From Roseovarius sp. M141 (GTDB taxonomy: Bacteria > Pseudomonadota > Alphaproteobacteria > Rhodobacterales > Rhodobacteraceae), in assembly GCF_024355225.1 (NCBI RefSeq), contig NZ_VCNH01000008.1, positions 1,612,001 to 1,676,000 on the forward strand: DNA of 64,000 bases, in the 5' to 3' direction. Under the pieces are notes generated by a model that had not been told where the DNA came from, ran no database searches, and was given only the letters and a program-made list of their open reading frames with translations. Positions 1-64,000 of the stretch are shown piece after piece. How positions within the stretch are numbered: the first letter of the stretch is position 1; each line of letters begins with the position of its first letter. Both the position numbers and the translations under genes were made by a program.

Positions 1-927
1 GGTGTTTTCATCGAACACCATGTTTTCGATCACGGTGCCGAATTTGCTGGTCGTCGCGTAGATTTCCGGCTCGGCCTCGGGGTCCAGGTTGATCGTCTTG
101 GCATAGCAGCCCCCTTCGAAGTTGAAGGTGCCACGGTCTGACCAGCCATGTTCGTCGTCCCCGATCAGTGTGCGATCGGGATCCGCTGACAGTGTCGTCT
201 TGCCGGTGCCCGACAGACCAAAGAAGATGGCAGTATCGACCGGATTGTTCTTGGCGTGGTTGGCCGAGCAATGCATCGGCATGATGTCTTTCTCGGGCAG
301 CAGGTAGTTCAGCAGCGAGAAGACCGATTTCTTGTTTTCGCCCGCGTATTCGGTGCCGCCGATCAGGATGATCTTGCGGTCGAAATTCATGGCGATGACG
401 GTTTCCGACCGGCAGTCGTGCTTTTTCGGGTCCGCCTGAAAGCCGGGGCAGTTGATCACAGTGAAATCGGCGATGAAATGGTCCAGCGCGTCCCGCTCGG
501 GGCGGCGCAGAAGGTGGCGGATGAACAGGCCATGCCAGGCCAGTTCGGTCACCATGCGCACCTTGATCGCGTGGGCCGGATCGGCGCCGCCAACCAGATC
601 CTGCACATAATAGGTCCCGCCGGCCATGTAGGCGACCATGTCGTCATACAGCGCATCGAACCCTTCGGGCGACATCTCGGCGTTGTTTTCCCACCAGATC
701 GTGCCTTCGACGCTGGGGGTCTTGACCACATGCTTGTCCTTGGGCGAGCGGCCCGTGAACTTGCCGGTCGAAACCAGAAAGGCACCGCCGCGTCCCAGCG
801 CGCCTTCGCCGTTTTTCAACGCAGCCTCGATGAGGGCCGGTTCGATCAGGTTGTAATGCACGTCACCAAGCCCTGTGATCCCTTGATCTTCCAGGCGGAA
901 TTTCGGATTTACCCGTCCCAATGTCAT
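1..927 (-). CDS. pckA: Phosphoenolpyruvate carboxykinase (ATP), 3' end cut by window edge
   Basis: The enzyme converts oxaloacetate and ATP to phosphoenolpyruvate in the cytoplasm, the entry step of gluconeogenesis. The first 309 codons are present, of roughly 530 in the family. The protein begins [10 protein letters not shown]; the kinase-1 P-loop [10 protein letters not shown] is near residues 233-243, followed by the kinase-2 element LIGDDEHGW. The reading frame is open to base 1, so the C-terminal part lies outside the window. It is divergent from chvI with about 390 bp between the starts, a neighbourhood known in rhizobia and other alphaproteobacteria. Two identical 10-bp repeats upstream are a candidate control site. 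Confidence 0.96.
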
Positions 928-1319
928 GACAGTCGCTCTCCAATTTCTGGTCATTGCCGACCTCTTGGCCTTTGTGGGCGTGTGCAGCGCAGTGGCTGCC
1001 TGCACGGCGGTCCGGCCCCGGCATGGCGGGGTCATAGCATGCGGATTTATGGAATGAACAGATCGCTTTGGCGCGGTTAGCGCAACCAATTCCGAGTTAG
1101 CGCAATCACCGGGGGCAGGCGCGCCGCCACCGGCCGAAGACCGCCTGAGAGCTGCCGGCGATGCAGAAAAGTGAGTCATATTAGCCATTGGTTATGGAAA
1201 TCAGGCCCAAATAGGGCGGTCGCGAAGGGTGATTCGTGAATGGGGATTGATCGCGAAACCAAATCAGAAGCATATTGATATAAAAAATCAGGCAATCTGA
1301 GCAGTATAAGGAATACGAC
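928..1319. promoter_or_regulatory. pckA-chvI divergent intergenic region
   Basis: There is no convincing gene in these 392 bp. The half near chvI is AT-richer than the surroundings (about 1255-1300, with TATTGATATAAA) and probably holds the chvI promoter. An AAGGA ribosome binding site lies 7 bp before the chvI ATG. Two copies of GTTAGCGCAA (1076-1085 and 1096-1105) start exactly 20 bp apart on the same face of the helix. They resemble half of a LacI-family operator built around GCGC and may control pckA; the regulator is not identified. Confidence 0.5.
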
Positions 1320-2024
1320 ATGTCCAGGATCGCCCTGGTGGACGATGACAGGAATATTCTGACATCCGTATCAATCACCCTCGAGGCCGAAGGGTTCGAG
1401 GTTGAAACATATAATGACGGCCAGCAGGCATTCGATGCTTTTTCCAAGAAACTACCGGATATGGCGGTGCTGGACATCAAGATGCCGCGCATGGACGGGA
1501 TCGATCTGTTGCAGCGGCTGCGCCAGACGTCGCAGATGCCGGTGATTTTCCTGACGTCAAAGGACGATGAGGTTGACGAAGTTCTGGGCCTTCGGATGGG
1601 CGCGGATGATTACGTGAAAAAGCCGTTTTCCCAGCGCCTGCTGGTGGAACGGATCCGCGCGCTCTTGCGTCGGCAGGACGCGCTGGACGGCATCGTACCC
1701 GACGCCGACGCCGAAGATAGCAAGGTGATCGAGCGCGGCGCGTTGCGGATGGATCCGCTCCGCCATTCTGTGGCCTGGAAGGGCAAGGACGTTTCGCTGA
1801 CCGTTACCGAATTTTTGCTGCTTCAGGCGCTGGCACAACGCCCCGGTTTCGTCAAAAGCCGCGATCAGCTGATGGACGTGGCGTATGATGATCAGGTCTA
1901 TGTCGACGACCGAACCATCGACAGTCACATCAAGCGGCTGCGCAAGAAGTTGCGTCAGGTGGATCCTGAATTTATGGCGATTGAGACGCTATATGGGATC
2001 GGCTACAGGTATAACGAAGAATAG
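1320..2024 (+). CDS. chvI: ChvI-type response regulator (OmpR/PhoB family)
   Basis: DNA-binding response regulator of 234 aa. The N-terminal receiver has the acidic pair D8-D9-D10, phospho-acceptor D52 in the string [11 protein letters not shown], and the conserved lysine in DDYVKKPF. The C-terminal half is a winged-helix output domain ending GIGYRYNEE. The sensor gene chvG starts 2 bp after its stop, and pckA and hprK flank the pair, which is the classical ChvG-ChvI context. In relatives the pair controls envelope, acid and metabolic responses; the exact stimulus here is unknown. Confidence 0.95.
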
Positions 2025-2026
2025 GC

Positions 2027-3727
2027 ATGGCGCTGGCCAAGGGGATTGATGTGCGCGACGGTGCACCGGGACGTGTTGGCGATGTTGTTCTCGGCGACGA
2101 TTTCGTCGCGCCCGACAGCATGGGCAAAGACGGACTGCGCGCGCGTCATGGCCTGTTTTCGCTGCGCGACTCGCCCCTGGCCCGCAAGATCATTATTTTC
2201 AATCTGCTCGCTCTGAATATCCTCGTTGCAGGTATTCTGTACTTAAATTCCTCGCGTGACGGACTGGCCGTGCAGCGCGCCAACGGGCTGGTTGGCGAGG
2301 CCGAACTGGTGGCAAACGTGCTTGAGGCGCAGATGCCGGGCCGCTCGCCGGTCAATCTGATCACGGGCGACGGCATCGACGTGGCTGCAACGCTTGCCCG
2401 CATCAACGTGCAAAAGGGGGCCGAGGTTTTCGTTTTCGATACCTCCGGAAATGTTGCGGGGCAGGTGACTGGACAGGCAGAGCGACCTTGGGGCACCACG
2501 CCGCGCAAACCGACCATTATCACGGACGCACTCTCCCGGTTCTGGGCGTGGCTGGCGACCCCTTTTGCCTCGATCAGCGCGTCGGCGCCCGGCGTCGAGG
2601 ATCTGGCCCGTAGTCAGGCCGCAGCTGCGCTGCACAGCGGCGCCACACAGGCAATTTCGGGCGATGTCACCGGCGGCGCGGTCTTTGTTGCGGCGACCCC
2701 GATCATGCATAGGGGCAGCCCCGTGGGGGTGATCGCGATGATCAGCGCAACGGGTGAGATCGACAGCCTGATCATGTCCGAGCGCGAGCGCGTGCTGCAG
2801 ATGTTCATCATAGCAACTCTTGTCTCCATCGGCCTCAGCCTGATCCTGGCATCGACCATCGCGCACCCGCTGGCAGACCTGGCTGCGGCGGCTGAAGTTG
2901 GCGGTGCACGAAACCGGGGCAAGCCGGGTGCCGGGCGCATCCGCATTCCCGATCTGACCGCACGGCCTGATGAGATCGGACGCCTGTCCGGCGCATTGCG
3001 TGGCATGGTCGCCGCGCTCTACAATCGTATAGACGGCAATGAGCAGTTCGCCGCAGACGTCGCGCACGAGATCAAGAACCCGCTGGCCAGCCTACGCAGC
3101 GCCGTCGGCACCATGCGCGTCGCCGAGCGCGAGGATCAGCGCGAGAAGTTGCTGGACGTCATCGATCACGATGTCCGCCGTCTGGACCGTCTGGTCAGCG
3201 ATATATCCAACGCCTCGCGCCTCGATAGCGAGCTGGTCAAGGAAGAGGAGGAATCGTTCGATTTGCTGAAAATGCTGAGAAATCTTGGCCTGCATCTGGG
3301 CGAACAGGCGGCAGGCAAGGGCATCGAATTCATCACCGATTTTCCGCAGACGCCGATCATCATCAATGGGCTTGAGGCGCGGCTGGCGCAGGTTTTCGTC
3401 AATCTTATTTCGAACGCCATCAGTTTTTGCGAGCATGGCGATGCGATCCGGATCTGGGCACGGCGACGCGACAACCGCGTGTTGATCGTGGTTGAGGATA
3501 CCGGTCCGGGCATTCCTGATCAGGCCTTGACCAAGATCTTCCAACGCTTCTATTCTGAGCGTGATGCAAGTGATTTCGGCAATAATTCCGGCTTGGGTCT
3601 GGCCATTTCCAAGCAGATCGTCGACGCGCATGGCGGCGTCATCTGGGCCGAGAATATTCGCCCGACGGAGGCCGACATCACTTCGGACCCGCTGGGCGCG
3701 CGGTTCGTAGTCGGTTTGCCGGTCTAG
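2027..3727 (+). CDS. chvG: ChvG-type sensor histidine kinase
   Basis: Inner-membrane sensor kinase of 566 aa. There is a first membrane helix around residues 50-70 (IIIFNLLALNILVAGILYL), a periplasmic sensor region of about 190 residues, and a second helix around 260-285. A HAMP-like linker follows, then the HisKA box with H347 in AHEIKNPLAS and a HATPase domain with N, G1 (DTGPGIP) and G2 (GLGLAIS) boxes. The long, basic and acidic N-terminal cytoplasmic stretch of about 50 residues is typical of this family. It is translated directly after chvI and should phosphorylate D52 of ChvI. Confidence 0.94.
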   Translation: MALAKGIDVRDGAPGRVGDVVLGDDFVAPDSMGKDGLRARHGLFSLRDSPLARKIIIFNLLALNILVAGILYLNSSRDGLAVQRANGLVGEAELVANVLEAQMPGRSPVNLITGDGIDVAATLARINVQKGAEVFVFDTSGNVAGQVTGQAERPWGTTPRKPTIITDALSRFWAWLATPFASISASAPGVEDLARSQAAAALHSGATQAISGDVTGGAVFVAATPIMHRGSPVGVIAMISATGEIDSLIMSERERVLQMFIIATLVSIGLSLILASTIAHPLADLAAAAEVGGARNRGKPGAGRIRIPDLTARPDEIGRLSGALRGMVAALYNRIDGNEQFAADVAHEIKNPLASLRSAVGTMRVAEREDQREKLLDVIDHDVRRLDRLVSDISNASRLDSELVKEEEESFDLLKMLRNLGLHLGEQAAGKGIEFITDFPQTPIIINGLEARLAQVFVNLISNAISFCEHGDAIRIWARRRDNRVLIVVEDTGPGIPDQALTKIFQRFYSERDASDFGNNSGLGLAISKQIVDAHGGVIWAENIRPTEADITSDPLGARFVVGLPV

Positions 3728-3731
3728 AAAT

Positions 3732-4163
3732 ATGGAGCACCCAGAAGGTACTTTGACGCTGCATGCGACGGCGGTGGCGGTCGCGGGGCGCGCGGCTTTG
3801 ATCCGGGGGGCGCCCGGGGCCGGGAAATCGGGATTGGCGTTGCAACTCATCGCGATGGGCGGTGCGCTTGTATCGGATGACAGCACATTAATCTGGCGGG
3901 ACAATGAGCGTTTGCTGGTTGATGCGCCCGGTACGATCCGTGGCCGGATCGAAGCACGCGGTATTGGCATTTTGAACGCGCCGGCCGCAGGTCCGCAGCC
4001 CGTGGCGCTGCTGATCGATATGGACGCACCAGCGCCACCGCGTTTGCCCGAGGCGCAGACCGAGACGTATCTGGGCCTGTCTGTTCCATTGGTGCATGGT
4101 AGCGCCGCGGCCCATTTTCCGGCTGCAATCTACCTCTATATGATGAACGGACGGTTTGCATGA
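3732..4163 (+). CDS. hprK: Short HPr kinase/phosphorylase
   Basis: Protein of 143 aa containing only the C-terminal kinase core. Walker A is GAPGAGKSGLAL near residues 24-35, followed by SDDSTLIW and the HprK signature around IEARGIGILNAP. Firmicute HprK has about 310 aa with an extra N-terminal domain; alphaproteobacterial versions lack it, as here. It would phosphorylate the regulatory serine of the HPr protein encoded 1.4 kb downstream. The gene starts 5 bp after chvG, so two-component and PTS genes are probably cotranscribed. Confidence 0.9.
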   Translation: MEHPEGTLTLHATAVAVAGRAALIRGAPGAGKSGLALQLIAMGGALVSDDSTLIWRDNERLLVDAPGTIRGRIEARGIGILNAPAAGPQPVALLIDMDAPAPPRLPEAQTETYLGLSVPLVHGSAAAHFPAAIYLYMMNGRFA

Positions 4164-4175
4164 AGGGCTTGGACC

Positions 4176-5096
4176 ATGACTGAAATCACTGGGCCGTCTC
4201 ACGGGCGGCCCCCACCTATGATGTTGATCACTGGCCCCTCCGGTGCGGGGCGAAGCACTACGATCCGCGCGCTCGAGGACATGGGCTATGAGGCGATCGA
4301 CAACCTGCCGCTTGGCCTTCTGCCGCGCCTGTTGGGTGCGCCGCCGGGTCAGGATCAGGGCCTTGACCGGCCCCTCGCGCTGGGCGTCGATACGCGCAAC
4401 CGTGATTTTTCGCCTCAGGCGCTGATCGATGCGGTTGGTGCGCTTGATGCGTTCAAGGCCGGGCAGGCCCAGCTGCTTTATCTTGATTGCCGACCTGACG
4501 TGCTGCTGCGGCGTTTTTCCGAAACCCGGCGCCGGCACCCGCTGGCCCCGACCGAAAGCGCGCAGATCGGGATCGCGCGCGAGTTGGATTTGTTGCGCGC
4601 GGTCTATGCGCGGGCCGATATCCTGATCGATACGTCCGAGATGAGCCCACATGACCTGCGCGCCGAGCTGGAACGATTGGTCCTGCCGCGCTGTGGGGGG
4701 CGTCTGTCGGTGTCGGTTCACTCGTTTTCGTACAAGCGCGGCCTGCCGCGCGGCGCGGATATCGTTCTGGACTGTCGGTTCCTGCGTAATCCCTACTGGG
4801 AGGAGGCGCTGCGCTCGCTGGACGGACGCGCGCCCGAAGTGGCGGCGTTTGTTGTCGGCGATGCGCGCTTTGCCGCGTTTTATGCGCACCTGACGGCGAT
4901 GCTGGACCTTTTGTTGCCCAGCTTCGAGGATGAGGGGAAATCCTACCTGTCCATCGCGCTGGGATGCACGGGCGGGCAGCACAGATCTGTCGCAGTGACG
5001 GAATCTTTGGCGCGCACCCTTGCAGATGGGGGCTGGCAGGTGTCAATAAGGCACCGTGAACTTGAGCGGCGCGCGACCATTACTGACGCGCCATGA
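4176..5096 (+). CDS. rapZ: RapZ/YvcJ family nucleotide-binding protein
   Basis: Protein of 306 aa with an N-terminal P-loop domain (GPSGAGRST, residues about 20-28) and the C-terminal RapZ domain with GCTGGQHRSV near residue 266. In enterobacteria RapZ is an RNA-binding adaptor that controls glmS small RNAs; its role in alphaproteobacteria is not settled. The Walker A lysine is replaced by arginine. It sits between hprK and the EIIA gene, so it belongs to the regulatory PTS operon. Strong family match, function inferred. Confidence 0.9.
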   Translation: MTEITGPSHGRPPPMMLITGPSGAGRSTTIRALEDMGYEAIDNLPLGLLPRLLGAPPGQDQGLDRPLALGVDTRNRDFSPQALIDAVGALDAFKAGQAQLLYLDCRPDVLLRRFSETRRRHPLAPTESAQIGIARELDLLRAVYARADILIDTSEMSPHDLRAELERLVLPRCGGRLSVSVHSFSYKRGLPRGADIVLDCRFLRNPYWEEALRSLDGRAPEVAAFVVGDARFAAFYAHLTAMLDLLLPSFEDEGKSYLSIALGCTGGQHRSVAVTESLARTLADGGWQVSIRHRELERRATITDAP

Positions 5097-5127
5097 CGCG
5101 CAGCAGCCACAAAAGGATGCAAGGGCA

Positions 5128-5523
5128 TTGATCGGGATCGTCATTGTTGCCCATGGGGGCCTTGCGCGGGAATACCTCGCAGCGGTTGAGCACGTCGTCG
5201 GCCCGCAAAATGGCGTGCGCGCCATTTCGGTCGATACGAATGACGATCGCTCGGCCAAGGCCGCAGAGATTTCGCAGGCCGCGCGCGAGGTGGATCGCGG
5301 TGCCGGGGTCGCTATCGTGACCGATATGTTCGGCGGCTCGCCTGCCAACCTGTCGCTGCCCGCATGCCGTAGCGGCGACCGGCGCATGCTCTACGGCGCG
5401 AACCTGCCGATGCTGATCAAGCTGGCCAAGAGCCGGGACAAGCCGTTGCCGGATGCGGTGCGCGATGCGCTGTATGCTGCGCGCAAATATACCGATAGCC
5501 AGAATATTTCAGTGGAAGATTGA
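5128..5523 (+). CDS. PTS EIIA component, mannose-type (ManX/PtsA-like)
   Basis: Single-domain EIIA-Man protein, 131 aa from the proposed TTG start. The N-terminus reads (M)IGIVIVAHGGLA with H9 as the phosphorylation site, followed by VTDMFGGSPAN. A GTG at 5056 would give 155 aa but would overlap rapZ by 41 bp and add a low-complexity leader not seen in the family; a purine-rich AAAAGGA lies before the TTG. There is no EIIB, EIIC or EIID nearby, so this is a regulatory rather than a transport PTS. The next gene is HPr, 4 bp downstream. Confidence 0.88.
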   Translation: MIGIVIVAHGGLAREYLAAVEHVVGPQNGVRAISVDTNDDRSAKAAEISQAAREVDRGAGVAIVTDMFGGSPANLSLPACRSGDRRMLYGANLPMLIKLAKSRDKPLPDAVRDALYAARKYTDSQNISVED

Positions 5524-5527
5524 TCTT

Positions 5528-5806
5528 ATGTCCGCACCTGTGACACGCAAATTGCAGATCGTGAATGTCAAGGGACTGCACGCGCGCGCCTCGGCCAAAC
5601 TGGTTGAGGTGGTCGAGGGGTTCGACGCGACGGCCGAGGTCTCTCATGATGGGCAATCGGCCTGTGGCGACAGCATCATGGGTCTTTTGATGTTGGCAGC
5701 CGCGATGGGAACCACTATTGACGTCGAGACCCGAGGCCCCGATGCCGAGGCGCTGGCCGACGCCGTGGCGGCCCTGGTGGCGGCCCGGTTCGGAGAGGAC
5801 ATGTAG
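5528..5806 (+). CDS. ptsH: Phosphocarrier protein HPr
   Basis: HPr of 92 aa. H18 in KGLHARASAKLV accepts phosphate from enzyme I, and S49 in DSIMGLLMLAA corresponds to the serine targeted by HprK. Together with hprK and the EIIA gene this forms the phosphorelay of the alphaproteobacterial regulatory PTS. Enzyme I (ptsP) is not in the window. An in-frame upstream extension to 5453 overlaps the EIIA gene and is rejected because the family start is at MSAPVTRKLQ. Confidence 0.94.
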   Translation: MSAPVTRKLQIVNVKGLHARASAKLVEVVEGFDATAEVSHDGQSACGDSIMGLLMLAAAMGTTIDVETRGPDAEALADAVAALVAARFGEDM

Positions 5807-5831
5807 CGCGGCGCACCGCGTTCAGCACGGA

Positions 5832-6770
5832 ATGGAACGGTCCCACTTGGTGAACGAGCAACGCGAAAAGGGCGATCAGGTATCCGCCGGGGTCGCCGCA
5901 GATGCGGCTGGCGTGGACAATGGCACGATGACCTTTCCAAAATATGACCGGCGCAGCCTGACCTATTCGAATTCGTTCGATGCGCCGCTGACCGCATCGA
6001 TCATCCGCGGGATTGAGTGGATGACCGGCAAGGTTTCGATCATCCGGATGATCCGCGATTTCGAACGGCGCGGCGCCCCGACGGGACAGCCCTTTTGGCG
6101 GGCTTCGCTCGATACCATGGGAATCGACCTGCTGACGCCCGAGGCCGAGTTGGACAACATCCCGCCGGACGGGCCGGTCGTGGCCGTGGCGAACCATCCG
6201 CACGGGTTGGTCGACGGGATGATTTTGGCGGACCTGATCGGGCAGCGTCGCACTGACTACAAGATCCTGACGCGGGCCTTGCTGACTGGCATTGACGAGG
6301 TCGCGGCCAGCTACATGATCCCGGTGCCATTCCCGCACGAGCCGGATGCGCAGCGCAAATCGGTGGAAATGCGGGCCAAGGCAATGACGCATCTGAAGGA
6401 GGGCGGGCTGATCAGCGTGTTTCCCTCGGGTGTGGTCGCGTCCTCGGACACGATGTTCGGTCCGGCGGTCGAGCGCGAATGGAATGTCTTTACCGCCCAG
6501 ATGATCCGCCGATCGGGGGCCAAGGTCGTGCCGATCTATTTCCCGGGCGCCAACAGCCGCTGGTATCAGATTGCCAACCGCCTGTCGGTGACACTGCGTC
6601 AGGGGCTTTTGCTGCACGAGGTTGTGCATAGCTGCAATCGCCCGCAAAAACCAGTCGTCGGCGCGCCGATTTCGGACGCGCGTATGGAGATGCTGGCCAG
6701 CGATCCGCGCGGTTTCATGACGTGGCTGCGCGCGCACACGCTGTCGCTGGGGGGCGCGCGGGCGGAGTGA
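5832..6770 (+). CDS. 1-acyl-glycerol-3-phosphate/OlsA-like acyltransferase family protein
   Basis: Protein of about 312 aa from the ATG at 5832; a shorter start at 5928 (MTFPKYDRRS) is also possible because the conserved part begins about residue 40. The motif NHPHGLVDG has the spacing of the COG3176 hemolysin/ornithine-lipid acyltransferase group, and the later VFPSGVV block is the second substrate motif. It probably transfers an acyl chain in membrane lipid synthesis at the inner face of the membrane. It follows ptsH by 25 bp and may be read from the same transcript. The substrate cannot be told from sequence. Confidence 0.8.
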   Translation: MERSHLVNEQREKGDQVSAGVAADAAGVDNGTMTFPKYDRRSLTYSNSFDAPLTASIIRGIEWMTGKVSIIRMIRDFERRGAPTGQPFWRASLDTMGIDLLTPEAELDNIPPDGPVVAVANHPHGLVDGMILADLIGQRRTDYKILTRALLTGIDEVAASYMIPVPFPHEPDAQRKSVEMRAKAMTHLKEGGLISVFPSGVVASSDTMFGPAVEREWNVFTAQMIRRSGAKVVPIYFPGANSRWYQIANRLSVTLRQGLLLHEVVHSCNRPQKPVVGAPISDARMEMLASDPRGFMTWLRAHTLSLGGARAE

Positions 6771-6842
6771 CGCGGCGGCGATGGACGCTTGCCTCCGGTT
6801 GCGCTATCAGGCGGGTAAACACCCCAATACGAAGGCGCACCC

Positions 6843-8192
6843 ATGTCTGGTCACGGTACCCCCATCCCCATGAGTTCGGCCAAATGTGGCCCCCTGACCG
6901 GCACGGCGAACGTGCCCGGCGACAAGTCAATCTCGCATCGCGCGCTGATTCTGGGCGCTATGGTTGTGGGCGAAACGCGCATCACCGGCCTGCTGGAGGG
7001 CGAGGATGTGCTGGACACCGCCCGCGCGATGCGCGCCTTCGGCGCCGAAGTAGTGGATCTTGGCGGCGGGGCATGGTCGGTACACGGCGTCGGCGTCGGC
7101 GGCTTTGCCGAGCCTGATGGCGTCATCGACTGCGGCAATTCCGGCACAGGCGTGCGCCTGATCATGGGGGCGATGGCGACGTCGCCCATCGCCGTCACTT
7201 TCACTGGCGATGCGTCTTTGAACCAGCGCCCTATGGCGCGGGTTACCGACCCGCTTGCGCTGTTCGGAGCGCAGGCAGTGGGCCGCGCAGGCGGGCGCCT
7301 GCCCATGACGATTGTTGGCGCCGCCGATCCGGCGCCGGTGCGCTATACGGTGCCCATGCCCTCGGCGCAGGTGAAATCGGCGGTGCTGCTGGCAGGGCTA
7401 AACGCCCCCGGCCAGACGGTGGTTATCGAACGCGAAGCCACGCGCGACCACACTGAACGGATGCTGGCAGGGTTCGGCGCCGACATCACGACCGAGGACA
7501 CTGACGAGGGCCGCGTCATCACACTGACCGGCCAGCCGGAACTGACGCCCCAGACCATCGCAGTGCCGCGCGACCCCAGCTCGGCCGCGTTCCCCGTCTG
7601 CGCCGCACTGATCGTGCCGGGATCGGATGTGTTGGTGCCCAATATCGGCCTCAACCCGACGCGCGCCGGTCTGTTCACCACCCTACGCGAGATGGGAGCG
7701 GACCTGAGCTACGAGGATGAGCGCACCGAGGGCGGGGAGCCTGTGGCCGACCTGCGCGCCCGCTTTTCGCCCGATCTGAAAGGGGTCGAAGTGGACCCTG
7801 CGCGCGCCGCGTCGATGATCGACGAATATCCGGTCCTGTCGGTCGTCGCTGCCTTTGCGCAGGGGCCGACCATCATGCGCGGCGTTGCCGAGCTGCGGGT
7901 GAAGGAATCCGACCGGATCGAGGCGATGGCGACCGGCCTGCGCGCGAACGGGGTCGAAGTTGAGGATGGGAATGATTGGTGGATCGTCCATGGCCGTGGT
8001 CATGGGGCGGTGCCGGGCGGCGTCATCTGCGCCAGCCATCTGGATCACCGGATAGCGATGTCCTTCCTGATTCTCGGCATGGCGGCGAATGCGCCCGTCA
8101 GCGTCGATGATGGCGGCCCGATTGCCACGTCCTTTCCTATCTTCGAGCCGCTGATGGCACAGCTCGGCGCGCAGATCGTACGCTCCGCCTGA
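6843..8192 (+). CDS. aroA: 3-phosphoshikimate 1-carboxyvinyltransferase (EPSP synthase, class II)
   Basis: Enzyme of 449 aa that joins shikimate-3-phosphate and phosphoenolpyruvate in aromatic amino acid synthesis. Visible motifs are [14 protein letters not shown] near the N-terminus, [32 protein letters not shown] and [13 protein letters not shown]. The overall pattern matches the Agrobacterium CP4-like class II enzymes. At the PEP-site loop the sequence is GNSGTGVRL, so a glycine stands where CP4 has the tolerance-associated alanine. A terminator-like hairpin lies 118 bp downstream. Confidence 0.96.
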
Positions 8193-8209
8193 GTTGTGCG
8201 AGGCTATAT

Positions 8210-8232
8210 GAGTATTTGAAGAACGATGAAAG
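8210..8232 (+). repeat. Degenerate copy of the GAGTATTT intergenic repeat
   Basis: Starts GAGTATTT and ends TGAAAG. It matches about 19 of 23 positions of the 25-bp repeat found at 11142, 11195, 42365 and 43541. It lies 17 bp after the aroA stop codon. Confidence 0.5.
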
Positions 8233-8309
8233 TGGGGCGCGCCCTGCCATTCTTCTTGCGACAAATATCCTCGCCGAAGGCATCTGGGCTAAAAGCGGGA
8301 ACAGGCCTG

Positions 8310-8348
8310 AAAACAGGGGCGCGCCGGTGATCGCCGCGCCCTTGTTTT
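8310..8348. terminator. Bidirectional hairpin terminator between aroA and the ABC operon
   Basis: Arms 8310-8323 and 8335-8348 pair over 14 bp with one mismatch around an 11-base loop. They begin with AAAACA and end with TGTTTT, so there is a T-run on either strand. It lies between the convergent ends of aroA and the substrate-binding protein gene. Confidence 0.8.
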
Positions 8349-8361
8349 ACATCCTGAGCGT

Positions 8362-9369
8362 TTAGTTCAGCGCCTTATCCGACACCGCATGCGTCCATGC
8401 ATCATCGCCGGGATGCTGGGTTATGACAGGATCGGATCCACCTGAGAGCAGCGATTCAATCGTGCGCTCAAAATCTGCCGGGTCCAGCGCGCCATCGCTG
8501 CCGGCCGTCAGTTTGGCGACTTCCTTCATCATGAAGACCTGATGAGCCTCTGTCTGCGCGCCGCTGGCGTCATTGTCGAGAACGATCAGCGCGGCCTCCT
8601 CGGGGTTTTGTTCAGCCCATTTCCAGCCCTTCATCGACGCGCGCACAAAGCGCGCCATTTTGTCGACGAATTCGGGGTCGTCCAGGTTGTCGCCTCGCAC
8701 GTACAGGCCGTCTTCCAGCGTGGCGACGCCCTGATCCTCGTACTTGAACACGACCAGTTCCTCGGGTGTCAGCCCCGCATCCAGCACCTGGCCGTATTCA
8801 TTGTATGTCATGGTCGAAATGCAGGCGGCCTGGCCCTGAAGTAGCGGATCAACGTTGAAGCCCTGCTTGAGCACCGTCACGCCGCCGTCTGATCCATCGG
8901 TGGCAAGTCCCAGCTTGTTCATCCAGCTGAGGAAAGGATATTCATTGCCGCTGAACCACACGCCCAGCGTCTTGCCAGGGAAATCTTCGGGGCTGTTCAC
9001 GCCGGTATCCTTGCGGCAGGTCAACATCATGCCCGATGATTTGAAGGGTTGCGCGATGTTCACCAGATCCAGCCCCTTTTCCCGGCTTGCCATGGCCGAG
9101 GGCATCCAGTCAACGACCACATCGGCGCCGCCGCCGGCGATCACCTGCGCGGGGGCGATGTCCGGCCCGCCCGGTTTGATCGTGACGTTCAGATCCTCTT
9201 CGCCGTAGAAACCCTGATCCTGCGCGACGTAATAGCCGGCGAACTGCGCCTGCGTGACCCATTTCAGCTGCAGCGTCACGTCATCGGCGGCATTGGCCGT
9301 GCCTGCTGCGGCAAGGCCCAATGCGCCAAGGCCCAATGCTGCAAGGTTTGATCTGTTTTTCTTATTCAT
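8362..9369 (-). CDS. ABC transporter substrate-binding protein, NMT1/THI5-like
   Basis: Periplasmic binding protein of 335 aa. Signal peptide MNKKNRSNLAALGLGALGLA is followed by a cut near TANA-ADD. The mature protein begins VTLQLKWVTQAQFAGYYVA, the hallmark of the NMT1/THI5-like family that binds pyrimidine-type ligands such as hydroxymethylpyrimidine precursors. The ATG at 9369 has GGAG 8 bp upstream; a GTG three codons earlier overlaps that site. It is the last gene of a minus-strand operon with two permeases, an ATPase and pyrimidine degradation enzymes, so a pyrimidine or related ligand is inferred. Confidence 0.88.
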   Translation of the reverse strand: MNKKNRSNLAALGLGALGLAAAGTANAADDVTLQLKWVTQAQFAGYYVAQDQGFYGEEDLNVTIKPGGPDIAPAQVIAGGGADVVVDWMPSAMASREKGLDLVNIAQPFKSSGMMLTCRKDTGVNSPEDFPGKTLGVWFSGNEYPFLSWMNKLGLATDGSDGGVTVLKQGFNVDPLLQGQAACISTMTYNEYGQVLDAGLTPEELVVFKYEDQGVATLEDGLYVRGDNLDDPEFVDKMARFVRASMKGWKWAEQNPEEAALIVLDNDASGAQTEAHQVFMMKEVAKLTAGSDGALDPADFERTIESLLSGGSDPVITQHPGDDAWTHAVSDKALN

Positions 9370-9410
9370 TACCTTCACTCCCTGTTGTTATGGTTACAGT
9401 TTTTGTCTGA

Positions 9411-10259
9411 TCACGCGCGGCTCCGCTGCGAAGGGTGCCAGAATGTCAGTGCCTTTTCCAGCAGCGCAATGCCCCCGTAGAAGGCCGAACCGGCGATGGC
9501 CGCCACGACGATCTCGGCCCAGACCAGATCCATCGCCAGTTGCCCGACCGAGATCGAGATGCGAAACCCCATGCCCTTGGTCGGCGAGCCGAAGAACTCG
9601 GCGACGATGGCCCCGATCAGCGCCAGGGTCGTCGCGATCTTCAGCCCGTTAAAGATGAACGGCATTGCGGCAGGCAGGCGAAGCTTCAGCAGGGTTTTCC
9701 AATAGCCTGCCGCGTAGGTCCGCATAAGGTCGCGCTGCATGGGGCCTGTATCCTGAAGCCCCTCGACCGTGTTGACCAACATGGGAAAGAACACCATCAC
9801 CACAACCACCGCCGCCTTGGATTGCCAGTCAAAGCCGAACCACATCACAAGGATCGGGGCGAGCCCGATGATCGGCAGGGCTGCCATGAAGCTACCCACC
9901 GGCAGCAGACCCCGTTGCAGAAACGGGAACCGATCGATCGCAACGGCCAGCAGAAACGCCGCGCCGCAGCCCAGAACATAGCCGGTAAGCGCGCCCTTGA
10001 TCACGGTCTGGACGAAATCACGCCAAAGGATCGGCAACGATCCGGCAAATGTTACGGCGATCTGGCTCGGCGGCGGCAAGAGGATGGGTGAGATATCCAG
10101 CCCGTGCACGACACATTCCCAGATCACGATGACCGTCAGGCCGAAGACAATAGGCCCGGCCAAGCTTGTCGCCCGGCTTGTCGTGCGACGAGCCAGACGC
10201 GCATTTATCTGCCATCCCATCAACCACGCGGCGAGTGCTCCGACAAGCCATCCCATCAT
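9411..10259 (-). CDS. ABC transporter permease (SsuC/ThiX-like)
   Basis: Inner-membrane permease of 282 aa with about six helices and a binding-protein-dependent transport domain. The cytoplasmic loop around GYWKTLLKLRLPAAMPFIFNG is the EAA-type contact with the ATPase. Its ATG overlaps the stop of the preceding permease gene by 4 bp (ATGA), which implies translational coupling and a heterodimeric channel. Substrate is inferred from context as a pyrimidine or derivative. Confidence 0.88.
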   Translation of the reverse strand: MMGWLVGALAAWLMGWQINARLARRTTSRATSLAGPIVFGLTVIVIWECVVHGLDISPILLPPPSQIAVTFAGSLPILWRDFVQTVIKGALTGYVLGCGAAFLLAVAIDRFPFLQRGLLPVGSFMAALPIIGLAPILVMWFGFDWQSKAAVVVVMVFFPMLVNTVEGLQDTGPMQRDLMRTYAAGYWKTLLKLRLPAAMPFIFNGLKIATTLALIGAIVAEFFGSPTKGMGFRISISVGQLAMDLVWAEIVVAAIAGSAFYGGIALLEKALTFWHPSQRSRA

Positions 10260-11131
10260 GCCATACCCATTCGCTTGAGGGTGATGCGCTGCGCCAGCCC
10301 GATCACGCCCACCATCAACGCGGCCAGTGCGGCAGCCGTCAAAAGCGCGCTCCAGATCTGGATCGTCTGACCATAATAACTACCCGCCAGCAGCCGCGCG
10401 CCCAGGCCGGCAACCGCGCCGGTGGGCAATTCGCCCACGATGGCACCGACAAGGCTGGCCGCGATGCCCACTTTGAGCGACGCAAAAAGATAGGGCATCG
10501 ACGAGGGCAGGCGCAGCCGCCAGAGGGTTTGCGCCGAACTGGCGTTCCATGTGCGCATCTGATCGAGCTGCATGGCATCGGGGCTGCGTAGCCCCTTGAC
10601 CATGCCAACGACCACCGGGAAAAATGACAGATACATCGAGATCATCGCCTTGGGCAGCAGTCCGGAAATGCCGACGGCATTCAGCACGACAATGATCATT
10701 GGCGCGATGGCGATGATCGGTACGGTTTGGCTGGTGATGACCCACGGCATCACGCTCAGATCCATCGTCCGATTAAAGACGATACCAACTGCCAGCGCGA
10801 TACCCAGTGCCGTGCCAAGCGCAAAGCCAAGGATCGTCGCGCTGAAGGTCACCCAGCTGTGATAGATCAGCGAGCGTTTGGAAAACCCGCGCCCCTTCAA
10901 TACCATGGCTCCGGTCGTATCCCAAATCTCAGCGACGACCTGATGTGGCACGGGCAGCTTGGGTTTCTGCTGACTCCAGGTGTCGGCAACCAGATCGGCG
11001 CGGCTCAGCTCGATGCCCGCACGCTTTGCCTTGTCATGGGCCCAAGGGGCGTTCAGCATGATCGCGGCGGCATACCAGATCGCGATTATGGTCAGCACAA
11101 CCGTCAGGATTGGCAGCACGTTGCGCATCAT
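10256..11131 (-). CDS. ABC transporter permease (SsuC/ThiX-like)
   Basis: Second permease, 291 aa, with an N-terminal helix, a periplasmic segment of about 60 residues and then the conserved transport domain. The EAA-like loop is near SSAQTLWRLRLPSSMPYLF. It shares the 4-bp overlap with the downstream permease. Upstream there is a 198-bp gap to the ATPase gene that holds a large inverted repeat, so this part of the operon may be expressed differently from the enzymes. Confidence 0.88.
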   Translation of the reverse strand: MMRNVLPILTVVLTIIAIWYAAAIMLNAPWAHDKAKRAGIELSRADLVADTWSQQKPKLPVPHQVVAEIWDTTGAMVLKGRGFSKRSLIYHSWVTFSATILGFALGTALGIALAVGIVFNRTMDLSVMPWVITSQTVPIIAIAPMIIVVLNAVGISGLLPKAMISMYLSFFPVVVGMVKGLRSPDAMQLDQMRTWNASSAQTLWRLRLPSSMPYLFASLKVGIAASLVGAIVGELPTGAVAGLGARLLAGSYYGQTIQIWSALLTAAALAALMVGVIGLAQRITLKRMGMA

Positions 11132-11141
11132 GGGCTCCTGG

Positions 11142-11219
11142 CTTTCAATGTTCCAAAAATACTCAACCCTCGGTTCCAGCCCAAAGCTGATTTTTTGAGT
11201 ATTTTAGGAACATTGAAAG
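11142..11219. repeat. Inverted pair of 25-bp repeats forming a long hairpin inside the ABC operon
   Basis: Left arm 11142-11166 and right arm 11195-11219 are inverted copies matching at 24 of 25 bases, separated by 28 bases. The right arm contains GAGTATTTT and ends GAACATTGAAAG. RNA from either strand would fold into a long stem. It lies between the ATPase and permease genes, 11 bp upstream of the permease start, so it could attenuate, process or stabilise the transcript. Related copies occur at 8210, 42365 and 43541. Confidence 0.85.
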
Positions 11220-11329
11220 ATTTAGATGATGTATTGATCCTGCGGCACAGGCTGGAGAGCCGATGACCCTGAACGTTGAAAGTCCTGTGGCCGTTACGAC
11301 CGGCCAAGGCAGGCTGCGGGGCGCCGCGA

Positions 11330-12109
11330 TCAATCATCGCCGTGCCCCGCACGCAGGCCGTCGCGTACGCGGTGGGCGATTTCGATGAATTCGGGGCTGT
11401 CGCGGATATCCAGTGGCCGGTGCCGTGGCAGGGGGCTTTCGATGACGTCGGCGATACGACCTGGGCGAGGGGACATGACAACGATGCGGGTGCTGAGATA
11501 TACTGCCTCGGGGATGGAATGGGTGACAAAGCAGATAGTCTTGCCCGTCCGGTCCCACAGGTGCAGCAGCTGTTCGTTCAGGTGGTCGCGCACGATCTCG
11601 TCCAGCGCGCCGAAGGGCTCGTCCATCAGCAGCAGGTCCGCATCGAAGGCAAGCGCGCGCGCGATAGAGGCGCGTTGTTGCATGCCGCCGGACAGCTGCC
11701 AGGGGAACTTCTTTTCAAAGCCTGCCAACTCGACCAGTTCCAGTGCCTCTGCTGCGCGGCGGGCTTGTTCGTCGCGCGAATATCCCATGATCTCCAGTGG
11801 CAGGCGAATGTTGCCACCAATGGTGCGCCATGGATAGAGACCGGCGGCCTGAAAGACATAGCCGTAGGCGCGCGCGCGCCGGGCCTCTTCGGGGGTGGTG
11901 CCATTGACGGTGATGGTGCCGGAGGTCTGCTGTTCCAGATCGGCCATCACGCGCAGGAATGTTGTTTTGCCACAGCCGGAGGGACCGATGAAGCTGATGA
12001 AATCACCGCGATTGACCTCGAGGTTCACATCCTTGAGAGCGTGGATCGGCCCGTCATTGGTCTGGAACGTCAGACCCAGATTCTTGGCCGAGATAACGAT
12101 ATCGTTCAC
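11330..12109 (-). CDS. ABC transporter ATP-binding protein (SsuB/TauB/ThiZ type)
   Basis: ATPase of 259 aa. Walker A is GPSGCGKTT near residue 43, the Q-loop is VFQAAGLYPW, the signature LSGGMQQR and Walker B LLMDEPFGALDE, followed by the H-loop in FVTHSIPEA. It energises import by the two permeases encoded downstream. It begins inside the last codons of the VOC gene, so the enzyme and transporter genes are coupled. Confidence 0.93.
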   Translation of the reverse strand: MNDIVISAKNLGLTFQTNDGPIHALKDVNLEVNRGDFISFIGPSGCGKTTFLRVMADLEQQTSGTITVNGTTPEEARRARAYGYVFQAAGLYPWRTIGGNIRLPLEIMGYSRDEQARRAAEALELVELAGFEKKFPWQLSGGMQQRASIARALAFDADLLLMDEPFGALDEIVRDHLNEQLLHLWDRTGKTICFVTHSIPEAVYLSTRIVVMSPRPGRIADVIESPLPRHRPLDIRDSPEFIEIAHRVRDGLRAGHGDD

Positions 12110-12525
12110 GTGTCAAAACCCCATAACTTCGCCTCGGCAAACTCGACCGAATTTTGTGCCGGATCGCGGACATAGATTGACCGCGCGCCGCCGGGCCATT
12201 CGAAATCGGCCTCGATGGCGACGCCTTTTGATGTCAGATGTTCCTCCCACAGGTCCATCTCGCCCGGCTGGGCGCGAAAGCAGACGTGGCCTTGGCCCAT
12301 CGCGCCGTGGGGCGGGACTGGGAATTTGCCGTGGCTGTCTTGGGTCGCTTCTGGGTCGAACAGCAGGATCATGGATGTTTCGCACCGCAGAAAAACGTGG
12401 CGTCCGGGCACGCGCAGATGCTCGTCCAGGCCGATGACGTCCTTGTAGAACGCCGCCGCCGTATCCAGATCGGATACGTAGAGTGCCGTTTCCAGAACGG
12501 CGCGGGGGGCGTGGGGGGGCGGCAT
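12106..12525 (-). CDS. VOC (glyoxalase/bleomycin resistance) family protein
   Basis: Protein of 139 aa with a paired beta-alpha-beta-beta-beta pattern. It opens LETALYVSDLDTAAAFYKDV, typical of the vicinal oxygen chelate fold, and ends with IYVRDPAQNSVEFAE. It lies between dihydropyrimidinase and the ABC ATPase, overlapping the latter by 4 bp. Its reaction is unknown; the position suggests removal or isomerisation of a by-product of pyrimidine breakdown, which is inference only. Confidence 0.8.
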   Translation of the reverse strand: MPPPHAPRAVLETALYVSDLDTAAAFYKDVIGLDEHLRVPGRHVFLRCETSMILLFDPEATQDSHGKFPVPPHGAMGQGHVCFRAQPGEMDLWEEHLTSKGVAIEADFEWPGGARSIYVRDPAQNSVEFAEAKLWGFDT

Positions 12526-12532
12526 TGGCTGC

Positions 12533-13993
12533 TCAGATCCCCGCCGGAATGTTCAGCGGGTCGCGCCGGATCATCTTGGGCGCGGTCAGCGCCTTCCATT
12601 TGCTCAGCGCGGTATGCGCAGAGGGGAAGGCCGGTCGCGGCACGAAACGACCACGGCCCGGCTGCGGCTGCGAGTTTTGACCCCACGCCCAGATAACTTC
12701 GCCGCGTGACAGGGTGTAGCGGCTGTTGGCTGTCACTTCGAACCCTTCAAAGACGTTGTAATCGAGGATCGAGTGGTGGTTGGCCGGGCTGATCGTTTTG
12801 GTGATCTTGGGATCCCACACCACGATGTCGGCATCTGCGCCCTCAACAATGGCGCCCTTTTTCGGATAGATGTTCAGGATCTTGGCGACGTTTGTTGATG
12901 TGACGGCGACGAATTCGTTCGGCGTCAGGCGCCCCGTTTCGACGCCCGTTGTCCACAGCACTGGCAGGCGTTCCTCCAGCCCGTTCGAGCCGTTGGGGAT
13001 GATGCGGAAATCATCGCGTCCCGCGCGTTTTTGCTCGGTCGAAAAGGCGGCGTGATCGGTGGCCACGACCTGAAGCGACCCGGATTGCAGACCTGCCCAG
13101 AGCGAATTTTGATGCTCTTTGTTTCGGAAGGGGGGCGACATGACCCGGCGGGCGGCATGGTCCCAATCCTTGTTGAAATACTCGGATTCGTCCAGCGTCA
13201 GGAACTGCACCAGCGGCTCGCCATAGACGCGCATGCCCTTCTGGCGCGCGCGGCGGATCGCCTCGTGCGCCTGCTCGCAGGACACATGCACGATGTAGAG
13301 CGGCACGCCCGCCGCGTCGGCGATGCAGATGGCGCGGTTGGCTGCCTCGCCCTCGAATTCGGGGGGGCGGGAATAGGCGTGGCCTTCGGGGCCGGTGATG
13401 CCCTGATCGAAGTATTTCTGCTGCATTTCCGCGACCAGATCACCGTTTTCGGCATGGACCATCGGCAGCGCGCCCAGCTCGGCGCAGCGCTTGAACGAGG
13501 CGAACATCTCGTCGTCCTCGATCATCAGCGCGCCCTTGTAGGCCATGAAATGCTTGAAGGAATTGACGCCCATGTCGATGGCGTCCTTCATCTCGCTGAA
13601 AACATTCTCGTTCCAGCCGGTGATCGCCATGTGATAGCCGATGTCGCTGCAAATCTGCGGCGCGGATTTGCGGTGCCATTCGTTGATGGCGTTCTTGATG
13701 CTGCCATCGGCGCCCGGCAGGCAGAAATCGACCAGCATCGTGGTGCCGCCGCAGGCCGCGGCCCATGTGCCGGTCTCGAATGTTTCCGCCGCCGTCGTGC
13801 CCATGAAGGGCATTTCCAGATGGGTGTGCGGGTCGATCCCGCCGGGGATGACATAGGCGCCGGAGGCGTCGATATAGTCGTCGCCCTTGAGGTCCTCGCC
13901 GATCTGCTTGATCGTCTCGCCCTCGATCAAAACATCCGCTTTCCACGTGCGGTCGGCGGTGCAGACGGTGCCGCCCTTGATGACTTTGGTCAT
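12533..13993 (-). CDS. hydA: Dihydropyrimidinase (D-hydantoinase)
   Basis: Cyclic amidohydrolase of 486 aa that opens dihydrouracil or dihydrothymine to the N-carbamoyl beta-amino acid. The metal site includes H56 and H58 in GGIDPHTHLEMP, and the lysine of FMAYKGAL (about residue 153) is the likely carboxylated bridge. Full family length with no disruption. It is placed between the amidase that uses its product and the transporter genes. A long antisense ORF on the plus strand (13031-14008) is a GC-rich shadow. Confidence 0.95.
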   Translation of the reverse strand: MTKVIKGGTVCTADRTWKADVLIEGETIKQIGEDLKGDDYIDASGAYVIPGGIDPHTHLEMPFMGTTAAETFETGTWAAACGGTTMLVDFCLPGADGSIKNAINEWHRKSAPQICSDIGYHMAITGWNENVFSEMKDAIDMGVNSFKHFMAYKGALMIEDDEMFASFKRCAELGALPMVHAENGDLVAEMQQKYFDQGITGPEGHAYSRPPEFEGEAANRAICIADAAGVPLYIVHVSCEQAHEAIRRARQKGMRVYGEPLVQFLTLDESEYFNKDWDHAARRVMSPPFRNKEHQNSLWAGLQSGSLQVVATDHAAFSTEQKRAGRDDFRIIPNGSNGLEERLPVLWTTGVETGRLTPNEFVAVTSTNVAKILNIYPKKGAIVEGADADIVVWDPKITKTISPANHHSILDYNVFEGFEVTANSRYTLSRGEVIWAWGQNSQPQPGRGRFVPRPAFPSAHTALSKWKALTAPKMIRRDPLNIPAGI

Positions 13994-14071
13994 GATCTTT
14001 CTCCCTGAGCTTCGCGCGGCGTCTTCTGCGCCACTTTGGCTATCCCGAAGGATGCGCGGTGTTGTATCGAT

Positions 14072-15322
14072 TCAGTCCGTCACCCCCGCCGTCTCCACCA
14101 CAGCGTGCAGCAGCACGTCGGCCCCGGCGCGTGCCCATTCCAGCGTGATTTCTTCGGCCTCGTTGTGGGACAGGCCATCGACGCAGGGGCACATAACCAT
14201 CGCGGTCGGGGCGACCTGATTGATCCAGCAGGCATCGTGACCCGCGCCCGAAATCAGGTCGCGATGCGAATAACCCAGACGCTCGGCGGCGCTGCGGATG
14301 GCGGTCACGCAGCCTGCGTCGAACTCGACCGGATCGAAGCCGCCAACCTTTTCAAATTCGACCTGCAATTCCATGTCGTCGCAGATTTTTTGCGCGGCTT
14401 CCTTCATCTGGCTGACCATTTCGCTCAGCGTGTCGATATCGGGCGAGCGGAAATCGACGGTGAACACGGCCTTGCCGGGAATGACGTTGCGCGAGTTCGG
14501 AAACACCTGCAACGCGCCGACCGCGCCGACGGCGCTCGGCGCGTGGGCGAGGGCGATCTCGTCCACCTTTTCCAGTACCCGCGCCATGCCAAGACCCGCA
14601 TTGCGGCGCATCGGCATCGGGGTCGATCCGGTATGCGCGTCCTTGCCGGTGATGGTCAGCTGCGTCCAATCAAGGCCCTGACCGTGGGTCACGACGCCGA
14701 TATCCTTGCCCTCGGCCTCCAGAATGGGGCCCTGTTCGATGTGCAGTTCAAAAAACGCGTGCATCTTGCGCTCGCCGACGGGTTCGTCGCCCTTCCAGCC
14801 GATGCGCTTCAACTCGTCGCCGAAGGTCTTGCCCTCGGCATCCTCGCGCTGATTGGCCCATTCTTCGTCATGCAGGCCGGCAAAGACGCCGGAGGCCAGC
14901 ATGGCGGGGGCAAAACGGGTGCCCTCCTCGTTTGTCCAGTTGGTCACGACGATGGGATGCTTGGTCTTGATGTCCAGGTCGTTCAGCGTGCGGGCCAGCT
15001 CCAGCCCCGCCAGGACCCCCAGCACGCCGTCATATTTGCCACCCGTCGGCTGCGTATCCAGATGGCTGCCCACATAGACCGGTAGCGCATCGGGGTCGGT
15101 CCCCTCGCGGCGGGCGAACATGTTGCCCATCGTATCGAGGCCCATAGTCATGCCCGCGCCCTCGCACCATGATTGAAACAGCGCGCGGCCCTCGGCATCG
15201 GCATCGGTCAGGGTCTGACGGTTGTTGCCCCCGGCGACGCCGGGACCGATCTTGGCCATCTCCATCAGGCTGTCCCACAGTCTCTGGCCATTGATTTTGA
15301 GGTTTTGTCCGGGTGCCGCCAT
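14072..15322 (-). CDS. pydC: N-carbamoyl-beta-alanine amidase, M20 Zn-dependent hydrolase
   Basis: Zinc hydrolase of 416 aa in the M20/hydantoinase-carbamoylase family. Metal-site motifs are GSHLDTQPTGGKYDG near residues 85-99, NEEGTRF and ELHIEQGPILE, with SGAGHDAC toward the C-terminus. It would convert N-carbamoyl-beta-alanine to beta-alanine, CO2 and ammonia, the third step of reductive pyrimidine degradation. It is the first gene of this minus-strand unit, 78 bp before hydA. A RutR-box-like palindrome lies 36 bp upstream of its start. Confidence 0.92.
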   Translation of the reverse strand: MAAPGQNLKINGQRLWDSLMEMAKIGPGVAGGNNRQTLTDADAEGRALFQSWCEGAGMTMGLDTMGNMFARREGTDPDALPVYVGSHLDTQPTGGKYDGVLGVLAGLELARTLNDLDIKTKHPIVVTNWTNEEGTRFAPAMLASGVFAGLHDEEWANQREDAEGKTFGDELKRIGWKGDEPVGERKMHAFFELHIEQGPILEAEGKDIGVVTHGQGLDWTQLTITGKDAHTGSTPMPMRRNAGLGMARVLEKVDEIALAHAPSAVGAVGALQVFPNSRNVIPGKAVFTVDFRSPDIDTLSEMVSQMKEAAQKICDDMELQVEFEKVGGFDPVEFDAGCVTAIRSAAERLGYSHRDLISGAGHDACWINQVAPTAMVMCPCVDGLSHNEAEEITLEWARAGADVLLHAVVETAGVTD

Positions 15323-15357
15323 GTTATTGCCTTCCTTGCGTGGTCGCTGGGTGGTCT

Positions 15358-15373
15358 TTTACCAAATGGTCAA
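15358..15373. promoter_or_regulatory. RutR-box-like operator
   Basis: The 16-bp site reads TTTACCAAATGGTCAA and differs at one of the 14 defined positions from the E. coli RutR box TTGACCA-NN-TGGTCAA. It lies between the divergent amidase gene and the RutR-like regulator gene, so it can control both. Confidence 0.8.
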
Positions 15374-15476
15374 CTTAACGATTGCGCACGGCCCCGCGCC
15401 TGTCAAGAATAGTGTTGGGCGTCTGCCGTGCCAGCCCAAAGATTGCACGCGCGGTCATAGCAGGGAAAGAGGCAAG

Positions 15477-16109
15477 ATGGGCGAGAGTGGCGCAACCGCC
15501 GATACAGGTCCCAGCCGCATCCAGCGGCGCAACCGCGCACGCATCATCGAGGCCGCGCTGGATGTCTTTTCGCAGCATGGCTATCGCGGTGCCACGCTGG
15601 ACCAGATCGCCGAGCGGGCAGGGCTGAGCAAGCCGAACATCCTGTATTATTTTACGGGCAAGGAAGAGATTCACGTCACGCTGCTGAACCAGTTGATGGA
15701 TCGCTGGCTGGCGCCGCTGCGGCGGCTGGACCCGGAAGGTGAACCGCTGGACGAAATCCTGACCTATGTGCGCCGCAAGCTGAAGATGAGCCAGAAATAT
15801 CCCCGCGAAAGCCGCCTGTTCGCCAACGAGATCCTGCAAGGGGCGCCGCGAATCGCGCCGCATCTGGAGGGCGATCTGAAACCGTTGGTCGATAACGCGG
15901 CCGCGACGATACAGGGCTGGATCGACGCCGGGCGAATCGCGCCGACCGATCCACGGCATCTGATATTCTCGATCTGGGCGACAACGCAGCATTATGCGGA
16001 TTTCGAGGCGCAGGTCGGGGTTTTGATGGATGGGCGGGCCGCGACGGATGGCGCGGATCCGTTTCTGACGACGCTCTACACGCGGTTGCTGCGACCGGCC
16101 CAAGACTGA
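15477..16109 (+). CDS. rutR: RutR-like TetR-family regulator
   Basis: Regulator of 210 aa. The helix-turn-helix spans GATLDQIAERAGLSKPNILYYF near residues 38-60, in the TetR pattern. The C-terminal region (QKYPRESRLFANEILQGAP and FSIWATTQHYADF) matches the RutR ligand domain. RutR of E. coli senses uracil and thymine. The ATG at 15477 has GGGAAAGAGG upstream; longer in-frame starts would cross the operator. It is divergent from the pyrimidine catabolic genes and has the matching boxes at 15358 and 19420, which supports the assignment. Confidence 0.88.
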   Translation: MGESGATADTGPSRIQRRNRARIIEAALDVFSQHGYRGATLDQIAERAGLSKPNILYYFTGKEEIHVTLLNQLMDRWLAPLRRLDPEGEPLDEILTYVRRKLKMSQKYPRESRLFANEILQGAPRIAPHLEGDLKPLVDNAAATIQGWIDAGRIAPTDPRHLIFSIWATTQHYADFEAQVGVLMDGRAATDGADPFLTTLYTRLLRPAQD

Positions 16110-16694
16110 GGCGCCGTTAATCGTAATGTCAGATCGGGTTTGGCGGGGCAGGGCGCGGCATCTAGAATATAGCTGGGTGGCGGGCTCTGTGGGGGGGCTG
16201 AGGTGTCGGGGTTCTATCGTCAGGGTTTCATGTTTCATAATACCGCTACGCCCGATCCTGCGGTCGCGCGCTTGCGGACCGATCAGATGTTGCGCGCGCT
16301 CCGCGTCGCGGCAAAGCTGGGTGGAAGTCCAGCACCACGTGTCGTCGGCCTGTCCGGCCAGGTACTGGAAGCAGGCGACATCGGCGGCGACGATGCGCGG
16401 GTGATCGAAGGGGATGCCGACGACCAGCATGGCGGTTAACCGTCGCTTACCTTGCTTCGGCAGGATGAGCGCCATGCAAAGCCTCACCAGAGTGACCGAC
16501 CCGGAGTATCGGCCTGACCAGATGTTCGAAGCCCGCGCGCAGTGGTGGAGTGGTGCGCCGCTCGCAGGCACAGACGGATCGTGAGGTTGGGGGGTAATGC
16601 CTCATTCGGGCCGTGCGAAGGCGTGGCTTTCACCTCATCCGCACGGCAGACCAGTCCATAGTCATATGCCACAACGGTCCAGTCGAAATAATGC
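16110..16694. other. 585-bp region without a recognisable gene
   Basis: Lies between the stop of the rutR-like gene and the convergent end of preA. Two short plus-strand ORFs have coding-like codon choice: 16203-16439 (GTG start, up to 78 aa, containing TDQMLRALRVAAKLGG) and about 16466-16585 (39 aa, starting MSAMQSLTRVTD). Neither has a strong ribosome binding site or a family I recognise. They may be decayed remnants of an inserted element, or small genes. Confidence 0.35.
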
Positions 16695-17999
16695 TCATTC
16701 CGCCGCGCAGGCGCCCGGGTTGTTGGGGTGGGTCGTCCAGTTGGCATAGTCCGCCTCGACCACCTTGCCGGTGCGCGGGTCCGTCGTGCCGGGCGCCATC
16801 GCCTCCATCGTGATGCAGTTTTCAACCGGGCAGACATTGACGCACAGGTTGCAGGCGACGCATTCTTCGTCGATCACTTCGAACACGCGATCATCGGACA
16901 TGGAAATTGCCTGATGCGATGTGTCCTCGCAGGCGGCATAGCAGCGCCCGCATTTGATGCAATCGTCCTGATTGATGACGGCCTTGGCGACATAATTCAG
17001 GTTCAGGTCCTTCCAGTTGACGGTGTTCGGCACCGCCCGCCCGACGATTTCCGAGGTGGAGGTCATGCCCTTTTCGTCCATCCACTGGCTGAGGCCGGAA
17101 ATCATCTCTTCGACGATCTTGAAGCCATAGGTCATCGCTGCCGTGCAGACCTGCACGTTGCCCGCACCCAGCGTCATGAATTCGGCGGCGTCGCGCCATG
17201 TGGTGATGCCACCGATGCCGCTGATCGGCAGGCCGCGCGTCGCCGGATCGCGGGCGATCTCGGCCACCATGTTCAGCGCGATCGGTTTCACGGCGGGGCC
17301 GCAATAGCCGCCATGCGCGCCCTGACCGTCAATGGTGGGCTGGGGCGCGAACAGATCCAGATCGACCGAGGTGATCGAATTGATCGTGTTGATCAGGCTG
17401 ACCGCGTCGGCGCCGCCTTCCAGCGCCGCCTGCGCGGGTTTGCGGATGTCGGAGATGTTTGGCGTCAGTTTGACGATGACGGGTAGATCACTGTGTTTCT
17501 TGCACCAATGGGCGACCTGGCCAACATATTCCGGCACCTGGCCGACGGCGCTGCCCATGCCGCGCTCGCTCATCCCGTGGGGGCAGCCGAAGTTCAGTTC
17601 GACCCCGTCGCACCCCGTATCCTCGACCCTGCGCAGGATCTCGCGCCAGGCATCCTCGTTGACCGGCACCATCAGCGAAGCGATCAGCGCGCGGTCGGGA
17701 TAGTCGCGCTTGACCCTCTTCATTTCTTCGAGGTTCACTTCCAGCGGGCGGTCGGTGATCAGCTCGATATTGTTGAGGCCCAGCAGCCTTCGGTCGGCGC
17801 CGTAGATCGCGCCGTAGCGCGGGCCGTTGACGTTGACGACTGGCGGCCCGGCCTCGCCCAGTGTTTTCCACACCACGCCGCCCCATCCGGCGTCAAAGGC
17901 GCGGCGCACGTTGTATTCCTTGTCCGTTGGCGGCGCAGAGGCCAGCCAGAACGGGTTGGGCGATTTGATCCCGATGAAGTCGCTCGTGAGGTCAGCCAT
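16695..17999 (-). CDS. preA: NAD-dependent dihydropyrimidine dehydrogenase, PreA subunit
   Basis: Catalytic subunit of 434 aa that reduces uracil or thymine. The first 300 residues form an FMN-binding TIM barrel like dihydroorotate dehydrogenase (ELNFGCPHGMSERGMG, SGIGGITTW). Near the C-terminus two ferredoxin clusters are visible, CIKCGRCYAACE and CVACNLCVNVCP. It is encoded 30 bp after preT and works with it as a heteromer, carrying electrons through the iron-sulfur clusters. It is the catalytic half of step one in reductive pyrimidine degradation. Confidence 0.95.
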   Translation of the reverse strand: MADLTSDFIGIKSPNPFWLASAPPTDKEYNVRRAFDAGWGGVVWKTLGEAGPPVVNVNGPRYGAIYGADRRLLGLNNIELITDRPLEVNLEEMKRVKRDYPDRALIASLMVPVNEDAWREILRRVEDTGCDGVELNFGCPHGMSERGMGSAVGQVPEYVGQVAHWCKKHSDLPVIVKLTPNISDIRKPAQAALEGGADAVSLINTINSITSVDLDLFAPQPTIDGQGAHGGYCGPAVKPIALNMVAEIARDPATRGLPISGIGGITTWRDAAEFMTLGAGNVQVCTAAMTYGFKIVEEMISGLSQWMDEKGMTSTSEIVGRAVPNTVNWKDLNLNYVAKAVINQDDCIKCGRCYAACEDTSHQAISMSDDRVFEVIDEECVACNLCVNVCPVENCITMEAMAPGTTDPRTGKVVEADYANWTTHPNNPGACAAE

Positions 18000-18029
18000 C
18001 TTATGTCTCCCTGTCTTGCGTGTCAGGCC

Positions 18030-19358
18030 TTAGCCCGCGTTCGTCAGACTTGCATGAATATCCATCGCGGCATCGCGGCCCTCGGCCACCGCGGTCACGG
18101 TCAGGTCGTCGCCGCCAGAAGCGCAATCGCCCCCGGCCCAGACGCCCGGCATCGACGTGCGGCCCGCGCCCGTGACGGCAATCTTGCGCCCCTCCAGATC
18201 GGGCAGCCCCTCGCCATGCAGCGTTTGACCGATCGCCTTGAACACCTGATCGGCGGCAACGCGAAATGTCTGGCCGGTCGGTTTCAGATCATCATCGGTA
18301 TATTCAAACTCGATCTCGCGCACCGCGCCGTTGCCGATGATGCCGCGCGGCGTGGCATTCGTGATGATCCGCACGCCCGAGGACGCGGCCAGATCCTGCT
18401 CGAACGTGCTGGCGTTCATCCGGTCCTTACCGCGCCGGTACACCAGCGTGACGTTCAGCGCGCCCAGCAGTTTCGCCTGCACGGCGGCGTCCACGGCAGT
18501 CATGCCGCCGCCGATCACCACCACGTCGCGGCCAACCGGGACGGCGGCCACGTCACTGGCTTGGCGCAGATCGGCGATGAAATCGACCGCGTCGCGCATC
18601 CCGTCCTTGTCCTCGCCATCGAGGTTCAGCGCGTTCACGCCGCCGAGGCCAATGCCAAGGAAAACCGCGTCATAGTCGGATTTCAGCTGTTTCAGATCCA
18701 GCCCGGCGCCCAGGCGCTGACCGGTCTTGACCTCGATACCGCCGATTTTCAGTAGCCAGTCGACCTCGCGCGCGGCGAAATCGTTCGGGGTCTTGTAGCT
18801 GGCGATGCCGTATTCATTCAGGCCACCCGGCTTTTCATGTGCATCGAAGACGGTCACGTCATGGCCATGCATCGCCAGACGATGCGCGCAGGCCAGGCCC
18901 GCAGGCCCGGCGCCGACGACAGCGATCCGCTTGCCCGTCGTCTCCGCGCGGGTGAAGGGGTGCACGCCCGCCTCCATCAGCGTGTCGGTGGCGTAGCGTT
19001 GCAACTGGCCGATCAGCACCGGTTTGCCCTCGGCCACCTCGCGCACGCAGGCCTCTTCGCACAGGGTTTCCGTGGGGCAGACGCGGGCGCACATGCCGCC
19101 CATTATGTTCTGCGTCAGGATCGTGCGGGCCGCCACTTCGGGCGTGCCGGTTGCGATCTGGCGGATGAATAGCGGGATGTCGATGTCGGTGGGGCAGGCG
19201 GTGATGCAGGGCGCATCGTGGCAGAAATAGCAGCGGTCGGCCGCGACCAGCGCCTCGTGATGGTCAAGCCGTGGATGCAAATCCGAGAAGTTCTCGGCGT
19301 AGTCTTCGGGGGGCAAGCGCCCGGCTGTGATGCCGGGGGTCAACGCGGTGTCCTTCAT
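18030..19358 (-). CDS. preT: NAD-dependent dihydropyrimidine dehydrogenase, PreT subunit
   Basis: FAD/iron-sulfur subunit of about 442 aa, GltD-like. It has N-terminal cysteine clusters (CYFCHDAPCITACP and CARVCPTETLCEEAC), the FAD site VVGAGPAGLACAHRLA and an NAD(P)H site VVIGGGMTAVDAA. It passes electrons from NADH to PreA. The ATG at 19358 is preferred over a GTG at 19373 because GGAGG sits 6 bp before it. It is the first gene of the preT-preA unit, with a RutR-box-like site about 62 bp upstream. Confidence 0.93.
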   Translation of the reverse strand: MKDTALTPGITAGRLPPEDYAENFSDLHPRLDHHEALVAADRCYFCHDAPCITACPTDIDIPLFIRQIATGTPEVAARTILTQNIMGGMCARVCPTETLCEEACVREVAEGKPVLIGQLQRYATDTLMEAGVHPFTRAETTGKRIAVVGAGPAGLACAHRLAMHGHDVTVFDAHEKPGGLNEYGIASYKTPNDFAAREVDWLLKIGGIEVKTGQRLGAGLDLKQLKSDYDAVFLGIGLGGVNALNLDGEDKDGMRDAVDFIADLRQASDVAAVPVGRDVVVIGGGMTAVDAAVQAKLLGALNVTLVYRRGKDRMNASTFEQDLAASSGVRIITNATPRGIIGNGAVREIEFEYTDDDLKPTGQTFRVAADQVFKAIGQTLHGEGLPDLEGRKIAVTGAGRTSMPGVWAGGDCASGGDDLTVTAVAEGRDAAMDIHASLTNAG

Positions 19359-19419
19359 GGCGTCCTCCATCACGCAGGTCGGGTGGGGTGGCTGCGGTCA
19401 GTATTTCACAGTTTTTTAT

Positions 19420-19435
19420 TTTATCAATTGGTAAA
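19420..19435. promoter_or_regulatory. RutR-box-like operator upstream of preT
   Basis: The 16-bp site TTTATCAATTGGTAAA matches 11 of 14 defined positions of the E. coli RutR box and is a near-perfect palindrome extended by T/A runs. It lies in the AT-rich gap between preT and the divergent lipoprotein gene. Together with the box at 15358 it suggests that both pyrimidine units share one regulator. Confidence 0.68.
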
Positions 19436-19541
19436 ATTTTTATGGGCGATATTTTATTTCGAACGGGCGGGCTATTTGGAACGATTGCTGCGTTGCGGCG
19501 CCGTTAGCGAGTTGTTAGTGATTAAAAGGTTAGACTGAGGC

Positions 19542-19940
19542 ATGAAGGCTCTGATCTGGTATTTTCTACCGCTCGCCATGCTGCTCTGCAGCGCCTGCAA
19601 TACGCCCGGCCCCGCCTTTCGCGGGATTGAGGCGACCCGCATCACGATAGGCCGGTCCACCTTCGATGTGCGCGTGGACGGAGCGCGGGCAGAGGTGATT
19701 CGCCTCAATACCCAATGGGCGCCGCGCCTTGATTCGGTCGCACCGCAAGGTGTGGCTGCGATCGAGCGTGTCTCGGGCTGTCGCGTCCGCAGGCTGGAGG
19801 GCGACGCCGCGCTGATGACCGCGCGGCTGGATTGTGGGCAGCCGCTGACGCCGTTGCCGCGCGGCAATACATATGACTGCGATGTCTACACGGTTGTGGA
19901 TGGGTTGGCCGAGCTGACATGCGAAGCGGTGCGGTACTGA
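19542..19940 (+). CDS. Small putative lipoprotein of unknown function
   Basis: Protein of 132 aa. The N-terminus MKALIWYFLPLAMLLCSACN has a hydrophobic core followed by a lipobox ending at C19, so it is probably lipidated and held in a membrane. The rest is soluble with two cysteine pairs and no domain I recognise. It is followed by two small ORFs, the first of which overlaps its stop codon. Confidence 0.7.
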   Translation: MKALIWYFLPLAMLLCSACNTPGPAFRGIEATRITIGRSTFDVRVDGARAEVIRLNTQWAPRLDSVAPQGVAAIERVSGCRVRRLEGDAALMTARLDCGQPLTPLPRGNTYDCDVYTVVDGLAELTCEAVRY

Positions 19941-20068
19941 TGAGGCCCGGCGTGCCCGATATCGTGACCGTCCAGACCGCCATTTGCCCCCGCGCGGTGC
20001 TTGAATATGGCGGGCGTTTGGGCGATAGCTGGCGCCGGGCAGCATCGCCCGCGAGGATATCAGCATGA
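19940..20068 (+). CDS. Possible 42-aa ORF coupled to both neighbours
   Basis: An ATG overlaps the stop of the lipoprotein gene (TGATG), and its own TGA overlaps the ATG of the next ORF (ATGA). The predicted peptide starts MRPGVPDIVTVQTAICPRAV and has no recognised motif. The double overlap is typical of translationally coupled operons and is the only evidence for this gene; no strong ribosome binding site is visible. It could also be chance in GC-rich DNA. Confidence 0.35.
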   Translation: MRPGVPDIVTVQTAICPRAVLEYGGRLGDSWRRAASPARISA

Positions 20069-20256
20069 ATTACAAGGCACAGGGCGCGCCCAAGATGGGC
20101 CGCAACGCACCGCGCCACGCCGAACATAACGCGCCCGGCTCGGATCAGGATCCGTTTGGCCAACGCTCGGGCGGTCGGCCCAGCAAGGCCGAATTGCTTG
20201 CGCGTATGAAGGCGGCCCAGGATGAGCGCGCCAAGGATGACAGCACCGACGGGTAG
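20065..20256 (+). CDS. Small basic hypothetical protein
   Basis: Protein of 63 aa rich in charged residues, with a C-terminal amphipathic segment GGRPSKAELLARMKAAQDER. The start has GAGGA 8 bp upstream. No family is recognised. The length, the ribosome binding site and the coupling to the ORF before it make it plausible as a real gene; it looks soluble and cytoplasmic. Confidence 0.5.
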   Translation: MNYKAQGAPKMGRNAPRHAEHNAPGSDQDPFGQRSGGRPSKAELLARMKAAQDERAKDDSTDG

Positions 20257-20289
20257 GGGTGGTTTTCAGCGTCGCGTAGGGCCAAATGG

Positions 20290-20739
20290 CTAAAGCGTCT
20301 TTTCCATATAGACGCTGACGTCATTCGGCGCGTAATCGCCAAACCTTTCGCAGCGCACAAATCCGTGGCGTTCATACAGGCGGATCGCGCTCTCCAGCAC
20401 ATCGCCTGTCTCCAGCCGCAGAATATGTGATCCTAACCCCCGCGCATGATCTTCTAGCGCGCGCAGCACCGCAGCAGCCGCTCCGCGTCCACGTGCGGGC
20501 GTCGCCGTGAACATCGATTTGACCTCGCAATAGCCATCCATCTGCACCAGGGCGCCGGTCGCCAGAACCGCCGCGCCGTCGCGGGCAACGATGAAATGCA
20601 CCTCGGGCGCGCAAAGCGCGTCAAAGCCGAGGAAGAAATTATCGTCCGGCTGGAACAGCTCCTGCATCAGCGCATGGCTTTGTTCCAGCAGCGCACGCGG
20701 GGCGGGATCCAGGGGATTGGCAGGCTCGACGATCAACAT
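20290..20739 (-). CDS. GNAT family N-acetyltransferase
   Basis: Protein of 149 aa from MLIVEPANPL. The acetyl-CoA loop is ARGRGAAAAVLRAL around residue 85, followed by the GNAT C-terminal pattern LRLETGDVLESAIRLYERHGFVRCERFGDY. The acceptor substrate is not evident. A start eight codons upstream is possible. It is convergent with the small ORF and divergent from smc. Confidence 0.88.
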   Translation of the reverse strand: MLIVEPANPLDPAPRALLEQSHALMQELFQPDDNFFLGFDALCAPEVHFIVARDGAAVLATGALVQMDGYCEVKSMFTATPARGRGAAAAVLRALEDHARGLGSHILRLETGDVLESAIRLYERHGFVRCERFGDYAPNDVSVYMEKTL

Positions 20740-20892
20740 GGGCGCAGATGTGGCGCGGCCCACCCGCGAGAGTCAAGCGAGACGCGCGCTGAACGGCCGG
20801 ATCAAGGGGTTTGGCGTTGACAGTGGGGGCCGCCGGTCGCCACATTGCCCGATAAACTGAGACACCATCAACCGGAACGGAACACAGATACT

Positions 20893-23800
20893 TTGCGTTT
20901 TTCCAAGCTTAGATTGACCGGCTTCAAAAGCTTTGTCGACCCGACCGACCTGATCATCGGGGACGGGCGCACCGGCGTTGTCGGCCCCAATGGCTGCGGC
21001 AAATCCAACCTTCTGGAGGCGCTGCGCTGGGTGATGGGCGAGAACCGGCCGACCGCCATGCGCGGCGGCGGGATGGAGGATGTCATCTTTGCCGGGGCCG
21101 CCACGCGCGGTGCGCGCAACTTTGCCGAGGTGACGATCCATATCGATAACGCGGATCGTCTGGCGCCTGCCGGATTCAATGAGGCCGATCATATCGAGAT
21201 CGTGCGCCGCATCACCCGCGACGTCGGCAGCGCCTATCAGGTCAACGGCAAGGACGTGCGCGCCCGCGATGTGCAGATGCTGTTTGCCGACGCGTCGACC
21301 GGCGCGCATTCACCCGCATTGGTCCGGCAGGGTCAGATTTCCGAGCTGATCAACGCCAAGCCCAAATCCCGCCGCCGTATTCTGGAGGAGGCCGCCGGCA
21401 TTTCCGGCCTTTACCAGCGTCGGCACGAGGCCGAGTTGAAGCTGAGGGGCGCCGAGGCCAATCTGACCCGCGTCGATGACACGGTCGATCAGTTGGCAAG
21501 CCAATTGGCGACATTGGCCCGGCAGGCCCGGCAGGCGGCCCGGTATCGGACCATCGGGGACGATCTGCGCGCGGCCGAAGGGCTGCTGCTGTACCGCCGC
21601 TGGCGCGAGGCGGACGAGGCGTTGACCGTCGCGCGCGCCGAGCTGCGCGAACGCACGACTGCGACCGTGCGCGCCGAAACCGCCGCACGAGAGGCCGCCA
21701 AGGCCCGCGCCGCCGCCGACGACGCCTTGCCGTCACTGCGCGAGGAAGAGGCGATCGCCGCCGCCGTTCTGCAACGTCTGAACGTGGAACAGGGCAGCCT
21801 TGCCGATCAGGAAACCGCCGCGCGCACCCGTATCGAGACGCTGGAGGGACGCATCGCGCAGCTGGCTCGCGATATCGACCGCGAGGCGGGGCTGAACCGC
21901 GATGCAGACGACACGATCCAGCGGCTTGACTGGGAGCAGGCTCAATTGACCAAAGCCGCCGAGGGCCACGAGGATCGGCTGGCGGCAGCCGCCGAAGCGG
22001 CGCAGGAGGCGAGCCATGTCCTGCAGGAGCGCGAGAGCGATCTGGCAACCCTGACCGAAGACGTCGCGCGCCTGTCCGCGCGGCATCAGTCCGCCCAGCG
22101 GCTATTGTCGGACAGCCGCAAGACGCTGGAGCGTAGCGAGGCCGAAGCCGCCCGTGCGCGCACGGCGGTCGAGCAGAGCCGGGCGATGATGGACAGGGCG
22201 GGCACTGATTTCGATGCGGCGGGGCGGGCCGAACAGGCGGCCCAAGCGGCCGTCGAAGCCGCCGAGGCGGCGCTGACCGCCGCTGACGAGGCACGCGGCG
22301 ATACGCAGGCACGCGAGGCCGAGGCCCGCGCCGAGCGCAGCGCGGCAGAGGGCGAACTAAGCGCGCTGAGCGCCGAGGTGTCCGCACTGGCGCGCCTGCT
22401 GGAGCGGGATACCGCCGAAGGGGGCCAGCTCCTGGACCGGTTGCAGGTGCAGCAGGGTTATGAAAAGGCGCTGGGCGCGGCGCTGGCAGATGATCTGCGC
22501 GCACCGCAGGTCGCGGCTGATGGCCCGTCAGGCTGGACCGAACTGCCCGGATATGACCAGCTACAGACGCTGCCGGACGGCGTTCCCTCGCTGACGCGTA
22601 ACGTGTCGGTCCCCGATGTTTTGACCCGCCGGATGAGCCAGATCGGTCTGGTCGATTCCGCCGATGGCCCCCGCCTGCAACCGCTGCTGAAACCGGGTCA
22701 GCGCCTTGTCAGCGTGGAGGGTGATTTGTGGCGCTGGGATGGTTATCGCGCCTGGGCCGAGGATGCACCATCGGCGGCGGCATTGCGACTGCAACAGCTT
22801 AACCGGTTGGAAGAGCTGAAACAAATTCTGGAGCAGGCCACTGGCAGGGCGGAGGCTGCGCGGTTCGCGCATGAAACGCTCAAGCGCCAATTGGCGGAAC
22901 AGACCGAGGCCGACAAGGCCGCCCGCGCGGCCCGCCGCGCTGCGGATAGTGCAATGGGCGATGCTTCGCGTGCGCTTAGCCGGGCCGAAGCGGACCGCAA
23001 TCTGGCCGCGTCCAAGCTGGAGTCGCTGGTTCTTGCCGTGACGCGCCACGAGGACGAGGCGATGGCGGGGCGGACCCAGTTGGCCGAGGCCGAAAAGGGA
23101 CTGGCAGAGCTGGGCGATCTGGAGGCCGAGCGCGCGCGCGCCGACGATATCAAGACAACGGTCGAGGCCGCGCGCATCACCATGATGTCGCGCCGCTCTG
23201 CCCATGACGAGCTGCGCCGCGAAGGCGATGCGCGTGTGCGCCGCCACCAGGAAGTAACCAAGGAAATCAGCGGCTGGCGTCACCGACTGGAGACGGCAGA
23301 GAAGCGCAGTGCCGAACTGGCCGAGCGCAAGGAGACGTCAGAAGCCGAGCTGAAGCAGGCCGCCGCCGCACCTGCGCATCTGGCTGAACAGCGCGAGGTG
23401 CTTGCAAGCAAGATTGCCGACGCGGACGCACGTCATAGTGCGGCGCGGGACACGCTGGCCACCGGCGAAGCCGCATTGCGCCAGACGACCGAGGCCGAGC
23501 GTACGGCCGAGCGTGCCGCAGGCGAAGCGCGCGAGGCGCGTGCACGCAGCGAGGCGCGCGCCGATGGTGCCAGCGAAGCAAGGCGCGCTGCCGCTCAGCG
23601 CATCACGGACGAACTGGAAACGACGCCCGAGGCGCTGCTGGAGGCGCTTGCGGTCGACGTTGACAAAATGCCGACCTCTGACGCCATCGAGGCCGAAGTG
23701 AACCGACTGAAACGCCAGCGCGACGCGCTGGGCGCCGTCAACCTGCGCGCCGAAGAGGACGCGAAGGAGATCGAGGAGGAGCACGGCACGCTCGTCTCGG

Positions 23801-24348
23801 AAAAGACCGATCTGGAGGAGGCTATCAAGGCGCTGCGCAGCGGCATCGGCGGCCTTAACCGCGAGGGGCGCGAGCGGCTGTTGACTGCGTTCGAGCAGGT
23901 GAATGCCAATTTCGGGATGCTGTTCAAACACCTCTTTGGTGGTGGCGAGGCCAGTCTGGTGCTGGTCGAAAGCGATGATCCCCTGGAGGCCGGCCTTGAG
24001 ATCATGTGCCAGCCACCGGGCAAGAAGCTGGCGACGCTCAGCCTGCTGTCAGGGGGCGAACAGACGCTGACCGCGCTGGCGCTGATCTTTGGTGTCTTCC
24101 TGGCCAATCCCGCGCCGATCTGCGTGCTGGACGAGGTCGACGCGCCGCTGGACGATGCCAATGTCGCCCGCTTCTGCGATCTTCTGGATGAAATGTGCCG
24201 ACGTACCGAGACGCGGTTTTTGATCATCACCCATAATGCCGTGACGATGAGCCGAATGGACCGGCTATTCGGCGTCACGATGGCCGAGCAGGGGGTGTCG
24301 CAGCTGGTCTCGGTCGACCTCGAGAAGGCCGAGGCGCTGGTGGCCTGA
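20893..24348 (+). CDS. smc: Chromosome segregation protein SMC
   Basis: Condensin ATPase of 1151 aa from a TTG start giving (M)RFSKLRLTGFKSFVDP, the usual family N-terminus; another TTG at 20845 would add 16 unlike residues. Walker A is GPNGCGKSN, long coiled coils rich in Ala, Glu and Arg flank a hinge near residues 500-620, and the C-terminal head has LSGGEQTLTALAL followed by Walker B ICVLDEVDAPLDDAN. It organises and separates the chromosome. ScpA and ScpB are not in the window. A weak hairpin with a T-run lies about 80 bp downstream. Confidence 0.95.
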   Translation: MRFSKLRLTGFKSFVDPTDLIIGDGRTGVVGPNGCGKSNLLEALRWVMGENRPTAMRGGGMEDVIFAGAATRGARNFAEVTIHIDNADRLAPAGFNEADHIEIVRRITRDVGSAYQVNGKDVRARDVQMLFADASTGAHSPALVRQGQISELINAKPKSRRRILEEAAGISGLYQRRHEAELKLRGAEANLTRVDDTVDQLASQLATLARQARQAARYRTIGDDLRAAEGLLLYRRWREADEALTVARAELRERTTATVRAETAAREAAKARAAADDALPSLREEEAIAAAVLQRLNVEQGSLADQETAARTRIETLEGRIAQLARDIDREAGLNRDADDTIQRLDWEQAQLTKAAEGHEDRLAAAAEAAQEASHVLQERESDLATLTEDVARLSARHQSAQRLLSDSRKTLERSEAEAARARTAVEQSRAMMDRAGTDFDAAGRAEQAAQAAVEAAEAALTAADEARGDTQAREAEARAERSAAEGELSALSAEVSALARLLERDTAEGGQLLDRLQVQQGYEKALGAALADDLRAPQVAADGPSGWTELPGYDQLQTLPDGVPSLTRNVSVPDVLTRRMSQIGLVDSADGPRLQPLLKPGQRLVSVEGDLWRWDGYRAWAEDAPSAAALRLQQLNRLEELKQILEQATGRAEAARFAHETLKRQLAEQTEADKAARAARRAADSAMGDASRALSRAEADRNLAASKLESLVLAVTRHEDEAMAGRTQLAEAEKGLAELGDLEAERARADDIKTTVEAARITMMSRRSAHDELRREGDARVRRHQEVTKEISGWRHRLETAEKRSAELAERKETSEAELKQAAAAPAHLAEQREVLASKIADADARHSAARDTLATGEAALRQTTEAERTAERAAGEAREARARSEARADGASEARRAAAQRITDELETTPEALLEALAVDVDKMPTSDAIEAEVNRLKRQRDALGAVNLRAEEDAKEIEEEHGTLVSEKTDLEEAIKALRSGIGGLNREGRERLLTAFEQVNANFGMLFKHLFGGGEASLVLVESDDPLEAGLEIMCQPPGKKLATLSLLSGGEQTLTALALIFGVFLANPAPICVLDEVDAPLDDANVARFCDLLDEMCRRTETRFLIITHNAVTMSRMDRLFGVTMAEQGVSQLVSVDLEKAEALVA

Positions 24349-24430
24349 AGTTGCCGTCAAATACCACGGTGGATTTTATCACTGTCTCCACTTTGAAGCG
24401 AACTGCGCGGGCGGCCGGATTTGCGCCGGT

Positions 24431-24459
24431 AAACCCGAGCACTTCTACTGGGTTTTTCT
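24431..24459 (+). terminator. Weak terminator-like hairpin after smc
   Basis: AAACCC (24431-24436) can pair with GGGTTT (24450-24455), followed by more T residues. It lies in the 292-bp gap between smc and the 3' end of cobD. The stem is short. No gene is evident in the rest of that gap. Confidence 0.4.
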
Positions 24460-24640
24460 TACTTAACCGTAAACTGTCGCCTTACAGCCGCTCCGCTTGG
24501 TCGCGTGTCGGCAGGAGGGGCACGAAACGCATGGGGGGTCTCAACGGCGTTGAACTGTCATAAATTCAGCGAAGTTGGCGCCCCGTCAGGAACGGGAACT
24601 TAACTATTTCACGGCCACTATCATGTGGAAACGTCATATT

Positions 24641-25552
24641 TCACAGGAGGAGCGCGCAGAGGACCGCAAATGCAAATATCACCGCCCATGCGCGCCACAA
24701 TACGGTGACAGTTGCATCAATCTGCGCCGGGCCGGATTGGTGCAGTCCGTGTGGGTTGACGAACGGATGGTCCTGCATCTTTCCGTGATAGGCGCGCGGA
24801 CCTGACAGGGCGACACCGATGTTGCGCGCCATGGCAGCCTCGGGCCAGCCGGCGTTTGGGGATCGGTGCTGGCGGGCCTCGGTTGCGATCTCGGCCCAGC
24901 GGGGGCGCGGGCGGGATAGAAGGGCGATCAACAGGGCACTTGCACGGGCGGGAATGAGGTTCATCAGATCGTCAAGCCGCGCCGCCGCCCAGCCGAATTG
25001 CGTATGGCGCGGCGTCCGGTGGCCGATCATGCTATCGGCGGTGTTGATCGTCTTGTACAGGATAAGGCCGGGCAGGCCGCCGATGGCCAGCCAAAACAGC
25101 GGCGCGACGACACCGTCGCTGAAATTTTCCGCTGCCGATTCGATTGCGGCGCGTGTCACAGCCGGTGGATCCATATCGCGCGTGTCACGCCCGACGATCA
25201 TGGCGACCGCCGCGCGCCCGTCACCCACGGACAGTCGCAATGCGGATGAAACAGCCGCGACGTGATCACACAGCGATCGCTGTGCGATCAGGATGGCGGC
25301 GACGATCACGACGACCAGCTCCCCAAATTGCGAGAGTATTGCGCTAATGGTCAGCGCAGTGGCGGCCAGCAGGATAACTGCGGCAACCCCCTTGGCCCGG
25401 CGCGCGTGCCCGGTGTTCCACCGTACGTCCAGAGAATTGATGGCCCGGCCCATAAGCACGGCGGGATGGGGCAGCTTTTGCCACAGCCAGCGCGGCTCGC
25501 CGAAGACCGCGTCGAGCGCCATGGCAGTTGCCAGGACAGCAGCGATGCCCAT
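24641..25552 (-). CDS. cobD: Adenosylcobinamide-phosphate synthase CobD/CbiB
   Basis: Membrane protein of 303 aa that attaches the aminopropanol arm in cobalamin synthesis. It starts MGIAAVLATAMALDAVFGEPRW, carries the family block VGRDTRDMD and the ESAAENFSDGVVAPLFW / YKTINTADSMIGHR motifs, and has several membrane helices. AAAAGGGG precedes the ATG at 25552. It stands alone, not with other cob genes. B12 is needed by the mutases of the ethylmalonyl-CoA pathway, parts of which are encoded further along. Confidence 0.93.
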   Translation of the reverse strand: MGIAAVLATAMALDAVFGEPRWLWQKLPHPAVLMGRAINSLDVRWNTGHARRAKGVAAVILLAATALTISAILSQFGELVVVIVAAILIAQRSLCDHVAAVSSALRLSVGDGRAAVAMIVGRDTRDMDPPAVTRAAIESAAENFSDGVVAPLFWLAIGGLPGLILYKTINTADSMIGHRTPRHTQFGWAAARLDDLMNLIPARASALLIALLSRPRPRWAEIATEARQHRSPNAGWPEAAMARNIGVALSGPRAYHGKMQDHPFVNPHGLHQSGPAQIDATVTVLWRAWAVIFAFAVLCALLL

Positions 25553-25777
25553 GTGGTGGCCCCTTTTCTGCCAACATTTCGAAAATCTACGCCTTCCAAG
25601 CGGATATTGGCCGCTGTCGCAAGGCTGAATGGCGGAAAATCGCCGATATGTCACCTGTCGCATCAAACCGCAGGTCTGCGGCAAGCATTCGGTACTAGTT
25701 GGCGCTCATCTTCTTGCAAATGCGTTCACAAGGTGCAGCGGCCCGTCAGAGGGCAATTTTGGTCAAAGGGCGGCGCT

Positions 25778-26188
25778 ATGAATGTTCTTATTGTCGAGAG
25801 CGATCCAAACTTGGGGCAGATGTGGCAGCGTCATATGGTGCGGCAAGGTCTTGTCGCGCGCCTTGAGGGCGGACAGGCGCGGGCGATTGCGGCGCTTCAG
25901 ACGGCGCGGTTTGACGTGATCGTGCTGGATCTGGTTCTGCGGGAGGGCAGCGCGCTGGCGGTGGCCGACTATGCCTGCTACCGGCACCCGGAGGTGCAGA
26001 TTATCTTCGTCAACGGCACGTCCTTTTTTACCGATGGGACTATTTTTGAGCTCTGCGCCAATGCCCGCGCTTTTGTGCAGGCCGGCACCCCGCCCGAAGA
26101 TCTGGCAGCTATGGCTGCGCATTATGGCCGCCACGCGCCGGGCGCGCGCCCGGATGCTGGTAAAACTGTGACTCCCGTAGCTTTCTGA
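25778..26188 (+). CDS. Single-domain receiver protein, degenerate
   Basis: Protein of 136 aa with a receiver-like fold: MNVLIVESDP supplies the acidic pocket (E7, D9), and D51 in VIVLDLVLREGS is the presumed phospho-acceptor. The threonine region IIFVNGTSFF is present, but the conserved lysine that normally precedes proline near the end is missing (ARAFVQAGTPPEDL). There is no output domain and no kinase gene nearby. It may be a phosphate-sink or a phosphorylation-independent protein-interaction module. Confidence 0.75.
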   Translation: MNVLIVESDPNLGQMWQRHMVRQGLVARLEGGQARAIAALQTARFDVIVLDLVLREGSALAVADYACYRHPEVQIIFVNGTSFFTDGTIFELCANARAFVQAGTPPEDLAAMAAHYGRHAPGARPDAGKTVTPVAF

Positions 26189-26260
26189 AAATCTTAACTT
26201 GATCGGAATGATTTTGCCTGCATCCTGGACTCAGGACACAGCTCTTGGGGGGAGTCGGAC

Positions 26261-26617
26261 ATGGATATGGGGTTGCCGAAGGACGTGCAGGACGGGTTGG
26301 ATGCCGCACGCCGCGCTGCACATTTGAAAAGCCACCGCTTGCGGGTCGAGGTGGATGGCACGTCGTATCGCATTCTGCGCGCTTGGCCCGGTGGCTTTGC
26401 CGTCGATGCCGCGCATGCGCCGCATCTGCGCGGGCACGTCGATCTTTTTGATGGGGCGCGGCACCTGTCGCAATGTCTGATCGTTGCGGCCTCGGATGAG
26501 GGGGCGGAGTGGCATTTCGACTATAAACGCATGACGGAGGCGACTGTTAGCCAGCCAATTGATTTTGTGCGCGCGCCGGATGCGCCTGCCGGATTGCTGG
26601 AGGATTTCAGCGGCTGA
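26261..26617 (+). CDS. Hypothetical protein
   Basis: Soluble protein of 118 aa with GGGGGAG upstream of the start. It has a central segment YRILRAWPGGFAVDAAHAPH and then HVDLFDGARHLSQCLIVAA, a beta-rich pattern faintly like PilZ-type barrels but not identified. It follows the receiver protein by 72 bp in the same direction, so the two may share a transcript. Confidence 0.6.
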   Translation: MDMGLPKDVQDGLDAARRAAHLKSHRLRVEVDGTSYRILRAWPGGFAVDAAHAPHLRGHVDLFDGARHLSQCLIVAASDEGAEWHFDYKRMTEATVSQPIDFVRAPDAPAGLLEDFSG

Positions 26618-26654
26618 TGCGGTATCGCGGCGGGGCAATCCCGACCGACCATTC

Positions 26655-27824
26655 TTATTGCAGGTCGCCAAAAGTTTTTTGCAGTCGCTCCACCGCCTCG
26701 GCCACGCGCGAGCGGGGCGTCGCGAGGTTGAAGCGCAGATAGCTTTCGCCCCCTGTCCCGAATGTCGGGCCATGATTGACGGCGATGCGCGCGCCCGATT
26801 GAACGCGGTCCGTGACCTCGTCATGCGTCATTCCGGTGGCGTCAAAATCAACCCACGCAAGATAGGTGGATTCCAGTGGCATGGATTTGACGCCGGGGAT
26901 GGCATTCAGCCCTTCGTCGAACAGTTTGCGGTTGCCGTCCAGATACCTGACCAAGGCGTCGACCCATGCGGCGCCTTCCGGGGAATACGCGGCCTCGGTC
27001 ATGAACAGACCAAAGGAATTGGCTGACTGGCCCATCGCTGCCATGCGCGCGGCAAAGCGCGCGCGCAGGTTGGCGTCGGGGATGATGACGTTGCCGGTAT
27101 GGGACCCGGCGATGTTGAACGTCTTGGTCGTGGCGGTCATCATGGCCAGGCGATCCTCGATGCCGTTGATGTTCGCCATCGGGATGTGCCGGTGGCCGGG
27201 CATCACCAGATCATGGTGAATTTCATCGGACACCAGAATCAGATCGTGCCGTTTGGCAAAATCGGCCACGCCCTGCAATTCGTCCCTGCTCCAGACGCGC
27301 CCGCCGGGATTGTGAGGCGAACAAAGGATGAGCATTTTTTCCTTGCCCGTCATCTGCGCGTCCCAAGTGTCGAAATCCATCCGATACTTGCCTGCCTCCA
27401 GCGCCAGAGGACATTCCACCACCACGCGCCCCGCCGCCTTGATGACGCGCGAAAACGCATGATAAACAGGGGTGAACAGAACGACGCCATCGCCCGGCAG
27501 GGTGAAGGTATCCACGCACATCGCGGTGCCGTTAACCAATCCATGCGTGGTGAAGATCGCGTCCTTGTCCAGCGTCCAGCCGTGGCGTTCCTTCATCCAC
27601 CACTGGATCGACGCGCGATAGGCGCGGTCGTCGCCGTAATAGCCGTAGATGCCATGATCATGCATCGCCTTGACCGCGTCTGAAACGCATTGTGGCGGGC
27701 GGAAATCCATATCTGCGACCCACATGGAAATGCCGTCCTGAGGGCTAACGCCGTAGATCGGCTCCATCATGTCCCATTTGCTGGAATGCGTGCCGACGCG
27801 GTCGATTATTTCGTCGAAATTCAT
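26655..27824 (-). CDS. patB: PatB/MalY-type PLP aminotransferase, putative C-S lyase
   Basis: PLP enzyme of 389 aa, fold type I. Visible are GISMWVADMDF at the N-terminus, SPHNPGGRVW, LVSDEIHHDLVMPGH and the PLP lysine in TATTKTFNIAGSHTG. These match the cystathionine beta-lyase PatB group, which cleaves sulfur amino acids. It is convergent with the hypothetical gene at 26261 and divergent from def. The physiological substrate is uncertain. Confidence 0.88.
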   Translation of the reverse strand: MNFDEIIDRVGTHSSKWDMMEPIYGVSPQDGISMWVADMDFRPPQCVSDAVKAMHDHGIYGYYGDDRAYRASIQWWMKERHGWTLDKDAIFTTHGLVNGTAMCVDTFTLPGDGVVLFTPVYHAFSRVIKAAGRVVVECPLALEAGKYRMDFDTWDAQMTGKEKMLILCSPHNPGGRVWSRDELQGVADFAKRHDLILVSDEIHHDLVMPGHRHIPMANINGIEDRLAMMTATTKTFNIAGSHTGNVIIPDANLRARFAARMAAMGQSANSFGLFMTEAAYSPEGAAWVDALVRYLDGNRKLFDEGLNAIPGVKSMPLESTYLAWVDFDATGMTHDEVTDRVQSGARIAVNHGPTFGTGGESYLRFNLATPRSRVAEAVERLQKTFGDLQ

Positions 27825-27933
27825 GCAGGGTCTCCCTTGTGCCGCCCGGGTCGCAAGCTAAACCACCTATACGCAGGCGCAAGGGCCGTTGCACCCGTTG
27901 CGCTGGCGCAGCGGGTGGCCTACATGCAGGTCC

Positions 27934-28452
27934 ATGAAAATGCCGATCCTGATCCACCCCGACCCGCGCCTGAAAAAGCTCTGCGATCCTGTCGCGGATG
28001 TGACGGGTGATATGCATAAACTGGCCGAAGACATGCTGGAGACGATGTATGACGCGCCCGGCATCGGCCTGGCTGCCCCGCAGGTCGGCGTGCTGAGCCG
28101 CCTGATCGTCATGGATTGCGTCAAGGAAGAGGGCGCGGCGCCGAAACCGCTGGTGATGTTCAACCCCGAGGTGACCGCCGTCTCGGACGCGCTGAATGTC
28201 TACGAGGAGGGATGCCTGTCGATTCCCGATCAATACGCCGAGGTCACCCGCCCCGCCGAGGTGGAGGTGCGCTGGATCGATATGGACGGGAATGAGCAAA
28301 AATCCGGCTTTGACGGGCTGTGGGCAACCTGCGTGCAGCACGAGATCGACCACCTGAACGGCAAGCTGTTCATCGATCATATCGGCCCGATGAAGCGGCA
28401 GCTGATCACCCGCCGGATGCAGAAGCTGAAACGCGAAATGGCGCGGGGGTAG
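27934..28452 (+). CDS. def: Peptide deformylase
   Basis: Metalloenzyme of 172 aa that removes the N-formyl group from new proteins. All three family motifs are intact: GIGLAAPQVG, EGCLSIP (metal-binding cysteine) and QHEIDHLNG (two histidines and the catalytic glutamate). The start MKMPILIHPDPRLKKL matches the family N-terminus. It is the first of a def, def-like, fmt, small membrane protein string. Confidence 0.96.
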   Translation: MKMPILIHPDPRLKKLCDPVADVTGDMHKLAEDMLETMYDAPGIGLAAPQVGVLSRLIVMDCVKEEGAAPKPLVMFNPEVTAVSDALNVYEEGCLSIPDQYAEVTRPAEVEVRWIDMDGNEQKSGFDGLWATCVQHEIDHLNGKLFIDHIGPMKRQLITRRMQKLKREMARG

Positions 28453-28456
28453 GGCG

Positions 28457-28954
28457 ATGACCGTGCGCCGCTGCATCCCATGGCCGGACAAGCGTCTGCG
28501 CAGCGTCGCCGCGCCGGTGGACGCGATAACCGATGAGATCCGCGCCCTTTGGGGGGACATGATCGACACGATGGAGGCGATGCCGGGTGTCGGCCTGGCT
28601 GCACCGCAGATAGGCGTGATGCTGCGCCTTGCAGTTGTCGACGCCAGCGACGCACGCGGGCAGGTGATCCGCATGGCCAACCCGGAGGTGCTGCATGCCA
28701 GCGTGCAATTCCGCCCGCATGAGGAGGCCAGCCCGAACCTGCCGGGCCTGTCGGCGCTGGTTGCGCGCCCCCGCGCGGTGACGGTGCGGTTCTTGAACGC
28801 GGATGGCGAGGTGGAGGAGCGCGATTTTGTCGGGCTCTGGGCCACATCGGTGCAGCACCAGATCGACCATCTGAACGGGCGGATGTATTTTGATCGCCTG
28901 ACCAAGCTGCGCCGCGACATGCTGCTGCGCAAGGCACGGAAACTGGCGGGGTAG
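28457..28954 (+). CDS. Peptide deformylase-like protein, probably inactive
   Basis: Protein of 165 aa clearly related to the upstream def product: [10 protein letters not shown] is kept and [16 protein letters not shown] aligns with the partner's GLWATCVQHEIDHLNG. Aligned without gaps, EGCLS has become EASPN, so the cysteine metal ligand is a serine, and the catalytic glutamate of HExxH is glutamine. Both changes should abolish deformylation. The frame is intact and sits 4 bp after def and 4 bp before fmt, so it is retained as a coding gene. Possible roles are ribosome binding or regulation, both inferred. Confidence 0.88.
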
Positions 28955-28958
28955 GGCG

Positions 28959-29873
28959 ATGCGCGTGATCTTCATGGGAACGCCCGAATTTTCGGTGCCG
29001 GTGCTGGAGGCGCTGGTGCGGGCCGGCCATGACATCGCCGCCGTCTATACCCAGCCGCCGCGCCCTGCCGGACGCGGCAAGAAGGACCGTCCCACGCCGG
29101 TCCATGCGCGCGCCGCCGAAATGGGGCTGGACGTGCGGCATCCATTGAACTTCTGGGCCGAGGCCGACCGCGCGGATTTTGCCGCGCTGAACGCGGATGT
29201 CGCTGTCGTCGTCGCCTATGGGCTGATCCTGCCGCAAGCTGTGCTGGACGCGCCGGTGCATGGCTGCCTGAATATCCACGCGTCGCTACTGCCGCGCTGG
29301 CGCGGGGCCGCGCCGATCCACCGCGCGATCATGACGGGCGATGCCGTCACCGGTATCTGCATCATGCAGATGGAGGCGGGGCTGGATACCGGACCTGTTC
29401 TGCTGCGCGAAGAGGTGCAGATCAGCGCGCTGGAGACGACCGGGCAGCTTCATGACCGGCTGAGCGTGATGGGCGCGGCGCTGATCTGCGACGCGCTGGA
29501 GCGGCTTGAGATGCTGGTGCCCCAGCCTCAGACGCATGCGGGCGTCACCTATGCCGCCAAGATCGACAAGGCTGAGGCGCGCATCGACTGGTCGCGCGGC
29601 GCCGACGAGATCGACCGGCAGATCCGGGGCCTTTCGCCGTTTCCGGGGGCCTGGACCGAAATCGCCGGACAGCGCGTAAAATTGTTGGCATCGCGGCTGG
29701 CCGAAGGGCAGGGCGCGCCGGGCGAGGTGCTGGACGATGCGCTGACCATTGCGTGCGCGACAGGGGCGGTGCAGCTATTGCGCTTGCAGCGGGCCGGGCG
29801 GGCGGCGCAGGATGGGCCCGAGTTCCTGCGCGGCATGTCCGTGGCGCCGGGCATGATCATGGGCGAAGGCTGA
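28959..29873 (+). CDS. fmt: Methionyl-tRNA formyltransferase
   Basis: Enzyme of 304 aa that formylates initiator Met-tRNA. It starts [19 protein letters not shown], has the formyl-tetrahydrofolate motif [20 protein letters not shown] with the catalytic Asn/His, and a C-terminal OB-like domain from about residue 205. It is functionally paired with the deformylase upstream. Its stop overlaps the ATG of the next small gene. Confidence 0.96.
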
Positions 29874-30115
29874 TGTTTCCAACCATCATGGGCACTGTCG
29901 TGATCGCCGGGATCGTCGGGTATGTTTCGGAAAAATCCCGGTTTACCCGCAATGGCATATTGCCCTCGATTATCATCTGCGTGGGCGGCGCGTTTCTGTT
30001 CTATTTCGTGCGGCTCATGTTCGGGATCGGCTTTGGCTCGTCCGGGTTGAATGCGATCGTGTCGTCGATCGGGGCGCTGGTGATCGTGCCGTTCCATTGG
30101 CGCGGTCGGCGCTGA
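29873..30115 (+). CDS. Small membrane protein, GlsB/YeaQ-like
   Basis: Protein of 80 aa with three predicted hydrophobic segments and glycine-rich helices (MGTVVIAGIVGYV, ILPSIIICVGGAFLFY, AIVSSIGALVIVPF). The pattern resembles the transglycosylase-associated YeaQ/GlsB family, whose function is poorly known. The start overlaps the fmt stop (TGATG). The family call is tentative; the membrane location is secure. Confidence 0.6.
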   Translation: MFPTIMGTVVIAGIVGYVSEKSRFTRNGILPSIIICVGGAFLFYFVRLMFGIGFGSSGLNAIVSSIGALVIVPFHWRGRR

Positions 30116-30147
30116 ATTGGCGACCGCGCGCGTATTGGGCGGTGGGA

Positions 30148-30172
30148 TTTGGGTATTTAGACCAGGGAAAAG
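30148..30172 (+). repeat. Intergenic repeat TTTGGGTATTTAGACCAGG, copy 1
   Basis: Nearly identical (24 of 25 positions, one extra G) to the copy at 49932. It lies in the 68-bp gap between two convergent genes. No hairpin is obvious at this copy. Confidence 0.7.
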
Positions 30173-30183
30173 CTGCAAGTGCG

Positions 30184-30807
30184 CTATTGGCGGGGCGGGC
30201 GCGATTTGTAGACCGGGATGGACCAGCCGAAGGCAAGCGAGCCTGCGCGCAAGGCCCATGTGACAACGCCGCAGCCGCCAAGGATGATGAAGGTGTCAAA
30301 TTCCATCCGGTCGAGGATTGCCGCAATCAGCGATCCGGCGAAGGCGGCGCTGACGTATAGTTTGCCCTTGCGCAGCACCAATGGCACCTCGCCGATCACC
30401 ACATCGCGCATGAGGCCGCCCAAGCAGCCAGTGGCCATACCCATGAGAACCACGATTGGCAGGGGCTGCGCCATCACCAGCGCCGCCGACACACCCGCAG
30501 GGACGGCGACCGCCAACGCGAAGGAATCGAGCCAGAGCAGCCAGCGATACCGGCTCTCGACAAGATGCGCGGTGAAGAAGATCAATACGGCGGCGCTGAC
30601 GGCGATCAGGATATAGGTGGGATCGCCCATCCAGAAGATCGGGTGGCGGTCCAGCATCAGGTCGCGCAGCGTGCCGCCGCCGACCGCGGTGAGGCTGGCG
30701 ATGAAAGCGAACCCGACGATATCGAGCTGCGCGCGGCTGGCTACCAGCGCGCCGGTCAGCGCGAAGATCAGCACCGAGGCATAGTCGAGCAGCACGAGTG
30801 CGGTCAT
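30184..30807 (-). CDS. TRIC-type cation channel family protein (UPF0126)
   Basis: Inner-membrane protein of 207 aa with about seven helices arranged as two repeats. The paired motifs GGGTLRDL and GGLMRDVV are the hallmark of the bacterial TRIC/UPF0126 family. Homologues form trimeric cation channels; an alternative glycine-transport annotation also exists for relatives. Its ATG overlaps the rnhA stop by 4 bp, so it is the last gene of the ispH operon. Confidence 0.88.
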
Positions 30808-31268
30808 TTGGCGGATCCACCCTTGAACGGGGCCATGCCTTCGCGTGCCAGTTCATCCGCGCGCTCGTTTTCCGGGTGGCCTGCGTGGCCCTTGACCCAT
30901 TCCCATGTCACGTCATGGCGGGCTTGGGCGGTGTCGAGGCGCTGCCAGAGTTCGGCGTTTTTCACCGGTTTCTTGGCGGCGGTTTTCCAGCCGTTGCGCT
31001 TCCAGCCATGGATCCAGCCGGTGACACCGTTCTTGACGTATTGGCTATCGGTGATGATAGTCAGCGTCGACGGTTTCGCCAGGGTTTCCAGCGCGTTGAT
31101 CGCGGCCAGCAGCTCCATCCGGTTGTTGGTGGTATTGGCTTCGCCGCCCTTGAGGCAGCGTTCCTTGACGATGGTGGGGCCGTCCATGGCGCGCAGGAGC
31201 GCACCCCAGCCGCCGGGGCCGGGATTGCCTGAACAGGCGCCGTCGGTATAGGCGAAAAGCTTAGGCAT
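30804..31268 (-). CDS. rnhA: Ribonuclease HI
   Basis: Enzyme of 154 aa that cuts RNA in RNA-DNA hybrids. The acidic active site is visible as the D of [17 protein letters not shown], the E of NRMELLAAI, the D of ITDSQYV and the final D of NERADELA, with the catalytic histidine in [11 protein letters not shown]. It overlaps the methyltransferase stop by 8 bp and the next gene start by 4 bp. Confidence 0.97.
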
Positions 31269-31854
31269 ATGCGTGGATGACGCTCCAGTCGTCGGGGTTT
31301 CCGGCAAGGCCGATATCGCGGCCCGTCCAGCCGTTGCCGGGGGTGAGGCCTGCGGCGATGAGAAGGCCGCGTAGCGCGGCCTCGGTATAGTAGGTGTAGA
31401 AACGGCCCAAATCATCGCGGCCTTCGCCCTCGCCGGTTTTCATGCCGATATGGAACAGCCCGCCGGATTTCAGTGCGCGGTGGATGGCGCTCAGGTGCCC
31501 GGGCAAGGCGGCGCGCGGGGCGTGCAGCAGGCTGAAATTGGCCCAAATCCCATCATAGAGGGCATCGCCGGCGATCTGATCGAACGTGGCCTGCCACGCG
31601 GTGACGCCCGGCTGTGCTGCGGCCATGGCGACCATTTCCGGCACCGCGTCGATGGCGTCAACTGTCAGCCCTGCGGCGGCCATTTGGCCCGCAGCCCGGC
31701 CCGGCCCGCAGCCGATATCCATCACGCGCGCCCCTGCGGGCATTGCGGCGATAAAGGCGGTAAGGTGTTTGTCGTCCGCCAGATCATCGGTCATGGCGGC
31801 GTAATCCTGCGCGCGGGCGCCATAGACGCCCAAGGTTTCCTTATCCACGCTCAT
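31261..31854 (-). CDS. Class I SAM-dependent methyltransferase
   Basis: Protein of 197 aa from [12 protein letters not shown]. The SAM-binding loop is [16 protein letters not shown] near residue 48, followed by the acidic DAIDAVPEM, and [20 protein letters not shown] is typical of small Rhodobacterales methyltransferases. The target is unknown. The start overlaps the DUF3429 stop (ATGA). Confidence 0.88.
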
Positions 31855-32303
31855 GCAAAGACACCGACGGCAAGGCAGGCCAGCACGATGGCGGTCAGCA
31901 GCACGCGCAATTGCATCCACCAGTCTGGCGCGACGCCGAAACGCCAGAACAGCCAGTCGAGACCCAGCAGCCCGATAAACCCTGCCATCAGCGAAATGCC
32001 GGCGCTGTTCGGCCCGCCGCCGGTCGTGAAGAACGCCCAGAGCGCGGGGATCACCGACAGCGCATAGCCGGTCGCGGCCTGCGTCCCCTCCAGTTTCGTG
32101 GCAAAGCCCCAGAGCACGCCGGACATGAAGGCCAGAATGATGGCGCCGTAGAATAGCATGACATATGGCCCCGCAAAGCGCGGTCCGATCGTGTGGTTTG
32201 TCCAGTCGGCAAGGGGCGGGTGCAACACGGTGATCGCGCCCCAAACGAACGGGATCAGTCCGGCAAGCCCGAGGATCAGGGCCGAGCGTGGGATGCTGTT
32301 CAT
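31851..32303 (-). CDS. DUF3429 family membrane protein
   Basis: Inner-membrane protein of 150 aa with five predicted helices, starting [22 protein letters not shown]. The central [16 protein letters not shown] is typical of DUF3429. No biochemical role is known to me. It is coupled to ispH upstream and to the methyltransferase downstream by 4-bp overlaps. Confidence 0.85.
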
Positions 32304-33250
32304 GCGGGCGCCCTCAGCACGCGGGGTACCTTGAATTCGATGTTCTCTACCGCCGTTTCGACCTGATTTACGGTCACGTCATAGCGGTTCTGGATCGCCG
32401 CGATCACCTCGTTCACCAGCACTTCGGGGGCCGATGCGCCGGCCGTCACGCCGATGCTGCGCACGCCCTCAAGGCTGCGCCAGTCGATGTCACCGGCGCG
32501 CTGGACCAGCTGGGCATAGCCGCACCCGGCGCGCGCGCCCACCTCGACCAGACGGCGCGAATTGCTGGAATTGGGCGCGCCGACCACCAGCATCGCGTCA
32601 CAGTCTGGCGCCATCGCCTTGACCGCCGCCTGCCGGTTGGTGGTAGCGTAGCAGATATCCTCTTTGTGCGGACCTTGGATCGCGGGGAATCGCGCATTGA
32701 GGGCGGCGACAATGCCGATGGTGTCGTCCACGCTCAGCGTGGTCTGCGTCACATACGCCAGCGCGGCCTCGTCGCGCACATTCAGCCGGGCGACGTCGGC
32801 CTCGGTTTCGACCAACAGCACCGCGCCGGGGGGCAGTTGGCCCATGGTGCCGATGGTTTCGGGGTGGCCGTCATGGCCGATCATGATGATTTGCAGGCCG
32901 GCCTCGTGGTGACGCTCGGCCTCGATATGGACCTTGGAGACCAGCGGGCAGGTCGCATCGACATAGACCATGTTGCGCGCATTCGCCTCGGCCGGGACGG
33001 ATTTCGGCACGCCATGCGCGGAAAAGATCACCGGGCGGTCGGCAGGACATTCATCCAGTTCCTCGACGAAAATCGCACCCTTGGCGCGCAGATCGTCGAC
33101 GACGTATTTGTTATGCACGATTTCGTGGCGCACATAGACCGGCGCGCCCCATTTGGTCAGCGCCATTTCCACGATCTTGATCGCGCGGTCGACGCCGGCG
33201 CAAAAACCGCGCGGCGCCGCCAGATGAAGGGTCAGGGGTGGTTTGCTCAT
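32300..33250 (-). CDS. ispH: 4-hydroxy-3-methylbut-2-enyl diphosphate reductase
   Basis: Iron-sulfur enzyme of 316 aa, the last step of the MEP isoprenoid pathway. The first cluster cysteine is in [12 protein letters not shown], the second in [12 protein letters not shown], and the third in [14 protein letters not shown] with the preceding [10 protein letters not shown] region. [10 protein letters not shown] and ITVNQVET-like C-terminal patterns are also present. It leads an operon of five overlapping genes. Confidence 0.96.
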
Positions 33251-33452
33251 GGTCTGGGCTCCTTGGCCGCAGAGGTAAGCGGTGAGGCCCCGCGCGTCCA
33301 GAGGGGACGGGCGAAAAGCCGCGCCTGAACGTCCTCCCCCGGACCCGAGCGTTACCGCCGTGACGGCGACGGCTGGGCAGAAGGTGACGCGTTACTATGC
33401 CATTGCCGCACAGATCAGCGGCGAAACCGTCGGAGTAGCTGCATCAGGCTGG

Positions 33453-34025
33453 TCAGTCCAGCGCCTCGATTGCGCGCTCGCGGTCGATATTCTGCTCACG
33501 CGGGGGGCGCCCGATGACGTCCTTCAGATCGTCCAGTTCGATAAAGTTGTCGGCCTGGCGGCGCAGATCGTCCGAGATCATCGGCGGCTGGCTGCGAATG
33601 GTAGACACAACCGACACACGCACGCCCTGACGTTGCAGCGATTCCACCAGCGGACGGAAATCGCCATCGCCCGAGAACAGAACGATGTGATCGACGCGGG
33701 GTGCCAGTTCCATCGCATCGACGGCCAGTTCGATGTCCATGTTGCCCTTCACCTTTCGGCGGCCCTGGCTGTCGGTGTATTCCTTGGCGGGTTTCGTAAC
33801 CATGCAGAACCCGTTATAGTTTAGCCAGTCAACCAGCGGGCGGATCGGGGAGTATTCATCGTTCTCCAGCAATGCGGTGTAGTAGAAGGCGCGCAACAAT
33901 TTGCCACGGCGCATGAATTCGGATCTCAACAATTTATAGTCAATGTCAAATCCCAGGGCCCTGCCGGCAGCATAGAGGTTCGAGCCGTCGATAAAGAGCG
34001 CCAGACGCTCAACCTTGTAAAACAT
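33453..34025 (-). CDS. NYN domain (LabA/DUF88) protein
   Basis: Protein of 190 aa with a PIN-like NYN nuclease fold. Acidic residues appear in ALFIDGSNLYAAG, NMDIELAVDAMELA and VLFSGDGDFRPLVESLQ, the expected metal-binding positions. Such proteins act on RNA, but no substrate is proven. It lies alone, 202 bp from ispH and 151 bp from the divergent folK. Confidence 0.9.
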   Translation of the reverse strand: MFYKVERLALFIDGSNLYAAGRALGFDIDYKLLRSEFMRRGKLLRAFYYTALLENDEYSPIRPLVDWLNYNGFCMVTKPAKEYTDSQGRRKVKGNMDIELAVDAMELAPRVDHIVLFSGDGDFRPLVESLQRQGVRVSVVSTIRSQPPMISDDLRRQADNFIELDDLKDVIGRPPREQNIDRERAIEALD

Positions 34026-34176
34026 TCGTCATCCTTTCATCCGGTCGATGCGCAAAAAATTTCCAAGATGGAAAAAAGTGCTATTGGAGCTAATGCTTCC
34101 GGAGTGTTTCGGCACACGCTTAAATTCATGATAAACGCGGGGCAAGGCCACCGGGTTGCTAAAGAAGGTGGGTTAC

Positions 34177-34746
34177 GTGACGGCAATTGACAGTTTTCTG
34201 ATCGCACTGGGCGGAAATCTGCCATCCCGCGCCGGATCGCCCGGCGATACTCTGCGCGCGGCGCTGGATGCGCTGGTCTGCGAGGGGGGCGAATTGCGCG
34301 CCGTCAGCCCGTTTTATGCGACGCCCTGCTTTCCGGCGGGCGCGGGGCCGGATTATGTCAACGCGGCCGCCGAAATCGGCATGGCCGGGGGGGCGCGGCA
34401 GATGCTGGATCTGCTGCATCGGATCGAGGGGCATTTTGGCCGCGAACGGGTGCAGCGCTGGGGGCGTCGCACCCTGGATCTGGATCTGATCGCGCAGGGC
34501 CAGACCGTGCTGCCGGACCGGGCCGGGCACGCCGCATGGCGCGCGTTGCCGCTGGACGATCAGATGGTGCGCGCGCCGGATGAGTTGATCCTGCCGCATC
34601 CGCGTCTGCAAGAGCGCGCCTTTGTGCTGATCCCGCTGGCCGACATTGCGCCGGATTGGCGCCACCCGGTGCTGGGCCATACCATACGCGACATGGTGGC
34701 GGCCCTGCCTGCGCAAGCAGTGGCCGAGGTGGTGCGCCTGCCATAA
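34177..34746 (+). CDS. folK: 2-amino-4-hydroxy-6-hydroxymethyldihydropteridine diphosphokinase
   Basis: Folate pathway pyrophosphokinase of about 189 aa. The signature RRTLDLDLIAQG carries the metal-binding aspartates, preceded by ALGGNLPS and NAAAEI and followed by LPHPRLQERAFVLIPLADIAP. The GTG at 34177 with AAGGTGG before it is preferred; a TTG at 34156 would add seven residues. Confidence 0.93.
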   Translation: MTAIDSFLIALGGNLPSRAGSPGDTLRAALDALVCEGGELRAVSPFYATPCFPAGAGPDYVNAAAEIGMAGGARQMLDLLHRIEGHFGRERVQRWGRRTLDLDLIAQGQTVLPDRAGHAAWRALPLDDQMVRAPDELILPHPRLQERAFVLIPLADIAPDWRHPVLGHTIRDMVAALPAQAVAEVVRLP

Positions 34747-34816
34747 CCTGCTTGCACCTTCGGCTGCGCGCGCGTAAGGGAGACGTTTCCACCCGCTTTA
34801 CAAATCCGGAGGTCCC

Positions 34817-35170
34817 ATGGCCCGCGTAACTACAGAAGACTGCGTCGACAAGGTTCCCAACCGGTTCGAACTGGTGATGCTGGCCGCGCATCGCGCCCGC
34901 GAAATCACAGCAGGGGCGCCGCTGACGGTCGACCGCGACAACGACAAGAACCCCGTTGTGGCGCTGCGCGAGATTGCGGACGAAACCCAAAGCGCGGCAG
35001 ACCTGCGCGAGCGGATGATCGAATCGAATCAGACCGAAATCGAAGTCGATGAGCCCGAAGAGGACCAGATGGCCCTTTTGATGGGCGGCGACGCCGATAA
35101 GCCCGCCGACGACGACATGTCCGAAGAGCGCCTTCTGCGCGAATTGATGAAGGCGCAGGGCCAGGGCTGA
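34817..35170 (+). CDS. rpoZ: RNA polymerase omega subunit
   Basis: Protein of 117 aa with GGAGG upstream of the start. It begins [20 protein letters not shown] and continues with [14 protein letters not shown], the conserved omega core that contacts the beta-prime subunit. The acidic C-terminal tail is longer than in E. coli, as usual in alphaproteobacteria. It is followed by rel, the classical rpoZ-spoT arrangement. Confidence 0.97.
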
Positions 35171-35219
35171 CCTCCTCGGCCCGGCTGCGGGCGGACCTGC
35201 GGCGCGACGGGTGCATCAC

Positions 35220-37352
35220 ATGATTACCGCCGATGACCTGATCGCGCTGGTGCGTACCTACAACCCGCGCAGTGACGAGGGGTTGTTGCGGCGCGGTTAT
35301 GATTATGGCTTGCGCATGCATGACGGGCAGACCCGCTATTCGGGCGAGCCCTATTTTTCGCACCCCATCGCCGTTGCCGCCATTCTGGCGCAGCAGCGGC
35401 TGGGCGATGCGACCATCGTCACCGCGCTGCTGCATGACACGATTGAGGACACCCGCGCCTCCTATGCCGCCGTAGCCGAGATGTTCGGCACCGAGATCGC
35501 CGATCTGGTCGATGGCGTGACCAAGCTGACGAACCTTCAGCTCAGTTCCAGCGAAACCAAGCAGGCCGAGAATTTTCGCAAGCTGCTGATCGCGATGTCC
35601 AAGGATCTGCGCGTCATTCTGGTAAAGCTGGCCGACCGTCTGCACAATATGCGCACGATCAAGGCGATGCGCCCCGACAAGCAGGTGCAAAAAGCGCGCG
35701 AGACAATGGATATCTATGCGCCGCTTGCGGGCCGCATGGGCATGCAGTGGATGCGCGAAGAGCTGGAGGATCTGGCCTTTCGCGTCATCAACCCCGAGGC
35801 GCGCGCGTCGATCATGCGCCGCTTTATCACGCTGCAACGCGAATCGGGCGATGTCATCAGCCGCATCACCGCCGATATCCGCAAGGAGATGAAGAAGGTC
35901 GGCATCGAGGCCGAGGTGCTGGGCCGCGCCAAGAAGCCCTATTCGATCTGGCGCAAGATGCAGGAAAAGGATCTGGCCTTTTCGCGCCTGTCAGACATCT
36001 ACGGGTTTCGCATCATCTGCGCCGACGAATCCGAATGCTACGCCATTCTGGGTGCGATCCATCAACGCTGGCGCGCCGTGCCGGGCCGGTTCAAGGATTA
36101 CATCAGCCAGCCGAAATCGAACGGCTACCGGTCGATCCACACCACCGTTTCGGGCCGCGACGGCAAGCGGGTCGAGGTGCAGATCCGTACGCGCCAGATG
36201 CATGATGTTGCCGAATCCGGCGTGGCCGCGCATTGGTCCTACCGTGACGGGGTGCGCAGCGAAAACCCCTTTGCCGTCGATCCGTCCAAGTGGATCAACA
36301 CGCTGACCGATCAACTGGACGAGGCCGATCACGCCGATTTCCTCGAAGCGGTCAAGCTCGAGATGTATTCCGATCAGGTGTTCTGCTTCACCCCCAAGGG
36401 CGAGGTGATCAAGCTGCCGCGCGGTGCGACGCCGATCGATTTTGCCTATGCCATCCACACCCGTATCGGCAATGCCGTCGTGGGGGCCAAGATTGACGGC
36501 ATGCGGGTGCCACTGTGGACCCGGATCAAGAATGGCCAGTCGGTCGATGTCATCACGGCAGATGGTCAGACCCCGCAATCCAGCTGGCTGGACATCGCGA
36601 CGACCGGCAAGGCCAAATCCGCCATTCGCCGCGCCCTGCGCGAGCTGGATCGCAGCCGCTATATCAAGCTGGGCCGTGAATTGGCCCGTGCCGCGTTCGA
36701 ACATGTGGGCAAGCGCGCCACCGACAAGGCCCTGATCGCGGCGGCAAAGAATCTGCAGCTCAAGGACATTGATTCGGTTCTGGCGCGTATGGGCAGCGCC
36801 GAACTGACCGGTCGCGAGGTCGTCAGCACCGTCTATCCCGATCTTGTCCCACAGGGCGGCGACGAGGTCGGCCGCGATCGCGCCGTGATCGGCCTTGAGC
36901 CGGATCAACGGTTTGAGAGGGCCCGCTGCTGCGAGCCGCTGCCGGGCGAGCGGATCGTCGGCATCACCTTTCGCGGCAAGGGCGTCGTTGTCCACTCGAT
37001 CGATTGCGATACGCTGATCACCCACGAGGAACAGCCCGAGCGCTGGCTCGACCTTGCCTGGCACTCTGGCACCCACGCGGCCGTCTACGGCGTGACGCTG
37101 AATGTGACCCTGAGCAACGACGCCGGTGTGCTGGGGCGAATTTGCACCTTGATTGGCGAGTGCAACGCCAATATCTCAAACATGACCTTTGTCGACCGCA
37201 AGCCGGATTTCTATCGCCTGCTGGTCGAGGTCGAACTGCGTGACGCGGAACAATTGCACAATGTCATCAATGTGCTGGATGCCGACACCGACGTCGCGCA
37301 GGTCGAGCGTCATCGCGATAGGTCCCGTGCCGCCGGCAAGGGCGAAACCTGA
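35220..37352 (+). CDS. rel: Bifunctional (p)ppGpp synthetase/hydrolase
   Basis: Stringent response enzyme of 710 aa. The HD hydrolase domain is intact (HDTIEDT near residue 65). The synthetase domain has RFKDYISQPKSNGYRSIHTT, the RXKD form found in bifunctional Rel/SpoT proteins. A TGS domain follows (TPKGEVIKLPRGATPIDFAYA) and then an ACT domain at the C-terminus. The ATG at 35220 is chosen; a GTG at 35211 would add three residues. Confidence 0.95.
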   Translation: MITADDLIALVRTYNPRSDEGLLRRGYDYGLRMHDGQTRYSGEPYFSHPIAVAAILAQQRLGDATIVTALLHDTIEDTRASYAAVAEMFGTEIADLVDGVTKLTNLQLSSSETKQAENFRKLLIAMSKDLRVILVKLADRLHNMRTIKAMRPDKQVQKARETMDIYAPLAGRMGMQWMREELEDLAFRVINPEARASIMRRFITLQRESGDVISRITADIRKEMKKVGIEAEVLGRAKKPYSIWRKMQEKDLAFSRLSDIYGFRIICADESECYAILGAIHQRWRAVPGRFKDYISQPKSNGYRSIHTTVSGRDGKRVEVQIRTRQMHDVAESGVAAHWSYRDGVRSENPFAVDPSKWINTLTDQLDEADHADFLEAVKLEMYSDQVFCFTPKGEVIKLPRGATPIDFAYAIHTRIGNAVVGAKIDGMRVPLWTRIKNGQSVDVITADGQTPQSSWLDIATTGKAKSAIRRALRELDRSRYIKLGRELARAAFEHVGKRATDKALIAAAKNLQLKDIDSVLARMGSAELTGREVVSTVYPDLVPQGGDEVGRDRAVIGLEPDQRFERARCCEPLPGERIVGITFRGKGVVVHSIDCDTLITHEEQPERWLDLAWHSGTHAAVYGVTLNVTLSNDAGVLGRICTLIGECNANISNMTFVDRKPDFYRLLVEVELRDAEQLHNVINVLDADTDVAQVERHRDRSRAAGKGET

Positions 37353-37371
37353 GAAACGGGAGTGAGCCGCG

Positions 37372-38043
37372 TTGGTCTTCAAGCGACGAGATAGAAGATC
37401 CGTCTGGAGGGCCGTCGCCGATTTTTTCTGGCCAAAGGGTGGCTGGACCCGTGCTGCGCGTTATGTGAAATACCGCGTCACGCGCCTGCCGGATCCGCCG
37501 CACCGCATCGCGCGCGGCATATTTGCCGGGGTGTTCGTGACCTTTTCGCCCTTGTTCGGGCTGCACTTCGTGCTGGCCGCGCTGTTCTCAAAGATCCTGC
37601 GCGGCAATATCCTGGCGTCCCTTCTGGCGACATTCATCGGCAATCCGCTGACATTTCCGGCCATCGCGGCCAGCGCGCTTCAGACCGGATATTTCATTCT
37701 GGGCACGGGCGGGCGTCTGCCCGAGGAGGTGCACCTGACACTGGGCGCCAAGATACTTGGCGCCTGGGCTGACTTGCGGCATAATTTTATTGCCATGTTT
37801 ACCCATGAGCAGGCTCATTGGAGCAAACTGATCGTCTTTTATGACGAGGTTTTCCTGCCCTACCTTGTCGGCGGCATCATACCCGGACTGATCTGCGCCA
37901 CCGCCGCCTATTACTTTTCGCTGCCGGTCATTCTGGTCTACCAGAAGCGTCGGCAGGCACGGCTCAAGGCCAAGTGGATCGCACTCAAGAAAAAGGCCGC
38001 GGTCGACGATGCCAAAGCGTCACAGTCCGGCATCGAGGGCTGA
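37372..38043 (+). CDS. DUF2062 membrane protein
   Basis: Protein of 223 aa starting at TTG with GGGAG upstream. It has an amphipathic N-terminal segment and then the DUF2062 block PHRIARGIFAGVFVTFSPLFG and ATFIGNPLTFPAIA, with about three membrane helices and a basic C-terminus. The function is not established. It sits between rel and pdxJ as in other Rhodobacterales. Confidence 0.88.
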   Translation: MVFKRRDRRSVWRAVADFFWPKGGWTRAARYVKYRVTRLPDPPHRIARGIFAGVFVTFSPLFGLHFVLAALFSKILRGNILASLLATFIGNPLTFPAIAASALQTGYFILGTGGRLPEEVHLTLGAKILGAWADLRHNFIAMFTHEQAHWSKLIVFYDEVFLPYLVGGIIPGLICATAAYYFSLPVILVYQKRRQARLKAKWIALKKKAAVDDAKASQSGIEG

Positions 38044-38136
38044 TCTCGGCTTGACGGCGGGCGGAGTTCAGAGGTTTGCTGATGCGGAAACTTTGGCGCG
38101 GAACATGTTACGGGCCGATGCCGTTCGGGGGACACC

Positions 38137-38883
38137 ATGACTGACGCAATCAAGCTGCGCCTTGGCGTGAATATCGACCACGTCGCCACGTTGCGCAACG
38201 CGCGGGGCGGCGTCGTGCCATGCCCGGTGCGCGCGGCCCTGATCGCGCAGGAGGCCGGCGCCGACGGCATCACCGCGCATCTGCGCGAGGATCGCAGGCA
38301 TATCATCGACCGCGACATCGATGCGCTGATGGCACAGCTGACCGTACCGCTGAATTTCGAGATGGCCGCGACCGACGAGATGGCGCAGATCGCCCTGCGC
38401 CTGACGCCCCACGCCGTCTGCATCGTGCCCGAAAAGCGCGAGGAACGCACGACAGAGGGTGGGCTGGATGTGGTCCGCGACGAGGCGGCTCTGGCCCGCT
38501 ATATCGCGCCATTGCGCGAGGCGGGCAGCCGGGTGTCGATCTTCATCGGGGCGGACGCGGCCCAGATCGAGGCCGCCGCGCGCGTCGGCGCCGACGTCAT
38601 TGAACTGCATACCGGCGCCTATTGCGACGCCCATGCCGAGGACCGGTTCATGGCCCGCGACACCGAATTGAATGCGCTGCGCGAGATGGCAACCTACGCC
38701 CACTCGCTGGGGCTTGAGGTGCATGCCGGCCACGGCCTGACCTTTGACACCGTCGCGCCCATCGCCGCGCTGCCCGAGGTGGCCGAGCTGAACATCGGCC
38801 ATTTCCTGATCGGCGAGGCGGTGTTCATGGGGCTGAAACCCGCCATTGTGGAAATGCGCCGCCTGATGGACGCTGCGCGATGA
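38137..38883 (+). CDS. pdxJ: Pyridoxine 5'-phosphate synthase
   Basis: TIM-barrel enzyme of 248 aa that closes the pyridoxine ring from 1-deoxyxylulose 5-phosphate and aminoacetone phosphate. Visible are [17 protein letters not shown] at the start, the [12 protein letters not shown] motif with catalytic His, and [12 protein letters not shown] near the C-terminus. Its stop overlaps the start of the next gene. Confidence 0.97.
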
Positions 38884-39323
38884 ATTATCCGCGTTATACA
38901 GCCGTCTTTCTGGGCATGGCCATCGGTGTCGCGCTGATCGTGCTGGCAGCCAATGCGTGGGCGGATGCCGGTCTTGGATCGTCTGCGCAGCTGCTCGCGC
39001 CCGCGATGGTCGCCGCCCTGATCGAAGGGCGCGCCTTTGTGCGCAGCGAGGGGCGCAAACCGAACCCGGCTGAGGCGTGGAACTTTGCGCTGCTGGCAAC
39101 GGTGCTGGCGGTGATCCTGAACATCGCGCTCAGTTATGCCATGACCGCGCTGATGCCGGAGTTTGCCAAGCTGACCATCGCGGAATTCGGCTCCAGGCAA
39201 TTCCTGATACTGCTGGGGCTTTATGCGCTGGGCTACCTTCTGTCGAACCGCTTTTTCCTGGGCATCGGCGCGCGTAGCGAACAGGATGCAGCCGCCCGCC
39301 GGAATGGTCCGGACAAGCCGTGA
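38880..39323 (+). CDS. ABZJ_00895-type membrane protein
   Basis: Inner-membrane protein of 147 aa with four predicted helices ([20 protein letters not shown], a middle pair, and [19 protein letters not shown]). It resembles the ABZJ_00895 family of unknown function. It is coupled to pdxJ by a 4-bp overlap and followed 10 bp later by acpS. Confidence 0.7.
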
Positions 39324-39333
39324 CAGCACTGCG

Positions 39334-39765
39334 ATGATTCTTGGCATCGGCACCGATCTGGCCAATATCGAGCGGATCGCCCGCACGCTGGACCGCTTTG
39401 GCGACCGGTTTCGCAATCGCGTTTTCACCGATACCGAGCAACGCAAGGCCGAAGCCCGCGTCGACGCCCCCGGCACCTACGCCAAACGCTGGGCCGCCAA
39501 AGAGGCGTGCTCCAAGGCGCTGGGCACCGGCCTGCGCATGGGCATCGCGTGGAAGGACATGGCCGTCAGCAATCTGCCCACCGGCCAGCCGGTGATGGAG
39601 GTGACGGGCTGGGCGGCAGACCGCCTTGCGCAGATGACGCCGCCGGGCCATGACGCGATCATCCATGTCACCCTGACCGACGACCATCCGTGGGCGCAGG
39701 CCTTCGTGGTGATTGAGGCGCGGCCCTTCGGGCCGATTCAGGCAGGCGGCGATACGCCGGGTTGA
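39334..39765 (+). CDS. acpS: Holo-[acyl-carrier-protein] synthase
   Basis: Enzyme of 143 aa that transfers phosphopantetheine to acyl carrier protein. Motifs are [15 protein letters not shown] with the metal aspartate, and [15 protein letters not shown]. The C-terminal tail is slightly extended. Upstream in-frame codons belong to the previous gene's overlap and are not used. Confidence 0.95.
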
Positions 39766-39836
39766 CTTGGGCCGTCCCCGCGCCCATGAAGCGCCTCACT
39801 TCATAGCTTTAAACGCATATCAGGCGGAGACCGCGC

Positions 39837-40667
39837 ATGGCATCCGAGGCCAAGACAGGCAATCCCATCATCGAGACGATCAAGACGGTGGTCTTCGCCC
39901 TGCTGATCGCCGGCGTGTTCCGCACGCTGTTTTTTCAACCGTTCTGGATTCCCTCCGGATCGATGAAGGACACGCTGCTGATCGGTGATTTTCTCTTTGT
40001 GAACAAGATGGCCTACGGCTATTCCTACGCCTCATGCCCGTCGATCAAATTCGGCCCGATCGATGTGGACGCCAAGGATATCTGCGGATTTCTGGACGGC
40101 GACAACACCCGGTTCTGGGGCGCCGAGCCCGAGCGCGGCGATATCATCGTGTTCCGCCACCCGGTCAACCACAGCGATTTCATCAAACGCCTGATCGGTC
40201 TGCCGGGCGACACGGTTCAGATCACCGATGGCGTGGTGCAGATCAACGGCACTCCGGTCGCGCTGGAGGATGCGGGCAGCTTTGACGAGATTTACGAAAG
40301 CCAGGGCTCGATGAACAGCCGCCCGCGCTGCGCCAACGGGGTAGTGGGCGAGGGGTCGATATGCGTCAAGCCGCGCCAGATCGAAACGCTGCCGAACGGA
40401 CGTTCGCATAGTATCCTGAACATCGGCGATCAGCGCTCGGACGATACCGGCGTGTTCACCGTGCCCGAGGGGCAGTATTTCTTCATGGGCGACAACCGCG
40501 ACAATTCGACCGACAGCCGCTATCCCCAGACGGTGGGCGGCGTTGGCTTTGTGCCCTATGAGAACCTGATCGGGCGGGCAGATCGCGTCATCTTTTCCTC
40601 GGCCGGCAAATCCATGCTCTATTTCTGGACATGGCGGTCGGACCGCTTCTTCAAGGGGCTCGATTGA
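39837..40667 (+). CDS. lepB: Signal peptidase I
   Basis: Membrane serine protease of 276 aa that removes signal peptides. A single N-terminal anchor ([20 protein letters not shown]) is followed by the catalytic serine in PSGSMKDTL, the lysine in [11 protein letters not shown], and the [11 protein letters not shown] box. The rnc start overlaps its stop (TTGA). Confidence 0.96.
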
Positions 40668-41353
40668 AACTTTCCGCAGAGCTCCGGGCCTTCGCGGCGC
40701 GTCTCGGGCATGATTTCGCCCGTCCGGCGCTGCTGATCGAGGCGGTGACGCACCCGTCTATGTCCTCGGTCGGCCGGTCCGACAATCAGCGGCTGGAGTT
40801 TCTGGGCGACCGGGTGCTGGGCCTTGTCATGGCCGAAGCGCTGCTGGCGCACGACCCCACCGCCGCCGAAGGCCTGCTGGCGCCCCGCTTCAACGCGCTG
40901 GTGCGCAAGGAGGCCTGCGCCGCCGTCGCGCGTGACATCGATCTGGGCGCGGTTCTGAAACTGGGCCGGTCGGAAATGCTGTCAGGCGGGCGCCGCAAAG
41001 AGGCGCTGCTGGGCGACGCGATGGAGGCGGTCATTGCCGCTGTCTATCAGGACGCAGGGTTCGGGGCGGCGCGCGATGTCATCATGGCGCATTGGGCGCC
41101 TCGCATCGATGCGGTCGAACAGGATGCGCGCGACCCCAAGACGGCATTGCAGGAATGGGCGCAGGCGCGCGGCATGCCGCCGCCCCGCTACGTGCAGACC
41201 GCGCGCAGCGGCCCCGACCATGCACCGGTTTTCACGATCGCGGCCCAGCTTGAGAACGGGATCGAAGAGACGGCCACAGCAGGCTCCAAGCGTCAGGCAG
41301 AACAGATGGCCGCCAAGGTGCTGATGGATCGGCTCGAGGGCGACGACGCGTAG
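40664..41353 (+). CDS. rnc: Ribonuclease III
   Basis: Double-stranded RNA endonuclease of 229 aa starting at TTG with AAGGGG 6 bp before, giving (M)KLSAELRAF. The active-site signature [14 protein letters not shown] is near residue 45 and the second acidic cluster [14 protein letters not shown] near 115. A dsRNA-binding domain follows with the C-terminal [16 protein letters not shown]. It is translationally coupled to lepB. Confidence 0.96.
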
Positions 41354-41445
41354 GCACCCGCAAAGCACCGTGCCCGCCGCGCCCTCTGGGCAAGCGCGCA
41401 TCAATCGGTTAGGTCTGCGGCTTGCAACCGATGGAACACAGCCAC

Positions 41446-42351
41446 ATGAGCACACGCGCCGGATTCGTAGCCCTGATCGGAGAGCCGAACGCAGGGAAGT
41501 CTACTCTGCTGAATCGCATGGTCGGCGCCAAGGTCAGTATCGTCACCCACAAGGTGCAGACGACCCGCGCCCGTATCCGCGGCGTCGCCATCGAGGATGA
41601 CGCGCAGCTGGTCTTTATCGATACGCCGGGCCTGTTCAAACCGCGCCGTCGCCTTGATCGGGCCATGGTCGCTGCCGCCTGGGGTGGGGCGGCGGATGCG
41701 GATGTAGTGGTCCTGATGATCGAGGCGCATCGCGGCGTCACCGAAGGCGTCCAGCGTATCCTGGAAAACCTGGCCGAGGTGACCAAAGGCCGCAAGGTCG
41801 CGCTGGCCATAAACAAGATCGACCGCGTTCAATCGCCCGTCCTGCTGGCCCTGACCAAGGATATGAACGACCGGTTCCCGTTCACCGAAACCTTCATGAT
41901 TTCCGCCGAAAAGGGCCACGGCGTCGTCGCGCTGCGCCAATGGCTCGCAGATCAGTTGCCAGACGGCCCATGGCTCTACCCCGAGGACCAGATCGCCGAT
42001 CTGCCGCTGCGCATGATCGCCGCTGAAATCACCCGCGAGAAATTGACTCTGCGCCTGCATCAGGAATTGCCCTATCAACTGACCGTCGAGACAGAGAACT
42101 GGGAAGAAAAGGACGACGGCTCGGCCCGCATCGATCAGCTGATCTACGTCATGCGCGACGGCCACAAGGGTATCGTGCTGGGCCACAAGGGCGAGACGAT
42201 CAAACAGGTTGGCGCCGCCTCCCGTGCCGAGCTGGAGGAGTTCCTGGGCCGCCGCGTCCACCTTTTCCTGCAAATCAAGGTGCGCCCCAACTGGCTGGAA
42301 GAGGCCGAGCGGTATTCCGAAATGGGACTTAATTTCAAGGATGGCAATTGA
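41446..42351 (+). CDS. era: GTPase Era
   Basis: Ribosome assembly GTPase of 301 aa. G1 is GEPNAGKST, G3 DTPGLFKP, G4 NKID, and the C-terminal KH domain includes the GHKGETIKQVG RNA-binding loop. Starts at 41422 and 41431 are possible but the family begins near MSTRAGFVALIG. The lepB-rnc-era order is conserved in proteobacteria. Confidence 0.96.
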   Translation: MSTRAGFVALIGEPNAGKSTLLNRMVGAKVSIVTHKVQTTRARIRGVAIEDDAQLVFIDTPGLFKPRRRLDRAMVAAAWGGAADADVVVLMIEAHRGVTEGVQRILENLAEVTKGRKVALAINKIDRVQSPVLLALTKDMNDRFPFTETFMISAEKGHGVVALRQWLADQLPDGPWLYPEDQIADLPLRMIAAEITREKLTLRLHQELPYQLTVETENWEEKDDGSARIDQLIYVMRDGHKGIVLGHKGETIKQVGAASRAELEEFLGRRVHLFLQIKVRPNWLEEAERYSEMGLNFKDGN

Positions 42352-42364
42352 TGCGCCGCCCTGT

Positions 42365-42389
42365 CTTTCAATGTTCCGAAAATACTCAA
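42365..42389 (-). repeat. 25-bp intergenic repeat, between era and DUF1491
   Basis: On the minus strand it has GAGTATTTT and ends GAACATTGAAAG. It matches 23 of 25 bases of the copy at 11195. It pairs as an inverted copy with 43541-43565 about 1.15 kb away, so DUF1491 and recO lie between the two. Confidence 0.8.
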
Positions 42390-42403
42390 ATCCAACGGCC
42401 CGC

Positions 42404-42736
42404 ATGACGCGCCTCACGGCGGAGTTCTGGGTACACGCTTACCTCACCCGCCTGCGCGGGATGGATATCCCCGCTTTCGTCACCGCCCATGGCGACAACA
42501 CTTCGGGCGCGGTGCTGGTCAAGCTGAACACGCTCGACGGGCAGGCCGCGGCCTACCAGCGCAGCTTTGATCTGATGAGCGGCGCGCGCAAATGGGATGC
42601 GCTCATCGCGGGGGCGGAGTCCGATGTAGATGCGGCCATCGCGCGGCAGTGTGGATTTGATCGCGATCTGTGGGTGGTCGAGGTCGAGGATCGCGCCGGA
42701 AGGCACCTGCTGGACCAGCCCGGCCTTGCAGATTAA
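42404..42736 (+). CDS. DUF1491 family protein
   Basis: Soluble protein of 110 aa starting MTRLTAEFWVHAYLTRLRG. DUF1491 members share the block GAVLVKLNTLDG and the ending around DLWVVEVEDRAGRHLLD seen here. The function is unknown. The ATG at 42404 is chosen because longer in-frame starts run into era and the repeat. Confidence 0.88.
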   Translation: MTRLTAEFWVHAYLTRLRGMDIPAFVTAHGDNTSGAVLVKLNTLDGQAAAYQRSFDLMSGARKWDALIAGAESDVDAAIARQCGFDRDLWVVEVEDRAGRHLLDQPGLAD

Positions 42737-42794
42737 CGCCGCCGCTATAGTTTTGCCTCATGCGCCCGATGGTGCGGGGCAGGGGTAGGCGGCA

Positions 42795-43544
42795 ATGGAA
42801 TGGCGCGATCAGGGAATTTTGCTGTCGGTGCGCAGGCACGGCGAAAGCTCTGCGATCATCGACGTCCTGACGCCGTTGCGGGGGCGCCACGCAGGCGTCG
42901 TGCGCGGCGGTGCGTCGCGGCGATTGGCGGCTATTCTTCAGCCCGGCGCGCAGTTGGACCTGTCATGGCGCGCCCGGCTGGAGGACCATTTGGGCGCCTT
43001 CACGGTCGAGCCTGTCCGCTCGCGCATGGCGCTGGTGATGGACGACCGGCTGGCGCTGGCGGGGCTCAACGCTGTGACGTCCTTGCTGCTGTTCTCACTG
43101 CCCGAGCGCGAGGCACACACCGCGCTGTATCAGCGCACCGAGACGCTGCTGGACCTGATGGGCGCGCGTGATGTCTGGCCGCTGGCCTATTTGCGGTGGG
43201 AAATGGCGCTGCTTCAGGAAATGGGTTTCGGTCTTGATCTGTCGGCCTGCGCAGTGCGCGGGGCGCGCGCGAATGACCTCAGCTACGTGTCACCCCGCAG
43301 CGGTCGGGCGGTGTCGCGCGCGGGGGCTGGCGACTGGGCCGATCGCCTGCTGCCCCTGCCGCCCTGCATGTTGGGCCACGGCACTGCACCTGACGATGAG
43401 ATCGCAGAGGGGCTGCACACCACCGGTTATTTCCTGCACAGTCGTCTGGCGCCCGAACTGGGCCACAAGCCGTTGCCGGATGCGCGGGCGCGGTTTATCG
43501 CGCGCTTTGCCGCGAGGGTGGCGCGATGTGGCGACGTCGAATAA
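42795..43544 (+). CDS. recO: DNA repair protein RecO
   Basis: Recombination mediator of 249 aa with an N-terminal OB fold ([22 protein letters not shown]) and the RecO C-terminal helical domain ([22 protein letters not shown]). The stop codon TAA lies inside the repeat copy at 43541. The cysteine pattern of zinc-binding RecO is not fully kept. Confidence 0.93.
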
Positions 43545-43565
43545 GTATTTTCAGAACATTGAAAG
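43541..43565 (+). repeat. 25-bp intergenic repeat overlapping the recO stop
   Basis: Inverted relative to the copy at 42365 and matching it at about 22 of 25 bases. It contains AGTATTTT and ends GAACATTGAAAG. It includes the recO TAA codon and extends into the gap before the convergent gene at 43579. Confidence 0.75.
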
Positions 43566-43578
43566 CCGTGTTGGCGCG

Positions 43579-44277
43579 TTAACCGGTCAGCGGGGTACGG
43601 TGGATCAGGTGGAATTGGCCGCTACAATCTTCGCCAACGAGGCTGAGCGCGTCCAAGGTGAATGAGCGTGGCAGGAGCGGCGTCAGCATGGGGGCGAGCG
43701 CGGCATGGGCGGCGGCGGCCTTGGCGCGTGGAAGTTTATCGGTCAGGGTCATGTGCCAGCGAAAGCTGCCCATGACGTGCGGATAGCCCCAGACCTGCAG
43801 GTTTTCGGTTTGCGCGGCGCTGAGGGTCGGGCTGTTGTAGCGGGCGATTTCGGCCGCTGTCGATGCGGCGCGAAAGTGGTCGAAATCGCGCACTACGTCT
43901 GCCGCGAGGGCGTTGATGCTGGCCGTGTCGCCCGTCGCCACCAGTGCAAGAAAACGGCCAAGGCGTGCAAGCTCCAGCCCGGAGGCGCAGGCAGGGGCCC
44001 GGGCGCCGCAAAAGGCGGACAGGGCTGCCGTCAATGCTGCCTCGGTTTGCGATGGCGCGAGGCGAAAGGGTGGTTTGATCGTGGCGTGAAAGCCGTATCG
44101 GCGCGGCGCTGTTATCAGCGTATCGATGGGTTTCGCAAGGCCGGGGATATCGGGCCGCTGTGCAGGGCTGCGCCCCTGCGCGATGTCCCAGCCCAGCCAT
44201 TCTGCGCCGAACCGGGCCAGCGGGCCGGGCGGCGCGGTGTAGTAGATGGCGTAGCGGCGATAGGCGGGTGTGGGCAT
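43579..44277 (-). CDS. DUF1045 / 2H phosphoesterase-like protein
   Basis: Protein of 232 aa with two HxT motifs, HAT in RRYGFHATIKPPF and HMT in SFRWHMTLTDKL, the signature of the 2H phosphoesterase superfamily. DUF1045 relatives are annotated in phosphonate metabolism. No phn genes are nearby, so the role here is open. It is convergent with recO. Confidence 0.83.
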   Translation of the reverse strand: MPTPAYRRYAIYYTAPPGPLARFGAEWLGWDIAQGRSPAQRPDIPGLAKPIDTLITAPRRYGFHATIKPPFRLAPSQTEAALTAALSAFCGARAPACASGLELARLGRFLALVATGDTASINALAADVVRDFDHFRAASTAAEIARYNSPTLSAAQTENLQVWGYPHVMGSFRWHMTLTDKLPRAKAAAAHAALAPMLTPLLPRSFTLDALSLVGEDCSGQFHLIHRTPLTG

Positions 44278-44426
44278 GAAAGCTCGGTTTTTTTGGACAG
44301 GTATTGGGCCGCTGTGTCATCGCATATCCGGGCGGTATCGCCAACATCCCCGCGTGAAGCTGCTTTGACAGGCGCGCAGGCGCGCCGCATAATTGTTGGC
44401 GGAGGCGTCTGCCAGGGAGGGCCGCC

Positions 44427-45122
44427 ATGACCGCCAAACCTGTTTTTGATATTCCGACCGCGCCCTGCGTGGCGATCGCGGGCAATGTACAGGTTTTCCC
44501 TGTGCGCCGCGTGTTTTGTGTCGGGCGCAACTACGCCGCACATGCCGCCGAGATGGGCGCCGAGGTGGACCGCGCCGCGCCGTTCTATTTCACCAAGTCG
44601 GCGCATGCGGTCACCCCATCGGGTAGCGTCATCGCCTATCCGCCCGGCACGCGTGATTGCCACTATGAGATGGAACTGGTCATCGCCATCGGGGCGGGCG
44701 CTTTTGAAGTGGACGAGGCGGAGGCGTTGGACGCTGTTTACGGTTACGCTTGCGGGATTGACCTGACCCGGCGCGATCTGCAAGGCGCGGCCAAGGAGGG
44801 GCGCAAGCCTTGGGATCTGGGCAAGGATTTTGAGAACTCCGCCATTGTGGGGGCAATTACGATGGCCGACGCGTTTGGCCGTCTGGGTGATCGGTCGATC
44901 ACGCTGGATCTGGATGGGCGACGCATGCAGGAGGCGCGGCTGTCGGACATGATGTGGAGCGTGCCTGAGATCGTCGCGCATCTGTCGCGCTATTATCATC
45001 TGGCGCCGGGGGATTTGATTTTTACCGGCACGCCTGCGGGGGTGGGGCCCGTGGCGCCGGGCAGTATGTTGAGCGGGAGCATTGACGGGCTGGAGTCGAT
45101 TACGCTGACGATTGCAGGTTAG
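44427..45122 (+). CDS. Fumarylacetoacetate hydrolase family protein
   Basis: Hydrolase of 231 aa. The family signature FCVGRNYAAHAAEMG is near residue 30, with the metal ligands in HYEMELVIAIG and later GIDLTRRDLQ and FTGTPAGVGPV. Likely substrates are 2-keto acids such as acylpyruvates. A GGAGG site precedes the ATG. It stands as a single gene between two minus-strand genes. Confidence 0.9.
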   Translation: MTAKPVFDIPTAPCVAIAGNVQVFPVRRVFCVGRNYAAHAAEMGAEVDRAAPFYFTKSAHAVTPSGSVIAYPPGTRDCHYEMELVIAIGAGAFEVDEAEALDAVYGYACGIDLTRRDLQGAAKEGRKPWDLGKDFENSAIVGAITMADAFGRLGDRSITLDLDGRRMQEARLSDMMWSVPEIVAHLSRYYHLAPGDLIFTGTPAGVGPVAPGSMLSGSIDGLESITLTIAG

Positions 45123-45192
45123 CAGTTCCATCCCGGCGGCGCGCAGGATGGATCGTTGTTCGGCCAAGAAAAAGCCCGGAGGTGGGGAATGA

Positions 45193-45221
45193 GCGGCACC
45201 GCGTCGTCCGGGCGGTGCCGC
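45193..45221. terminator. Hairpin downstream of the acyl-CoA dehydrogenase gene
   Basis: Perfect 9-bp arms at 45193-45201 and 45213-45221 (GCGGCACCG / CGGTGCCGC) with an 11-base loop. It lies in the 107-bp gap between the convergent FAH and dehydrogenase genes. T-runs are modest on both sides. Confidence 0.55.
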
Positions 45222-45229
45222 GTTGATTT

Positions 45230-46915
45230 TCAGCCCAGCAGACGGCGGGCGATGACCTGCGCCTGAATTTCGGCGGCGCCCTCGAAGATGTTCAGGATGC
45301 GCGCGTCGCACAGGATGCGGCTGATCTTGTATTCCAGCGCAAAGCCGTTGCCGCCGTGAATTTGCAGGCCATTGTCGGCTGCGGCCCACGCGACGCGGGC
45401 GCCCAGCAGCTTGGCCATGCCGGCCTCGACGTCGCAGCGCCGGCCTTCGTCCTTTTCCCAGGCTGAGAAATAGGTCAGCTGGCGGGCGATCATGATTTCG
45501 ACCGCCATCATCGCCAGTTTTCCAGACACGCGCGGGAAGTTAATCAGCGGTTTGCCAAATTGCTTGCGGTCCTGGGCGTATTGCATGGCCACGTCGAGCG
45601 CCGATTGAGCCACGCCTATGGCGCGGGCGGCGGTCTGGATGCGGGCGGATTCGAACGTCTCCATCAGTTGTTTGAAGCCCTTGCCCTCTTCGCCGCCCAG
45701 CAGATTCTCGCCCTTGACGTGGAAATTGTCGAAGGCCAGTTCGTATTCCTTCATGCCGCGATAGCCCAGCACCTCGATTTCGCCGCCGCTCATCCCCTCG
45801 GTGGGGAAGGGGGCTGCGTCGGTGCCGGGGGTTTTCTCGGCCAGGAACATCGACAGGCCCTTGTGATCGGTGCTGCCGGGATCAGTGCGTGCCAGCAACG
45901 TCATCACATGGGTGCGCGCGGCGTGGGTGATCCACGTCTTGTTGCCGGTGACGCGATAATCATCGCCGTCTTTCGTTGCGCGCGTGCGCAACGCGCCAAG
46001 GTCGGAGCCGGTGTTCGGCTCGGTAAAGACCGCCGTCGGCAGGATTTCGGCGCTGGCGAGTTTCGGCAGCCAATGCGCCTTTTGCGTGTCGGTGCCGCCG
46101 CAGATGATCAGTTCTGCCGCAATTTCGGAACGGGTGCCGAGGCTGCCGACGCCGATATAGCCGCGGCTGAGTTCCTCGGACACGACAACCATCGACGCCT
46201 TGGATAGGCCCAGACCACCAAACTCCTCGGGGATGGTCAGGCCGAAGACGCCCATTTCGGCCAGTTCTTCGATGATCTCCATCGGAATCAGCTCGTCCTT
46301 GAGGTGCCAGTCATGGGCGTGCGGTTCGACTCGCTCGACGGCGTAGCGGCGGAACTGTTCGCGAATCATCTCCAGCTCGTCGTCCAGACCGGTGCGGCCC
46401 ACAGTGATTTCGGCAGCGCGTTCCTGCATAAGCTGAACCAGTCGTGTGCGCGCGGCCTGGCTGTTGCCGCCTTGCGTCAGCGTTAGGATCTCGGGCGTCA
46501 TCATCCCGCGCAGGTCGTCCTGCTCAAGACCGATATCAGCCGGGCGCAGCATTTCGCCCTGGCTCATCGGGATGCCGCCGGGGATCTGGGCAAGGTATTC
46601 GCCGAACGCGATCTGGTGGATCAGCGCTTCGACCTCGCCGAATGTCCCCTCGGCTTGCAGACGGTCGGCCCATGCCTGCATCTGATGCAGCGCCTCGCAA
46701 TAGGTTGCCAGCCAAGCCAGACCATGCGCAGCGGTCTGATGCTGCTCGACCAGCGTGTTTGAGACGCGCCCGCCCTCTGATACAAGGGTTTTCACGCGGG
46801 ATTTGGCCGTCTCCAGCAGGGTGGCGACCGGGGCAAGGCTGGCGCGGGTCAGGTCCGCGAGATTGTCCAGAAGTACGGCGTTTTGTGTCATTTCAATTTG
46901 TCCGTCATGGGCCAT
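45230..46915 (-). CDS. mcd: (2S)-methylsuccinyl-CoA dehydrogenase
   Basis: Acyl-CoA dehydrogenase of 561 aa. An N-terminal extension of about 170 residues precedes the usual core, as in methylsuccinyl-CoA dehydrogenase of Rhodobacter; ordinary members have about 380-400 aa. Core features are FTEPNTGSDLGALRT, WITHAARTHVM, YAQDRKQFGKPL and LQIHGGNGFALEY. It would oxidise methylsuccinyl-CoA to mesaconyl-CoA in the ethylmalonyl-CoA pathway and pass electrons to ETF, encoded 5 kb away. AGAGGA precedes the ATG. Confidence 0.85.
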   Translation of the reverse strand: MAHDGQIEMTQNAVLLDNLADLTRASLAPVATLLETAKSRVKTLVSEGGRVSNTLVEQHQTAAHGLAWLATYCEALHQMQAWADRLQAEGTFGEVEALIHQIAFGEYLAQIPGGIPMSQGEMLRPADIGLEQDDLRGMMTPEILTLTQGGNSQAARTRLVQLMQERAAEITVGRTGLDDELEMIREQFRRYAVERVEPHAHDWHLKDELIPMEIIEELAEMGVFGLTIPEEFGGLGLSKASMVVVSEELSRGYIGVGSLGTRSEIAAELIICGGTDTQKAHWLPKLASAEILPTAVFTEPNTGSDLGALRTRATKDGDDYRVTGNKTWITHAARTHVMTLLARTDPGSTDHKGLSMFLAEKTPGTDAAPFPTEGMSGGEIEVLGYRGMKEYELAFDNFHVKGENLLGGEEGKGFKQLMETFESARIQTAARAIGVAQSALDVAMQYAQDRKQFGKPLINFPRVSGKLAMMAVEIMIARQLTYFSAWEKDEGRRCDVEAGMAKLLGARVAWAAADNGLQIHGGNGFALEYKISRILCDARILNIFEGAAEIQAQVIARRLLG

Positions 46916-47303
46916 TTTTCGATCCTCTTAAACTTGCCGACCGTCCTAATCACTTTGCAGGTGCAGCGCAACTATTATACAATTGGCCATCCTATTTTGG
47001 ATTTATCTTGCGCGTCATTTTTTCGCACCCCGGGGTTTATCGTTGATTTCGCAAGGCCGAGGATTATTTTCCAGCGCGGCTGACCACGTGGACCGCGACC
47101 GAATCGGGGCGCCTGGCAGGCGGCGCGACGCACGGCGCCGGAAGGCTTGTGGCCGATCCTGACCGCAATGGCCCCCGGTGCACGTGAAAAATCGCTGCAT
47201 TTATCCCGCTGTGTCGCGCTTTGTGTTTTTGTTTCCGTGCTTTCCACCTATACTGCCCGCAGCGGCGCGATTGCGAAAACCACAAGACCGGGGGGCTATG
47301 CCG
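46916..47303. promoter_or_regulatory. Divergent control region between mcd and ihfB
   Basis: 388 bp without a convincing gene. A perfect TATAAT on the minus strand at 46974-46979 lies about 59 bp before the mcd start, though no clear -35 element is visible. On the plus strand TATACT at 47249-47254 is a candidate -10 for ihfB about 50 bp before its start. The part near mcd is AT-rich; the middle is GC-rich with nothing recognised. Confidence 0.45.
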
Positions 47304-47585
47304 ATGATCCGATCGGAATTAATTCAGAAGATTGCCGACGAAAATCCTCATCTGTACCAAAGAGATGTGGAGCGGATCGTCAACACGGTCTTCAACGAGA
47401 TCACGGACGCCATGGCCTCGGGCAACCGGGTGGAACTGCGCGGCTTTGGCGCTTTTTCGGTGAAAAAGCGCGATGCGCGCGTAGGGCGGAACCCGCGCAC
47501 CGGCGAATCCGTTCCCGTCGAGGAAAAACACGTGCCCTTCTTCAAGACGGGCAAGCTCCTTCGGGACCGGCTGAACGGAAAGTAA
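47304..47585 (+). CDS. ihfB: Integration host factor, beta subunit
   Basis: DNA-bending protein of 93 aa from [15 protein letters not shown]. The DNA arm [28 protein letters not shown] carries the intercalating proline in RNPRTG. A start two codons earlier at 47298 would leave only two bases after the GGGGGG site, so 47304 is preferred. It heads the ihfB-lapA-trpF string. Confidence 0.94.
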
Positions 47586-47588
47586 ATC

Positions 47589-47939
47589 ATGCGCTATCTT
47601 CGCTATGTCTCTATTGCCATCTTCGCGCTGGCCTTGATCCTTATCGCGCTGGCAAACCGCGTTGCGGTGCCTGTCGCGCTGGTGCCCGAAGGGTTGAGCG
47701 GTTTCACCGCCCTTAGTCCCACGATGGAAATGCCACTGTTCGTCGTCATCTTTGGCGGTATCGCAATCGGCTTGATCCTGGGCTTCATCTGGGAATGGAT
47801 CCGGGAGGCGGGAGAGCGGGCCGCCGCTGCCAGGCAGACGCGCGAAATGGCCCGCCTGCGCGCCGAGATCCAGCGCCTCAAGCGGGACAAGCATAAGGAC
47901 AATGATGAGGTGATCGCCCTTCTGGACAACGGCCGCTGA
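47589..47939 (+). CDS. lapA: LapA-type (DUF1049) membrane protein
   Basis: Inner-membrane protein of 116 aa with two N-terminal helices ([20 protein letters not shown] and [21 protein letters not shown]) and a cytoplasmic coiled tail rich in Arg and Glu, the lipopolysaccharide assembly protein A pattern. It starts 3 bp after ihfB. Its role is inferred from family only. Confidence 0.85.
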
Positions 47940-47950
47940 CAGGCACCACG

Positions 47951-48592
47951 ATGGACGGTATCCGGATCAAGATGTGCGGGTTGACGCAGCCCGATGACGT
48001 GACTGCCGCCGCGGCGGCAGGGGCGCAATGCGTCGGCTTCGTCTTTTTCCCGCGCTCGCCGCGACATGTCAGCCATGATGCGGCTGCCGCTTTGGCACAG
48101 GCCACGCCGGGCGGCATCATCAAGGTGGCGCTGACGGTCGATGCGGATGACGCGCAACTGGACGCGCTGATTGATACCGTTCCGCTGGATATGCTGCAAC
48201 TGCACGGGTCAGAGCCGCCCGCGCGCGTGACAGAGGTCAAGGCGCGCTACGGCCTGCCGGTGATGAAGGCCGTCGGCATCGCCGAGCCGGAGGATCTGGT
48301 GCAGATCGACCGCTACGCGCGGGTTGCCGACCAGCTGCTGATCGACGCCAAGCCGCCCAAGGGCGCAGCGCTGCCGGGCGGCAATGCACTGGCCTTTGAC
48401 TGGTCTCTGATCGCCGGACGCGACTGGGCGTTGCCATGGATGCTGGCCGGGGGGCTGACTCCTGAAAATGCGGCGCAGGCCGTGCGCCGGACGGGTGCGA
48501 ACCAGCTTGACGTCAGTTCGGGCATCGAAAGCGCGCCGGGTGTCAAGGACGCAGCGCTGATGCGTGCCTTTGTGGCCGCGACGCGCAGCTAG
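47951..48592 (+). CDS. trpF: Phosphoribosylanthranilate isomerase
   Basis: TIM-barrel enzyme of 213 aa in tryptophan synthesis. Motifs are [12 protein letters not shown] with the catalytic cysteine, [13 protein letters not shown], and [15 protein letters not shown]; the C-terminal [15 protein letters not shown] binds the phosphate. It is followed by trpB with 80 bp between. Confidence 0.96.
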
Positions 48593-48672
48593 CGCCGCGC
48601 CCTTTTCGCTGGAAAACCCCGGCGCGGTCCCATATTCACCAAAGCCATGCGCATGACGGAGAGGCCAGCGAT

Positions 48673-49902
48673 ATGAACGATCTATTCAACTCATTCATGA
48701 CAGGCCCCGATGAAAAGGGCCGCTTTGGCGATTTTGGCGGGCGGTTCGTCAGCGAGACGCTGATGCCGCTGATTCTGGAGCTGGAAGAGCAGTACGAGAA
48801 CGCCAAGACCGACGACAGCTTCTGGGCCGAAATGCAGGATCTGTGGACCAACTATGTCGGTCGGCCCAGCCCTCTTTACTATGCAGATCGGCTGACCCAG
48901 CATCTGGGCGGCGCCAAGATCTATCTGAAACGTGATGAGCTGAACCATACCGGCGCGCACAAGATCAACAACGTGCTGGGGCAGATCATCCTTGCTCGCC
49001 GCATGGGCAAGACCCGGATCATCGCTGAAACCGGCGCAGGCCAGCACGGTGTCGCCACGGCCACGGTTTGCGCCAAATTCGGCCTGAAATGCGTGGTCTA
49101 CATGGGCGCGCATGATGTCGAACGCCAAAAACCCAACGTCTTCCGCATGCGCCTGCTGGGCGCCGAGGTGATCCCGGTTACCTCGGGGCGCGGCACGCTG
49201 AAGGACGCGATGAACGATGCGCTGCGCGACTGGGTGACGAATGTGCGTGACACGTTCTATTGCATCGGCACGGTGGCCGGTCCGCACCCTTACCCGGCGA
49301 TGGTTCGCGATTTTCAGAGCATCATCGGCAAGGAAGCCAAGGAACAGATCATGGCTGCCGAAGGGCGCCTGCCAGATACGCTGATCGCCGCTATTGGCGG
49401 TGGGTCGAACGCGATGGGCCTGTTCTATCCCTTCCTCGACGACAAGGATGTCAGCATCATCGGCGTCGAGGCCGGCGGCAAGGGCGTCAACGCCAAGATG
49501 GAGCATTGCGCATCCCTGACCGGCGGGCGGCCCGGCGTGCTGCACGGCAATCGCACTTATCTGCTACAGGATGACGATGGCCAGATTCAGGAAGGGTATT
49601 CGATCTCGGCGGGCCTCGACTATCCCGGCATCGGCCCCGAGCATAGCTGGCTGCACGAAATTGGCCGGGCGCAGTATGTCGCCATCACCGACAAGGAGGC
49701 GCTGGAAGCGTTCCAGCTGAGCTGCGCGTTGGAGGGGATCATCCCCGCGCTGGAGCCCAGCCATGCGCTGGCACATGTGATGAAGATTGCGCCGGACCTA
49801 CCCAAGGATCATTTGCTGATCATGAATATGTGTGGGCGCGGTGACAAGGACATCTTTACCGTAGCCAAGCATCTCGGTTTTGAGATGGAAGAGAAAGACT
49901 GA
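48673..49902 (+). CDS. trpB: Tryptophan synthase beta subunit
   Basis: PLP enzyme of 409 aa that condenses indole and serine. The PLP lysine is in [13 protein letters not shown], ammonia and indole tunnel motifs [14 protein letters not shown] and [10 protein letters not shown] are intact, and [11 protein letters not shown] is near the C-terminus. trpA is not in the window, so the alpha subunit is encoded elsewhere. A clear terminator follows about 50 bp downstream. Confidence 0.97.
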
Positions 49903-49931
49903 CATTTCAGCGCGGTTTGAGACTGCGGGGT

Positions 49932-49954
49932 TTTGGGTATTTAGACCAGGAAAA
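49932..49954 (+). repeat. Intergenic repeat TTTGGGTATTTAGACCAGG, copy 2
   Basis: Nearly identical to the copy at 30148. Its final AAAAG forms the start of the terminator stem that follows trpB. Confidence 0.7.
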
Positions 49955-49985
49955 GCCGGCGGTGCGATATCCCTTCCGGCTTTTT
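49951..49985 (+). terminator. Rho-independent terminator after trpB
   Basis: Arms AAAAGCCGG (49951-49959) and CCGGCTTTT (49976-49984) pair perfectly over 9 bp, followed by one more T. It lies about 50 bp after the trpB stop. Confidence 0.85.
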
Positions 49986-50026
49986 GGCTTCAAGACCAGC
50001 GCGTGCCTGTTTCAGGCCTTGCGGGG

Positions 50027-50902
50027 TCAGCGAGTGGGAACAGGCTCGTCCCCGCGATAGTCGTAAAAGCCGCGCCCCGTCTTGCGGCCCAGCCAGCCGG
50101 CCTCGACATATTTGGTCAGCAGCGGGCAGGGGCGATATTTTGTATCGGCCAACCCATCATGCAGAACGTTCATGATAGCAAGGCAGGTGTCCAGCCCGAT
50201 GAAATCGGCCAGTTCCAGCGGGCCCATGGGGTGATTTGCGCCCAGCTTCATCGACTGGTCGATCGAACGGACGTTCCCGACGCCCTCATAGAGGGTATAG
50301 ACCGCCTCATTGATCATCGGCATCAGGATGCGGTTGACGATGAAGCCGGGGAAGTCCTCGGCGGAGGCGGCGGTTTTGCCCAGCTTTTCGACGACCTTCA
50401 GGCAGGCATCGTAGGTTTCCTTGTCAGTGGCGATGCCGCGGATCAGCTCGACCAGACTCATCACCGGGACCGGGTTCATGAAGTGGAAGCCCATGAATTT
50501 CTCGGGCCGGTCGGTGCGGCTGGCAAGGCGTGTGATCGAAATGGAGGATGTGTTTGACGTCAGGATCGTATCCGGTTTCAAGTGCGGCAGAAGATCTTCG
50601 AAGATCGCCTGCTTGACTGTCTCGCGCTCTGTCGCGGCCTCGATGACCAGATCGGTCCGGCCCAGATCGGTGAGTTTCAGTGTGGTGTCGATCCGCTCCA
50701 GCGCGCCGTCCATGTCGGCTTGGCTGATCTTGTCGCGGCTGACCTGACGGTCAAGGTTGCGGTGCATGATCTGCATTGCGCCGTCCAGCGCGTCCTGGCT
50801 GACGTCGGTCAGCAGCACCTGATAGCCTGCCAGCGCCATGACATGCGCGATGCCATTGCCCATCTGCCCTGCGCCGACGATGCCGATTGTCTGGATATCC
50901 AT
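50027..50902 (-). CDS. hbd: 3-hydroxybutyryl-CoA dehydrogenase
   Basis: NAD-dependent enzyme of 291 aa. The nucleotide site is IGIVGAGQMGNGIAHVMALAG, followed by the catalytic histidine region FMGFHFMNPVPVMSLVE and the C-terminal domain with MGPLELADFIGLDTC. It interconverts 3-hydroxybutyryl-CoA and acetoacetyl-CoA in beta-oxidation, polyhydroxybutyrate turnover or the ethylmalonyl-CoA pathway. An upstream GTG at 50932 is less likely. Confidence 0.94.
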   Translation of the reverse strand: MDIQTIGIVGAGQMGNGIAHVMALAGYQVLLTDVSQDALDGAMQIMHRNLDRQVSRDKISQADMDGALERIDTTLKLTDLGRTDLVIEAATERETVKQAIFEDLLPHLKPDTILTSNTSSISITRLASRTDRPEKFMGFHFMNPVPVMSLVELIRGIATDKETYDACLKVVEKLGKTAASAEDFPGFIVNRILMPMINEAVYTLYEGVGNVRSIDQSMKLGANHPMGPLELADFIGLDTCLAIMNVLHDGLADTKYRPCPLLTKYVEAGWLGRKTGRGFYDYRGDEPVPTR

Positions 50903-51071
50903 GTGACTGCCCCATCTGGTGGTTTGGCGCACAATAGGCCCCAGCGCCGGGGGGCCGCAAGGGGCGCAGTACCGGTAGGCTTGCCTAAACTTTACGTTGA
51001 ATGCGCCGTTTAGGGGTTTCTAAAGGGATTACGACGATTCTGGTTCACGGGTGAACTGAATGGTGGGAATC

Positions 51072-51905
51072 ATGGCTTATGAAATGCAGGGGGCGCAGCC
51101 CCTCGATTACGCGCCGTGCCGATATGGTGCGTCAAAATTACTGTTTCGCGGACCGAAGCGCAGCACGGAAGGGCGATATGCCGCATTTCTTGGCGGCATC
51201 GAGACCTATGGGAAATTCATAGAACGGCCCTTTCCGGCACTGGTGGAAATGCAGACAGGAATGGCCTGCGTCAATCTGGGCTGGCCCAATGCGGGCCTTG
51301 ATATGTTGGTGGGCGACGATGAGATCGTGCGCGCCGCGTCGGGTGCGGCGGTGGCCGTGCTTCAGGTGCCGGGGGCGCAGAGTCTGTCGAACCGATACTA
51401 CTCGGTGCATCCACGCCGCAACGACCGGTTTGTGCAGCCCTCGCCGCTGTTACGCGCGATGTTCGGGGAGGTGGACTTTACCGAGTTTCACTTTGTTCGC
51501 CATTTGCTGCGCCACCTCAGCCATGTCTCATCCGAGCAGTTTGCGCTGTTGCGGGATGAATTACAAGCCGCCTGGGTGGCGCGTATGACGCTGCTTTTGC
51601 GCAGGATCGATGCGCCTGTCCTGCTGTTATGGATGTCGGCACACACACCGCCGGAGCATGCGGGCGATCCGGAGATTTGCGCCGATCCGGCCTTGGTCAC
51701 GCGCGCAATGCTAGAGGCGGTGCGCGGTCATGCCGCGCAGATCGTCGATGCAACACTCAGCCACGCGGCGCGGTCGGCGGGCATTGCCGGAATGGTCCAT
51801 TCGGAATTCGAGGCCAATATCGCAGCCGAACTGCCGGGACCAGCAGCGCACAAGGAGGTGGCGCAGCATCTGGTGCCGGTGATGCGCCGCTTTACGCTGA
51901 ACTGA
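51072..51905 (+). CDS. DUF6473-like hypothetical protein
   Basis: Protein of 277 aa from MAYEMQGAQPLDYAPCRYG. It has RFIERPFPALVEM-like and NLGWPNAGLDMLVGDDEIV segments, no signal peptide and no membrane helices. The pattern resembles DUF6473, seen in roseobacters, sometimes linked with sulfotransferase-like folds, but I cannot assign a function. It lies between the minus-strand hbd and etfA genes and ends at a strong terminator. Confidence 0.65.
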   Translation: MAYEMQGAQPLDYAPCRYGASKLLFRGPKRSTEGRYAAFLGGIETYGKFIERPFPALVEMQTGMACVNLGWPNAGLDMLVGDDEIVRAASGAAVAVLQVPGAQSLSNRYYSVHPRRNDRFVQPSPLLRAMFGEVDFTEFHFVRHLLRHLSHVSSEQFALLRDELQAAWVARMTLLLRRIDAPVLLLWMSAHTPPEHAGDPEICADPALVTRAMLEAVRGHAAQIVDATLSHAARSAGIAGMVHSEFEANIAAELPGPAAHKEVAQHLVPVMRRFTLN

Positions 51906-51917
51906 ACGGAAATTGAA

Positions 51918-51944
51918 AAGGCCCGCCAGTTAATGGCGGGCCTT
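51918..51944. terminator. Strong hairpin between convergent genes
   Basis: Perfect 11-bp stem, AAGGCCCGCCA / TGGCGGGCCTT, around a 5-base loop, 13 bp after the stop of the DUF6473-like gene and 27 bp after the etfA stop on the other strand. Confidence 0.88.
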
Positions 51945-51970
51945 GAAACACTGCGTCGTCGCCGATTTTG

Positions 51971-52900
51971 TCAGCTCAGCTTTTTTGTCAGCTCTGGCAC
52001 GGCTTCGAACAGGTCGGCGACCAGGCCATAATCGGCGACCTGAAAGATCGGCGCCTCTTCGTCCTTGTTGATCGCGACGATGATCTTGCTGTCCTTCATG
52101 CCGGCTAGGTGCTGGATCGCCCCCGAGATACCGACAGCCACATAAAGATCGGGCGCGACCACCTTGCCGGTTTGACCGACCTGCCAGTCGTTGGGCGCAT
52201 AGCCCGAATCGACCGCCGCGCGGGACGCGCCGACAGCGGCGCCCAATGCGTCGGCCAGCGCCTCAATCATGGCGAAATCGTCCTTGCTGCCGACGCCGCG
52301 ACCGCCGGACACGACCACGCCGGCCGATGTCAGGTCGGGGCGGTCGGAGGCGGCGACCTTGTCTTCGATCCACTCGCTCAGCCCGGGGTTGGCGACGGCC
52401 GAGATTGTCTCGACCGAGGCCGAGCCGCCATCGGGAGCCGCGTCGAAGGTGGACGTGCGGATGCTGACGACCTTCTTGGCGTCGGTCGATTTGACCGTCT
52501 GAATGGCGTTACCGGCATAGATCGGCCGCTCGAACGTGTCGCCGTCGACTACGCCGGATACGTCGGAGATGACCATCATGTCCAGCAGCGCGGCGACGCG
52601 CGGCAGCACGTTCTTGGCGTCAGTCGTGGCGGGGGCGACGATATGCTCGTAATCGCCTGCAAGGCTGACGATCAGCGCGGCTGTGGGTTCGGCCAGACGG
52701 TGGCCCAGCGATGCATCCTCGGCGACCAGCACTTTGGAGATGCCGGCGATTTTCGCCGCAGCTTCGCCAGCGGCGGCGGCAGAAGCGCCACAGCACAGTG
52801 CGGTAACGTCGCCCAGTTTCGCGGCGGCCGTGACGGCCTTGGCGGTGGTGTCAAGGTTCAGTTCGCCATCGGTGACTTCGGCAAGGAGAAGAACAGCCAT
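51971..52900 (-). CDS. etfA: Electron transfer flavoprotein alpha subunit
   Basis: FAD-binding subunit of 309 aa. The C-terminal FAD domain has [32 protein letters not shown] and [21 protein letters not shown]. It accepts electrons from acyl-CoA dehydrogenases such as the mcd product and passes them to ETF-quinone oxidoreductase. Its start overlaps the etfB stop by one base. Confidence 0.96.
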
Positions 52901-53658
52901 TACAAAGCCCCCGCTTCTTTGAGTTTCGCAACCAGATCGTCGACCGAGCCGACGATCTCGCCTGCCTTGCGCGTCTCGGGCTCGGCAGTGCCGATGACCG
53001 TCAGGCGCGGGGTGACATCGACGCCGTAATCGGCGGCAGTTTTCTCATCCAGCGGCTTTTTCTTGGCTTTCATGATGTTGGGCAAGGACGCATAGCGCGG
53101 CTCGTTCAGGCGCAGATCGACGGTGACGATGCTGGGCATCTTGACCTTGATCGTTTGCAGGCCACCGTCGACTTCGCGCGTGATCAGGGCATGATCACCC
53201 TCGATGTCGAGACCGGAGGCAAACGTGCCCTGGGACCAACCGAGCAACGCCGACAGCATCTGGCCGGTGGCGTTCATGTCGTTGTCGATCGCCTGCTTGC
53301 CCGCCAGAACGAGGCCGGGCTGCTCTTCGTCGACGATCGCCTTGAGGATCTTGGCGACGGCCAGAGGCTCGATGTCGGTGTTCACGTCTTCGGACGCGAT
53401 GACCAGAATGGCGCGGTCGGCGCCCATGGCCAGCGCAGTGCGCAGCGTTTCCTGCGCCTGCTTGACGCCAATAGAGACGGCGATCACCTCTTCGGCCTTG
53501 CCGGCCTCTTTCAGGCGGATGGCCTGTTCGACGGCGATTTCGTCGAAAGGGTTCATCGACATTTTGACGTTGGCAAGATCGACACCGCTTCCGTCCGCTT
53601 TGACGCGGACCTTCACGTTGTAGTCGATGACGCGCTTGACCGGCACAAGCACCTTCAT
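52900..53658 (-). CDS. etfB: Electron transfer flavoprotein beta subunit
   Basis: AMP-binding subunit of 252 aa starting [17 protein letters not shown]. Motifs are [12 protein letters not shown] and the ETF-beta signature [26 protein letters not shown] stretch. An alternative ATG two codons earlier lies close to the GAGGAG site. It is cotranscribed with etfA. Confidence 0.95.
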
Positions 53659-53896
53659 TGGCATAATCTCCTCAGATTGACGAAAAGCCGCGCAGCGACT
53701 CTTCAAAAACGCTCTCTCGGGCGTTGATATAGAAAGGATCAGATGGAAAACAGCGCAAAATCGTCACATCGTGTCGCGGCTGCGGCGCCGGGGTTTGATA
53801 GGCGACGTAGCGCTAAGGGTTGCGCCGACATCGGGCCCCAGGGCTCCGCCCTTCAGGGCGCCGGTCCGTCCGCTGGACGACCCGCCGCTGACTTTG
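53659..53896. other. 238-bp gap between pduO and etfB, hairpin-rich
   Basis: No gene is seen. A perfect short hairpin, CGCTGAC-TTT-GTCAGCG, spans the pduO stop codon (53886-53902), and a GC-rich stretch at 53830-53880 can form further stems. This may end or process the transcript before etfB; the etfBA promoter would then lie closer to etfB. Confidence 0.4.
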
Positions 53897-54475
53897 TCAG
53901 CGGTTCGCGCCCGGAACCCACAATACGTCGTCCTTGCCGCCGTTATTTGCCATGCGGCCCGCGACAAAAAACCAGTCGCTGAGGCGGTTCAGGTACTTGA
54001 TTGCCGCCGGGTTGACAGTTTCGACCTGGGCCAGTTCGGTCGCGCCGCGTTCGGCCCGGCGGCACATGGTGCGGCACAGATGCAGATGCGCGGCCAGCGC
54101 GGTTCCGCCGGGCAGGATGAAGCTGCGCAGGGGCTCCAGCACCTTGGTCATCGCGTCGATCTCGGCCTCCAGCCGCTCTACCTGACTGGCGACGACCCGC
54201 AGCGGGGTATATTCCGCCTCGGAATCCTTTTCCATGTCCGGGCGGCACAGATCGGCGCCCACATCGAACAGGTCGTTCTGGATGCGGGCCAGCGCCTCGT
54301 CCGTCTCATCCGTGGCGTGCAACCGCGCCATGCCGAGGGCCGAATTCACCTCATCGACATTGCCGTAGGAGGCGACCCGCGCAGAATGTTTGTCGACCCG
54401 GCTGCCATCGCCAAGCGCGGTGGTGCCGGCATCGCCGGTGCGAGTATAAATCTTGTTGAGAACGACCATTGTCAT
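53897..54475 (-). CDS. Cob(I)alamin adenosyltransferase, PduO type
   Basis: Enzyme of 192 aa that makes adenosylcobalamin. The ATP site is KIYTRTGDAGTTALGDGSRV, with SYGNVDEVNSALG and the CRRAERGATEL helix. Adenosylcobalamin is required by ethylmalonyl-CoA and methylmalonyl-CoA mutases, which fits the neighbouring genes. The ATG at 54475 overlaps the upstream stop; one at 54469 is also possible. Confidence 0.94.
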   Translation of the reverse strand: MTMVVLNKIYTRTGDAGTTALGDGSRVDKHSARVASYGNVDEVNSALGMARLHATDETDEALARIQNDLFDVGADLCRPDMEKDSEAEYTPLRVVASQVERLEAEIDAMTKVLEPLRSFILPGGTALAAHLHLCRTMCRRAERGATELAQVETVNPAAIKYLNRLSDWFFVAGRMANNGGKDDVLWVPGANR

Positions 54476-54684
54476 TGCCCTCCGAACTGGTTGCGGATCG
54501 CCACGAAAGCCAGGATGAGCGCGACCGCCACGAACTGCGCGATGATGCGCCAGCGCATGAATTTATTTGCGCGCTTGCCATTTTCGGCGCCTTCCTTGCC
54601 GAAGGTGCTGATACCCATTGCCAGAATGATGGCTACGACAAGGCACGCCCCGGCGGCAAGCAGGAATAGAGGATCTTTCAGCAT
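54472..54684 (-). CDS. Twin transmembrane helix small protein (HIG1 domain)
   Basis: Protein of 70 aa with two helices, PLFLLAAGACLVVAIILAMG and IIAQFVAVALILAFVAI, linked by a basic loop (KEGAENGKRANKFMRWR). This matches the HIG1-type small proteins of alphaproteobacteria, associated with respiratory complexes. It is coupled to the PduO gene by a 4-bp overlap. Confidence 0.85.
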   Translation of the reverse strand: MLKDPLFLLAAGACLVVAIILAMGISTFGKEGAENGKRANKFMRWRIIAQFVAVALILAFVAIRNQFGGQ

Positions 54685-54772
54685 GCGGATCTCCAGATTG
54701 GCTCTGGGGGCCGATGTAGACCTGTTGCCGGGGAAAGCGAAACGAAAAAACCGTGCGGGGTCGGGCGTCGCA

Positions 54773-55618
54773 TCAGGCGCGCGACAGGATCCAGTCCAAC
54801 GCGCGGGTCGGCAGGATGCGCCGCGCGAGTCCCATCACATGGGTTGGCAACGTCACGTAATAACGCGCGCGGGGGCGGCGTGCCTCGACCGCGTGGACCA
54901 GTTTGGCGGTGACAGCCGAGGCCGGCAACTCGAAGCGGTCGGGGCCGGACGCGGCATATAGTCGCTTTTGCAGCCCGGCGCGATAATCGGCCTCGCGCGC
55001 GGAGTTTTCCCAGTCGATCCAGCGCTCGAAATGCGGGATCGAGTTTTGGCGGATGCGCGATGTGACCGGGCCAGGCTCGATCAGGCAGATTTCGATGCCG
55101 GTGCCGCGCAGTTCGATCCGCATAGTATCGGTCAGGCCCTCGACGGCGAATTTTGTGGCATTGTAGGCGCCGCGCCATGGCAGCGTCACCAGCCCGAGGA
55201 CCGAAGAGCATTGCACGATCCGCCCATGCCCTTGGGCGCGCATCACCGGAATCACCCGTCGCGTCAATTCGTGCCAGCCGAACAGGTTCGCCTCGAAAAT
55301 TTCGCGCAGCGCGCCGGTCGGCAGATCCTCGACAAGGCCGGGGCAGGCATGCGCGCCGTTGTTGAACAGCGCGTCCAGCCTGCCGCCGGTCGCCTCCAAG
55401 ACCTCGGCCAGCCCGGCCTCGATGCTGGCGGTGTCGGCATAATCGATCAAGGGGCTCTCCAACCCTTCGGCGTGCATGCGGTCGCAATCCTCGGGCTTGC
55501 GGCAGCTGGCAAAGACGCGCCAGCCCCGCGCCGCCAGACCGTGCGCCGCATCATATCCTATCCCGGAGGAGCATCCGGTGATCAGGATCGCGCGGCCAGT
55601 GCCGCCAGTTTTTGGTGT
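54773..55618 (-). CDS. Short-chain dehydrogenase/reductase
   Basis: Oxidoreductase of about 281 aa. The cofactor loop is LITGCSSGIGYDAA near the start, NNGAHACPG follows, and the catalytic YxxxK is YNATK after CSSVLG. The N-terminus is uncertain: TTG at 55618 with GAGG 8 bp before fits best, since longer starts run back into the SH3 gene. The substrate is unknown; the pattern resembles retinol/steroid-type SDRs. Confidence 0.85.
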   Translation of the reverse strand, partial: TPKTGGTGRAILITGCSSGIGYDAAHGLAARGWRVFASCRKPEDCDRMHAEGLESPLIDYADTASIEAGLAEVLEATGGRLDALFNNGAHACPGLVEDLPTGALREIFEANLFGWHELTRRVIPVMRAQGHGRIVQCSSVLGLVTLPWRGAYNATKFAVEGLTDTMRIELRGTGIEICLIEPGPVTSRIRQNSIPHFERWIDWENSAREADYRAGLQKRLYAASGPDRFELPASAVTAKLVHAVEARRPRARYYVTLPTHVMGLARRILPTRALDWILSRA

Positions 55619-55632
55619 CAAATCAGGATGCC

Positions 55633-56322
55633 TCAGTTCATTGCCGTGATCAGCCAATCGGCCATCCATCCGGTTCGCCCGGTCTGCATATTGCGCAGCT
55701 CGACCCAAGCGCCGCGCCGGTCCAGTATTTCGACCTGAGTGCCCTGCGTCAATTGGTCCACGGCGCTGTAATCGGTGCCCGGCCCGCTGCGCATGTTGGC
55801 GTTGCTGCCCGCGACGCTGCGGATATCGGCGGGCTGCTGCGGCGCGATCAGTGCCTGTTCGATCGGCAGGCGATTGACGTCCTGAACAAGAGTTTCCGCA
55901 GTAAACGCGCCGACTGTTTGGACCGAACGCTGCACCATCGCGTCGTCGCCGCCCACGCTGCGGGTGGCTGATGCAAAGGTGATCTCCAGCCCGCCCAAGG
56001 GATCATCACCAATGCCGGACAAGCCCGCGAAGGTCGCCTGCGCGTGCGTCGTATTGCCGCCCGCAACCTTGGCTCTGACCGGCGCTATGATGCGCTGTGT
56101 CTTGGGTTTCTGGATGGGGGGCAGGGCGGCAGTGCTGGCGACGGCCACCTGCGGGCTGCTGTCATTCTCCTGCGGTGCGACCTTCAGGGGGGCGGCAAAG
56201 AGGGGCGTGTCGCGCATCGCCACTTGAAGCGAATTTGGAGAGGGTGCGTAATCGGCACCACCGCTGGCCTCGTAGAACGCAAAGCCCAGAAAGCCGAAGC
56301 TGATCAAAATGAAACGCCACAT
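55633..56322 (-). CDS. SH3 domain-containing exported protein
   Basis: Protein of 229 aa from MWRFILISFGFLGFAFYEASG, a single N-terminal membrane segment. A low-complexity middle part follows, and the C-terminal 60 residues form a bacterial SH3 domain (SNANMRSGPGTDYSAVDQLT, GAWVELRN, GRTGWMADWLI). Such domains bind peptidoglycan or other envelope ligands. GGGGGA precedes the ATG. It is followed closely by the SDR gene and diverges from parC. Confidence 0.82.
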   Translation of the reverse strand: MWRFILISFGFLGFAFYEASGGADYAPSPNSLQVAMRDTPLFAAPLKVAPQENDSSPQVAVASTAALPPIQKPKTQRIIAPVRAKVAGGNTTHAQATFAGLSGIGDDPLGGLEITFASATRSVGGDDAMVQRSVQTVGAFTAETLVQDVNRLPIEQALIAPQQPADIRSVAGSNANMRSGPGTDYSAVDQLTQGTQVEILDRRGAWVELRNMQTGRTGWMADWLITAMN

Positions 56323-56476
56323 AAACACAATCCCCCAACACATACACCCACCCGGGCTGGCATACTCGGGCAGACTCAAAAGTTAACACGATTCGCCCCG
56401 CCAGATAACGATAAACCGCTGCCTCCACGCCGACAGACGCTTTACGAGCATTGGCGCCACAGTTATGACGCGAGCC

Positions 56477-58798
56477 ATGAGCGATAAGATCAAAACTCCC
56501 GGCGCGCCTGATGGCGCTATCCCCGAAGCGGTGTCCGAGACGCTGCGCCGTGCCATTGGCGACCGCTATCTGACCTATGCGCTCAGCACGATCATGCACC
56601 GCGCCTTGCCCGATGCGCGCGACGGGTTGAAGCCCGTTCATCGACGTATCCTGTATGCAATGCGCGAGCTGCGTCTAAGTTCCACCGGGGGCTTCAGAAA
56701 ATCGGCAAAGATCAGCGGCGACGTGATGGGTAACTATCACCCGCATGGCGATGCGGCGATCTATGATGCCATGGCGCGCCTCGCGCAGGATTTCGCGGTA
56801 CGCTATCCGCTGGTCGACGGGCAGGGCAATTTCGGCAATATCGACGGCGATAATCCCGCCGCCGCGCGTTATACCGAGGCGCGCATGACGGCGGCGGCCG
56901 AGGCCTTGTTGCAGGGGCTTGACGAGAATGCCGTCGATTTTCGGGACAATTACGACGGCACCCTGACCGAGCCCGCCGTGCTGCCCGCCAGTTTCCCGAA
57001 CCTTCTGGCCAACGGGTCCAGCGGTATCGCGGTGGGCATGGCGACCAACATCCCGCCGCACAACATTGCCGAGTTGATCGACGCCTGCCTGCATTTGATC
57101 AAGTTCCCGAATGCCGGCGATGACAAGCTGCTGGATTTCGTGCCCGGCCCCGATTTCCCGACAGGCGGCGTCATCGTCGAGCCGCCCGAAAATATCGCGC
57201 AGGCCTACCGCACCGGGCGCGGCGCCTTCCGCCTGCGCTGCAAATGGGAGATCGAGGATCTGGGCCGCGGCCAGTGGCAGATCGTCGTCACCGAGATCCC
57301 CTATCAGGTGCAGAAATCCCGCCTGATCGAAAAGATCGCCGAGATCATCCAGCTGAAAAAGATCCCGATTCTGGCCGATGTGCGCGACGAGAGCGCCGAA
57401 GATATCCGTCTGGTGTTGGAGCCGCGCAGTAAGAATGTCGCGCCCGAGGTTCTGATGGGCATGATGTATCGCAATTCGGACCTGGAAGTGCGATTCTCGT
57501 TGAATATGAACGTCTTGATCGACGGAGTTACACCAAAAGTCTGCTCGATGAAGGAAGTTCTGCGCGCCTTCCTCGACTTCCGCCGCGAGGTGTTGCAGCG
57601 CCGGTCGGTCTACCGGATGGAAAAGATCGACCACCGGCTGGAAATACTGGAAGGGCTGATCGTCGCCTTTCTGAATCTTGACAGGGTGATCGATATCATC
57701 CGCTATGACGAGGCGCCCAAAGCCGCGCTGATGCGCGAGGATTGGGGGCAGGACTTTGTCCGCGCGACGGACGAATCCGACTACGTTTCACCTGCGGACG
57801 GCGGCGAGGACGGGCTGACCGATCTTCAGGCCGAATCCGTCCTGAACATGCGCCTGCGCAGCCTGCGCCGTCTGGAAGAGATCGAGCTGCTGAAAGAGCA
57901 AACCGCCCTGATGGAAGAACGCGCCGGGCTGGAGGATCTGCTGGAGCATCCCGAATTGCAGTGGGGCGCAATCGCGGATCAGCTGCGCGAGGTCAAGAAG
58001 CTGTTTGGCAAATCATCCGCCGGGGGCGCGCGCCGCACGCAGTTTGCCGTGGCCGGCGCGGTCGAAGACGTGCCGCTGGAGGCCATGATCGACCGCGAAC
58101 CGATTACGGTGGTGTGCAGCCAGATGGGCTGGATCCGCGCCCTGACCGGCCATATCGACCTGACCCGCGAGCTGAAATTCAAGGATGGCGACGGCCCCCG
58201 GTTCCTGTTTCACGCCGAAACCACCGACCGCCTGCTGGTCTTTGCCGGTAACGGCCGCTTCTACACGATTTCGGCCTCCAGCCTGCCCGGCGGGCGCGGC
58301 ATGGGCGAGCCGTTGCGCCTGATGGTAGATCTGCCGAATGAGGCCGAGATCGTCGATATCCTGATCCACAAGCCTGGCCGCAAGCTGCTGGTTGCCTCCA
58401 GCGCCGGCGACGGCTTTGTCGTGCCCGAAGACGAGGTGATCGCCCAGACGCGGGGCGGCAAACAGGTGCTGAACGTGCGCACCCCCACCCGGGCCACGGT
58501 ATGTCGGCCCGTCCAGGGTGATCACGTCGCCGTTGTGGGTGAAAATCGAAAAGTGTTGGTTTTTGCACTGTCCGAGCTGCCCGAAATGGGGAGAGGCAAG
58601 GGGGTTAGGTTGCAAAAGTACAAGGATGGCGGGCTGAGCGACGCCGCGACATTCAACATCGAGGCCGGTCTGACATGGCTGGACCCCGCCGGGCGCACGC
58701 GCACCGAAGCGGCCTTGGATGAATGGATCGGCAAGCGGGCCGGGTCGGGCCGAATGGCGCCACGGGGCTTCCCGCGGGATAACAAGTTCACAGGATGA
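56477..58798 (+). CDS. parC: DNA topoisomerase IV subunit A
   Basis: Decatenating topoisomerase subunit of 773 aa from MSDKIKTPGAPD (a start at 56465 would add four residues). The catalytic tyrosine is in NPAAARYTEARMT. The quinolone region reads GNYHPHGDAAIYDAM, with alanine where E. coli ParC has Ser80 and aspartate for Glu84. The C-terminal beta-propeller is short compared with GyrA and lacks a GyrA box, which supports ParC. parE is not nearby. Confidence 0.93.
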   Translation: MSDKIKTPGAPDGAIPEAVSETLRRAIGDRYLTYALSTIMHRALPDARDGLKPVHRRILYAMRELRLSSTGGFRKSAKISGDVMGNYHPHGDAAIYDAMARLAQDFAVRYPLVDGQGNFGNIDGDNPAAARYTEARMTAAAEALLQGLDENAVDFRDNYDGTLTEPAVLPASFPNLLANGSSGIAVGMATNIPPHNIAELIDACLHLIKFPNAGDDKLLDFVPGPDFPTGGVIVEPPENIAQAYRTGRGAFRLRCKWEIEDLGRGQWQIVVTEIPYQVQKSRLIEKIAEIIQLKKIPILADVRDESAEDIRLVLEPRSKNVAPEVLMGMMYRNSDLEVRFSLNMNVLIDGVTPKVCSMKEVLRAFLDFRREVLQRRSVYRMEKIDHRLEILEGLIVAFLNLDRVIDIIRYDEAPKAALMREDWGQDFVRATDESDYVSPADGGEDGLTDLQAESVLNMRLRSLRRLEEIELLKEQTALMEERAGLEDLLEHPELQWGAIADQLREVKKLFGKSSAGGARRTQFAVAGAVEDVPLEAMIDREPITVVCSQMGWIRALTGHIDLTRELKFKDGDGPRFLFHAETTDRLLVFAGNGRFYTISASSLPGGRGMGEPLRLMVDLPNEAEIVDILIHKPGRKLLVASSAGDGFVVPEDEVIAQTRGGKQVLNVRTPTRATVCRPVQGDHVAVVGENRKVLVFALSELPEMGRGKGVRLQKYKDGGLSDAATFNIEAGLTWLDPAGRTRTEAALDEWIGKRAGSGRMAPRGFPRDNKFTG

Positions 58799-58808
58799 AC
58801 TTGGTGCG

Positions 58809-59177
58809 CTAATCGTCTGTTTCAGTGCAGAAAATCAACCGATTACCTGCCGGATCGGCAATCTTCATATCATCAAAGCCCCACGGCTGGCGCTGCACGC
58901 CGGGGCGGGCGTACTTGTATTTTTTTGCATTGAGGTCGCGACAATAGCCGTGCACGTCGTCCACCTCGATCCGGACCGCCGCGCCGGGCGACGCATCGCC
59001 GTGATGCTCCGAGATGTGCAGCACGCAATCACCCCGCTTGAGCGACAGATAAAGTGGCGCGTCGTCTTCGAAGCGATGCTCGAACGTCACAACGAAGCCG
59101 AGAAAATCGATGTAAAAGGCGCGGGTCGCCGCCTCGTCATAGCTGCGCAGAATGGGAATGGGCGGATGCATCTTCAT
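58809..59177 (-). CDS. Glyoxalase/bleomycin resistance-like protein
   Basis: VOC protein of 122 aa. It starts MKMHPPIPILRSYDEAATRAFYIDFLG-like and carries LYLSLKRGDCVLHISEHHGDASPGAAV and the final block MKIADPAGNRLIFCTE, close to bleomycin-binding members. A metal site is plausible, but the substrate is not known. It is convergent with parC. Confidence 0.85.
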   Translation of the reverse strand: MKMHPPIPILRSYDEAATRAFYIDFLGFVVTFEHRFEDDAPLYLSLKRGDCVLHISEHHGDASPGAAVRIEVDDVHGYCRDLNAKKYKYARPGVQRQPWGFDDMKIADPAGNRLIFCTETDD

Positions 59178-59530
59178 GGCGCGTAGATCCTATGTCGTTA
59201 TGTCAGACAGTCTGGCGCCGGGCCGACCCTGTCAAGCGGTGTACCGGACAGCGCCGCCCTGCACCGGATGTACGACTTGGCGTAGGCGCGACACCCGCAA
59301 AAAAAGGCGACCCGATCGGGCCAGCCCCTTACGGCAAATGTTGAAATAATCACTTCTGTTGCCCGCACGGTGACCAACATTCCTTTTCAGGGAAGACGCT
59401 TGACGGACGCTCAGGGGAAGAATCAGGTTTGGTATGGCTCGAAGATATCTTCGACGGCCCGTAATCCAAGCCTTGCATCGCACTGACAAATAATTACTAT
59501 TGTTAGTGCAGAGTGTAGATGGAGGACTCC
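59178..59530. other. 353-bp gap containing the left inverted repeat of the toxin-antitoxin unit
   Basis: No gene is supported here. The right part holds the 37-bp repeat arm (59311-59347), after which about 180 bp lead into the antitoxin start and should contain its promoter and operator. The left 130 bp show no recognised feature. Confidence 0.5.
59311..59347 (+). repeat. Left arm of 37-bp perfect inverted repeat
   Basis: Identical over 37 bp to the reverse complement of 60117-60153; similarity continues outward for about seven more bases with two mismatches. It contains the palindrome CCCGATCGGG and TACGGCAAATGTTGAAAT at its inner end. It bounds the segment that carries the toxin-antitoxin pair. 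Confidence 0.92.
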
Positions 59531-59794
59531 ATGACCAACCTTACTATCAGAATGGACCCGCTGGAAAAGGACAAGCTGATGGCTTGGGCTGCGGCCAGAG
59601 GAACAAGTGCCACTGACTACATCAAGCAACTGGTCGCCGCTGACATGGCAGCTGGAAGCCCTCAGGAGCGCGCCGCTGCCTGGTTCCGCGAAAACGAAGT
59701 TGCGATTTCTACTGAGGCGCAACATATTAAAAACAGGGGTGTTCCAGGATCGCATCTGGCCCTGAACCATCCCTGGCCCGATGCAAAAATTTGA
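59531..59794 (+). CDS. Antitoxin, ribbon-helix-helix type (CcdA-like)
   Basis: Protein of 87 aa. The N-terminal LTIRMDPLEKDKLMAWAAAR followed by GTSATDYIKQLVAADM fits a ribbon-helix-helix DNA-binding domain; the C-terminal half (AAWFRENEVAISTEAQHIKN) is a likely toxin-binding tail. GGAGG lies 6 bp before the ATG at 59531; an ATG at 59519 overlaps that site. It overlaps the toxin gene by 14 bp. Base composition is clearly lower in GC than the neighbours, suggesting recent arrival. Confidence 0.78.
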   Translation: MTNLTIRMDPLEKDKLMAWAAARGTSATDYIKQLVAADMAAGSPQERAAAWFRENEVAISTEAQHIKNRGVPGSHLALNHPWPDAKI

Positions 59795-60080
59795 CGTCCT
59801 CAAGATCGGCGGCGATCTGTACCTGGTTGTCCAAGCAGAACACTTATTGGACCTCAACACGACCGTTCTACTGCCGATCTTGCCGGCTGATATGCTTTCT
59901 ACCCTGAGGCAGCTTACCATCGATGTCCGGATCGAGGGCGATCTCTATCGCATTCGTACACATATGCCACTTACGGTGGATGCGCACGGTTTGCGGCATC
60001 TGACGCCTGTCCATCGGCTCTCTCCGGATGAAGGCCAAAAGGTGATGGATGGCCTTTACGCGATCTTGTGGGGGCTTTGA
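59781..60080 (+). CDS. CcdB-like toxin
   Basis: Protein of 99 aa. The pattern FDVLKIGGDLYLVVQAEHL, then TTVLLPILPADML, RIEGDLYRIRTHM and the C-terminal helix ending LYAILWGL follow the CcdB order, in which the last residues (W and G) contact DNA gyrase. The overlap with the antitoxin and gene order antitoxin-toxin also match ccdAB. Gyrase poisoning is inferred from family resemblance. It ends 36 bp before the right inverted repeat. Confidence 0.78.
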   Translation: MQKFDVLKIGGDLYLVVQAEHLLDLNTTVLLPILPADMLSTLRQLTIDVRIEGDLYRIRTHMPLTVDAHGLRHLTPVHRLSPDEGQKVMDGLYAILWGL

Positions 60081-60116
60081 GAGATATTCCGGCAAACTCG
60101 CCTGAGCGTAACAGTA

Positions 60117-60153
60117 ATTTCAACATTTGCCGTAAGGGGCTGGCCCGATCGGG
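60117..60153 (-). repeat. Right arm of 37-bp perfect inverted repeat
   Basis: Reverse complement of 59311-59347. On this side the palindrome extends to GGCCCGATCGGGCC within an AAGGGG...CCCTT hairpin, which could also act as a terminator for the toxin gene. The outer side abuts the 3' end of the gene at 60183. Confidence 0.92.
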
Positions 60154-60182
60154 CCGCCCTTCTTGCCGTCTGCTGCGGGCGG

Positions 60183-60536
60183 TCACTCCAGCGTGTTGCC
60201 CTGCTTGATCATGCCTGTTCCGGCGCTTTCGCCGTTCTGGAACCACTCCAGCTGGTCGCCGTCGACCTGCGCCTGATAGCAGCCGAAATCAGTGCCGGGA
60301 TAGCAGACGCCCTCTTCGGTGATCTCATACGTGCCGCCGCCCGATGCATCCTCGTAGGTGCCATCCTCGGCGAAATAGCTGGCATAGCCGCCACCGCCCA
60401 TGTCGCCGGAAAAGGTGTTGCCGACCAACGCAGCGCGCAGTTCTTCAACGGTGGACTCGGCCACGGCGCCGGTCGCGAAGGCGCCAAGGGCAAGGGTGGC
60501 TGCCAGAGCCGTACGGGTGATGATTCGGATGGTCAT
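60183..60536 (-). CDS. Exported hypothetical protein
   Basis: Protein of 117 aa from MTIRIITRTALAATLALGAF, a signal peptide likely cut after AVA near residue 25. The mature part has repeated GGG-Y/T segments (GDMGGGGYASYFAEDGTYED, GGGTYEITEEGVCYPGTDFGCY) with a cysteine pair. This looks like a small periplasmic beta-sheet domain; no family is recognised. Confidence 0.72.
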   Translation of the reverse strand: MTIRIITRTALAATLALGAFATGAVAESTVEELRAALVGNTFSGDMGGGGYASYFAEDGTYEDASGGGTYEITEEGVCYPGTDFGCYQAQVDGDQLEWFQNGESAGTGMIKQGNTLE

Positions 60537-60656
60537 AAGCGTTATCTCCGCTGTTGGTTGCACCCTAGTAGATAGGGTGAGGGGTCGGCATTCAATGGGG
60601 CCGAGGGCGCAATCCCGCGCTGATGCGCGCCTTTTCGCCCGGCGACTGGACGTGTC

Positions 60657-62033
60657 TTACAACGGCTGGGCGGTCAGCCAGACACCGCCCTGAGGGCGCA
60701 GGGTCAGGATCATCACCGGATCGGGATCGCGCCCCTCGACCTGCGCAAAGCGGAACCGCCCCAGCAGCGTGGCGAGGATGATCACCACCTCCTGCAAGGC
60801 AAAACTGGCGCCGATGCAAATGCGCGGCCCGTCACCGAACGGCAGGTAGGCATACCGCTGCACGTCCTTGCGGTTCTCAAACCGCTCGGGGCGGAATGCG
60901 TCGGGATCGTCCCACAGCTGATGGTGGCGATGTAGCGCATAGATCGGAATGATCACCGTATCGCCGCGCCGGATTTGACGCCCGCATAGCGTGTCGTCGG
61001 CCAGCGCACTGCGCGACACCATCGCAGCAGGCGGGTAGAGGCGCAGTGCTTCGTCCGCGATCTGGCGGATATAGGGCAGGTTTGCCACATCGTCGCCGGT
61101 GGCAGCGCGATCCCCGCAAACGGCACGGATTTCTGCGCGCGCCTTGTCCTGAACGCGGGGATCAAAGGCGCATAAATAGAGTGACCAGGCCAGCGTCAGC
61201 GCTGTTGTCTCATGTCCGGCGACGATGAAGGTCAGCAGGTTGTCGCGTAGTTCGGCGGTGTTCATCCGGCGTTTCGTCTCGGGGTCTTCGCCCTCCAGCA
61301 GCAGGTCCAGCAGGTCAGGCACGCCCTTGGGGCCGCGCTTGCGACGTGCCTCGACCGCGTCGTCGGCGATGGACTTCATCTGCTTCATCGCGGCGCCCGA
61401 AATCATCCGTCCGGGGCGCGGCACCCAGTCAGGCAGGCCCAGAATATCGAACAGCGAGATTTTGCCCGCCTCGGCGATATAGCCGTCAATGGCGCCATGC
61501 ACGGCGTCCGAATCAAAACTGCCATCACCGGAAAACGTGACCTCGCCGATTACGTCAAAGGTGGTGCGCACCATATCCTCGGCCATGTCCACGGCGCGCG
61601 GCCCAGCGGTGGCGATGCGCGCGACGCTACGCTCGGCGGCGGCCGTCATGATCGGCGCGAGGTTCATTACGTTGCGATGCGAGAACACCGGCGCCGCTGC
61701 GCGCCGCTGCCAGCGCCAGTGCGCGCCCTCGGCGATGAACATGCTGTCGCCGATGGCGGGGCGCAGCAGGTTCTTCGTGACCAGCGATTTGGGGTAATTG
61801 GCCTCATTCTCCAGCAGCACGCGGCGCAGGGCGCCGGGGTCCATCACCATGTGCCATCTTTTGCCGGTGCGCCCCGACACCATCGGCTGGCGCGTGGCCA
61901 GATCGGGAATGATGCTCAGCACGTTGCGCCGCGCGGCATTCAGGCTGGCCAGAATGCCCATCGGCTGCGTGACCAGTGGCACGCGCACGGGCAGGGCAGG
62001 GGCATGTGGGCTGTGGGATCTATCTGTCGTCAT
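60657..62033 (-). CDS. Cytochrome P450
   Basis: Monooxygenase of 458 aa. The oxygen-binding I-helix motif is AGHETTA, the ExxR pair is in EALRLYPPA, and the heme loop FGDGPRICIGASFA holds the cysteine ligand. It is longer than classical bacterial P450s (about 400 aa) and resembles the CYP4/CYP102-like class of fatty-acid or alkane hydroxylases. The ATG at 62033 is preferred over longer starts. No redox partner gene is adjacent. Confidence 0.93.
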   Translation of the reverse strand: MTTDRSHSPHAPALPVRVPLVTQPMGILASLNAARRNVLSIIPDLATRQPMVSGRTGKRWHMVMDPGALRRVLLENEANYPKSLVTKNLLRPAIGDSMFIAEGAHWRWQRRAAAPVFSHRNVMNLAPIMTAAAERSVARIATAGPRAVDMAEDMVRTTFDVIGEVTFSGDGSFDSDAVHGAIDGYIAEAGKISLFDILGLPDWVPRPGRMISGAAMKQMKSIADDAVEARRKRGPKGVPDLLDLLLEGEDPETKRRMNTAELRDNLLTFIVAGHETTALTLAWSLYLCAFDPRVQDKARAEIRAVCGDRAATGDDVANLPYIRQIADEALRLYPPAAMVSRSALADDTLCGRQIRRGDTVIIPIYALHRHHQLWDDPDAFRPERFENRKDVQRYAYLPFGDGPRICIGASFALQEVVIILATLLGRFRFAQVEGRDPDPVMILTLRPQGGVWLTAQPL

Positions 62034-62165
62034 AATACAGCATATAGGCGCACAGGCCCGGACCGGCAAATTTTGCCGCTTCGGCATGTCGTTGCGAATG
62101 GCGCGCGGGTGCGCTATCGCGGCAGGGCCTGCCATCCAATCCCAGTCTGCCGAGGATCGCTTCTC

Positions 62166-62810
62166 ATGTATCGTGTTTTCGCCCTAATCGCCTTGCTGGC
62201 CACGGTCGCGGCCTGCACCAACCCAAACGATCTGGACAAGGCGCCTGCGCCGCTGGGTGACTTCAAGCTGGCCCATAACGTGGTCGTCACGCCCAATATC
62301 ACCAAGGGCCCGGCCTCGCGCCATGCGACCGATAAGGAGTGGATCACCGCGATGACCAAAGCGGTGGACGAACGGTTCAGGCGCTATGATGGCGACAAGC
62401 TGTACCATCTGGGCGTCTCGATCGAGGGGTATGTGCTGGCGGTGCCGGGGGTGCCGATCGTCGCGTCGCCGAAATCGGCGCTGATCCTGAATGTCACCGT
62501 CTGGGACGATGCGGCCGGCAAGAAGCTGAACGAAAAACCCGAACAGGTGACGGTCATCGAATCATTTTCGGGCGAAACGTGGCTGGGATCCGGGCTGACC
62601 CAATCCAAAGAAGAGCAGATGACAAATCTGACGCGTAATGCCTCCAAGCTGATTCAGAATTGGCTGATGCGTGAGAAATATCAGCAAGACTGGTTCGGCG
62701 GCACCGACGCCGACAAGGCAAATGCCCGCAAGACCTATAAGCCAGCAACTGCCCCAGCAGCCCAGCCCGCAGCGCAATCCGCCCACCAGCCTGCGAAGGT
62801 AAAAGGCTGA
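62166..62810 (+). CDS. Putative lipoprotein
   Basis: Protein of 214 aa with lipobox MYRVFALIALLATVAACTN, cysteine at residue 17, so it is probably membrane-anchored. The globular part has IEGYVLAVPGVPIVASPKSALILNVTVWD, and the C-terminal tail is Ala/Pro/Gln-rich. No domain is identified. It diverges from the P450 gene and precedes tRNA-Trp by about 70 bp. Confidence 0.75.
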   Translation: MYRVFALIALLATVAACTNPNDLDKAPAPLGDFKLAHNVVVTPNITKGPASRHATDKEWITAMTKAVDERFRRYDGDKLYHLGVSIEGYVLAVPGVPIVASPKSALILNVTVWDDAAGKKLNEKPEQVTVIESFSGETWLGSGLTQSKEEQMTNLTRNASKLIQNWLMREKYQQDWFGGTDADKANARKTYKPATAPAAQPAAQSAHQPAKVKG

Positions 62811-62879
62811 CTTCGCCCTTTTCCGTGCGATTGATGACTTGATTCCCGATAAAAGGTCGCGTAATCGGTCGCACACCGT

Positions 62880-62955
62880 AGGGGTATAGCTCAGCTGGTA
62901 GAGCGACGGTCTCCAAAACCGTAGGTCGAGGGTTCGAACCCTTCTGCCCCTGCCA
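62880..62955 (+). tRNA. trnW: tRNA-Trp (CCA)
   Basis: 76-nt cloverleaf including the encoded CCA end. The 7-bp acceptor stem pairs AGGGGTA with TGCCCCT, the D arm is GCTCAGCTGGTAGAGC, the anticodon loop is CTCCAAA with CCA at its centre, and the T arm is GGGTTCGAACCC. In many relatives secE-nusG follow this tRNA; here they do not within the window. Confidence 0.97.
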
Positions 62956-62957
62956 AA

Positions 62958-63481
62958 TCATCCTGATATCGTGCAATGACGGCGGATCGTAGGGCGGTCA
63001 GGTATGTGCCGGTGGCCGATAAACTCATTCGTCATGAATCGGTGATGGAATGCGGCGACGTCGGCCTCAATCATGACGTATTGCCAGATTCCGGTCGTCG
63101 GATGGCGCCTCCGCGTGGCCGGCTTGGGTCCCTTACGCACGAGCGCAAGGAAACGCTTCTTGGCTCGGGCCCTATGAACCGCTCGAAACTAAACGCCGGG
63201 AGACAATCCTCTGGTCCTGGCGCGCCCGTGGGCTTTGCCAGCCGATTGACCTCCTGCTTGAGGACGCAGATGTTCTGGTAGCCGGTCTGGCCGTCTCTCG
63301 CGCCGACCCGGAGATCGCCTGATCGGATGGCTGCGATAAGCGCGCCCACCGAGGTTCCGGAGCGTGTCTTTGCGTTCTGCAGTTTCTCCCAGCCGTCGTC
63401 CTCTTGGTCGATAGGTGATGTCGCTGCCCGAAGATTGACAACAAGTTCCAAGCCATCTGAAAGACAGCAGATTTTCTTCAC
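62958..63481 (-). pseudogene. Frameshifted remnant, possibly of a TniQ-like or integrase-associated protein
   Basis: Two overlapping minus-strand frames together look like one broken gene. The upstream frame (63071-63481) contains ALIAAIRSGDLRVGARDG and ends in an unrelated tail. The other frame picks up with KKRFLALVRKGPKPATR and then HPTTGIWQYVMIEADVAAF. A single shift near 63150-63175 would join them. The HTH-like FLALVRKG-PAT pattern recalls proteins of transposition modules, but the family is not certain. It lies right behind tRNA-Trp. Confidence 0.45.
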
Positions 63482-63719
63482 GGTCAGGAGTCGCGTACGG
63501 GGAGGTGGGACCTGGTCTTGGACGGGCGCCTCACACTGGCGGTGTTGCGTTGCGGCGCTCCAAAGCAGTCATTCATCCATCTCGCAAAATTCCAAAGGCC
63601 CAGAGGTCGGTTATGCTGGGCATCGCTGCCATCTGATGTGGTGGCTCGGCTATGCGCTGAAGCACTCCGACGCCTGACCCGCCTTATCCCCGCCGCATCC
63701 CGTTCCAAGGAGGAGTACC
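63482..63719. other. Intergenic gap before the last gene
   Basis: 238 bp without a supported gene. It ends in an AAGGAGG ribosome binding site for the gene at 63720. Overlapping ORFs on both strands here show no family pattern. Confidence 0.4.
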
Positions 63720-64000
63720 ATGACCAAGACAAGCGACCATTTGGACATGACCACCGCACCACTACGGATCGCAAGCGTGAGATTGCAGGTGCGCGACCTC
63801 AAAGTGGTGTCCGCCTTCTACCAGTCGGTTCTCGGACTTTCCGTGATTGCGGCCGATGATCGCCGCGTCACACTTGGTACCGGCGGGGCAGTGCTTCTTG
63901 AACTGGTGGGGGATTCTGCACTCGCTGCGCGTGATCGTCGCCAAGCAGGGTTGTTTCACACCGCGTTCCTGATGCCATCGCGCGGGACCTGCCCCGCTGG
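63720..64000 (+). CDS. VOC family dioxygenase-like protein, 3' end cut by window edge
   Basis: The first 93 codons are present. After a short leader it reads RIASVRLQVRDLKVVSAFYQ, then SVLGLSVIAADDRRVTLGTGG and a second histidine region GLFHTAFLMPSR, typical of extradiol-dioxygenase or CatE-like VOC proteins with two modules. AAGGAGGAG lies 5 bp before the ATG. An internal ATG at 63747 is an alternative start. Confidence 0.82.
   Translation, partial: MTKTSDHLDMTTAPLRIASVRLQVRDLKVVSAFYQSVLGLSVIAADDRRVTLGTGGAVLLELVGDSALAARDRRQAGLFHTAFLMPSRGTCPA

Follow-up and report, generated by a model that had tools for sequence, protein, structure and literature searches.

A probable mobile insertion cassette with CcdAB-like passenger genes in a terminator hairpin of Roseovarius sp. 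M141

The window that we analysed, a stretch of 64,000 nucleotides from Roseovarius sp. M141 (contig NZ_VCNH01000008.1), contains a unit which is very probably a mobile insertion cassette, with CcdAB-like passenger genes lying between the terminal inverted repeats (IRs) of an insertion sequence (IS), without a transposase, and moved in trans. Judged on sequence by the features tested, the unit is such a cassette: its IRs are those of an identifiable IS, its passengers come without a transposase and it is flanked by a target duplication. Movement in trans is what we infer from the shared ends and from sister cassettes. The evidence comes from comparison of the ends, the duplication, the empty sites, the ends shared with an IS, the sister cassettes and the predicted fold of a transposase. 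The original prediction had pictured a minimal mobile cassette that carries an addiction module and lacks a transposase, and this is supported: the same ends were found around other cargo elsewhere, with target duplications; relatives have the site unoccupied; and a transposase is encoded by elements that share these ends. The features of the locus are, in order of position:

58809..59177, minus strand: VOC/glyoxalase gene, the next host gene on the opposite side
about 59299-59310: remaining half of the host stem and T tract, outside the left duplication
59311..59320, no strand: left copy of the target duplication, 10 bp, CCCGATCGGG, loop and upper stem of the host terminator
59321..59344, plus strand: left terminal IR, 24 bp, CCAGCCCCTTACGGCAAATGTTGA, from end comparison
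59321..59455, plus strand: conserved left end including a subterminal hairpin after the IR, 83.8% identical over 136 alignment columns to the left end of the IS in L139/L140
59439..59454, no strand: subterminal palindrome TCGAAGATATCTTCGA, which ends the conserved left stretch
59531..59794, plus strand: CcdA-like RHH antitoxin gene, profile match below cut-off; another ATG at 59519
59781..60080, plus strand: CcdB-like toxin gene, 99 aa, PF01845, overlapping the antitoxin gene
60120..60143, minus strand: right terminal IR, 24 bp, exact, from end comparison
60144..60153, no strand: right copy of the target duplication, 10 bp, CCCGATCGGG, from flank comparison
60154..60168, minus strand: upstream half of the host terminator stem (gene at 60183), from empty-site comparison
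60183..60563, minus strand: host gene of 126 aa, no Pfam match, its terminator hit by the insertion

The two arms, 59311-59347 and 60117-60153, had been described as a 37-bp perfect inverted repeat. They are indeed exact reverse complements over 37 nt, yet they are not one repeat: each consists of a 10-bp target duplication, the palindrome CCCGATCGGG, and a 24-bp terminal IR, so that the cassette proper measures 823 bp (59321-60143). Aligning the ends of the window unit with those of elements in two relatives (G011 and G034) left CCAGCCCCTKACGGNAAATGTTGA in common, while the sequence outside it varies and yet is directly repeated on either side. Being palindromic, CCCGATCGGG reads as a direct and as an inverted repeat at once and therefore seemed part of the arm; the boundary between IR and duplication could be fixed because relatives have non-palindromic duplications. 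The earlier remark that no target-site duplication was evident thus falls, as the palindrome at 59311-59320 and 60144-60153 is that duplication. A repeat search of the window extends the arms to 61 nt at 85%, which is what a surrounding terminator would lead one to expect. As originally noted, the DNA between the arms is less GC-rich than its surroundings: the G+C fraction is 0.529 in the cassette and 0.613 and 0.647 in its two 2-kb flanks.

The cassette sits within the hairpin that terminates the gene at 60183, and the halves of this terminator flank the two duplications. The 126-aa gene was matched in 42 of 79 genus genomes, of which we read the seven with orthologues 72-86% identical, the rest being weaker. 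The CcdAB-like pair was missing at the corresponding position in all seven and is not conserved there. Two of them (L084 and L085), the only ones with the VOC gene adjacent, have the hairpin and T tract intact and the insert absent; such an empty site has a single terminator. Three more (L081, L082 and L083) have hairpins downstream of the 126-aa gene and no insert, and the last two (L080 and L086) diverge downstream of it.

The arms do enclose an antitoxin and a toxin gene, as had been proposed. The toxin scored 30.5 bits against PF01845, above the cut-off of 28.6, and found no match among NCBIfam models; it carries a C-terminal WG, which in CcdB-like toxins presumably has a role in gyrase binding. 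The RHH-type antitoxin is 87 aa long from its preferred start at 59531 (by comparison with L167), or 91 aa from 59519. It stayed under every Pfam cut-off (15.1 bits against 22.4 for PF07362), CcdA's included, and we therefore name the pair CcdAB-like. Among 394 family genomes the CcdB of the window was matched in two, its own included. The second match (G218, 58% identical) belongs to a homologous pair between ordinary genes, without cassette ends; the toxin pair can thus exist independently of the cassette. In the genomes searched, no further copy of the window's own CcdAB cassette was found. The CcdB-like toxin gene has a topoisomerase IV/gyrase subunit A gene (56465-58798) about 1 kb away; this is probably a coincidence, since such a gene is also near the 126-aa gene in four of the seven relatives without the insert.

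In a DNA search of 60 genomes, among them the window's own, parts of the unit turned up in two more, each from the same genus: in G011 the arm core encloses an unassigned 140-aa gene next to a Phd-like one (below cut-off), and in G034 a Fic gene. With up to two mismatches, the 22-bp arm core was present in 10 of 394 family genomes (own included) at no more than three places in each, and not at the hundreds of gene ends that would mark a plain terminator; the reversed core gave no match among the matches listed for these 394 genomes. The 24-bp form, with up to three mismatches, was found at 31 places in 12 of the 79 genus genomes, own included. Its reversed control matched once in each of two of these 79 genomes, so a few of the weakest 24-bp matches may be due to chance. 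A scan of 84,980 species genomes with a degenerate pattern returned 38 stretches, whose genera all belong to Rhodobacterales.

For comparison we assembled 28 paired elements, the window and 27 others, with duplicates removed. The 38 scan loci comprised 21 pairs that were kept, eight of them coinciding with loci already in the set and counted once, one low-quality pair that was discarded (L078) and 16 single arms, two of which (L051 and L076) are both arms of one element included whole as L036. L035 was kept out of the 28 on account of its uncertain second arm, L032b and L143 entered the palindrome count only (n = 30), and the sub-group elements L156-L158 are not among the 28. Some loci had peculiar arrangements. 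One metagenome-assembled genome has an IR within 60 bases of a contig end in four loci (L053, L054, L060 and L065), as expected if near-identical copies break the assembly. A Sulfitobacter dubius plasmid (L151, 3001-3138) has a lone left end, 72% identical and with the palindrome, between map and a MarR gene; a second IR was looked for there and not found. Two elements stand back to back in one hairpin in L032 (5434-8722) and L143 (3112-3883), the second having a variant IR (CCAGCCCTTTGCGGTAAATGGTGCA in L032).

Toxin or toxin-antitoxin genes make up the cargo of 14 of the 28 elements (one a weak candidate), a transposase that of 10, and other genes that of four:

CcdAB-like: the window, L039, L041
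MqsRA: L036, L038, L047
ParDE-like: L031, L063 (antitoxins identified by eye)
HipAB: L030
Fic: L013, L034, L048 (gene broken), L059
Weak toxin candidate: L012
Whole or partial transposase: L032, L033, L037, L050, L058, L064, L073, L139, L140, L146
Other genes: L043, L055, L056, L061

Similar Fic and MqsRA cassettes at unrelated sites are the clearest evidence that these cassettes are mobile as units. Taking the Fic cassette of L059 as reference, those of L013, L034 and L048 reach 95.7-98.5% identity, the four lying in four genera; those with MqsRA, in three genomes, are mutually 89.6-92.4% identical. In nine out of nine pairings, the flanks of these sister cassettes (1500 bp per side) showed no similarity, and their flanking repeats differ from one another. 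The transposase element of L037 (9925-11671) also has a 307-aa gene with an N-terminal Glyoxalase_8 match and a 182-aa gene.

Target duplications are common throughout the set. An exact 10-bp repeat flanks 14 of the 28 elements and an exact 9-bp repeat five more, against 0 of 756 cross-pairings of flanks. Unshifted matches of at least 9/10 were seen in 17 elements and in no cross-pairing, and with shifts of up to two bases in 18 elements and two cross-pairings. The nine elements without an exact 9- or 10-bp repeat include three that match at 9/10, one at 8/10 and one with a palindromic 10-mer shifted by two; the other four (L050, L055, L140 and L146) match poorly. When the sites were rejoined, 17 of 28 scored as terminators (a hairpin of 6 or more pairs, with T at 4 or more of 7 bases); of 2800 positions drawn at random from the same loci, 5.2% did. 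This was a second measure chosen post hoc: the stem-and-T score was adopted after folding energy compared with shuffles had given a weak result (median z -0.8, 11/28 below -2). As the remaining 11 sites fail this score, terminators are a preferred target of these elements and not the sole one. Terminator-like hairpins and 9-bp repeats were also seen, by eye, in a sub-group (L156, L157 and L158) with a 47-48% identical transposase and the IR CAAGCCCCTTACC.

Elements with the same ends as the cassette encode a transposase of about 570 aa, with a predicted DDE fold in structure comparison (VIA-align). On this predicted fold, the candidate helper protein is a DDE transposase with an RNase H fold, as in the IS1 family. 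Three of these proteins scored 29.9, 24.6 and 22.7 bits against the NCBIfam IS1 model, whose cut-off is 100, the match being to the N-terminal zinc ribbon/HTH. With the transposase as query, tblastn found no match inside the window's element, and only a remnant was seen in the window's genome, so the window copy may be stranded.

The reference IS to which we compared the left end of the window cassette is 2354 bp long and is found twice in a genus relative (G467; L139 and L140), in copies 99.8% identical. Both copies share one frame break in the transposase gene; a slippery run that would make it a programmed shift was sought by eye and none was seen. Against elements with an open transposase the left end of the window cassette was 67% (L037), 71% (L058) and 72% (L032, 101 columns) identical. 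The two G467 copies have 23 bp of host flank in common outside the same IS end (L139 1515-1537, L140 3715-3737), possibly from transposition carrying flank along or from gene conversion, and one of them has an intact 10-bp duplication, the other none.

The palindrome TCGAAGATATCTTCGA was spotted by eye in three elements and then counted in 30. With up to three mismatches it is present in 29 of them, about 116-129 bp from one end in 21 and 74-90 bp in eight, and three of 51 flanks of similar length also qualify, two because of a second element next door. It lies upstream of the transposase gene in transposase elements and is present in cassettes for either direction of the cargo; it may be a further site that acts in cis, either in transposition itself or in its control. 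More distant relatives of the transposase, with 26-32% identity and annotated as hypothetical, are found on plasmids of Rhizobium, Polaromonas, Acidovorax and Marinobacter (L152, L153, L154 and L155). By eye, those of Rhizobium and Marinobacter have similar IRs and 9-10-bp repeats, not in terminators; a flanking IR pair was sought for those of Polaromonas and Acidovorax and not found.

The outward strand of the IR tip, AAGGGGCTGG, is complementary to the remaining GCC arm of the host terminator. At the left outward junction of the window cassette a hairpin of 12 pairs followed by T7 can form, and at the right one a hairpin of 10 pairs followed by TTCTT. Over the whole set, 22 of 56 junctions score, compared with 9.4% of 2800 controls in which tips were joined to random flanks; junction hairpins are found at both ends in 6 of the 28 elements and at at least one end in 16. 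Part of this signal comes from the sites being terminators, so we offer as a suggestion that insertion keeps outward termination, a functional insulation by rebuilt terminators.

Taken together, these observations would make the IS group that shares the ends the likeliest source of the mover, with its ~570-aa DDE transposase working in trans. This enzyme would recognise the 24-bp IR, possibly along with the subterminal palindrome, and attach the ends at staggered cuts placed 9-10 bp from each other across the stem-loop of a terminator. The cassette would have inserted in this way into the intrinsic-terminator hairpin downstream of the gene at 60183, duplicating 10 bp, and the IR tip GGGGCTGG (outward strand) would pair with the residual host stem, re-forming hairpins at both outward junctions. 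Once in place, the toxin-antitoxin pair would help the cassette to persist, since a cell that lost it would be left with the longer-lived toxin.

Could the locus have arisen otherwise? One proposal, already present in the original prediction, is a repeated terminator in two copies, between which homologous recombination placed the toxin-antitoxin pair. It was right in part: the palindrome that is duplicated forms the core of the host terminator that was jumped into, and the outer 10-12 bp are truly terminator core sequence. However, the outer sequence differs among elements and only the inner 24 bp are common; the genome has CCCGATCGGG at 14 places and yet the intact IR pair solely at the window locus, besides two more single, degenerate IRs; and the empty site has one terminator. 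We consider this origin very unlikely. An autonomous IS may instead have decayed in place, the toxin pair replacing the lost transposase with no movement as a cassette. The left end is an IS end, broken transposase copies are common, the related pair of G218 has no arms and the window's own cassette has been seen once, all of which would fit; the sister cassettes, which occur as whole units at sites unrelated to each other (four genera for Fic, three genomes for MqsRA), argue against it and make it improbable.

Acinetobacter plasmids carry toxin-antitoxin modules between inverted short sites, and this likeness speaks for a site-specific recombination module, Xer/pdif-like or integron-like, and not a transposon. 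The targets here vary and are duplicated over 9-10 bp, however, and a protein with a predicted DDE-type fold is encoded in elements that share the ends, so that such a module is scarcely credible. Tn3 ends, considered for their length, were ruled out by sequence and by the 9-10-bp duplications.

The mobile insertion cassette proposed here and its relatives resemble the IS1 family in the N-terminal zinc ribbon/HTH match and in duplication length, which for IS1 is near 9 bp, and differ from it in the protein, which has about 570 aa and scores 22.7-29.9 bits (three cases) against the curated cut-off of 100. MIC231 of IS231 is a mobile (minimal) insertion cassette (cited in PMC2266710), and those near TnXax1 in Xanthomonas have passengers between IS or transposon IRs, without a transposase and with presumed movement in trans (PMC7157771, PMC4133298). 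Within these descriptions the likeness lies in passengers between IRs without a transposase; the elements here, by contrast, belong to another transposase group, have mostly terminator-like sites and in half of the cases carry unrelated toxin or toxin-antitoxin families. Tn3-family transposons with toxin-antitoxin pairs, as outlined in PMC7157771, have a ~1000-aa TnpA and IRs of 38-40 bp; they too hold such genes within a transposable unit, whereas our elements are transposase-less, with 24-bp IRs and 9-10-bp duplications. The Tn3-derived miniature elements called TIMEs, in the account of PMC4133298, are likewise transposase-less, with IRs (38 bp), and generate target duplications (5-6 bp, in AT-rich targets). 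IS1272 shares the stem-loop target, which it is reported to replace without leaving a duplication (PMC5678879); the elements described here instead duplicate 9-10 bp within the stem-loop. The MITE-like label of the original prediction does not hold, since the unit has 823 bp, one intact copy in the genome and two genes, and MITEs in the definition given by PMC4133298 have ~30-300 bp, many copies and no genes.

In the literature searched, where most subscription journals were not covered, we found no recognised description of this element family, though we make no claim that none has been published. Its apparent novelty lies in bringing together an IS1-related, unassigned transposase group, a preference for terminators and toxin modules as the commonest cargo. 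Tentatively, and as somewhat less likely than not, we propose a dedicated spreader of chromosomal toxin-antitoxin modules: an uncatalogued IS1-related lineage of Rhodobacterales may support transposase-less, terminator-inserting cassettes that pick up unrelated toxin modules, and whose IR tips, matched to terminator stems, would let outward hairpins re-form with little harm to the neighbours. How toxin-antitoxin modules reach chromosomes and persist there is an old question, to which these elements would bring a tangible vehicle: its ends are defined, it has a preferred target, and there is a candidate for the helper protein. Insertion into terminators would account for such modules settling among housekeeping genes without breaking them, and the 24-bp IR together with the subterminal palindrome may serve as a marker for annotating genes now called hypothetical.
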